Origin: Egibacteraceae bacterium
GTDB taxonomy: Bacteria > Actinomycetota > Nitriliruptoria > Euzebyales > Egibacteraceae
Length of the DNA stretch: 33,869 nucleotides
NCBI GenBank assembly: GCA_035540635.1
Contig: DATLGH010000091.1
Span: forward strand, 1 to 33,869
Direction: 5' to 3'
The translations under genes and the position numbers were made by a program. How positions within the stretch are numbered: the stretch's first letter is position 1; the number at the start of each line of letters is the position of its first letter. Positions 1 through 33,869 of the stretch are shown here, piece by piece. The notes beneath the pieces are model-generated. The model was not told where the DNA came from. It did no database searches and saw only the letters and a program-made list of their open reading frames with translations.

Positions 1-35
1 TCACGGGGAGAGGGTACCGGAGGCGCGTTGCGGCC
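1..35 (-). other. Segment downstream of ilvB, edge of window
   Basis: This short stretch follows the ilvB stop codon on the minus strand. A GTG triplet at 2-4 would be in position to start a following gene. In most bacteria that gene would be ilvN, the acetolactate synthase regulatory subunit. No convincing ribosome binding site precedes it and only one codon is visible, so no gene is called. Confidence 0.3.
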
Positions 36-1835
36 TCACACGACGTTGCCCTCGCGCAGATGGTCGGGCAGGCCGGCACCACCCGGCTCGCCGGCACCAC
101 CCCGGGCGCCGGCGGCGACCTTCGCGTACCACTCCTCCGCCGACTCGACGATGTCGTCGTTGCTCTTGCCGGCCGGCACCATCGGGAACACCTTTTCGGT
201 GACGTCGACCCGGAAGTCCACGAGCGTGGGGGTGTCCCCGACGGCGAGCGCCTTGTCGACGGTCGCCTCGACGTCCTCGGGCTTGTCGCAGCGGAAACCG
301 GGCATCCCGAAGGCGTCGGCGAGCTTGACGAGGTCCGGAACGTAGCCGAGGTGGACCTGGGAGTAGCGCTCAGCGTAGAAGAGCTCCTGCCACTGGCGGA
401 CCATGCCGAGGGAGCCGTTGTTGATCACGCAGAAGACGACGGGCACGCCCTCGGTCTTGGCCGTGGCGAGCTCCTGGAGGGTCATCTGGAAGCTGCCGTC
501 GCCGTCGATGGCGACCACGGTCGTCTCGGGGCGGCCCACCTTCGCGCCGATCGCGGCCGGCACGCAGAACCCCATCGTGCCGAGCCCGCCGGAGTTGATC
601 CAGGTGCGGGGGCGCTCGTAGCGGATGTGCTGCGCGGCCCACATCTGGTGCTGGCCGACGCCCGTGACGACGATGCCCTGACCCGCGAGCTTGCGGCCGA
701 TGGCGGCGATGACCGTCTGGGGCTTGAGGGGACCGTCGGGCTGCTGTTCGCAGCGCAGCGGATGCGCCTGCTGCCAGTCGCGCAGGGTCTCCCACCAGCC
801 GGAGAGGTCGGCCGGGTCGGCGCCCTCGTCGTAGGCCTCCTGCAGCGCGTCGGCGATCTGCCCGATCACGACGCGGCAGTCACCGACGATCGGCACGTGC
901 GGCTCGCGGTTCTTGCCGATCTCGGCCGGGTCGATGTCGACGTGCACGACCCGTGCCCCGCGGGCGAACGTGGTGAGGTCACCCGTGACACGGTCGTCGA
1001 ATCGGGCCCCGAGGGCGATGATGAGGTCGGCGCCCTGCATTGCCGTGACCGCGGTCCAGTGGCCGTGCATGCCCGGCATGCCGAGGTGGTTGGGGTGGCT
1101 GTCGGGGAACCCGCCGCGGGCCATGAGCGTGGTGACCACGGGGAGATTGGTGAGCTCGACGAGACGGAGCAGCTCGTCGGGCGCGCCGGCTTTGATGATC
1201 CCCCCACCGGCGTAGATCACCGGACGGTGGGCGGCGAGCACCTCCCGGACGGCTTCCCGCACCATCTTCTGGTGACCGCGCACCGTCGGCTTGTAGCCGG
1301 GAAGGTGGACGCGCTCGGGATAGGCGAAGCCGCCCCGGGCGTTGAGGACGTCCTTCGGCACGTCGATGAGCACAGGACCCGGACGGCCGGTCGAGGCGAT
1401 GTGGAAGGCCTCGGCGATCGCCTCGGGAATGCGCTCGGGGCTGCGGACCATCTCGTTGTGCTTCGTCACCGGCATGGTGATGCCCGTGATGTCGGCCTCC
1501 TGGAACGCGTCGCCGCCGACCGCTCCGGTCGGCACCTGGCCGGTGATCGCCACGATCGGCACGGAGTCCATGTAGGCGTCGGCCAGCGCCGTGACGAGGT
1601 TGGTGCCACCGGGCCCGGACGTGGCCATGACGACGCCGACGCGGCCCGTCGCCTGGGCGTAGCCCTCGGCCATGTGCCCCGCTCCCTGCTCGTGGCGGGC
1701 GAGGACGTGGCGGATCGACGAGTCGAGCAGCGGGTCGTAGGCGGGCAGGATCGCGCCGCCCGGATGACCGAAGATGACCTCCACCCCCGCGGCCTCAAGG
1801 GACTTGATGACCGCCTGCGCTCCAGTGATCTCCAT
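36..1835 (-). CDS. ilvB: Acetolactate synthase, large (catalytic) subunit
   Basis: The product is a 599-residue ThDP enzyme. It condenses two pyruvates to acetolactate, or pyruvate with 2-oxobutyrate, in the first common step of branched-chain amino acid synthesis. All three ThDP-enzyme domains are present. The catalytic glutamate lies in [14 protein letters not shown] (Glu49), FAD/ThDP-domain sequences fill the middle, and the ThDP/Mg motif GDGSFQ (445-450) with NN (472-473) is intact. Full length is normal for IlvB. The start is set at the ATG at 1835, because a TGAGG Shine-Dalgarno-like sequence lies about 9 nt upstream; an upstream ATG at 1850 would add five residues (MRRST). The gene is preceded by a leader peptide and terminator hairpin, so transcription attenuation by branched-chain amino acid supply is likely. 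ilvN is expected just beyond the window edge. Confidence 0.97.
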
Positions 1836-1871
1836 GGTGCTGCGCCTCATCTCGCGTCGGTGCCGTCAAAC

Positions 1872-1904
1872 AAAAAACCTCTCGGGCGGTAGCAACCGAG
1901 AGGT
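1872..1904 (-). terminator. Intrinsic terminator (attenuator) upstream of ilvB
   Basis: On the minus strand a 9-bp perfect stem, ACCTCTCGG (1896-1904) with CCGAGAGGT (1877-1885), encloses a 10-nt loop and is followed directly by six U residues. This is a textbook rho-independent terminator, rare in DNA this GC-rich. It lies between a short leader ORF and ilvB, which marks it as an attenuator. A second perfect 9-bp pairing, 1938-1946 with 1905-1913, abuts it. One arm of that second stem is inside the leader ORF, so a translating ribosome could affect the folding. Confidence 0.85.
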
Positions 1905-1927
1905 GCGCCTGGGGGGGTTCGTCGGCG

Positions 1928-1981
1928 TCAGGCCGGTCCCAGGCGCGCCGGGGATACGAGCACATCGCGCGCAGCGCTCAT
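1928..1981 (-). CDS. ilvB leader peptide (attenuation)
   Basis: A 17-codon ORF reads MSAARDVLVSPARLGPA. It starts with ATG at 1979-1981, and a strong purine-rich site, GAAGGGGA, lies about 6 nt upstream. It carries adjacent Val-Leu-Val codons (GTG CTC GTA at 1955-1963) and a later Leu (CTG). It ends 24 nt before the terminator hairpin that precedes ilvB. Short leaders rich in Val/Leu/Ile codons ahead of ilvB are known from Corynebacterium and Streptomyces, where ribosome stalling at those codons prevents termination. The function here is inferred from that arrangement. The exact antiterminator pairing was not resolved by eye. Confidence 0.75.
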   Translation of the reverse strand: MSAARDVLVSPARLGPA

Positions 1982-2010
1982 CGCCGTTCCCCTTCCGCAG
2001 CGCTCATCGC
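1971..2010 (-). repeat. 14-bp direct repeat in the ilvB leader
   Basis: GCAGCGCTCATCGC occurs at 1971-1984 and again at 1997-2010, 26 bp apart start to start. Each copy contains an ATG start on the minus strand. The second copy in the transcript starts the leader peptide. Confidence 0.8.
1978..2007 (-). CDS. Short upstream ORF overlapping the ilvB leader
   Basis: A 9-codon ORF, MSAAEGERR, ends in a TGA that overlaps the leader peptide ATG (ATGA). Its first 14 nt are an exact copy of the start region of the leader ORF. Its own ribosome binding site is weak. It may couple translation to the real leader, or be only a by-product of a small duplication. Confidence 0.35.
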   Translation of the reverse strand: MSAAEGERR

Positions 2011-2086
2011 TGCTTCGTCGTACTCGAGGCCCCGAAACCCTGGTCCCGAGGCCCATTGATTCTCGCGGGCGCACCCGCTCGGGTGT

Positions 2087-2114
2087 AGTGTGGCAGGAGA
2101 CAGGAACCTGTCAA
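2087..2114 (-). promoter_or_regulatory. Candidate promoter of the ilvB leader transcript
   Basis: On the minus strand there is a perfect TTGACA -35 box (2109-2114), a 16-bp spacer and a weak -10, CACACT (2087-2092). Transcription would start near 2080, leaving about 100 nt before the leader peptide. The -10 match is poor, so confidence rests mainly on the -35 box and its position. Confidence 0.45.
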
Positions 2115-2314
2115 CTCGGTGGGACGGGGCCATATCACCGCTCACCACGGTGCGTGAGGCGCTCCCGAGCGGGGAGAATGGCTCACGACCGCGGTTGGCG
2201 GCTGACCGTGCGGGGCAAACTCAGGACTACTTCGAGGCACCATGCGGGCGGTGGGTTCCCGCCCCCTCCGCCCGCAGACGGTGTCCCTCGTCCGACGGGC
2301 CGTCGGCGCTCCAC
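2115..2314. other. Non-coding stretch between the response regulator and ilvB promoter
   Basis: Together with the attenuator this completes a gap of about 480 nt without a large gene (1836-2314). Apart from the hairpin at 2243-2276, I see no ORF with coding character and no recognisable RNA element here. Confidence 0.5.
2243..2276 (-). terminator. Hairpin after the response regulator gene
   Basis: A perfect 9-bp inverted repeat (TGCGGGCGG 2243-2251, CCGCCCGCA 2268-2276) lies about 40 nt past the stop codon of the response regulator. It has no U tract. U-less hairpins are common at actinobacterial gene ends, so it is called as a possible terminator. Confidence 0.45.
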
Positions 2315-3010
2315 TCACCGCACCAGGCCGTGGCGCATGGCCGTGACGACGGCCTGCACCCGGTCGTTGGCCTTGAGCTTCGCGTAGATGCGCGACAGGT
2401 GGCTCTTCACCGTCTCGTCACCCAACCCGAGCGCCTCGGCGATCTCCCGCGTCGAACGGCCGGTGGCGAGCTGCTCGAGCACCTGCTGCTCGCGGTTGGA
2501 CAGGGGGGTCAGCCCCGCGTGCGTGGCGAGGGGTCCGACCCGTTCGAGGAAGGGCCGGGTCACGTCCGGGTGCAGGAACCCCTTGCCGGCGGCGACGGCG
2601 CGCACCGCCTGCACGAGCTCCTCACGCCGGACGTTCTTCGGCAGGTACCCGGCCACCCCGGCCGCCACCGACCGGGTGACCGTGTCGTGGTCGGTGAACA
2701 TCGTGAGCGCGATGGCGCGGGTGGGGATGCCCCGCGCCTCGATCTCGCGCACGGCCGTGAGCCCGTCCATGCCGATGAGGTTCACGTCCACGAGCGCGAC
2801 GTCCGGCCGGTGGCGGTCGACGGCCTCGACGAGCGCCTCGCCGGAGGTGACGATGTCGATCACCTCCATGTCCTCCTCGAAGGAGAGCATGGTGGCCACC
2901 CCGTCCGCCACGACGCCATGGTCCTCGGCGATGACCACGCGGATGACGCCGCTGGGGGCGTCCCTGCTTGTGGGACTCTGGCCTTCAAGGGCTGGCCCGT
3001 TTGCACTCAC
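2315..3010 (-). CDS. NarL/FixJ-family response regulator
   Basis: The protein has 231 residues, with an N-terminal receiver domain and a C-terminal LuxR-type DNA-binding domain. In the receiver, acidic Asp30 lies in AED, the phosphoacceptor is Asp75 in LVDVN, Thr103 is in ALT and Lys125 in LPK, so all signalling residues are present. The HTH runs from about 167 to 231, with the typical LSNREQQVLEQLATG and ETVKSHLSRIYAKL segments. The start is a GTG at 3008-3010 that overlaps the kinase stop codon (GTGA), so translation is probably coupled to the kinase gene. It is almost certainly the partner of that kinase. Its target genes cannot be read from sequence; the tandem repeats upstream of the operon are candidate self-regulatory sites. 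Confidence 0.95.
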   Translation of the reverse strand: MSANGPALEGQSPTSRDAPSGVIRVVIAEDHGVVADGVATMLSFEEDMEVIDIVTSGEALVEAVDRHRPDVALVDVNLIGMDGLTAVREIEARGIPTRAIALTMFTDHDTVTRSVAAGVAGYLPKNVRREELVQAVRAVAAGKGFLHPDVTRPFLERVGPLATHAGLTPLSNREQQVLEQLATGRSTREIAEALGLGDETVKSHLSRIYAKLKANDRVQAVVTAMRHGLVR

Positions 3011-4680
3011 ACCGGCACCTCCACCTGCACCGTCGTTCCACGTCCAGGACTACTGTCAACGGTGAACCTGCCGCGCGCCAGCTCAACACGCTGGGACATG
3101 AGCGCAAGACCGTGGCTGCCCGGGTCGGTGGCGGTGGGGTCGAAGCCACAGCCGTCGTCGCGGACGTCCACGGCGATGAACCGCTCGCTCACCGCCAGAG
3201 AGACCTCGACCCTGTCCGCGCGTGCGTGCAGGGCGACGTTGGCCAGACAGCCACGGACCGTCTCCAGGACGAGGATCTCCACCGCCAAGGGTAGCGGAGG
3301 CAGGGGGTCTTCCGCCCGCAGCTCGCCGTCGACGCCGTGCTTCAGCCTGAGCTCCTCCAGGGCGTCAACGAGCCCCGGGCGCAACCCGCCCGGCACGACG
3401 ATCTGGCGCTGCAGCGCGTCGAGCACCTGGCGTAGGCGCGTGATGCCGTCGTGCACGGCCTCGCGGGTGGCGTCCGCCAGCCGGTCGGCGACCACCTCGT
3501 CCCCGGCGACGAGCGCGGACCGCACGTTGTCGGCCTGGATGCCGGCTGCGGCGAGGTACGGCAGGACTTCGTCGTGGATCTCCAACGCGATCCGGCTGCG
3601 CTCGCGGGTGCCCTCCTCGAGGATGCGCCCCGACAAGGCCGCACGTGCCCGCTCGACCTCGCTGAGCTCGCGCTCGAGCTCGAGGCGCTGGACGGCCATG
3701 CCGATCAAGCCGGCGATGGCTTCCACGACCGCCAAGGCGCTGTCGTCGAGGTCGTGGGGCACCCGGACGGCCGCCGGCTCGGCGCCGAGGACCGGCACGG
3801 TCCGCAGGTCGCTGCGGCCTTCCCCGCTCAGCGTGACCTCCACGTCGCGCGTCGCCAGGGCGTTGCGGAGGGCCTCCGCCGCCTTCCTGGGCAGCTGGGT
3901 GCGGTCCCGGACGGTCAGCAGGTCGGCGCTCAGGCTGTTGAGCGTCTCGAGGTCGGCCACCCGCGCGGCGAGCTGCTCGGCCCGGTCCTCGGCTTCCCGG
4001 GCGGACCGCAGGGCGCTGTAGCCGATGAGGAGCGGCAGGGCCAGCATTGCCACCGCCCACACGCCGACGGTGTCGTACGCGATGACGACGAAGGCTGCCA
4101 GGAGCGCCACGAGGACGTAGTCGACGGCGAACCGCGGGAAGGGTGCCGCCGACTCGACCGTTGCCTTGGGCAGGCGGGCCAGCCCCCGCGTCCAGAGACT
4201 GAGGGCCACCGCAACGGTGTTCACGACGTTGTAGACGACGACGGCCCCGAGCGTGACGGCCACGCGGGGGCCGGGCATTGCCATGGCGGCATACGAGGCG
4301 GCCGCCGCAGTGAGGCCCATCTGCGTGCGGTTGAACGCCGACATCCACAGCTGCGCCTGCCCACGCAGCTCGCGCTCGTTCGTGAAGCCGATGAGGTTCA
4401 CAAGCATGGCGAAGGGCGGCGGCAGGACAACGGCGGCGGCGACGCCAACGGGCGCGCCGAGGCTCGCGTCGATGTCGAGCTTCGGCAGCATGGGGATGAC
4501 AAGGAGGTTCGCGCCTGCGATGAAGCCGATCCACAGGACGGCTTGCAGCGGATTGCGGACGGCCTCGCCGATTCCAGCGGGGAGGAAGACGGCCGTACCG
4601 GCTATGAGCAGGCCCAGATAGACGCGAAAGGCCAGCGGGTACCGGGCGTCCTGCGTCGTTCGCGGGGCCCCGGCGGTCAC
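3007..4680 (-). CDS. Multi-pass membrane sensor histidine kinase (HisKA_3 type)
   Basis: The protein has 557 residues. Residues about 15-225 form a membrane domain of six or seven hydrophobic segments, followed by a helical linker (227-255) and a degenerate GAF-like region (about 255-335). The dimerisation/phosphoacceptor helix has His369 in ALEIHDEVLPYL, the DesK/NarX/ComP-like HisKA_3 form. The HATPase domain has Asn481 in its N box and DDGCGFD (508-514). The GTG start follows a strong GAGGAGGGCAG ribosome site. It overlaps the response regulator by 4 nt (GTGA). A 29-residue hydrophobic peptide gene lies 87 nt upstream on the same strand. The ligand is unknown. The large integral domain with no sizeable extracellular domain suggests sensing within or at the membrane. 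Confidence 0.94.
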   Translation of the reverse strand: MTAGAPRTTQDARYPLAFRVYLGLLIAGTAVFLPAGIGEAVRNPLQAVLWIGFIAGANLLVIPMLPKLDIDASLGAPVGVAAAVVLPPPFAMLVNLIGFTNERELRGQAQLWMSAFNRTQMGLTAAAASYAAMAMPGPRVAVTLGAVVVYNVVNTVAVALSLWTRGLARLPKATVESAAPFPRFAVDYVLVALLAAFVVIAYDTVGVWAVAMLALPLLIGYSALRSAREAEDRAEQLAARVADLETLNSLSADLLTVRDRTQLPRKAAEALRNALATRDVEVTLSGEGRSDLRTVPVLGAEPAAVRVPHDLDDSALAVVEAIAGLIGMAVQRLELERELSEVERARAALSGRILEEGTRERSRIALEIHDEVLPYLAAAGIQADNVRSALVAGDEVVADRLADATREAVHDGITRLRQVLDALQRQIVVPGGLRPGLVDALEELRLKHGVDGELRAEDPLPPLPLAVEILVLETVRGCLANVALHARADRVEVSLAVSERFIAVDVRDDGCGFDPTATDPGSHGLALMSQRVELARGRFTVDSSPGRGTTVQVEVPV

Positions 4681-4767
4681 CTGCCCTCCTCAGGTCGTGC
4701 GCCCCCTCGCGGTGGGGACGGCTCAACGCGGGAGAGGCTCCCCAACCCCTCCAGAGTGAGAGTTAGG

Positions 4768-4857
4768 TTACCAAGCGCTCTTGTTCGCGAACCCGGTGCA
4801 GAGCAGGCCTGCGATGGTGGTGAGCAGGGCCATGGCGCGGGGTGACAGTTTCTTCAC
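4768..4857 (-). CDS. 29-residue hydrophobic peptide, possible signal for the adjacent kinase
   Basis: This small ORF starts with GTG and is preceded by GGAG, 5 nt upstream. It begins MKKLSPR, has a hydrophobic core at residues 8-24 with one Cys (Cys20), and ends NKSAW with a C-terminal Trp. In 25 of 29 codons the third position is G or C, matching the genome bias, which supports real coding. The sequence around Cys20 does not fit a lipobox. It is the first gene of an apparent operon with a multi-TM HisKA_3 kinase and a LuxR-type regulator. The layout recalls ComX-ComP-ComA and AgrD-type pheromone loci, but no ComQ, AgrB or exporter is adjacent. It could instead be a small membrane regulator or a leader peptide. 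Confidence 0.6.
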   Translation of the reverse strand: MKKLSPRAMALLTTIAGLLCTGFANKSAW

Positions 4858-4903
4858 AGTGTCTCCGATGTGATTCCTGTGGGTTATCTGACGGGCGGCC
4901 ACA

Positions 4904-4920
4904 GTGACTAAGCGTGACTA
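4904..4920 (-). repeat. Tandem GTGACTA repeats, one helical turn apart
   Basis: GTGACTA occurs at 4904-4910 and 4914-4920 (written on the plus strand), a period of exactly 10 bp. The pair lies just downstream of the candidate -10 box of the peptide/kinase operon. Such spacing on one DNA face is typical of a site for a dimeric or cooperatively binding regulator. Binding by the operon's own LuxR-type regulator is inference. Confidence 0.5.
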
Positions 4921-4939
4921 GTGGGCGTCCATCCGTGAT

Positions 4940-4967
4940 ATGATAGCGTCTACCGCTTCGTTGCGAA
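4940..4967 (-). promoter_or_regulatory. Candidate promoter of the peptide/kinase/regulator operon
   Basis: On the minus strand, TTCGCA (4962-4967, 4 of 6 matches), a 16-bp spacer and TATCAT (4940-4945, 5 of 6) form a good sigma-70-like promoter. The start point would fall near 4933, about 75 nt before the peptide gene. Confidence 0.5.
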
Positions 4968-5116
4968 CTCGTCCGGCCAACATCGTCCGGGGGAGGCCGG
5001 GCAACCCCTTGTAGCACAGGGCCTGGCCAGCCAGAAGACCAGCAGCCGATGTGTCCGAATGATTCTCGTGTTCAGGGGCGTTCAGCGCCCGTAGCCGGCG
5101 GCCTGCGAGCGTGCGG
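4968..5116. other. Unassigned, potentially structured intergenic stretch
   Basis: The segment between fni and the peptide operon has several possible hairpins: CCGGCC 4973-4978 with GGCCGG 4996-5001, a CCCTTGT/ACAGGG stem near 5007-5022, and GGGCG/CGCCC near 5076-5090. It also carries two TCGTCCGG copies separated by 6 bp. A minus-strand frame is open through it and ends at 4918, but its codons lack the strong G/C third-position bias of real genes here. I recognise no known riboswitch or RNA family. Confidence 0.4.
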
Positions 5117-6175
5117 CTACTGGAGGAGGGCGGGGCCGAGGTCGGCGGCGGATTCCGCGCCAGCGGCCCATGCGCCCACCCGGAGCTGCTCGACGAGCAC
5201 CCCGACGGCGTCGATCGCCGCGTCGGGGCCCCGGGCGCCCGCGGCGAGCAGCCCCCGCGCTACGCCGGCGAGGTCGGCGCCGAGGCAGAGCACCTTCAGG
5301 GCGTCGACCCCGTGGCGGATGCCCCCCGAGCCGACGAGGAGCGGGGGGGCGTCCGCGGCGTCGAGGACCACACGCGCGTCGCGCACGGACGCCGCGGTGG
5401 GCCAGCCCCAGTCCGCGAACGCTGCCGCCACCCGGCCTGCCCGGTCGTCGCGCAGGCCCTCGACGCGCGCCCAGTTCGTCCCGCCGGCACCGGCGACGTC
5501 GATGCCCGCGACCCCCGCCTCGACCAGCCGTCTCACGTCCTCGGGCGCCATGCCGAAGCCCACCTCCTTGACGATCACCGGCACCTCGAGCGACGCGCAC
5601 AGATGCGCGACGAGCTCGAGGAGACCGCCGAAGGTGGTGTCACCGCCGGGCTGCACCGCCTCCTGCACGGCGTTGACGTGGAGCGCGAGCGCGTCCGCCG
5701 CACAGGCGGCAACGAGCCGACGGCAGTCGTCGGTGTCGCGCTCGTGGAGCTGCACGGCTCCGAGGTTCGCGAGCACGAGAATGTCGGGGGCGACATTTCG
5801 GACCGCGAACCCCGCCACCCGTTGAGGGTCGTCGAGCAGGACTCGGCCGGAACCGAGCCCGAAGGCGACGCCGTGGGTCTGGGCGGCTTCCGCCAGAGCC
5901 CGGTTGACCGGCCCGGCCTCGCTGATGCCGCCCGTCATGCACGACACGAGCAGGGGCACGGCGAGCGGGCGTCCCCACACCTCCAGCCCGAGGTCCACCT
6001 CGGCGAGGTCGCGTTCCGGAAGGGCGCGGGCGGCGACGCGGACGTCGTCGAGGCCGGTGCGCAGCGTGGCGAACCCCACGTCCCCGCCGAGGGTCAGCCG
6101 GAGATGGTCGCGTTTGCGGTCCTCGATGCCGGACGCGGCCTCGTCCTCCACGCTTCCTCCGAGCTGGTCGCGCAC
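5117..6175 (-). CDS. fni: Isopentenyl-diphosphate delta-isomerase, type 2 (FMN)
   Basis: The product is up to 352 residues. It interconverts IPP and DMAPP using FMN and NAD(P)H. Family signatures are clear: RKRDHL near the N-terminus, SCMTGG, NLGAVQL, LHVNAVQEAVQPGGD, IVKEVGFGM and GIDVAGAGGTNWARVE, then a GSGGIRHG phosphate-binding segment. The first GTG (6175) has no evident ribosome site. The GTG at 6149-6151 has GGAGG 4 nt upstream and would give 344 residues starting EDEAASG, so it is a good alternative. The gene is divergent from dxs, and both feed the carotenoid genes nearby. Type 2 isomerase is not essential with the DXP pathway but balances the two C5 units. Confidence 0.95.
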   Translation of the reverse strand: MRDQLGGSVEDEAASGIEDRKRDHLRLTLGGDVGFATLRTGLDDVRVAARALPERDLAEVDLGLEVWGRPLAVPLLVSCMTGGISEAGPVNRALAEAAQTHGVAFGLGSGRVLLDDPQRVAGFAVRNVAPDILVLANLGAVQLHERDTDDCRRLVAACAADALALHVNAVQEAVQPGGDTTFGGLLELVAHLCASLEVPVIVKEVGFGMAPEDVRRLVEAGVAGIDVAGAGGTNWARVEGLRDDRAGRVAAAFADWGWPTAASVRDARVVLDAADAPPLLVGSGGIRHGVDALKVLCLGADLAGVARGLLAAGARGPDAAIDAVGVLVEQLRVGAWAAGAESAADLGPALLQ

Positions 6176-6266
6176 GCCCGGGCGTGCGCGGTGGCTGGCA
6201 CTGTAGCGGCTCGCCTCCGCCGGCCCGGGCCTGGCCGTTCGCCCATCACCGCGGCCGGCGGGGCGC

Positions 6267-6272
6267 TAGGTT
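6267..6272 (+). promoter_or_regulatory. Possible -10 element of dxs
   Basis: TAGGTT (TAnnnT form) lies 37 nt before the dxs ATG in the divergent fni-dxs gap. No clear -35 box is visible, so this is a weak call. Confidence 0.25.
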
Positions 6273-6308
6273 GGACCTCGTGACCGCCGCGCCGGGAGGC
6301 CCACGTCA

Positions 6309-8180
6309 ATGCTGCTCGACCACATAAGCTCGCCGCGTGACCTGCGGGCCCTGGACGCCGGGAACCTCGCCACGCTGGCCGAGGAGATCCGCGCCTTCAT
6401 CGTCGACGCCGTCGCCCGCAGCGGCGGGCATCTCGGCTCGAACCTCGGCGTCGTCGAGCTCACGCTCGCCATCCACCGGGTGTTCGACTCGCCCCGCGAC
6501 GTGGTGCTCTGGGACACCGGGCACCAGGCGTACGTGCACAAGCTCGTCACCGGCCGGCGCGACGGCTTCGACCGCCTCCGGCAGGCCGACGGGCTGTCCG
6601 GCTACCCGTCGCGCACCGAGTCGCCGCACGACTGGGTCGAGAACAGCCACGCGTCGACCATCCTGTCGTACGCGCACGGGCTAGCGACCGCAGCGCATGC
6701 CCGTGACGAGGAGCGCACGATCGTCGCGGTCGTCGGCGACGGGGCCATGACCGGCGGGATGGCCTACGAGGCCCTCAACAACCTCGGACACAGCGGCCGG
6801 CGGGTGGTCGTGATCCTCAACGACAACGGGCGCTCCTACGCCCCGACGGTCTCCCGCCTCGGCGAGAGCCTGTCGCGGCTGCGGCTGAACCCCTCCTACG
6901 TCTCGGCGAGCAAGCGCTGGGAGGCGCGTCTGGGGCGCCTGCCCGGACCGGCGGCCGGCATGGCCCGCTCGTGGCTGCGGGGCACGAAGGCTGCCCTGCG
7001 CGAGGTCGCGGAGGAGCCGCCGACGTTCTTCGAGGCGCTCGGCGTGCGCTACGTCGGCCCGATCGACGGCCACGACGTCGCGAAGATGGAGCACGTGCTG
7101 CGCCACGCCGCCGCCTACGACGGCCCGATCGTCGTGCACGTGCGCACCCACAAGGGGCGGGGCTACTCCCCCGCGGAGACCGACGTCGAGAAGCGACTGC
7201 ACGACACGTCCGCGTTCGACCCGCTCACCGGCCGGGCCCGCGGCCAGGAGCCCCCGAGCTACACCCACGTGTTCAGCGAGACCCTCCTCGCCCTGGCGGA
7301 GGAGTGCCCCGAGCTCGTGGCGATCACCGCGGCCATGCCGGGCTCGACCGGCCTGCTGCCCCTCGCTGCCCGCCACCCCGACCGGGTCTTCGACGTCGGC
7401 ATCGCCGAGCAGCACGCGGTCACGGCGGCCGCTGGCATGGCCATGGGCGGTCTCCGACCGGTCGTCGCGGTGTACTCGACCTTCTTCTCGCGGGCGTTCG
7501 ACCAGGCCAACCTCGACGTGGGACTGCACGGACTGCCGGTCGTGTTCGCGCTCGACCGCGCGGGGATCACCGGGGACGACGGCGCGTCACACCACGGGGT
7601 GCTCGACCTCGCCCTGTGCCTGCGCATCCCCGGCATGACCGTGCTCGCCCCCTCCTCGGCACGAGAGCTCCGCCGCATGCTCGCCGACGCGGTCCAGCTC
7701 GAGGGCCCGGTGGCCGTGCGGTTCCCGAAAGGACGCGCCCGCACGGTCGGGCCCGACGAGGTCGGATCCGGCCTGCGCGCCCGGCGCATCCGTTCGGGCG
7801 CCGGCGCCGAGGTGTGCATCCTCGCCGTCGGCAAGCTCGTGGAGTCGTGCGAGGAGGCCGCCGCGCACCTTGACGCCGACGGCGTCGGCGTGTCGCTGTG
7901 GGACGTGCGCGTCTGCAAGCCACTCGACCCAGAGATGCTGCGGGACGCGGCGGCGCACGACCTCGTCGTCACGGTCGAGGACGGCGTCGCGGTCGGCGGC
8001 GTGGGCTCGGCGATCGCCGACGGCGTCGCGGCGCTCGACGAGGCCCGGACGGCCCCACGGATGGCACACCTCGGCACGCCCGACGCCTACCTGCCGCATG
8101 CCAAGCCGGCGCGGATCCTCACAAACCTCGGTCTCGACGGCCCGGGGATCGCCGCCGCGGTCCGCAAGGCGCTCGCCTGA
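6309..8180 (+). CDS. dxs: 1-deoxy-D-xylulose-5-phosphate synthase
   Basis: The protein has 623 residues, full length for Dxs. It joins pyruvate and glyceraldehyde 3-phosphate in the first step of the DXP (MEP) isoprenoid pathway, using ThDP. Visible motifs are GGHLGSNLGVVELT, the WDTGHQAYVHK segment, the ThDP/Mg motif VVGDGAMTGGMAYEALNN with LNDNGRSYAP, and the transketolase central motif DVGIAEQHAVTAAAGMA. A C-terminal transketolase domain follows. The ATG follows GGGAGG at 9 nt spacing. The gene is divergent from fni and convergent with crtB, with 18 nt between stops, so it sits among its pathway partners. It probably provides extra flux for carotenoids; whether it is the only dxs in the genome cannot be told. 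Confidence 0.96.
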   Translation: MLLDHISSPRDLRALDAGNLATLAEEIRAFIVDAVARSGGHLGSNLGVVELTLAIHRVFDSPRDVVLWDTGHQAYVHKLVTGRRDGFDRLRQADGLSGYPSRTESPHDWVENSHASTILSYAHGLATAAHARDEERTIVAVVGDGAMTGGMAYEALNNLGHSGRRVVVILNDNGRSYAPTVSRLGESLSRLRLNPSYVSASKRWEARLGRLPGPAAGMARSWLRGTKAALREVAEEPPTFFEALGVRYVGPIDGHDVAKMEHVLRHAAAYDGPIVVHVRTHKGRGYSPAETDVEKRLHDTSAFDPLTGRARGQEPPSYTHVFSETLLALAEECPELVAITAAMPGSTGLLPLAARHPDRVFDVGIAEQHAVTAAAGMAMGGLRPVVAVYSTFFSRAFDQANLDVGLHGLPVVFALDRAGITGDDGASHHGVLDLALCLRIPGMTVLAPSSARELRRMLADAVQLEGPVAVRFPKGRARTVGPDEVGSGLRARRIRSGAGAEVCILAVGKLVESCEEAAAHLDADGVGVSLWDVRVCKPLDPEMLRDAAAHDLVVTVEDGVAVGGVGSAIADGVAALDEARTAPRMAHLGTPDAYLPHAKPARILTNLGLDGPGIAAAVRKALA

Positions 8181-8198
8181 GGGCCTCGCCCCGCGGAG

Positions 8199-9221
8199 TC
8201 ATCGGCGCGGAGCGAGCACCGCCTCTGTAAAGGCGACGGCGGCCTTGCTCCGCGCTGGGACGGTCGCCCGGACCCGGAACACCTGGTAGTCGCAGCCTTC
8301 GATGGCGTCGAGGATCCCCGCGTAGAGGCGGTGGGCGACCCGGATGCACGTCCGGCTCGCGGGCGGCAGCATCGCCCAGCCAGCCTCGGCACGCCGGTAC
8401 AGGGCCCGCGTCCGCGCGATCTCGAAGGCGAGCAGCCGGCGGAAGGCCGGGCCCACGTGGCGCAGACGGAAGTCATGCTCGATGACCCCGAAGCGATCGA
8501 GATCCTCGAGCGGCAGGTATATCCGTCCGCGGTCCCAGTCCTCGGCGACGTCGCGCAGGAAGTTGGTGAGCTGGAAGGCCACCCCGAGGTCCATGGCCCG
8601 GGCCCGGGCGTCGCGGTGCGTCGCGCCGAGCACGGGCAGCATCATCGATCCGATGACCGCGGCCGACCCGTAGGTGTAGGCGGACAGGTCGGCGTAGGTC
8701 CGGTACCGGGCGACGGTGAGGTCCATGGCCATGGAGCGCAGGAACGCCTCGAGGTCGTCGTGGCGGATCGCGAGCTCCTCGACGGTGTGGAGCACCGCGA
8801 CGAGCACGGGTTCGCTCGTCCGCCCCGTGGCGAGGGCGACGCGGAACTCATCGATCCACGCCTCGAAGGACCTGCGGCGCCGCGCTGGGTCCCACGACAG
8901 GGCGAGGTGGTCGACGAGGTCGTCGGCGTACCGGGCGAAGGCGTAGAGCGCGTGGACGTGGCGCCTGCGCTCCGCCGGCAGGAACCGTGTAGCGAAGTAG
9001 AAGGTCCGCCCGTGCGCCGCGTGCAGCCGCCGGCAGAGCTCGTAGCTGCGCTCGACCGACACGCCGACCCGCCCGCCGACGAACGCCGGTGCGGGCGGGG
9101 GATGCCGGTAGCCGCCCGTCGACCGGTGCGGGGACAGGGCCCGTCCGGGCTCAGGCCGACCGGCCCGCAGCGTGCCGACGTGAGCGCTCGGCCCTGGGTG
9201 AGGGCGCGCACCGGTCACCAC
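8199..9221 (-). CDS. crtB: Phytoene synthase (squalene/phytoene synthase family)
   Basis: The enzyme condenses two GGPP molecules to phytoene. Both Asp-rich Mg-diphosphate motifs are present, YADDLVD in the first third and RDVAEDWDRGRIYLP in the second half. Further family segments are YELCRRLHAAHGRTFYFATRFLP and AFQLTNFLRD. The GTG at 9221 has a strong GGGGGAAGGG site, giving 340 residues with a Pro/Arg-rich N-terminal extension of about 53 residues. Homology begins at VSVERSYELC, where a GTG at 9060-9062 is an alternative start but has no good ribosome site. The gene lies 16 nt downstream of crtI in the crtE-crtI-crtB operon. Confidence 0.93.
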   Translation of the reverse strand: MVTGARPHPGPSAHVGTLRAGRPEPGRALSPHRSTGGYRHPPPAPAFVGGRVGVSVERSYELCRRLHAAHGRTFYFATRFLPAERRRHVHALYAFARYADDLVDHLALSWDPARRRRSFEAWIDEFRVALATGRTSEPVLVAVLHTVEELAIRHDDLEAFLRSMAMDLTVARYRTYADLSAYTYGSAAVIGSMMLPVLGATHRDARARAMDLGVAFQLTNFLRDVAEDWDRGRIYLPLEDLDRFGVIEHDFRLRHVGPAFRRLLAFEIARTRALYRRAEAGWAMLPPASRTCIRVAHRLYAGILDAIEGCDYQVFRVRATVPARSKAAVAFTEAVLAPRR

Positions 9222-9237
9222 GGCCCTTCCCCCGCCA

Positions 9238-10725
9238 TCACCCGGGAACCATGTCCGCGAGCCGCTCGAGGGTGCGCTCGGCTGCGAGCTTCCCGGACAG
9301 CAGCACCATGGGGACGCCGACCCCCGGGATGGTCGACGACCCGACGAACACGACGCCGCGAACCTTGGGAGCGACGTTGGCGGGACGGAACGGCCCCGTC
9401 TGGAAGAAGTGGTGGCTGACGGCGAACGGCGTGCCCGCCGCCATCCCGCGCGCTGCCCAGTCCTCGGGGGTCACGACCTCGCTCGTGACGGTGGCGGCCC
9501 GGGCGGGGCCGTAGCCGGCCTCCTCCAGCCGCCGCTGCGCAACCGCCAGCTCACGCGGCCCCTGCGCCGCCCAACGGATCGGGTCGCCGCGCAGGTTCGG
9601 CGTCGGGAGGAGGTAGAAGGCCACCTCGCCGCCGGGGGGCGCGAGCCCGGGGTCGGTGACGGTCGGGACGCTGAGGAACCACGACGCGTCGCGCTGCATC
9701 CGTCCGGCGAGGATGTCGTCGAACGACGCCTGGTAGTCCCTGGCGAAGTGGATGTTGTGGTGGGCGGCTCCGTCGAGGCGGGCGTCGAGGCCCAGGTGGA
9801 CGACCACGCACGACGGCGAGTACCGCAGGGAGCGGACCCGTCGAGGCGTCGCCGTGGGCGGCAGGAGGTCGCGGTAGGCCACCGGGAGGTCGGGATTGCA
9901 GACGACGACGTCGGCGGTCAGTCGCTCGCCGCCGGCGAGCAGCACGCCCCTCGCGCGTCCGTGCGTGGTGTCGACGGCGTCCACCGGCGTGTCGAGGCGC
10001 AGGTCGACGCCCATGCGGACGGCGAGGGCGGCGAGCTCCTCGCTGACCCGGTAGACGCCGCCCGCGGGGAAGAACACGCCGGCGATGGCGTCCATGTAGG
10101 CGATCACCGCGTAGATCCCGAGCGCCTCGTAGGGGCTCATCCCCGCGTACATCGACTGGAAGGTGAACAGCCGCACGAGGCGCCAGTCGGTGAGGAAGCT
10201 CGACACGAGCCCGTGCACACGGCGGAAGCCGCCGAGGCGGACGAGCCGGGCGAGGGCCACCGGCCGCGCGAGGTCCAGGGGCGAGTCGAAGTTCGCATCG
10301 ATGAAGGTGGCGTACTCGGCTTCGTAGAGCTCACCCAGCCGTCGCGCGAACCGCACGAACCGGTCGGCCTCCGCCGCGCCGCACACCGCGCGTACCTCGT
10401 CGACCATCGCCTCGAGGTTGCCGCGCACGGCGAGCTGCGAACCGTCGTGGAAGCACGCGCGGTAGGCCGGGTCGAGCCGGGTCAACGGCAGGTGGTCCGC
10501 CCGCGATGCTCCCGCCAACGCGAAGAGCTCGTCGAGCAGCGCCGGCATCGTGAGCACGCTCGGCCCGGTGTCGAAGGCGTACCCGTCGCGTTCGAGACGT
10601 CCCGCCCGACCACCGGGACGCGGCTCGCGCTCGACGACGGTCACCGACGCCCCGGCTGCGGCGAGCCGGACCGCGGCGGCAAGCCCGCCTAGTCCGGCGC
10701 CGACGACCACGACGCGGCCCGGCAC
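9238..10725 (-). CDS. crtI: Phytoene desaturase (CrtI family)
   Basis: A 495-residue FAD-dependent desaturase that introduces double bonds into phytoene. The N-terminal dinucleotide fold reads VVVGAGLGGLAAAVRLAAAG, followed by VVEREPRPGGRAG. The C-terminal FAD segment is VVFVGSSTIPGVGVPMVLLSGK, diagnostic of the CrtI class. The start is GTG, 5 nt after the crtE stop, so translation is probably coupled. The number of desaturation steps, and so the final carotenoid, cannot be predicted from sequence. Related CrtN/CrtO-type enzymes are less likely, given the crtE and crtB neighbours. Confidence 0.93.
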   Translation of the reverse strand: MPGRVVVVGAGLGGLAAAVRLAAAGASVTVVEREPRPGGRAGRLERDGYAFDTGPSVLTMPALLDELFALAGASRADHLPLTRLDPAYRACFHDGSQLAVRGNLEAMVDEVRAVCGAAEADRFVRFARRLGELYEAEYATFIDANFDSPLDLARPVALARLVRLGGFRRVHGLVSSFLTDWRLVRLFTFQSMYAGMSPYEALGIYAVIAYMDAIAGVFFPAGGVYRVSEELAALAVRMGVDLRLDTPVDAVDTTHGRARGVLLAGGERLTADVVVCNPDLPVAYRDLLPPTATPRRVRSLRYSPSCVVVHLGLDARLDGAAHHNIHFARDYQASFDDILAGRMQRDASWFLSVPTVTDPGLAPPGGEVAFYLLPTPNLRGDPIRWAAQGPRELAVAQRRLEEAGYGPARAATVTSEVVTPEDWAARGMAAGTPFAVSHHFFQTGPFRPANVAPKVRGVVFVGSSTIPGVGVPMVLLSGKLAAERTLERLADMVPG

Positions 10726-10730
10726 GTCCT

Positions 10731-11840
10731 TCAGCCCGTCCGGTTCGCCGCGAACTCGGCGAGCTCCTCGAGCGCCTGCCGCGCAGGCGGCGCCACACCG
10801 GCCAGAGCCCGGTGGGCCAGTGCCTGCTGCTCGACGAGGAGCCGTTCGACGGCGGCGAGGGCGCCCGAGTCGACGACGATCTCGCGCACCCGGCTTGCCG
10901 CGTCCTCGTCGAGGCCTGGGTTGCCGAGGCAGTCGGCGAGCACGTCGCGCTCCGCCGGGCGGGCCCGGTCGAGCGCCTTCAGCATGAGCAGCGTGCGCTT
11001 GCCCTCCCGCAGGTCGGACAGGGCGCCCTTGCCGGTGTGGGAGGGATCACCGAACAACCCCAGGACGTCGTCGCGCAGCTGGAACGCCAGACCGGTCGCG
11101 TCCCCGTAGGCGGACAGGGAGTCGTCCAGGACGCGCGAACCCCTGCCCACGGCGGCTCCGAGCTGCAGCGGCCGGGTGACGGTGTAGCGGCCGGACTTCA
11201 GCAGCGCCACGCGCAGCGACTCCCCTTCGCTCGCGTCCAGGCGCCCGGCCAGCCGCAGGTCGAGGTACTGGCCGGCCATCACCTCGATGCGCAGGAGGGT
11301 GAAGACCCTGCGCGCGTGCGCGACGACGTCGGGCGGCAGCTCGGCGGCGTCGAAGAGCTCGTCGGCCCACACGAAGGCGAGGTCGCCCGCGAGGATCGCC
11401 CCTCCTATGCCGAACCACGACCGGTCCCCGTCGAGTCCCTCGCGGTCGTGCGTGCGCGCCAGCCCCTCGTGGACGGCGGGGCGCCCGCGGCGCTCGGCCG
11501 AGCGGTCCATGACGTCGTCGTGGATGAGCGCGAAGGTGTGGAGCAGCTCGACGGCCGCGGCGGGCCCGAACACCACCTCGTCGTGCGCGGCCCCCGTCGC
11601 CCGGTGGCCCCAGTAGACGAACGCGGGTCGCAGTCGCTTGCCGCTGGCCCGCACGAGCGCGGCGATCTCGTCGCCGATGGGTGCGAGCGCCGGGTCGAGC
11701 GCCGACAGGCCGGCGACCCGCTCGTCGAGGAAGCGGTCGAGCACCATGTCGACCGCGCCGTGCACGGCGTCGAGCGCGGCGACGGTCCGGGTCATCGGCA
11801 GGTCACCGACGACGACCGATCCCGTCGTGGACTCCAGCAT
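10731..11840 (-). CDS. crtE: Polyprenyl diphosphate synthase, likely GGPP synthase
   Basis: A 369-residue E-type prenyltransferase. It carries GKRLRP (67-72), the first Asp-rich motif DDVMD (108-112) with the following RRGRP, and a second Asp-rich motif, FQLRDDVLGLFGD. It elongates allylic diphosphates with IPP. Its position as first gene of a crtE-crtI-crtB set makes geranylgeranyl diphosphate the likely product, although chain length is inferred. The ATG at 11838-11840 follows GAGGGG at 5 nt; the TTG just before it is unlikely to be used. A 75-nt gap with small hairpins separates it from gatB on the same strand, so readthrough from the gat operon is possible. Confidence 0.9.
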   Translation of the reverse strand: MLESTTGSVVVGDLPMTRTVAALDAVHGAVDMVLDRFLDERVAGLSALDPALAPIGDEIAALVRASGKRLRPAFVYWGHRATGAAHDEVVFGPAAAVELLHTFALIHDDVMDRSAERRGRPAVHEGLARTHDREGLDGDRSWFGIGGAILAGDLAFVWADELFDAAELPPDVVAHARRVFTLLRIEVMAGQYLDLRLAGRLDASEGESLRVALLKSGRYTVTRPLQLGAAVGRGSRVLDDSLSAYGDATGLAFQLRDDVLGLFGDPSHTGKGALSDLREGKRTLLMLKALDRARPAERDVLADCLGNPGLDEDAASRVREIVVDSGALAAVERLLVEQQALAHRALAGVAPPARQALEELAEFAANRTG

Positions 11841-11915
11841 CAACGCCCCTCATGCACCGCTGCCCTTGGGTGCGTGCACCCCTGCTCCGGTGCGCAGCAC
11901 CGCTACCTTAGCCCT

Positions 11916-13376
11916 TCAGGCGAGCCGCTCCCGCAGCAGCTCGTTCACCATGCGGGGGTTGGCCTGCCCCTTCGACGCCTTCATCACCGCGCCGACCAGC
12001 GCGCCGATGGCCCTGGCGTTTCCCGCCCGCACCTGGTCCGCGGCGGCCGCGTTCTCGATGATCGCGAGATCGACGAGCGCGGCGAGCTCGCCGGTGTCGG
12101 AGATCTGCTCGAGCCCGCGCTCACGGACGACCGCCGACGGGGAGCCGGCGCCCGCGAGCACGTCCTCGAGCACCTGACGAGCGAGCTTCGTCGACAGCGT
12201 GCCGTCGCGCACGAGGCCGACGAGCTCGGCGAGGGCGCGACCGTCGATCGGCGCCTCGGCAGGCGGCACGCCGTGTCCGACGGCCCAGCCGATGACCTCG
12301 TTGGTGAGCCAGTTGGCCGCCTCACCGGCGCCGGCACCCGAACGGACCGCGTCTTCGAGCAGGGCTACGAGATCGGCCTCCACCAGCGTCGCGACCTGCT
12401 CGGCGGGGATGTGGTGCTGCTCGGTGAGCCGCTGCCGCGTCACGGCAGGCAGCTCCGGCAGGGCCGCCCGCAGCTCCTCGACCCACGCCGCGTCGGCCTC
12501 GACGGGCACCAGGTCCGGCTCGGGGAAGTAGCGGTAGTCGAAGACCTCCTCCTTGGCCCGCAGCGTCGAGGTCGCGCCCGCGTCCTCGTCCCAGTGGCGG
12601 GTTTCCTGGACGACACGGTCGCCGGCGGTGAGCAGGTCGGTCTGCCGGTCGATCTCGTAGTCGATGGCACGGCCGAGGCTGCGCAGCGAGTTCATGTTCT
12701 TCACCTCGACCCGGGTGCCGAAGACCGTGTGCCCCACCGGGCGCAGGGAGATGTTCGCGTCGCAGCGCATCGATCCCTCTTCGAGCCGCGCGTCGCTGAT
12801 GTCAAGGGCCCGCACGACCGCCCGGAGCTCGGCAAGGTAGGCGCGGGCCTCGTCGGCGGCGCGCAGGTCCGGTTCGGACACCACCTCCAGCAGCGGGATC
12901 CCGGCCCGGTTGTAGTCGATCAGGGAGTAGTCGGCACCGTGGATCCTGCCCGACGTCCCGACGTGCAGGCTCTTGCCGGTGTCCTCCTCCATGTGCACCC
13001 GGGTGATGCCGACCCGGCGCGTGTCACCACCGGACAGGGGGATCTCCAGCTCTCCCCGGCCGCAGATCGGCACGTCGTACTGGGAGATCTGGTAGTTCTT
13101 CGGCATGTCGGGATAGAAGTAATTCTTGCGGTGGAACTCGCTGGACGGCGCTATCGCGCAGCCGAGCGCCAGTCCGAGCCGGATCGCGGACTCCACGGCG
13201 GCGCGGTTGGTGACCGGAAGGCTCCCGGGCTGCCCGAGGCAGACGGGGCACGTGCGGGTGTTGGGTTCGCCGCCGAAGTCGGTCGCGCAGCCGCAGAACA
13301 TCTTCGTGCGCGTGGAGAGCTCGACGTGCACCTCGAGCCCGATCACGGCCTCGAAGCGGGTGGCCTGCTCAATCAT
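11916..13376 (-). CDS. gatB: Asp-tRNA(Asn)/Glu-tRNA(Gln) amidotransferase subunit B
   Basis: A 486-residue subunit that binds the misacylated tRNA and activates its carboxylate with ATP before amidation. Signatures are IGLEVHVEL, STRTKMFCGC, a four-Cys zinc site (FCGC ... CPVC, in NTRTCPVCLGQPGSLP) and the YFYPDMPKNYQISQY stretch. The C-terminal tail is the YqeY-like helical tRNA-binding domain (ending KGQANPRMVNELLRERL). The ATG at 13374-13376 has GGAGGG 4 nt upstream. The long N-terminal extension of the open frame, reaching 13751, is the shadow of gatA and is excluded. It is the third gene of gatC-gatA-gatB, 52 nt after gatA. Confidence 0.97.
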   Translation of the reverse strand: MIEQATRFEAVIGLEVHVELSTRTKMFCGCATDFGGEPNTRTCPVCLGQPGSLPVTNRAAVESAIRLGLALGCAIAPSSEFHRKNYFYPDMPKNYQISQYDVPICGRGELEIPLSGGDTRRVGITRVHMEEDTGKSLHVGTSGRIHGADYSLIDYNRAGIPLLEVVSEPDLRAADEARAYLAELRAVVRALDISDARLEEGSMRCDANISLRPVGHTVFGTRVEVKNMNSLRSLGRAIDYEIDRQTDLLTAGDRVVQETRHWDEDAGATSTLRAKEEVFDYRYFPEPDLVPVEADAAWVEELRAALPELPAVTRQRLTEQHHIPAEQVATLVEADLVALLEDAVRSGAGAGEAANWLTNEVIGWAVGHGVPPAEAPIDGRALAELVGLVRDGTLSTKLARQVLEDVLAGAGSPSAVVRERGLEQISDTGELAALVDLAIIENAAAADQVRAGNARAIGALVGAVMKASKGQANPRMVNELLRERLA

Positions 13377-13428
13377 GGGTCCCTCCGGGATGGGGTGCTG
13401 CCTCCGGTCGTCGGCCCTGCAACGGACG

Positions 13429-14910
13429 TCAGCGTGGCGCCTCGACCGCGTGGCTCCCGCGGGGGACGGGGTCGAACCCGAGGTCGGCCTCGAGCGCCCG
13501 CGCCACTCGCAGCATCGTCGCCTCGCCGGATGTCGGGGCCATGATCTGCAGCCCGACCGGCAGGCCCAGCTCGTCGAGCCCGATCGGCAGCGACACCGCA
13601 GGGACGCCGGCCAGGTTGGCGGTGTTCGTGTAGACGTCCTGGAGGTACATCGACAGCGGGTCGTCGAGGTTCTCGCCGAATGCGAAAGCCGTCGACGGGG
13701 TCGTGGGCCCGACGAGCACGTCGCACTGCCCCGCCGCGGCTTCGAGGTCACGGATGATGAGGGTGCGCACCCGCTGCGCCTGCGCGTAGTAGGCGTCGTA
13801 GTAGCCGGCGGACAGCGCGTAGGTTCCGATCATGATCCGGCGCTTGACCTCCGGGCCGAATCCCGCCTCGCGCGTCGCGGCCATCATCTCCTCGGTCGTC
13901 TCACCGGCCACGCGCAGTCCGTAGCGCACGCCGTCGTAGCGCGACAGGTTGCTCGACGCCTCGCTCGGCGCGATGAGGTAGTACGCGGCGACGCCGTAGG
14001 TGGCGTGGGGCAGGCTCACCTCGAACGCCTCCGCGCCGAGCTTCTCCAGGCGCTGGATCGCCTCCCGGACACGCGCGCGAACCTGGTCGTCCTTGCCCTC
14101 GCCCTGGTACTCCCTCACCACGCCGATGCGCAGGCCGTCCACGCCCTCCTCGAGGCCCGAGACGAGGTCCGGCGCCGCGCCCGGCAGAGAGGTGGCGTCG
14201 TAGGGGTCGTTGCCCGCGATGACCTGGAGGACCCGCGCCGCGTCGGTCACGCTGCGCGTCAACGGGCCGACCTGGTCCAGCGACGACGCGAACGCGAGCA
14301 GCCCGTAGCGGGAGACGAGCCCGTACGTCGGTTTCACACCGACCACGCCGCAGAACGCCGCCGGCTGCCGCACGGACCCCCCGGTGTCGGTGCCGAGCGC
14401 GACCGGCGCCTGGCAGGCGGCCACGGCGGCGGCCGAGCCACCCGACGAACCGCCGGGCACACGCCCGAGGTCCCACGGGTTGGCGGTCCTTGCGAACGCG
14501 GAGTTCTCCGTCGACGAGCCCATGGCGAACTCGTCCATGTTCGCCTTGCCGATCACCACGGCGTCGGCGGCGCGCAGCCGTGCGACGACGGTGGCGTCGT
14601 AGGGCGGGCGGTAGTGCTCGAGGATCCTCGACGCGCAGGTGGTCTCGACGCCCTTCGTGGTGAGGTTGTCCTTCAGCACGACCGGCACCCCGGCGAGCGG
14701 CCCGACCGGTTCGCCTCCCCCCCGCCGCCGGTCTACGTCGCGGGCGTGCGCGAGGGCGCCGTCGTCGAGCCGACGCAGCAGCGCGTGGATTGCGCCGTCG
14801 GTGACCTCCACCCGGTCGAGGTGCGCGCGGACGACCTCCTCGGCGGAGACCTCACCCGCGGCGAGCAGGTCGAGGAGCTGCCCCGCCGTCTTGCGGACGA
14901 GCTCGCTCAC
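13429..14910 (-). CDS. gatA: Asp-tRNA(Asn)/Glu-tRNA(Gln) amidotransferase subunit A
   Basis: A 493-residue glutaminase of the amidase signature family that releases ammonia from glutamine for transfer to the tRNA-bound acid in GatB. The amidase catalytic triad is complete: Lys80 in VVLKDNL, Ser155 in [14 protein letters not shown] and Ser179 in [12 protein letters not shown]. The start is a GTG at 14908-14910 that overlaps the gatC stop (GTGA), so the two are translationally coupled. The presence of GatCAB implies that the organism makes Gln-tRNA, and perhaps Asn-tRNA, by the indirect route. Confidence 0.97.
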
Positions 14911-15206
14911 GCTTCCTCCTCGACGATGCGCGGCACGCGGAACCGGCCGCGCTCCACCTCGGGGGCCGTCGACAGCGCCTCGGCCGGCGGCAGCGACGGG
15001 CGCGGCTCGTCGTCGCGCAGGACGTTCGCCAGCCGCAGCGCATGCCCCGTCGGCGGGACGGCGACGGTCGCGACCTGGCCGACCTGCTCGGCGTAGCCGA
15101 GGATGTCGGTGAGCTCGCCGCGGAGGCTCGCGATCTCCTGTTCGGTCAGGGCCAGCCGTGCGAGCCGCGCGACGTGACGCACGTCTTCCTCATCCAGGTC
15201 GGCCAC
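14907..15206 (-). CDS. gatC: Asp-tRNA(Asn)/Glu-tRNA(Gln) amidotransferase subunit C
   Basis: A 99-residue belt subunit that holds GatA and GatB together. The N-terminal helices [21 protein letters not shown] and the FRVP motif near the C-terminus are typical. The GTG start follows GGAGG at 7 nt. It leads the gatC-gatA-gatB order and its stop overlaps the gatA start. A TAGCGT element at 15238-15243 could be its -10 box, but no -35 is evident. Confidence 0.95.
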
Positions 15207-15317
15207 GGCTTCGCCTCCGGTCGCGGGTCCGCACGGGACGCTACCGCGAGGACCCCCGCCCGGCTACCTTGAGGGGGCGTCGACGCGGCGCGGCTGCGCC
15301 CCGCGAGGCCGGAGGGC

Positions 15318-15860
15318 CTACACGAGGCCGCGGTCGCGGTACTCGCCGAGCAGGTCGCGCACCTTCTCGGGCGCGCCTGCCCCGGTCTTCAGCCAGCCGA
15401 GGCGTGCGGTCATAAAGGCCCCGCCGATCTCGTAGCGCGTCCGCTCGGGAACGCTCTCGCGGGCGGGTTCCAGGACGTCGCGCTCCTCCTCCTCGATGTG
15501 GTGGGTCACCGCCTCGACGAGCTCGTCGAGGGCCTGGTCGAACTGGCGGCTGGTGACGTCGCTGACCATCTGCAGCCGCGCGAGCGCCTCGTTGCCCTCC
15601 GCGTGCTCCTCGACGCTGTGCTCGATCTCCTCCCTCTCCTCGGGGGCGTGGAGCCGCAGCTTGGGGTAGACCTCGCTCTCCTCCGCGAGGGCATGGGCGA
15701 CGAGCAGGTCGGCGAGCTCGCGCAGGCGCGACGCCCGGTCCTCCCCACGGTCGCGTAGCAGGCCGAACAACCGCTCGAACTCGCGGTGGTCGGCGCGGAT
15801 GAGGTCGATGACGTCGCCGCTGTTGGCCGCGTCCGCGCCCGTGGTGCTCGTCTCGCTCAT
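15318..15860 (-). CDS. Hemerythrin-like (HHE domain) protein
   Basis: A 180-residue helical protein. It has the pattern of histidines and acids used for a di-iron site: His25 (RADHREFERLF), His56-Glu60 (HALAE), His81 and His86 (HSVEEH), and His120/His121 followed by glutamates (THHIEEEE). The protein is rich in acidic residues and has no signal peptide, so it is cytoplasmic. Members of this family bind oxygen or nitric oxide, or act in oxidative-stress responses. The specific role here is unknown. The ATG follows AGGAGAGG, 3 nt upstream. An 8-bp inverted repeat overlaps that ribosome site and may regulate it. The next gene downstream is gatC, 111 nt away. Confidence 0.88.
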   Translation of the reverse strand: MSETSTTGADAANSGDVIDLIRADHREFERLFGLLRDRGEDRASRLRELADLLVAHALAEESEVYPKLRLHAPEEREEIEHSVEEHAEGNEALARLQMVSDVTSRQFDQALDELVEAVTHHIEEEERDVLEPARESVPERTRYEIGGAFMTARLGWLKTGAGAPEKVRDLLGEYRDRGLV

Positions 15861-15868
15861 GGGCCTCT

Positions 15869-15896
15869 CCTGTCGCGCGTGGCTGAAAGCGACAGG
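15869..15896 (-). promoter_or_regulatory. Inverted repeat overlapping the hemerythrin-gene ribosome site
   Basis: CCTGTCGC (15869-15876) and GCGACAGG (15889-15896) are perfect 8-bp inverted repeats around a 12-nt spacer. The gene-proximal arm shares 3 nt with the AGGAGAGG ribosome site (15864-15871). It could be a protein operator or an RNA hairpin that hides the ribosome site. Confidence 0.5.
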
Positions 15897-15966
15897 CTGC
15901 CCCTCTTCAGGACTGCGGAACCCTGCTCCACGGTGAGTGGGTCGAAAGCCCCCGCGAGCACGGCGC

Positions 15967-16209
15967 TCAGCTGCCGTAGAGCTCCTCGGCCCGCTCCTTG
16001 CACGTCGGGCAGAGCGGGAAGCGCGCCGGGTCCCGGGAGGGCACCCAACGCTTGCCGCACAGTGCCTCGACCGGCAGGCCGAGGACACGGGCCTCGGTCA
16101 CCGCCGCCGCCGCTCCCCCGCCCTCCTTACGGATGATGTGGGCGAACCGCTCGCGGTCCTCCGAGTCGGTCGGGACGGGCGCGGGTCGCCGTTCGGTCGT
16201 CGTCGCCAT
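15967..16209 (-). CDS. DUF3039 family small protein
   Basis: An 80-residue protein of a conserved actinobacterial family with unknown function. The C-terminal half shows the family core ALCGKRWVPSRDPARFPLCPTCKE, with three cysteines (CGK and CPTC) suggesting metal binding. The N-terminal part is charged and probably flexible. The ATG at 16207-16209 has GGAGGTG with 6 nt spacing; the upstream part of the open frame is not coding. It stands between the SLH-DUF192 gene and the hemerythrin gene on the same strand. Confidence 0.85.
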   Translation of the reverse strand: MATTTERRPAPVPTDSEDRERFAHIIRKEGGGAAAAVTEARVLGLPVEALCGKRWVPSRDPARFPLCPTCKERAEELYGS

Positions 16210-16243
16210 CGTGGACACCTCCGAAAGACTGTCGGTCCTTCCC

Positions 16244-16249
16244 ACTCTA
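16244..16249 (-). promoter_or_regulatory. Possible -10 box of the DUF3039 gene
   Basis: TAGAGT on the minus strand lies about 35 nt before the ATG, a suitable distance for a promoter with a short leader. A -35 box is not clear. Confidence 0.3.
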
Positions 16250-16280
16250 GGGTGCGCCCTCACGCCGGCGCAGGGGCACT

Positions 16281-16964
16281 TCAGGGCCGTAGCTGCTCGG
16301 GCACGTCGACGCGCCAGCCGGGACCCGCGAGCCCGAGGTCCTCGAAGCGCCCACGGTTCACCTCGAGAGCCCCCCGGTAGGCCACCCCCGGGTCGTAGCT
16401 GGGGCACGGGTCGGCGGTGCAGGGCTCCATGTCCATGATGGCGAGCACCCGCCCGCCCGCGTCGAAGTAGGCGATGGAAAGCGGGATAAGCGTGTCCTTC
16501 ATCCAGAACCCGCCCCGCGTGTCAGCCGGGAACAGGAAGAGCATCCCCCCCTCCCGTGGCAGCTCCCGCACGCCCATGAGGCCACGGCGCCGCAGCTCGT
16601 CACGGTCGGCGACGTAGACGGGCTTGGGCACGTGCACGCCGCCGGGGTCGAGCATGACGCTGCTCTGGCTGAACGGTGCGTGGTCGGGCAGCGCTCCCGC
16701 GCGCACGCTCGCGATCTTGCGGTCGACGAGCTGGTCGTAGCGGAGGAACATCGATGCGGCCTGGTCGCGCGTGATCGTGGCCCGCGGGCGATACGTCCCG
16801 TCGGGGTACCCGGTCACGACCCCGTGCGCGTGCGCCCAGTGGATCGCATCGGCATGCGCGCTCCCGTGGGCGACGTCGCGGAGGACATGCGTGGCGAGCG
16901 CCGATCCGACGCTTCCGCCGACGACGGCTGCGGTCAGGGCCAGGACGATCAGACATCTTCTCAC
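16281..16964 (-). CDS. Secreted SLH-domain/DUF192 fusion protein
   Basis: The protein has 227 residues. A signal peptide (about residues 1-25, ending SALA-TH) is followed by one S-layer homology repeat (about 28-75: LRDVAHGSAHADAIHWAHAHGVVTGYPDGTYRP then TRDQAASMFLRY). A DUF192 domain (about 114-223) carries RRGLMGVRELP, MLFLFP and FWMKDTLIPLSIAYFD. SLH repeats usually bind cell-wall polymers. DUF192 is a small secreted-domain family of unknown function. Two Cys (182 and 187) in the DUF192 insertion PCTADPCPSY could form a disulfide. The GTG start has GGAAGG about 8 nt upstream. The two-domain fusion is unusual. Confidence 0.85.
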   Translation of the reverse strand: MRRCLIVLALTAAVVGGSVGSALATHVLRDVAHGSAHADAIHWAHAHGVVTGYPDGTYRPRATITRDQAASMFLRYDQLVDRKIASVRAGALPDHAPFSQSSVMLDPGGVHVPKPVYVADRDELRRRGLMGVRELPREGGMLFLFPADTRGGFWMKDTLIPLSIAYFDAGGRVLAIMDMEPCTADPCPSYDPGVAYRGALEVNRGRFEDLGLAGPGWRVDVPEQLRP

Positions 16965-17069
16965 AGCGGCACCTTCCTCGATGGGCCTGCGGGCGGTTCA
17001 GCGTCCAAAGCATGCCGCGATCGGCGGCACACTGACCTGCGTGGCCGACCCGGACCCGAGGTGGACGAC

Positions 17070-17957
17070 GTGACGGTTATCCAGAGCCTTCGTCCGAGCG
17101 ATCTCGACGAGGTCGCCCTGCAGATCGCCCGGCTCCAGGAGGATCCCGAGCATCATGTCGGCTATCTGTCCCTCGGCGCGGAGGCGATCGCGGAGGAGCT
17201 CGCCGCGCTGCCCGGAGGGCCGGCGGCGGCGATCGTCGCGGTCGGCGGTGGGCGCCCGGTCGGGCTCCTCGCCGCCGAGCACAGCGACGACCCGCCGCGG
17301 GTCTGGTGGCACGGGCCCTTCGTGTGGGCGGGTGCCGAGTGGCGCGCCGTGGCCGACCGCCTCTACACCTCCGCGCGCCGGCGCCTGCCCCGGCACGTGC
17401 GCGAGGAGGAGCTCAACCCCGACGACCGCAGCGTTCGGCTCGCCGACTTCGCGCACGCGCACGGTTTCCAGCCCGAGCGGGCGTCCGCCGTGCTCGTGCT
17501 CGAGCAACCGGCCGCGGTGGCGGGGGGCGGCGACGCCGTCGCGGCCACCGACGCCGACGTCGCCGACCTCGCGAGGCTCCACGACGACCTCTTTCCCGCC
17601 TCGCCCACGCCCGGGGCCCGCCTGCTCGCCACCGACCACCCCGACCGCACCGTGCTCGTCGTCCGCAGGGCCGGACGCCTCGCCGGCTACGTCGTCGTGG
17701 AACGGCAGGCCGAGGACCAGGGCTACATCGACTTCGTGGGCGTCCGGCCCGACCTGCGCCGCCGTGGGATCGGCCGGACGCTCGTCGCCGGCGGCGTCGC
17801 CTGGCTGCACAAGCGGGGCTGCACGACGGTCAGCCTCACCGTCCGCGAGACGCTGCGGGCGGCCCGGGCGCTGTACGAGTCGACCGGATTCGTCGAGGAG
17901 CGCGTGCTGCGCCCGTGGCGCAAGGGCTTCGCGGTGCACCCCGCCGAGGAGGGGTGA
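17070..17957 (+). CDS. Tandem GNAT-fold N-acetyltransferase
   Basis: The protein has 295 residues and resembles two GNAT domains in tandem. The C-terminal one (about 155-290) is complete: GYVVVERQ, YIDFVGVRPDLRRRGIGRTLV with the acetyl-CoA loop RRRGIGR (230-236), then ARALYESTGFVEERV. The N-terminal half is a degenerate copy without the loop. Mycothiol synthase MshD has the same tandem layout, but no MshD-specific residue could be confirmed, so the substrate is unknown. The GTG at 17070 follows GAGGTGG at 5 nt. The long open frame upstream of it covers the SLH-DUF192 gene on the other strand and is rejected. Confidence 0.85.
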   Translation: MTVIQSLRPSDLDEVALQIARLQEDPEHHVGYLSLGAEAIAEELAALPGGPAAAIVAVGGGRPVGLLAAEHSDDPPRVWWHGPFVWAGAEWRAVADRLYTSARRRLPRHVREEELNPDDRSVRLADFAHAHGFQPERASAVLVLEQPAAVAGGGDAVAATDADVADLARLHDDLFPASPTPGARLLATDHPDRTVLVVRRAGRLAGYVVVERQAEDQGYIDFVGVRPDLRRRGIGRTLVAGGVAWLHKRGCTTVSLTVRETLRAARALYESTGFVEERVLRPWRKGFAVHPAEEG

Positions 17958-18012
17958 GCACCGGCTGCCCGGCGTATCGTGCGCGGCGACCCGACGCGGA
18001 AGGCAGGCACCC

Positions 18013-18888
18013 ATGAACGCAGGCAGCCCGGCGCAGCGCATCCGCGACCTGCTCGCCGCCGGCACGACGGTGAACATGCCGGGGGTGTACGACGCGCTGT
18101 CGGCCCGCCTGGCGTCGGAGGGCGGGTTCGAGGTGCTGTTCGTCTCCGGCTACTCCGTGGCGGCGTCGCGTCTTGGCATGCCCGACTACGGCTACCTCAC
18201 CCAGACCGAGATCGTGGACACCGCGCGGGCGGTCTGCGCGAACACGGCGAGCCCGGTCATCGTGGACGCCGACACGGGCTACGGGAACCCGCTGAACGCG
18301 ATGCACACGGCGCGGCTGCTGCACCGGGCCGGGGCCGGGGGGTTGTTCCTCGAGGATCAGGAGTGGCCGAAGAAGTGCGGACACTTCGCCGGCAAGCGGG
18401 TCGTCGACCGGCAGGAGTGGCTCGGCAAGCTTCGCGCGGTGCGCGACCTCCGCGGAGAAGGCGTCGACCTCTTCGTCGTCGCGCGCACCGACGCGCGGGC
18501 GGCAGTGTCGCTCGAGGAGGCCATCGCCCGCGCCCAGGCCGCACGTGACCTCGGGGTCGACGCAGTTTTCGTCGAGGCGCCCGAGACGGTCGACGACCTC
18601 GAGCGGGTCGCCCGCGAGGTGGAGGGGGTCGTCCGAGTCGCGAACATGATCGAGGGGGGACGCACGCCGCTGCTCACGCCCGCCGAGCTGCACGACCTCG
18701 GCTACGACCTCATCGTCACGCCGCTGACCGGGCTGTTCGCCGCCGCCCGCGCCCTGCGCGACGCGTACGCCGTCCTGCGCGCCAAAGGCACGCTGCGCGA
18801 CGACCCCGACCTTGTCGTGTCCTTCGAGGGGTTCGCCGACGTCGTCGACCTCGCCGGCCACCGCGACCTCGAACGCCGCTACGCCTGA
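18013..18888 (+). CDS. Isocitrate lyase/PEP mutase family enzyme
   Basis: The protein has 291 residues with the TIM-barrel motifs of the superfamily: PGVYDALSARL, FVSGYSVAAS, the Mg-binding DADTGYGN (85-92) and LEDQ, and the catalytic KKCGH (120-124). Then come VARTDAR and VEAPE. Members cleave or rearrange 2-hydroxy- or 2-oxo-dicarboxylates: methylisocitrate lyase, oxaloacetate decarboxylase, phosphonopyruvate-type mutases. The catalytic Cys in KKCGH favours a lyase of the 2-methylisocitrate or related type. No prp genes are adjacent, so the substrate is not assigned. The ATG has GGAAGGCAGG upstream and follows the GNAT gene by 55 nt. Confidence 0.87.
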   Translation: MNAGSPAQRIRDLLAAGTTVNMPGVYDALSARLASEGGFEVLFVSGYSVAASRLGMPDYGYLTQTEIVDTARAVCANTASPVIVDADTGYGNPLNAMHTARLLHRAGAGGLFLEDQEWPKKCGHFAGKRVVDRQEWLGKLRAVRDLRGEGVDLFVVARTDARAAVSLEEAIARAQAARDLGVDAVFVEAPETVDDLERVAREVEGVVRVANMIEGGRTPLLTPAELHDLGYDLIVTPLTGLFAAARALRDAYAVLRAKGTLRDDPDLVVSFEGFADVVDLAGHRDLERRYA

Positions 18889-18910
18889 GGCAGCGCCGGC
18901 GGGTCGGCTG

Positions 18911-18931
18911 GCGGCAACCCCGGCTTGCCGC
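18911..18931. terminator. Hairpin between convergent genes
   Basis: GCGGCAA (18911-18917) and TTGCCGC (18925-18931) form a perfect 7-bp stem with a 7-nt loop. It lies in the 96-nt gap between the convergent lyase-family gene and ligA, so it could terminate both. There is no U tract. Confidence 0.5.
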
Positions 18932-18984
18932 GCACTGCCGCCCCGGCCCCGCCGGCCCCCGCCTACCTGCGGGAAAAGGGCGGG

Positions 18985-21382
<2,398 letters not shown>

Positions 21383-21386
21383 GAGT

Positions 21387-22514
21387 TCAGCTCTCCTTCC
21401 GGCCCGACCAGGTTGGTGCCGTAGCGTACTCGGGGGTGCCGCCGCCCGGCGAATGGGCGATGGTCGCTCCGCCGAGGCACTCGTCGCCGTCGTACAGCAC
21501 GACGGCCTGGCCCGGGGCGACCCCGACGGGACGCTCCGCGGGGAACGTCACACGGATGCGGCCACCGCCGAGCTCGACCGCCTCGGCGGGCAGCGCCGCC
21601 CCGCGGTAGCGCACCTGCGCGGTCAGTGCGGTTCCCTCAGGCGGCGGACGCCCGGCGACCCAGGAGAGGTTCACGGCCACGAGGTCGTGGGTCTCCAGGA
21701 ACGAACGGGGCCCGACGTGCACGTCGCTGCCGTGGATGGCGGTGACGTAGAGGGGTTCGGCCTGACCACCGAGGCCGAGGCCGCGGCGCTGCCCGACCGT
21801 GAAGCGGTAGGCGCCGTCGTGGAAGCCGAGCACGGCGCCGTTGGGACCCACGAACGCGCCCCGGCGCTCGCCGAGGCGGGGTGCGAGGAAGCTCCGCAGG
21901 TCGCCCGAAGGGATGAAGCAGATGTCGTGGCTGTCGGGCTTCGTCGCCGTCGGCAACCCGCGTTCGGCGGCCATGGTCCGCAGTGCCGCCTTCGTGTGCT
22001 CGCCCACGGGCCACAGGGTGTGGGCGAGCGCCTGCTGGGTCGCCATGTAGAGCACGTAGGTCTGGTCCTTGCCGCGGTCCGCCGCGCGGTACAGGCGTGC
22101 GCGGCCGTCCGTGTCGCTGCGAAGCCGGACGTGGTGGCCGGTCGCGAGCGCGTCGAAGCCGACGGACCGGGCGCGGGCGAGCAGGGCGGTGTACTTCACC
22201 CGCTCGTTGCAGCGGATGCAGGGGTTCGGGGTGCGCCCCGCGGCGTACTCGGTGACGAAGTCCTCGACGACCCGCTCGGTGAAGGCGGACGCGAGATCCC
22301 AGACGTAGAACGGGATGGCGAGGCGGTCGGCGACGCGCCGGGCGTCGCGGGCGTCGTCGAGCGTGCAGCAGCCCTTGCCCGTCCTCCCGGCCGGGCCTGT
22401 CGGGGCAGCGGCCATCTTCAAGTGCACGCCGGTGAGGTCATGGCCCTGCTCGACGAGCAGCGCGGCGGTCATCGACGAGTCGACTCCGCCCGACATCGCC
22501 ACGAGCACCCTCAT
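21387..22514 (-). CDS. mnmA: tRNA-specific 2-thiouridylase MnmA
   Basis: The protein has 375 residues. It makes 2-thiouridine at wobble position 34 of Lys, Glu and Gln tRNAs, using ATP and sulfur relayed from a cysteine desulfurase. The PP-loop SGGVDSS (8-14) is intact. The catalytic Cys pair is Cys99 (NPCIRCN) and Cys199 (SHDICFIPSGD). The ATG at 22514 gives the classical N-terminus MRVLVAMSGG. A GTG at 22548-22550 would overlap the ndh stop (GTGA) and add 12 residues, so it is a possible coupled start. The desulfurase gene lies two genes upstream, matching the sulfur relay. Confidence 0.95.
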   Translation of the reverse strand: MRVLVAMSGGVDSSMTAALLVEQGHDLTGVHLKMAAAPTGPAGRTGKGCCTLDDARDARRVADRLAIPFYVWDLASAFTERVVEDFVTEYAAGRTPNPCIRCNERVKYTALLARARSVGFDALATGHHVRLRSDTDGRARLYRAADRGKDQTYVLYMATQQALAHTLWPVGEHTKAALRTMAAERGLPTATKPDSHDICFIPSGDLRSFLAPRLGERRGAFVGPNGAVLGFHDGAYRFTVGQRRGLGLGGQAEPLYVTAIHGSDVHVGPRSFLETHDLVAVNLSWVAGRPPPEGTALTAQVRYRGAALPAEAVELGGGRIRVTFPAERPVGVAPGQAVVLYDGDECLGGATIAHSPGGGTPEYATAPTWSGRKES

Positions 22515-22546
22515 GGCGCCCACTCTGCCGTATCGACCCCCGCGGT

Positions 22547-23821
22547 TCACGCCGCGCGCGCGTGCGGATCCTCCTCGGTGAACACCGCTCGCGCGCCACG
22601 CTCGGACGTGAGGTAGCTGATCGTCCAGTGGAGCAGGACGCTCATGCGGTTGCGGAAGCCGATGAGGAAGTAGAGGTGGAGGACGAGCCAGGCGACCCAG
22701 GCCAGCCGGCCGCGGAACCGCAGCCGGCCTGGCAGCTCAGCCACCGCGGCGTTGCGCCCGATGGTCGCCATGACGCCCTTGTCGCGGTAGCGGAACACCC
22801 GGAGTGGCTGCCCCCCCAGCTCGCGGAGCAGGTCGTCGGCGACGTGGCGGCCCTGCTGGATGGCGGCGGGCGCGAGCTGCGGCACGAGGCCCCCCCGCCC
22901 GTCGGGCACCGCCGCGATGTCGCCCACGGCGAAGACCCCGGGGCGATCGGGGACCTGCAGGCACCGGTCGGTCACGATGCGTCCGCCCCGGCTCTGCTCG
23001 ACCCCGAGGGCGGCGGCCAGCGGGTGCGCGCGGACGCCGGCGGCCCACACCACCGTGTCGGTCGCGAGCACGTCCCCGTCACTGAAGAAGACCTTGCCCG
23101 GCGCGACCTCGGTGATGCCCGTCCCGAGGCGGATCTCCACGCCGAGGCGCTCCAGCTTCGCGATCGTGTAAGCCTGGGAGACCGGGGCGAACCCCCCGAG
23201 GACCGCGTCGGCCTGCTCGACGAGCACGACCCGCGCGGCATCGACGTCGACGTCGGGGTGGTCACGGCGCAGGACGCGGTGGATCAACTCGGCGAGCGCC
23301 CCAGCGACCTCGACGCCGGTCGGGCCGCCACCGGCGACGACGAACGTCAAGGTACCGTCAGTCGCCGTGGGGCCGGCCCCGCTCGCCCGCTCGAACCGGC
23401 GCAGCACGTGGTTGCGCAGCGCCACCGCCTCGCCGAGGCCCTTGAGGGCGAAGGCGTGCTCGGCCACACCCGCGACCCCGTAGTCCGCGGTGACGGCGCC
23501 CGCAGCCACGACGAGGCGGTCGAAGTCGAGCTGCCCACCGTCGGCGAAGTGCAGGCGGCGGTCGCCCCAGTCCACGCGGGCGACCGTCCCGAGCCTGAAG
23601 CCGACGCCGGGCACGTCCTGGAGGGCCCCCCGCACGCTGTGGCCGACGTCCTGCGGCTGCAGCACCGACGTGGCCACCTGGTAGAGCAGCGGCTGGAACG
23701 TGTGGTGATTGCGGGCGTCGACGAGTGTCACGCGAACCTGGCCGCCCCCTCGCCTGCCGAGGCGTCGTGCGGCGGTCAGGCCGGCGAACCCGGCTCCGAC
23801 GATCACGATGTGCGGCGTCAT
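22547..23821 (-). CDS. ndh: Type II NADH dehydrogenase (NDH-2)
   Basis: A 424-residue single-subunit flavoenzyme that passes electrons from NADH to quinone without pumping protons. The FAD fold VIVGAGFAGLTAARRLGRRG opens the protein, NHHTFQPLLYQVATSVLQP is a family hallmark, and the NADH fold contains VVAGGGPTGVEVAGALAEL. FAVGDIAAVPD is the second FAD segment. A C-terminal hydrophobic/amphipathic region (WVAWLVLHLYFLIGF) anchors it to the membrane. The ATG at 23819-23821 follows GGGAGGG at 7 nt. A promoter with a Rex-like palindrome precedes it, so control by the NADH/NAD+ ratio is predicted. Confidence 0.94.
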   Translation of the reverse strand: MTPHIVIVGAGFAGLTAARRLGRRGGGQVRVTLVDARNHHTFQPLLYQVATSVLQPQDVGHSVRGALQDVPGVGFRLGTVARVDWGDRRLHFADGGQLDFDRLVVAAGAVTADYGVAGVAEHAFALKGLGEAVALRNHVLRRFERASGAGPTATDGTLTFVVAGGGPTGVEVAGALAELIHRVLRRDHPDVDVDAARVVLVEQADAVLGGFAPVSQAYTIAKLERLGVEIRLGTGITEVAPGKVFFSDGDVLATDTVVWAAGVRAHPLAAALGVEQSRGGRIVTDRCLQVPDRPGVFAVGDIAAVPDGRGGLVPQLAPAAIQQGRHVADDLLRELGGQPLRVFRYRDKGVMATIGRNAAVAELPGRLRFRGRLAWVAWLVLHLYFLIGFRNRMSVLLHWTISYLTSERGARAVFTEEDPHARAA

Positions 23822-23858
23822 GGTTGAACCCTCCCAGGGGCTTGCGAATCCATTCACT

Positions 23859-23887
23859 ACCGTATGTGAAATCTTTCACAAGCGCAA
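23859..23887 (-). promoter_or_regulatory. Promoter of ndh
   Basis: On the minus strand, TTGCGC (23882-23887), a 17-bp spacer and TACGGT (23859-23864) form a good promoter about 37 nt before the ndh ATG. The spacer is occupied by the Rex-like palindrome, so a bound repressor would block RNA polymerase. Confidence 0.6.
23865..23880. promoter_or_regulatory. Rex-type operator
   Basis: TGTGAAATCTTTCACA is an inverted repeat with 7-bp arms around a TC centre. It matches the published Rex operator pattern TGTGAAnnnnTTCACA at every fixed position. Rex is a repressor released from DNA by NADH and is known to control ndh, nuo and cyd genes in Gram-positive bacteria. No rex gene is in the window. Confidence 0.75.
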
Positions 23888-23954
23888 CCAGGGGCTCTCC
23901 GTGGCCCCCCCGGCTCCCCCCTCGACACCGGCCCGCTGAGGGACGGGGTCCGCC

Positions 23955-23972
23955 GGTGGCGGAAGCGCCACC
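23955..23972 (-). terminator. Hairpin terminator after the cysteine desulfurase gene
   Basis: GGTGGCG (23955-23961) and CGCCACC (23966-23972) form a perfect 7-bp stem with a 4-nt loop, 8 nt past the stop codon. There is no U run, as is common in actinobacteria. It would separate the desulfurase transcript from the ndh unit. Confidence 0.55.
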
Positions 23973-23980
23973 CGAGCCTC

Positions 23981-25135
23981 CTACAGGTAGCCGCCGCCCG
24001 CGTCGCGCAGCCGTTTGACCGCGTCGGTGAACGTTGAGACCGCGGTGTCGACGTCAGCCTCGGTGGTGGTGCGCCCGCACGTCAGCCGCAGGTGGGCGAC
24101 GTCGGGGTCCGCCCCGATGGCGGTGAGGACGTGGCTCGGCTCGGCGGCGCCCGACTGGCAGGCAGAGCCGGTCGAGGCGGCGACCCCCGCGGCGTCGAGC
24201 GCCACGAGCAGCGCCTCGCCGTCGCACCCGTTGACCGCGACGTGCGCGTTGTGGGGCAGGCGCCGCTCGGCCGACCCGTTCAAGGCGACGTCGCCCACGG
24301 CCAGCAGCCCGTCGAGCAGCCGGTCCCGCAGCGCCCGCAGCCGTGGGATCTCCTCGTCCATCGTCGACGCGGTCAGCGCCGCAGCCGCCCCGCAGCCGAC
24401 AATGCCCGGGGTGTTCAGCGTCCCCGAGCGCACTCCCCGCTCCTGCCCACCGCCGTGCAGGACCGGCTCGGCGGCCAGGTCACGGCGAAGCACGAGCACC
24501 CCGACGCCTTTCGGCCCGTTGAACTTGTGCGCCGACAGCGCGAGGGCACCGACGCCCCAGCCGTCCAGGTCGAGGGGGGCACGGCCGAACGCCTGGACCG
24601 CATCGGTGTGCAGGGGGACGCCCCGCTCGACAAGGGCGGGGCCGATCGCCTCGAGCGGTTGGATGGTGCCGAGCTCGTTGTTCGCCGCCATGACGCTGAC
24701 GAGCACCGTATCGTCGCGGACCGCGGCGAGGAGGCGGTCGGGGTCCACGACGCCGTCCGCGCCGACCGCGACGACCGTCGCCGAGAACCCCTCGTGGTCG
24801 ACGAGCCACTCGACCGACTCGAGGACCGCATGGTGCTCCACGGCGGTCGTGACGAGGTGCGCTCCCCGGGCGGCGTCACGGGCGCCCCAGGCGATGCCCT
24901 TGACCGCCTGGTTGTCAGCCTCCGTGCCGCCTGAGGTGAACAGCACCTCGAGAGGCGCGACACCGAGCGCGGCGGCGACCTGCTCACGGGCCGCCTCGAC
25001 CGCTGCGCGGGCCGCGCGACCGTGACCGTGCAGCGACGAGGGGTTGCCGAAATCCTCCTCCAGGTAGGGCCGCATGGCCTGACGGACGCCCGGGTCGATC
25101 GGGGTGGTGGCGGCATGGTCGAGGTAGACGGACAT
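23981..25135 (-). CDS. Cysteine desulfurase (NifS/IscS family)
   Basis: A 384-residue PLP enzyme that releases sulfur from cysteine as an enzyme-bound persulfide. The PLP lysine is Lys204 in LSAHKFNGPKG, the persulfide cysteine is Cys326 in STGSACQSGA, and YLDHAATTP opens the protein. The Cys loop is of the group I (NifS/IscS) kind. The likely acceptors are MnmA, encoded two genes downstream, and Fe-S assembly factors not seen here. The ATG has only a weak GGTGA site. The promoter region upstream contains a 7-bp dyad set in an over-long spacer. Confidence 0.94.
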   Translation of the reverse strand: MSVYLDHAATTPIDPGVRQAMRPYLEEDFGNPSSLHGHGRAARAAVEAAREQVAAALGVAPLEVLFTSGGTEADNQAVKGIAWGARDAARGAHLVTTAVEHHAVLESVEWLVDHEGFSATVVAVGADGVVDPDRLLAAVRDDTVLVSVMAANNELGTIQPLEAIGPALVERGVPLHTDAVQAFGRAPLDLDGWGVGALALSAHKFNGPKGVGVLVLRRDLAAEPVLHGGGQERGVRSGTLNTPGIVGCGAAAALTASTMDEEIPRLRALRDRLLDGLLAVGDVALNGSAERRLPHNAHVAVNGCDGEALLVALDAAGVAASTGSACQSGAAEPSHVLTAIGADPDVAHLRLTCGRTTTEADVDTAVSTFTDAVKRLRDAGGGYL

Positions 25136-25146
25136 GCTGTCACCGT

Positions 25147-25178
25147 ATGCTAGTCGCCCCCCGCCGGCGGCGACTCAA
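25147..25178 (-). promoter_or_regulatory. Candidate desulfurase-gene promoter with a dyad in a 20-bp spacer
   Basis: On the minus strand, TTGAGT (25173-25178) and TAGCAT (25147-25152) are separated by 20 bp. Inverted repeats AGTCGCC (25152-25158) and GGCGACT (25169-25175) lie almost exactly centred in that spacer. Long spacers with a central dyad are the hallmark of MerR-family promoters. Assignment to such a regulator is inference. Confidence 0.4.
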
Positions 25179-25269
25179 TTGCTGGGCGAGGTTTCCTCTC
25201 GGCGCGCCCGGTTCATGATTGCGCTGTCGCGTCAACCGAGCCACCGCACCGAAAAGAGAGGAAAGCACC

Positions 25270-25509
25270 ATGCGAAGGACCATGATGAGCGCTCTGCTCG
25301 CCGCAGCACTGGTCTTCGGACCCGCCACAGCCGCCAGCGCAACCCATACCGGCGGAGGCTGCGAGCACCAGAGGACCACGCGCGCCCACGAGGCGGTGCC
25401 ACATCGCAACCAGGGCACGCACCAGGCGCACCAGAGCATCCCGTACTGCCCGCCACACGACGCTCCGCGCCACCGCGACACTGCCAACGGGCACGGCGGC
25501 CACCACTAG
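25270..25509 (+). CDS. Small secreted histidine-rich protein
   Basis: The protein has 79 residues. A signal peptide (about residues 1-25, RRTMMSALLAAALVFGPATA then ASA-TH) is followed by a mature part of about 54 residues with 11 histidines and two cysteines. Two imperfect copies of a pattern AH-x-x-(V/I)-P-(H/Y) appear as RAHEAVPH and QAHQSIPY. The C-terminus is HGGHH. Metal binding outside the membrane is likely; no family name is recognised. The ATG follows GAGAGG at 8 nt. The gene is divergent from the desulfurase gene, and its stop lies 2 nt from the stop of the convergent transpeptidase gene. Confidence 0.75.
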   Translation: MRRTMMSALLAAALVFGPATAASATHTGGGCEHQRTTRAHEAVPHRNQGTHQAHQSIPYCPPHDAPRHRDTANGHGGHH

Positions 25510-25511
25510 CG

Positions 25512-27164
25512 TCAAAAGACCGCGACGCGCTCGCCCATCCCGACCCGCGGGAAGACGAAGTCGGCGTCCCCGTCGTACAGGCGCAGGCAGCCGTTGCTCG
25601 CGGGGTACAGCGGGATGGACGGGTAGCCGTGGATGGCGTATCCGCGGAAGAAGAACATCGACCGGTACATGTGGTTCGCCTGGCGGGTGTTGCGCTTCTC
25701 GTACACCGAAAAGGTGCCGAGCACCGTCGGCGTCGATGGCTTGCCGCTCGAGGTGTGGAAGGCGTGCGCGACCCGCCCGTCGCGCACGAGCAGCACGAGC
25801 TGGCGGGCGAGGTCGATCTCGATGTGGTTCGGTCCGAGGTCCGGGCGGCGCACGGGCAGCTCGGGGCGCCCGAGCATCGCGCCCCACTCCCGCTCGGCGA
25901 ACTGCCCGTTCACCGGCAGGCCGGCGACCTTCTGGAAGGCGTACACCGCCCAGACACTCTGGCCGTCGATGTGCCCGTCGATCGGGCCGGTGTTGTACCC
26001 CTGACGGGCCAGCTCCTCCTCGATGCAGCGCCACGGGCGTGCGGCTCCCTCGTGTAGCTGGCACATGGCCACGGGGCCGATCGCGGCAGCGCCGCCGATC
26101 GGCGTGACGTGCGCCGGACCGTGGGCCGCCAGCCACTGCATGAGGGGCCCGGCGAGCTGCGCCCGACCGGTCGCGAGGAGCGGCGCACGTCGCGCCGCGC
26201 CGGCGTAGACACCCCCGGTGAGACCGTCGGGGAAGTTCGTCGCACCGACGACGACCGGCGGGCCGGTGAGCCCCAGCGCCCGCCCGCGAGTCGCCACGGC
26301 CGCGGCGGTCGCCGTGCGCTCGGGCCCGGCGAGCCGCTCGAGCGCGGGCAGGCCGGCGACGGCGGGGTCGGGCAGCGCGCCGGCCCCGCCTACCACCCAC
26401 GTCCTGCGTGCCCCGAGCGCGGTGACCTGCTCGGCCAGCCGGGCGTGGCCGTTGTCCTTGGGTGACAGCAGGATCGGGTAGCGGAACGCCGCGGCGAGCG
26501 GGGTGGCCGCCAGGGCGTCGGCGAAGCCCTGCCCGCTCGCGACGAGCACCGTGGAGGTGTCCGCGCCGAGCTCGGCCGCGCGCTGGGCGATCGCGAAGGC
26601 GGTGTCGTAGCGGCCCTCGCCGCGGATGCGTTCGGTGGGAAGCCCGAGGCCTGCCACCGTCGCCTCCACCGCGTCGGCCACCCGCCCGACGACGTACACC
26701 GTGCGGGGCTGCAGCCGGCGCAGCTCGTCGGCCGTGGCCGGGTGCAGCGACGTCGTCGGCGTCAGGAGCAGCGGCCCTCCCGTGGTCCCGGCGAGGGTCG
26801 CGGCGGCGAGCGCGTCGGGGTAGTCCTCTCCGGTGGCGAGCACCGCCGCCGGTGCCGTCCCCGGCCACCCGGTACGGCTGACCGTGACCGCGGTCGCGTA
26901 ACGGTCCCTGCCGGCCAGGGGCTCGACGGCAGGCCGGCGCCATCCGCCCGACGATGCGGAGAGGGTCGCGGTGGGCGGCGCCGCGAACGAGTGGACGCCC
27001 TCAGGCTCGGACGGGTCGTCGAGGGGGTGCGCCGCGCCGGGGGCGGGCGCATCGACTTCGTCAGCAGGGGGCTCGCCGGCGCCGGCGGCGGGTGCACCGA
27101 GCAGGCTCGCCGCGAGGGCGGTGACCGCCAGTGCCGCAATCCGGCTGCGTCGGCTCCGGACCAT
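25512..27164 (-). CDS. Cell-wall-binding repeat (CWB2) L,D-transpeptidase
   Basis: A secreted protein of 550 residues. It has an Arg-rich signal peptide (about 1-29) and a Pro/Ala linker. Three CWB2 repeats span about 82-355 ([12 protein letters not shown] ... [27 protein letters not shown] ... [12 protein letters not shown], and a third degenerate copy). A peptidoglycan-binding-like segment (about 385-425, [26 protein letters not shown]) precedes a C-terminal YkuD catalytic domain. Catalytic His512, Cys526 and Arg528 lie in [19 protein letters not shown]. It should make 3-3 cross-links in, or attach proteins to, peptidoglycan while held on the wall by the repeats. The ATG follows GGGAGGGAG at about 6 nt. 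Confidence 0.93.
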
Positions 27165-27217
27165 GGTGCGCTCCCTCCCGCCTCGACCGCGCGTCCCTCC
27201 GCTGCGGCTCGGTGCGA

Positions 27218-27223
27218 ACTGTA
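27218..27223 (-). promoter_or_regulatory. Possible -10 box of the L,D-transpeptidase gene
   Basis: TACAGT on the minus strand lies 53 nt before the ATG. The region 17-19 nt further upstream (TGTAAC) is only a weak -35 candidate. Confidence 0.35.
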
Positions 27224-27279
27224 CCCCAGGACCTCGAGTGGTTACAGAGGGTGACTGACCGATTCGCGGCCCGGACCCG

Positions 27280-28254
27280 CTACTCCCGACGCCGCTTCAG
27301 CTCCTCGATGAGGGGCGGGATGACCTTGTGGAGGTCGCCGACCACGCCGAAGTCGGCGATGGTGAAGATCGGCGCCTCGGGGTCCTTGTTGATCGCCACG
27401 ATGGTCTGGGCGGTCTGCATGCCCGCACGGTGCTGGATCGCCCCGGAGATCCCCGCGCCGATGTAGAGCTGTGGCGCGACGGTCTTGCCGGTCTGGCCGA
27501 TCTGGTGCTGATGGGGGTACCAGCCCGCGTCGGTGGCGGCCCGGGACGCGCCGACCGCGCCGCCGAGCACGTCCGCGAGCTGCTCGATCAGCGTGAACGC
27601 CTCGGCGTCGCCGAGGCCGCGGCCGCCCGCGACGATGACGCTCGCCTCGGTCATCTCCGGGCGCCCGCCGCTTGACTGCTCGACACGCTCGACGATTCTC
27701 GCCCGCCTGGCCCGATCGTCGAGCGCGACGTCGAGGTGCACGACCTCGGGCGCGGGCCCACCCGGCGCCTCGGCGGTGAAGGCGTTGGGGGACACGCCGT
27801 AGAACGCCGGGCGTCCGGCCCGCACCCGGCAGCGGGAGATCATCGCGCCGCCGAAGATGCGCTTCGTACCCACCAGCCCGTCACCGTCCGCCTCGAGGTC
27901 GACGACGTCGGTGACCACGCCCCCACCGGTGCGGACCGCGGCGCGCCCGGCGACATCGGTCAGGAACGGGTCGGCGGGGTAGAGCACGCTCGTGGCGCCG
28001 GACGCCTCGACGGCGGCGACGAGGCCCGCGACCGACGGCTCCGTCGCGTACTCCTGGACCTCGCGGGCCTCCCAGACGAACGCCCTCGCCACCCCGTAGT
28101 CGCCGAGCTTGCCCGCCCCGGCGCTCGCGTGCTCGCCCAACAGCAGCGCGAAGACCTCGCCGTCACCCCGGGTGCGGGCGGCGGTGACGACCTGGTGGGA
28201 AACCTTCTTCGGGTTTCCCTGATCGTGGTCGACGAGGACGAGGATGGGCGGCAT
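27280..28254 (-). CDS. etfA: Electron transfer flavoprotein, alpha subunit
   Basis: The protein has 324 residues. With EtfB it forms the FAD/AMP heterodimer that takes electrons from acyl-CoA and related dehydrogenases to the membrane quinone pool. The C-terminal FAD domain is clear: [50 protein letters not shown] and [31 protein letters not shown]. The ATG at 28252-28254 follows GGAGGT at 8 nt; the longer open frame upstream is a shadow of etfB. It lies 37 nt after etfB. Confidence 0.96.
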
Positions 28255-28291
28255 CTGCGATGACCTCCGTACGGGAGCCCGGGTTTCGCGG

Positions 28292-29080
28292 TCAGATGAG
28301 CTTCTGTGCGGCCAGGAACTCCGCGAGGGCGTTCGCGCCGACGGTGCCGGAGCCGTCGTCGGCGACCTTCTCGCCGGCCTGCTTCGGCGGGCGCGGGGTG
28401 ATATCGAGCACCTGGGTGGAGGAGTGGGCAAGGCCGACCTGCCCCGCGTCAACCCTGACCGCGTCGAGGTCCTTCACCGCCAGCGGCTTCTTCTTCGCGG
28501 CCATGATCCCCTTGAAGGACGGGTAGCGGGGCTCGTTGATCGCCTCGACCACGGACACGACCGCAGGCAGCGGCGCCGTGACGGTCTGGTGACCCGTCGG
28601 CGTCTCCCGATCGACCGTCGCCTGCCCGTCGGCGACCTCCAACCGCCGCGCGTACGTGAGAGCAGGCAGCCCGAGGAACTCCGCGAGCATTGCGGGCACG
28701 AGCATCGTCCGCGCGTCCGATGACTGGTTGCCCATGATGATGAGGTCGTAGGACTCGTCGGCGAGCGCTGCGGCGATGATCCGGGCGATGGCCATGGCGT
28801 CGGAGCCGGCGATGCGCGCGTCGGTGACCTGGATGGCGCCGTCGAGACCGTACGACAGCGCCTTGCGGATGGTCGTCTGTGCGGTGTCCGGGCCGACGCA
28901 GAGCGCGATGACCTCCGCGCCCTGGCGCTCCTTGAGCCGCATCGCCTCTTCGATCGACCACTCGTCGTTCGCGTTCAGCACAGGGTCGGAGGCGTCCCGG
29001 TCGAGCGTGTTGTCGCTCGGGTCGATCTTCTTGTCCGCGGCGGTGTCGGGCACGCGCTTGACCGGGCAGATGATCCGCAT
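28292..29080 (-). CDS. etfB: Electron transfer flavoprotein, beta subunit
   Basis: The protein has 262 residues and is the AMP-binding partner of EtfA. Signatures are MRIICPVKRVPDT at the N-terminus, NANDEWSIEEAMRLKE, the AMP-site region GNQSSDARTMLVP and the recognition loop EPRYPSFKGIMAAKKKP that docks dehydrogenases. The ATG at 29080 is chosen because GGAGGG lies 5 nt upstream; a GTG at 29086 would leave no spacing. It is the first gene of etfB-etfA, with a perfect palindrome 32 nt upstream. Confidence 0.96.
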   Translation of the reverse strand: MRIICPVKRVPDTAADKKIDPSDNTLDRDASDPVLNANDEWSIEEAMRLKERQGAEVIALCVGPDTAQTTIRKALSYGLDGAIQVTDARIAGSDAMAIARIIAAALADESYDLIIMGNQSSDARTMLVPAMLAEFLGLPALTYARRLEVADGQATVDRETPTGHQTVTAPLPAVVSVVEAINEPRYPSFKGIMAAKKKPLAVKDLDAVRVDAGQVGLAHSSTQVLDITPRPPKQAGEKVADDGSGTVGANALAEFLAAQKLI

Positions 29081-29112
29081 CGTCACCCTCCAAGGTGGGT
29101 CGTCGCGCCCAG

Positions 29113-29128
29113 GTTACCGCGCGGTAAC
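29113..29128. promoter_or_regulatory. Perfect 16-bp palindrome upstream of etfB
   Basis: GTTACCGCGCGGTAAC is fully self-complementary and lies 32 nt before the etfB ATG, directly after a TATGTT element that could be the minus-strand -10 box. Palindromes of this size are typical of TetR-family repressors, which often control acyl-CoA and ETF genes. The regulator is not identified. The site is also in the region upstream of the divergent hydrolase gene. Confidence 0.6.
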
Positions 29129-29313
29129 ATAGGCGCAAGCGCGTGTGCGGGCTGCGATGGGTGCGGTGCGCTGCCTGCCGGACCCCGGCCCTACGCTGCC
29201 GGCCGATGGCCCGCGACGCGGTTTGCCGCCACCGGCAGGAGCGGCGGGCCCTGAGGTCGAATAATCTCTTCGCCGGACCGATCCGCGCCGCGGGCGCCGA
29301 TGAGGAGCAGGTG

Positions 29314-31647
29314 ATGCGGGACCCGTCACGCCGAACCGAGATAGGCGTCGCCGTCGCGATCGTGGTCGTGCTGGGTCTCGCGCTGCCCGTCGCAGCGACC
29401 TCGGCCCCAGCCCCCGTCGCGCCCGAGGCGCCACCGGCCGCGGTGGCGGACGCCCCGTCGGCGGCTGCGGAGGACCCCGGCGCGGGCGCGGCAGCGCCGG
29501 CCGACATGCCCGCCGGCGCGGCGCAGAGCGGCGCGCCGGCGCCGGCGAAGTCGTCGGCTGTCCGCACGGCCGCGGCGGATCCCCTCGAGCCGACGGACTA
29601 CACCGCCGTGGCCGGGCTGTCCGGGCCGGACTACCCGGAGACGGTCCGCGACGTGCACCGCGTGACCATGCACGACGGCGTCGAGTTGTATGTCGAGATC
29701 GTGCGACCCGACCCTGCCACCCACGGCGAGGGTCCGTGGCCGGTGATCCTCGAGGCCAGCCCGTATCACGGCACGCTCGCCGACCGCAAGGGCACGCGCG
29801 TCTTCCCCGACCCCAAGGACGCCGAGGGCAACCCCATCGGGCTGACGGGATACTTCGCCCCCCGCGGGTACGCCGTCGCCATGGTCGACCTGCGCGGCAC
29901 CGGCCGGTCGGCGGGCTGCCTCGACTACCTCGGCCCCAACGACGCGAAGGACCTCAAGACGATCGTCGAGTGGGCCGCCGACCAGGCCTGGTCCACGGGC
30001 GAGGTCGCCATGACCGGCCACTCCTACGTCGGGTCCACCCCGGTGGTGGCCGCGGCGCAGAACCCCCGCGGCCTCGTGACGATCGTGCCGTCGGCCAGCC
30101 TCGCGTCGATGTACGACCACCAGTTCCACCACGGCGTGCCCTGGTTCCTCCAGCTCGTCGGACCGATCGCCGCCTACGCTGAGCTGTCGACCATCCGCCA
30201 CCTCCCGCCGGGCATCGAGACGCCGCTCGGCCCGTCCGGCGACGACTTCGGCAACAACCTCCCGCACACCGGGTGCGGTTGGCTAAGCTCGTCGCTCACC
30301 GCCGGCCACGGCCAGGTGACGGGCCAGTACCAGGAGTGGCACGCCGTCCGTGACTACCGCGCCGCCGCCACGGCCACGCAAATGCCGATCTTCATGGTCC
30401 ACGGCGTGAACGACAACGCCGCGCGCATCCCGTCCGCCGAATGGTTCTTCGGCGAGCGCTTCGACCGGCCCGGGGACAAGGTGTGGCTGGGCCAGTGGGA
30501 CCACGGCTCCCCGGGGCTGTCCACTTGCGAGGTGCCCCACCCGACCTGCCGGTTCGACCAGTGGCAGTACGCGCTGCACGCCTGGTTCGACAAGCACCTC
30601 CAGCACCGCGCCGTCGACACCGGGCCGGCCGTGGAGGTCTTCCTGAACGGCGACAAGGTCGTGACGAGCGACCGCTGGAGCCGCCCGCGCGCGACGATCA
30701 CGCTGAACCCCGATGCACGCGACGGCAGCCTCGGCGAGAAGCCCGACGGTGCAGGGTCGGCGTCGTTCACGTCGGTGCCGACCGGCCCGACGTCGTCGGA
30801 AGGCGGTGTCGAGTTCCTCTCCGCGCCGATGAGCGACGACGTGGTCGTCGTCGGCCTCCCCCACCTGCGGCTCAGCGCGTCGGTGCTGACCTCGCAGCTC
30901 GTCAACCTCATCGCGGGGGTCTTCCGGGTCGATGCGCAGGGCGAGCGTCACCCCCTCGGCTACTGCGCCATCCAGCCGCACCTGCGCAACGACGTCCGGG
31001 AGCCGGAGCTCATCGTCCCGGGCGAGAAGATGGCGCTCGACCCGCCCTGCTTCACGATGGCGCACCACATTCCCGCGGGGGAGCGCATGCTCCTGCGGGT
31101 CGGCACGTCGAGCCCGCACCACGTGTCGACGCACACGCTCGAGGCGCAGGTCACCGTGTACACCGGCCCCGGCGAGACCGCCCTGACCCTGCCGGTCGTG
31201 CCCGACGCACGGCTCTACGACGACGTGGCGCTGCGCGCGGAGGACCCCCTGGCCGACATCCCCGCCGGCCCGGCGCAGCCGCGCATCCGTGGGCAGGTCG
31301 TCCCACCGGCACCGGGCGCGGGCACCCGCAGCGAGGCCACGAGCGGCTTCCTCGAGTTCGACGTGACCGAACCGACCAACGCCGCCCTCGAGGCCCTGGC
31401 GACCTGGTCGGCGCCCGGCGACTACGACCTCTACCTGCAGCGCAGGAACGCGGACGGCTCCTGGTCGGAGGATCTCGCCGCCGGCGAGTCCCCGAACCTC
31501 GACAGCGAGACGCTCGCCCGCACGGGCCTCGAGCCGGGGCGCTACCGCCTCGAGGTCCACAGCTGGGCAGCCCCGCCGGGACAGCCCGTCGACGTCGTCG
31601 TGACGTTCCTCAACCGCGACGGCGCGCCCGGGCCCGACCGCGGCTGA
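29314..31647 (+). CDS. Secreted CocE/NonD (S15) family hydrolase
   Basis: The protein has 777 residues. An N-terminal signal or anchor helix (about 11-30) is followed by an Ala/Pro-rich linker to about residue 90. An alpha/beta-hydrolase domain has Ser237 in GHSYVG, Asp367 in HGVNDNAA and His397 in QWDHGSP as the triad. A jelly-roll C-terminal domain of the X-Pro peptidase family follows, then a beta-rich tail (about 675-770) like a bacterial pre-peptidase domain. Relatives are X-prolyl dipeptidyl peptidases, cocaine esterase and acylases; the substrate is unknown. The ATG has GAGGAG 6 nt upstream. The reading frame extends upstream to 29143 without support. Confidence 0.9.
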   Translation: MRDPSRRTEIGVAVAIVVVLGLALPVAATSAPAPVAPEAPPAAVADAPSAAAEDPGAGAAAPADMPAGAAQSGAPAPAKSSAVRTAAADPLEPTDYTAVAGLSGPDYPETVRDVHRVTMHDGVELYVEIVRPDPATHGEGPWPVILEASPYHGTLADRKGTRVFPDPKDAEGNPIGLTGYFAPRGYAVAMVDLRGTGRSAGCLDYLGPNDAKDLKTIVEWAADQAWSTGEVAMTGHSYVGSTPVVAAAQNPRGLVTIVPSASLASMYDHQFHHGVPWFLQLVGPIAAYAELSTIRHLPPGIETPLGPSGDDFGNNLPHTGCGWLSSSLTAGHGQVTGQYQEWHAVRDYRAAATATQMPIFMVHGVNDNAARIPSAEWFFGERFDRPGDKVWLGQWDHGSPGLSTCEVPHPTCRFDQWQYALHAWFDKHLQHRAVDTGPAVEVFLNGDKVVTSDRWSRPRATITLNPDARDGSLGEKPDGAGSASFTSVPTGPTSSEGGVEFLSAPMSDDVVVVGLPHLRLSASVLTSQLVNLIAGVFRVDAQGERHPLGYCAIQPHLRNDVREPELIVPGEKMALDPPCFTMAHHIPAGERMLLRVGTSSPHHVSTHTLEAQVTVYTGPGETALTLPVVPDARLYDDVALRAEDPLADIPAGPAQPRIRGQVVPPAPGAGTRSEATSGFLEFDVTEPTNAALEALATWSAPGDYDLYLQRRNADGSWSEDLAAGESPNLDSETLARTGLEPGRYRLEVHSWAAPPGQPVDVVVTFLNRDGAPGPDRG

Positions 31648-31693
31648 GCGTGGCTCCTGTCCTGCCGGGCGAGCCGAGCACCCGGCGCCGCCC

Positions 31694-31699
31694 TAGACT
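31694..31699 (+). promoter_or_regulatory. -10 element for a leaderless penicillin-binding protein transcript
   Basis: TAGACT ends 6 nt before the GTG start of the penicillin-binding protein gene. No ribosome site is present between them. This spacing places the transcription start at the G of GTG, the usual arrangement of leaderless actinobacterial mRNAs. A -35 box is not evident. Confidence 0.5.
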
Positions 31700-31705
31700 G
31701 CTCTC

Positions 31706-33869
31706 GTGTCCTGGACGCGGTTCTCCTTGCGGGCGGCGGCTGCAGCGATCGTTCTCGTCGTCCTCAGCTTCGCAATGGTGCTCACCTTCGCGATGGTCGC
31801 CCTCGCCATCGACTGGGACATCCCCGAGGCGCAGGGCGAGCTCCTCGGGCCGTCGTCGGTGTTCGACCGCAACCTCGTGCCGATCACCCGCTTCGCCGCC
31901 GAGATCGAGGCGCGTCCCGTGCCGCTCGAGGAGGTCGCGGAGAGCATCCAGCTCGCCGTCATAGCCGCGGAGGACCACCGCTTCTACGAGCACGAGGGCG
32001 TCGACGCCTTGTCCGTCATCCGCGCGGTCGTCCGCAACCTCCAGACCGGGGCGATCGCGGAGGGCGGCTCCACCCTGACGCAGCAGTACGTGAAGAACGT
32101 CTACGTCGGCGACGCGGTCACGTGGTCACGCAAGATCCGCGAGGCGGTGGTGGCCCTCCAGCTCGAGAAGGAGCTCGAGAAGGAGGAGATCCTCGAGCGC
32201 TACCTCAACCGGGCCTACTTCGGCGCCGGCGCGTACGGTGTGGAGGCCGCGGCGCAGACGTACTTCGAGAAGCCCGCCTCGGACCTCACCATCGCCGAGG
32301 CGGCCACGCTGGCGCAGACGCTCGCCGCCCCCACCCGCTACTCGCCGCGCAACGACCCGGGCAGGGCGTTGCAGCGACGCAACCGCGTCATCGACCTGAT
32401 GCGCGATTACGGCTTCGTCACCCGCCAAGAGGCCGGCGAGGCGAGGATCGCATCGCTCGGGATCATCGAGCCGCGCATCCCCGAACCGCCGGCGCCGTTC
32501 TTCGTCGAGCAGGTGCGCCAGCACATGCTCGCCGCCTACGGGCCGGACCTCGTCTACCGGGGCGGGCTGCACATCATCACGACCATCGACCTCGAGCAGC
32601 AGGCCAAGCTCGACCAGCAGATCCGGGAGCGGCTGCCGGCGGACCCCGGCCTCGACATGGGGGCAGTCGCGGTCGATCCCCGCAACGGCGACATCATCGC
32701 CGCCTACTCAGGGCGCGACTTCAAGGCCAGCCAGGTCGACCTCGCGATGGGCAGCGACTTCGGCCAGCAGACCGGCTCGGCGTTCAAACCCGTACCGCTC
32801 GCCGCCGTCCTCGAGCGCGGCAAGGAGCTCAGCTCCGTCTACCGGGCACCCGGCTCGATCACCATCGGCGGCACGACCGTGCGCGGCAGCGGCTGCGGCG
32901 GGGGCTGCTCGCTCCTGCGGGCGATCGCCGCGTCGAGCAACACGGTGTTCTTCCAGGTCGGCAACGAGGTCGGTGTGGAGGCCATGGTCGAAATGGCGCA
33001 TCGCCTCGGCATGCGCAGCCCCGACCTCGTCCGGGAGGGTCCCAACGCCCACGGCATCGGCATGGCCCTCGGGACCGCCGACGTGACGCCGCTCGACATG
33101 GCCTCGGCCTTCGGCACCTTCGCGAACATGGGCGTGGCCTGTCCCGCCCGCACCGTCCTGGAGGTCCGCAACCCGGCCGGCACGCCGCTCGCGCCGCCCG
33201 ACCCCCGCCAACCCACCGAGGAGCAGCTCGCGGCATGGACGCAGCGGATGGCGGAGTTCGGCTACGAGCTCGGTCCGGAGGACCTCGGGCGCTGCTACCG
33301 CGCGATCGCGCCCTCGGTGGCGGGCAAGGTGAACGAGGGCCTGCAGGCGGTCGTCGCGAGCGGCACGGGTCGCTCCGCCAACATCGGGCGGCCGCAGGCC
33401 GGCAAGACCGGCACGAGCCAGGAGTCCAAGCAGCTCTGGTACAGCGGCTACACCCCCGAGCTGTCGCTGGCGATCTACGTCGGCGACCCGCGCACGCCCC
33501 GCACGATCAGGGGCCTCCCCGGCTGCAGAGGCCAGTGCTTCGGTGGCGGCGTCGTCGCGCCGATCTGGGCGGCGGCGGCCTCCGCGCTGCTCGAGGGCGT
33601 CGAGCCGACCGAGTTCCCCGAGACCCCGCCCGACGAGCGCAAGGTACGCAGCGAGTCGGGGCGCCGGCTCGGCCCGCCCATGGCGAGCCCGGCGCCGTCG
33701 CCCGAACCGACGCCCGAGCCGCTGCCGACGTTCAGCCCGGCGCCGCCGCCGACGGTGCGGCCGATCCCGTGGCCGACGGCGACACCGTCGCCGTTGTCCT
33801 CGCCCGAGCCCCCACCCGCCCCTGGCGACCCCGGCGACCCGGGGGGCGGCGGGGTCGCCAGGGGCGGGT
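31706..33869 (+). CDS. Class A penicillin-binding protein, 3' end beyond window
   Basis: At least 721 residues are visible with no stop before the window edge. An N-terminal membrane helix (about 9-35) is followed by a family 51 glycosyltransferase with catalytic Glu89 in AAEDHRFYEHEG, EGGSTLTQQYVKN (119-131) and YLNRAYFGAGAYGVEAAA. A transpeptidase domain has Ser358-Lys361 (SAFK), Ser410/Asn412 (SSN) and KTGT at 567-570. It polymerises and cross-links peptidoglycan outside the membrane. From about residue 655 the tail is Pro-, Ser- and Glu-rich and probably unstructured. The GTG start lacks a ribosome site but follows a well-placed -10 box. Confidence 0.94.
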   Translation, partial: MSWTRFSLRAAAAAIVLVVLSFAMVLTFAMVALAIDWDIPEAQGELLGPSSVFDRNLVPITRFAAEIEARPVPLEEVAESIQLAVIAAEDHRFYEHEGVDALSVIRAVVRNLQTGAIAEGGSTLTQQYVKNVYVGDAVTWSRKIREAVVALQLEKELEKEEILERYLNRAYFGAGAYGVEAAAQTYFEKPASDLTIAEAATLAQTLAAPTRYSPRNDPGRALQRRNRVIDLMRDYGFVTRQEAGEARIASLGIIEPRIPEPPAPFFVEQVRQHMLAAYGPDLVYRGGLHIITTIDLEQQAKLDQQIRERLPADPGLDMGAVAVDPRNGDIIAAYSGRDFKASQVDLAMGSDFGQQTGSAFKPVPLAAVLERGKELSSVYRAPGSITIGGTTVRGSGCGGGCSLLRAIAASSNTVFFQVGNEVGVEAMVEMAHRLGMRSPDLVREGPNAHGIGMALGTADVTPLDMASAFGTFANMGVACPARTVLEVRNPAGTPLAPPDPRQPTEEQLAAWTQRMAEFGYELGPEDLGRCYRAIAPSVAGKVNEGLQAVVASGTGRSANIGRPQAGKTGTSQESKQLWYSGYTPELSLAIYVGDPRTPRTIRGLPGCRGQCFGGGVVAPIWAAAASALLEGVEPTEFPETPPDERKVRSESGRRLGPPMASPAPSPEPTPEPLPTFSPAPPPTVRPIPWPTATPSPLSSPEPPPAPGDPGDPGGGGVARGG

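Follow-up and report, generated by a model that had tools for sequence, protein, structure and literature searches.

A conserved micropeptide gene beside a MASE9-like sensor kinase in an Egibacteraceae bacterium, and a candidate class of peptide signalling in Actinomycetota

The window, i.e., the whole 33,869-nucleotide stretch of Egibacteraceae DNA analysed here, carries a micropeptide gene followed by genes for a sensor histidine kinase and a NarL/LuxR-type response regulator (Table 1). Read on the minus strand from 4857 to 4768, the micropeptide translates as VKKLSPRAMALLTTIAGLLCTGFANKSAW, then a stop. A GGAG ribosome site lies about 5 bases 5′ of the GTG, and 25 of the 29 codons have G or C in the third position. 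Together with the conservation described below, these features bear out the original prediction of a real 29-codon gene with its own ribosome site and third-position bias. The prediction also placed a kinase gene and a NarL-type regulator gene, overlapping by GTGA, downstream of the peptide; the domains and coordinates agree, and the overlap is at 3007–3010. The kinase orthologs are 41–61% identical, with synteny kept, and the regulator in the syntenic orthologs is 72–87% identical. In most f1/f2 genomes, where f1 is the window's peptide family, the isoprenoid gene block from 5117 to 11843 lies next to the kinase-regulator pair with its gene order kept.

Table 1. Features of the window around the micropeptide gene.
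Feature	Position	Strand	Remarks
NarL/LuxR-type regulator	2315..3010	-	231 aa; Response_reg + GerE
Sensor histidine kinase	3007..4680	-	557 aa; HATPase_c 41 bits, HisKA_3 35 bits
HisKA_3 + HATPase_c kinase core, residues about 360–557	3010..3603	-	domain matches
N-terminal membrane sensor domain of kinase	3985..4680	-	divergent MASE9; S-component-like predicted fold
Micropeptide gene	4768..4857	-	GTG start, TAA stop, 29 aa; conserved ORF 5′ of orthologous kinases
Predicted signal tail NKSAW, residues 25–29	4771..4785	-	f1 pattern x-[KR]-x-x-W; putative signal role by analogy with family f46
Micropeptide leader part, residues 1–24	4786..4857	-	basic N-terminus, hydrophobic core, small residues, end ...GFA at invariant Ala24
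Type-2 IPP isomerase	5117..6175	-	family assignment; adjoins micropeptide gene
dxs	6309..8180	+	family assignment
Phytoene/squalene-synthase type gene	8199..9221	-	family assignment
crtI-type gene	9238..10725	-	family assignment
Polyprenyl synthetase	10731..11843	-	family assignment

The same 29-residue ORF lies 5′ of eight orthologous kinases, and a related ORF is present at a ninth; across nine further genomes of the family, the peptide at these loci is always 29 residues long. A peptide profile run against the source genome returned the window ORF at E 6e-16, far above chance, and with a blind profile every full-length f1 match falls 5′ of orthologous kinases. The peptide was undetected at five syntenic kinase orthologs (L066, L073, L076, L077, and L078). 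The invariant columns of the f1 alignment are P, R, L, A, and W, among them the C-terminal Trp and Ala24, the latter identical in 10 f1 peptides; a K or R three residues ahead of the Trp is also conserved. The ORF at orthologous loci and the constraint on its sequence support the idea of a new peptide-kinase-regulator signalling triad, as originally proposed. The emphasis then placed on the peptide's Cys did not hold: among the aligned f1 peptides this residue is present in the source genome alone and is not conserved, and it is therefore rejected as a functional residue. Searches of the micropeptide against Pfam and NCBIfam returned no family at E ≤ 1. A 65-nt tandem array behind the peptide of genome G017 encodes NKSGW again; its period is not divisible by 3, and we therefore give it little weight.

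Against the MASE9 family (PF20972), the window kinase scores 18.4 bits, under the Pfam gathering cut-off of 24.3, and its orthologs L071 (G005) and L066 (G016), at 24.5 and 25.8 bits, are barely over it. Two conserved Asn columns, N117 and N154, align between the window domain and clear MASE9 proteins. As judged from sequence, the domain is filed as MASE9-like, that is, as a divergent MASE9. An AF2 model of kinase residues 1–232 (pLDDT 92.5) displays about seven membrane-length helices, as expected for the kinase with six to seven transmembrane segments that had been predicted. The best solved structures matching this model are all ECF S-components (NikM, Z 14.4, 3.3 Å, 179 residues), and the first unrelated fold, Lnt, follows at Z 7.9; a second MASE9 model gives the same S-component matches, at Z 14.0, versus 7.8 for an unrelated fold. 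An ECF S-component fold is predicted for the MASE9 domain of the kinase with high confidence. ECF S-components are proteins that bind small external ligands. That MASE9 domains are fused to kinase or HD-GYP outputs argues that the domain is a receptor rather than part of a transporter. Receptors with the S-component fold have been described for 5TMR kinases (PMC11109136). Like the MASE9 sensors, the 5TMR-LYT/LytS kinases combine an S-component-fold membrane sensor, whose ligand site is expected to face outward, with fused signalling outputs (PMC11109136); here, in contrast, the family is MASE9, the outputs are other ones, and a genetically linked peptide is the candidate ligand. In the literature searched, no ligand of MASE9 is known and no relevant paper was found.

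Related peptides of 20–33 residues precede MASE9 sensors whose outputs are of the kinase, HD-GYP, or GGDEF type across Actinomycetota and on one Bacillota plasmid, which carries the peptide beside its MASE9 sensor. In a survey whose criterion for a peptide-like ORF was fixed after the first 30 loci had been inspected, such an ORF lay beside 38 of 43 MASE9-HD-GYP genes, versus 1 of 14 HD-GYP genes without MASE9. The survey found it at 15 of 40 other MASE9 genes and 12 of 18 f1-type kinases, the controls being HisKA_3 genes without MASE9 (1/10) and other genes (26/222). The named MASE9-HD-GYP loci all have the peptide (8/8), and it is usually absent from one large MASE9 subgroup. When the test was reversed, a MASE9 gene adjoined 17 of the 20 profile matches outside the profile-building set; divergent peptide genes were found only in this way, because the first survey took in same-strand ORFs only. 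Among the profile matches, the one in G086 is a lipoprotein leader and a false positive, and the one at G074:C53 adjoins a DUF5317 gene and lacks a MASE9 gene within 3 kb. The G041:C458 locus sits at a contig edge. A GA followed by 2–6 residues is found in 43 of 60 family peptides. Some lineages of the wider family end in GSRMG, GGRLG, or RSRV, and the Trp is accordingly rejected as an absolute feature of that family. Comparison of gene neighborhoods establishes the pairing of peptide and MASE9, and by its sequence the window peptide belongs to a large peptide family beside MASE9 sensors, one apparently undescribed so far. The original prediction contained neither the pairing of this peptide type with HD-GYP and GGDEF proteins nor the co-diversification of tail and receptor.

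That co-diversification is established, at the level of sequence, in family f46. Its 20-residue leader is almost invariant, and its last 4–6 residues are hypervariable, with 21 different tails at 24 loci. Tail similarity tracks that of MASE9 once similarity of the HD-GYP domains is corrected for (partial r 0.46, permutation p 2e-4). Tail and MASE9 have been exchanged as a single block between species, with flanks about 95–99% identical. Between G432 and G433, for instance, identity is 0.99 up to the leader, 0.49–0.61 across the tail and MASE9, and 0.91–0.95 thereafter; the HD-GYP domains are 98% identical and the MASE9 domains 57%. The near-invariant leader, the hypervariable tails, and the joint swapping of tail and MASE9 together give the sequences of f46 a pherotype structure. 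A tail that changes together with its sensor is expected if bacteria signal to their own kind. The evidence of swapping comes from f46; the window's family, f1, has a fixed C-terminal Trp.

We consider it probable that MASE9 sensors recognise the tail outside the cell as their cognate ligand, in a unit whose output is interchangeable. On this reading, the micropeptide ORF would encode a precursor that yields a linear signal peptide of only a few residues. The basic, hydrophobic leader would bring the precursor to the membrane, exposing the C-terminal 4–6 residues (in the window, NKSAW or a close cut) outside the cell. Release of the tail would most likely be by proteolysis after a stretch of small residues such as ...GA; in the window precursor, the cut would come after Ala24. 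Recognition of the tail would fall to the S-component-like MASE9 domain in the neighboring kinase, which would then control phosphorylation of the NarL-type regulator. Because the same module is also linked to outputs other than the kinase, for the most part HD-GYP c-di-GMP phosphodiesterases, peptide and MASE9 together would be the conserved signalling unit. Cleavage, secretion, and direct binding of the peptide, the sign of the response, and its target genes are the parts of this scheme that we infer. Several points speak against it: an ordinary signal peptidase would seldom have so little as 4–6 residues behind its cut, some precursors are amphipathic and do not resemble signal peptides, and the peptide is undetected at the five kinase orthologs named above and usually absent from one large MASE9 subgroup. 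In the Agr system (AgrBDCA), a short membrane-targeted leader precedes a variable C-terminal signal, the receptor is polytopic, and alleles are swapped as mosaics. The MASE9-linked peptides share the leader/tail layout, the polytopic receptor, and the mosaic swaps, but they have no acidic tail, and the kinase is of the HisKA_3 rather than the HPK10 type. The neighbors in the window and at f1 loci are isoprenoid, kinase, and regulator genes, with no AgrB-like gene among them, and none was seen by eye at the HD-GYP loci L091–L093. Since neither Cys nor Ser is fixed in the tails, a cyclic (thio)lactone of the Agr type is unlikely.

MgrB and SafA are tiny membrane peptides that act on the sensor kinase PhoQ, and their mode of action is a possible one here. 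The intact micropeptide may stay in the membrane and modulate the sensor in cis, with the tail contacting the MASE9 pocket and with neither release nor a cell-cell signal. We hold this to be unlikely, though worth keeping in mind. It agrees with a peptide of 20–33 residues with a basic N-terminus and a single hydrophobic stretch, with a leader conserved besides the tail, and with the observation, made already in the original prediction, that no dedicated export or processing gene lies beside the window's peptide. Yet hypervariable tails on a near-invariant leader and allele swaps in close species fit communication groups rather than a housekeeping cis-subunit, and some precursors (L104, L131, and L180) are amphipathic, unlike signal peptides, and could scarcely span a membrane. 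In contrast to MgrB and SafA, moreover, the micropeptide has its gene next to that of its sensor, and tail and sensor domain diversify together. A regulatory leader peptide, acting by attenuation or translational coupling on expression of the sensor gene, would explain a short ORF closely 5′ of the sensor and usually co-directional with it. It would not explain why the amino acid sequence, above all the C-terminus, is kept from phylum to phylum although the spacing to the sensor is highly variable, nor why identical peptide genes stand in tandem where their flanks have diverged, nor why some peptide genes are divergent from the sensor. An Rfam search of the window returned no element, and we regard this explanation as very improbable. 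A chance ORF is hardly credible, and neither is an unrelated protein that is small and hydrophobic, for instance a type I toxin: peptides that are short, hydrophobic, and basic at the N-terminus do arise easily, and 12% of ordinary genes meet the loose survey criterion, but the peptide is single copy, with profile E values of 1e-12 to 1e-17, a fixed partner, and co-variation with its receptor.

The original prediction likened the triad to ComX, ComP, and ComA, an analogy that stands as a possible mode and fails as membership. Both ComQXPA (PMC4008528, PMC4408185) and the present system have a ribosomal precursor with a C-terminal aromatic residue (Trp in the window), a HisKA_3 kinase with an N-terminal membrane sensor, a NarL/LuxR regulator, and a splitting into communication groups. 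This kinase-regulator pair is a weak criterion of membership because it is common to many two-component systems. ComX precursors are 52–73 residues long, with the Trp within the last 5–10 (PMC4008528), whereas those here have 20–33 (29 in the window); the receptor domain is MASE9-like; and the outputs include HD-GYP and GGDEF. With no ComQ gene adjacent to the peptide gene, the wrong precursor, and no ComX family match, membership is rejected. Also very improbable is a ComX-like pheromone, with the polyprenyl synthetase close by taking the part of ComQ and isoprenylating the invariant Trp. The enzyme does belong to PF00348, ComQ's Pfam family (PMC4008528), and is part of the conserved cluster around the kinase and regulator genes; but no other PF00348 gene was identified, and this one sits among carotenoid genes about 6 kb off, with four genes between, and scores as a prenyl diphosphate synthase. 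The peptide, for its part, has no Pfam match. Prenylation of Trp cannot be general, since the aromatic residue in relatives is W, F, or Y, or is absent.

We lean towards the proposal that peptide and MASE9 make up an undescribed signalling class, with linear aromatic/basic tails of 4–6 residues, receptors of the S-component fold, and interchangeable outputs (kinase, HD-GYP, and GGDEF), widespread in Actinomycetota and present in Bacillota. If this is true, c-di-GMP enzymes would receive a direct, self-made peptide input. The pairing proposes a testable ligand for many c-di-GMP and two-component proteins at once, and the tails are short enough for direct synthesis and testing.

The window's micropeptide gene lies 5′ of genes for a HisKA_3 sensor kinase and a Response_reg/GerE regulator (see table). 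The structural statements of the original prediction about this triad are all borne out. The peptide gene has a GTG start with GGAG just 5′ of it, the kinase and regulator genes overlap by GTGA, and G or C occupies 25 of 29 third positions (window GC 73%).

Positions of features at the window and at compared loci (L numbers)
Feature	Location	Strand	Remark
Micropeptide gene	window 4857-4768	-	encodes VKKLSPRAMALLTTIAGLLCTGFANKSAW
HisKA_3 sensor kinase, 557 aa	window 3007-4680	-	3′ of peptide gene
Response_reg/GerE regulator, 231 aa	window 2315-3010	-	overlaps kinase gene
Cell-wall protein	window 25512-27164	-	three CWB2 cell-wall-binding repeats, peptidoglycan-binding domain and YkuD L,D-transpeptidase domain in one protein
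65-nt tandem array	L063:8145-8442		genome G017; 4.6 copies, directly 3′ of peptide gene
32-aa ORF	L087:1584-1486	-	genome G150; divergent
Peptide gene, Natranaerobius thermophilus	L223:3682-3768		unannotated in record
MASE9-HD-GYP gene, N. thermophilus	L223:3813-5104		annotated as two overlapping frames; looks broken in record
DUF5317	L091:3515-4114	-	
DUF5317	L092:10350-10913	-	
DUF5317	L241:2941-3531	+	directly 3′ of orphan peptide gene
DUF5317	L223:5330-5611	+	
Conserved 216-245-aa protein	L091:7209-7856	-	
Conserved 216-245-aa protein	L093:4131-4835	+	
Conserved 216-245-aa protein	L223		5′ of peptide
Conserved 216-245-aa protein	L283		
P-loop ATPase frame	L281:4471-6001		also at L283

Many genomes of the window genome's family (f1), and of another family in that order (f2), have kinase orthologs that are 41-61% identical. 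The proposed check for a short ORF at these loci found one of exactly 29 codons 5′ of eight orthologs, with the pattern [MV]xK[LFI]xPR...L...G.A..[KR]x.W, and the peptide MNARIHRILASLSILGALLASAGASKSMW at a ninth (G007). With the kinase left out, a profile of the nine peptides gave full-length matches (E 1e-12 to 5e-17) only at orthologous kinase loci among 66 genomes of the class. Across ten aligned peptides Arg7, Leu18, Ala24 and Trp29 are invariant and position 26 is K or R throughout; the Cys that had been emphasized is private to the window genome. A recognizable peptide was not found at five syntenic kinase orthologs (L066, L073, L076-L078). Synonymous differences among f1 peptides approach saturation (pS 0.60 vs pN 0.36). 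Kinase and regulator genes belong to a conserved cluster, ordered gatB, polyprenyl synthetase, crtI, crtB-type, dxs, IPP isomerase, peptide (where found), kinase, regulator and acetolactate synthase. Regulator identity across genomes is 72-87%. Within the kinase, the MASE9 region is less conserved (mean identity 0.38) than the core (0.56). The array in G017 repeats the peptide-end coding ANKSGW/CNKSGW, the frame shifting between copies.

Against 396 genomes of the phylum, the nine-peptide profile gave weak matches to tiny ORFs in distant families. These include MKRIFLLLTTLATLVLSGGAAARW, MKRIYFRIAAVLATLAALFVSSGAGVHWR and MKARITILLTTLAALLLSGGAHWRW, each encoded directly 5′ of a membrane protein with MASE9 (PF20972, a membrane sensor domain) and HD-GYP domains. 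The window kinase itself matches MASE9 at 18.4 bits, below the 24.3-bit cut-off. MASE9 genes were therefore surveyed (90 loci used; PF20972 present in 97 of 296 genomes) by a loose criterion: an ORF of 18-36 aa, located between -350 and +100 relative to the sensor frame, that has a Shine-Dalgarno sequence, a hydrophobic stretch and K/R in residues 2-6. Such an ORF accompanies 38 of 43 MASE9-HD-GYP genes (shuffled expectation 7.6), 15 of 40 genes joining MASE9 to other outputs (4.8) and 12 of 18 f1-type kinases (2.6). Among genes lacking MASE9 it accompanies 1/14 HD-GYP genes and 1/10 HisKA_3 kinases, and among other long ORFs 26/222 (18.5 expected). When an aromatic in the last three residues is added, the counts become 29/43, 13/40 and 11/18, with 1/14, 0/10 and 4/222 in the same controls.

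Because this criterion was chosen after the first loci had been seen, the search was also run in reverse. A 38-peptide profile gave 53 matches at E<=0.001 in the 296 genomes; 17 of the 20 outside the profile set adjoin a MASE9 gene, and the other three comprise a contig edge, a lipoprotein leader and one without a sensor nearby. The peptide gene is sometimes divergent from the MASE9 gene or located between two of them. In a separate genome collection the peptide was present at 8/8 named loci, including those of Ca. Oleimmundimicrobium and Ca. Subteraquimicrobium, at least one record overlapping genomes seen before. On a Natranaerobius thermophilus plasmid (Bacillota), MNKVVLILVTLLGVVLAGGASFTWGGGG is encoded 5′ of a MASE9-HD-GYP gene. 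At L087 an ORF some 300 nt away from a MASE9 gene encodes MAALVKKYAPKVIGLATIAGLFVAGGAAVNCR, ending in Cys-Arg, possibly a variant of the family.

The alignment of sixty peptides runs from a basic N-terminus through a leader, either hydrophobic or amphipathic, and a set of small residues with a final A to a short tail. GA followed by 2-6 residues is found in 43, a basic residue within the last five in 58, and an aromatic within the last four in 54. None of the peptides scores above the cut-off of any Pfam or NCBIfam family. In several low-GC genomes the gene is present as a tandem pair whose coding parts are the same or almost the same, each followed by DNA that has diverged. Orthologs have pN/pS of 0.18-0.33.

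The decisive comparison comes from family f46, where 23 of 27 genomes carry the peptide. Its 20-residue leader, MKRIAFLLASLAALVLGGGA, is nearly invariant, and the next 4-6 residues take 21 forms among 24 loci: FTKM, LKIPTQ, SYVVSR, WIRG, WFRA, WFRL, AWKM, AIKW, QFKW, IWKG, VWKY, SFRW, SLRW, MYRV, SFKM, IWKW, YFKL, VWKV, MWRM, VWKW and NFRM. Entropy, 0 to 0.4 bits over residues 17-20, rises to 1.4-3.2 bits over residues 21-24. Genomes G185 and G215 share 79/80 bases upstream and 59/60 in the leader; beyond it an ungapped count gives 75/300. Between G432 and G433, identity is 0.99 as far as the leader, drops to 0.49-0.61 in the tail and MASE9 domain, and returns to 0.91-0.95 from HD-GYP onward; the HD-GYP domains are 98% identical, the MASE9 domains 57%. 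Tail similarity follows MASE9 similarity with HD-GYP similarity removed (partial r 0.46, permutation p 2e-4; 22 loci, not fully independent). Thus, tail and sensor domain are exchanged as a single specificity block. One genome, G442, has two f46-type loci with different tails. Exchange in blocks is a pattern that pherotypes would be expected to show, and similar communication groups have been described in B. subtilis ComQXPA (PMC4408185; PMC4008528).

AF2 models of the window sensor domain (52 sequences, pLDDT 92.5, pTM 0.88) and of an HD-GYP-type MASE9 (pLDDT 89.7) were compared with known structures. Foldseek alone gave nothing at E below 0.001, so the fold reading rests on structural alignment and its consistent top rows, which for both models are exclusively ECF-transporter S-components. 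For the window model these are NikM (Z 14.4), FolT (14.3) and CbiM (13.0), then PanT, BioY, RibU and ThiT, with Lnt (7.9) as the highest unrelated fold; for the HD-GYP-type model the top Z is 14.0 vs 7.8 for the first unrelated fold. S-components bind small ligands close to the outer face. Partipilo and Slotboom showed this fold in 5TMR kinases, MASE domains being unmentioned in their main text (PMC11109136).

Peptide/MASE9-HD-GYP loci repeatedly include a DUF5317 (PF17248) membrane protein, a candidate helper of the f46 system, where 21 of 24 matches lie 2.7-6.4 kb downstream of the peptide. Of the f46 loci, L281 and L283 were read completely; in both, the order is sensor, second gene without HD-GYP motifs, DUF5317. 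Among 14 control genomes, MASE9 and DUF5317 occur in the same two, Thermus composti and Thermotoga maritima; the window genome has a single DUF5317 copy, on another contig. Behind DUF5317, at the end of L281 and L283, is a large P-loop ATPase frame, MalT-like by eye, possibly a target or further regulator. A conserved unannotated protein of 216-245 aa (..TIEEIHVLALP.., ..ATLDAINRR..), without a Pfam match, is encoded 5′ of the peptide at several HD-GYP-type loci and on the Bacillota plasmid.

The comparisons show the peptide gene, its linkage to sensors and the co-diversification of tail and receptor, and they supply the fold model; beyond these, a mechanism can be proposed. The leader would place the peptide in the membrane with the tail facing outside, and proteolysis just behind the small residues would free the tail. 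The MASE9 pocket may then take up the tail as a ligand, passing the signal to the kinase in the window and to an HD-GYP or GGDEF output elsewhere. The peptide might instead be a cis-acting subunit of its sensor, a possible reading against which the diversifying tail and sensor alleles speak; because the alleles diversify, we favor cell-cell signaling, as far as sequence can tell. The likeness to ComX/ComP/ComA originally drawn holds in part: the system would work in the manner of peptide quorum sensing, but membership tests reject a place in ComQXPA. Membership of Agr is unlikely. Relevant literature on MASE9 or DUF5317 was not found, preprints and most subscription journals lying outside the search coverage. 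We rate the peptide-MASE9 system as having a new receptor class and a new peptide family.
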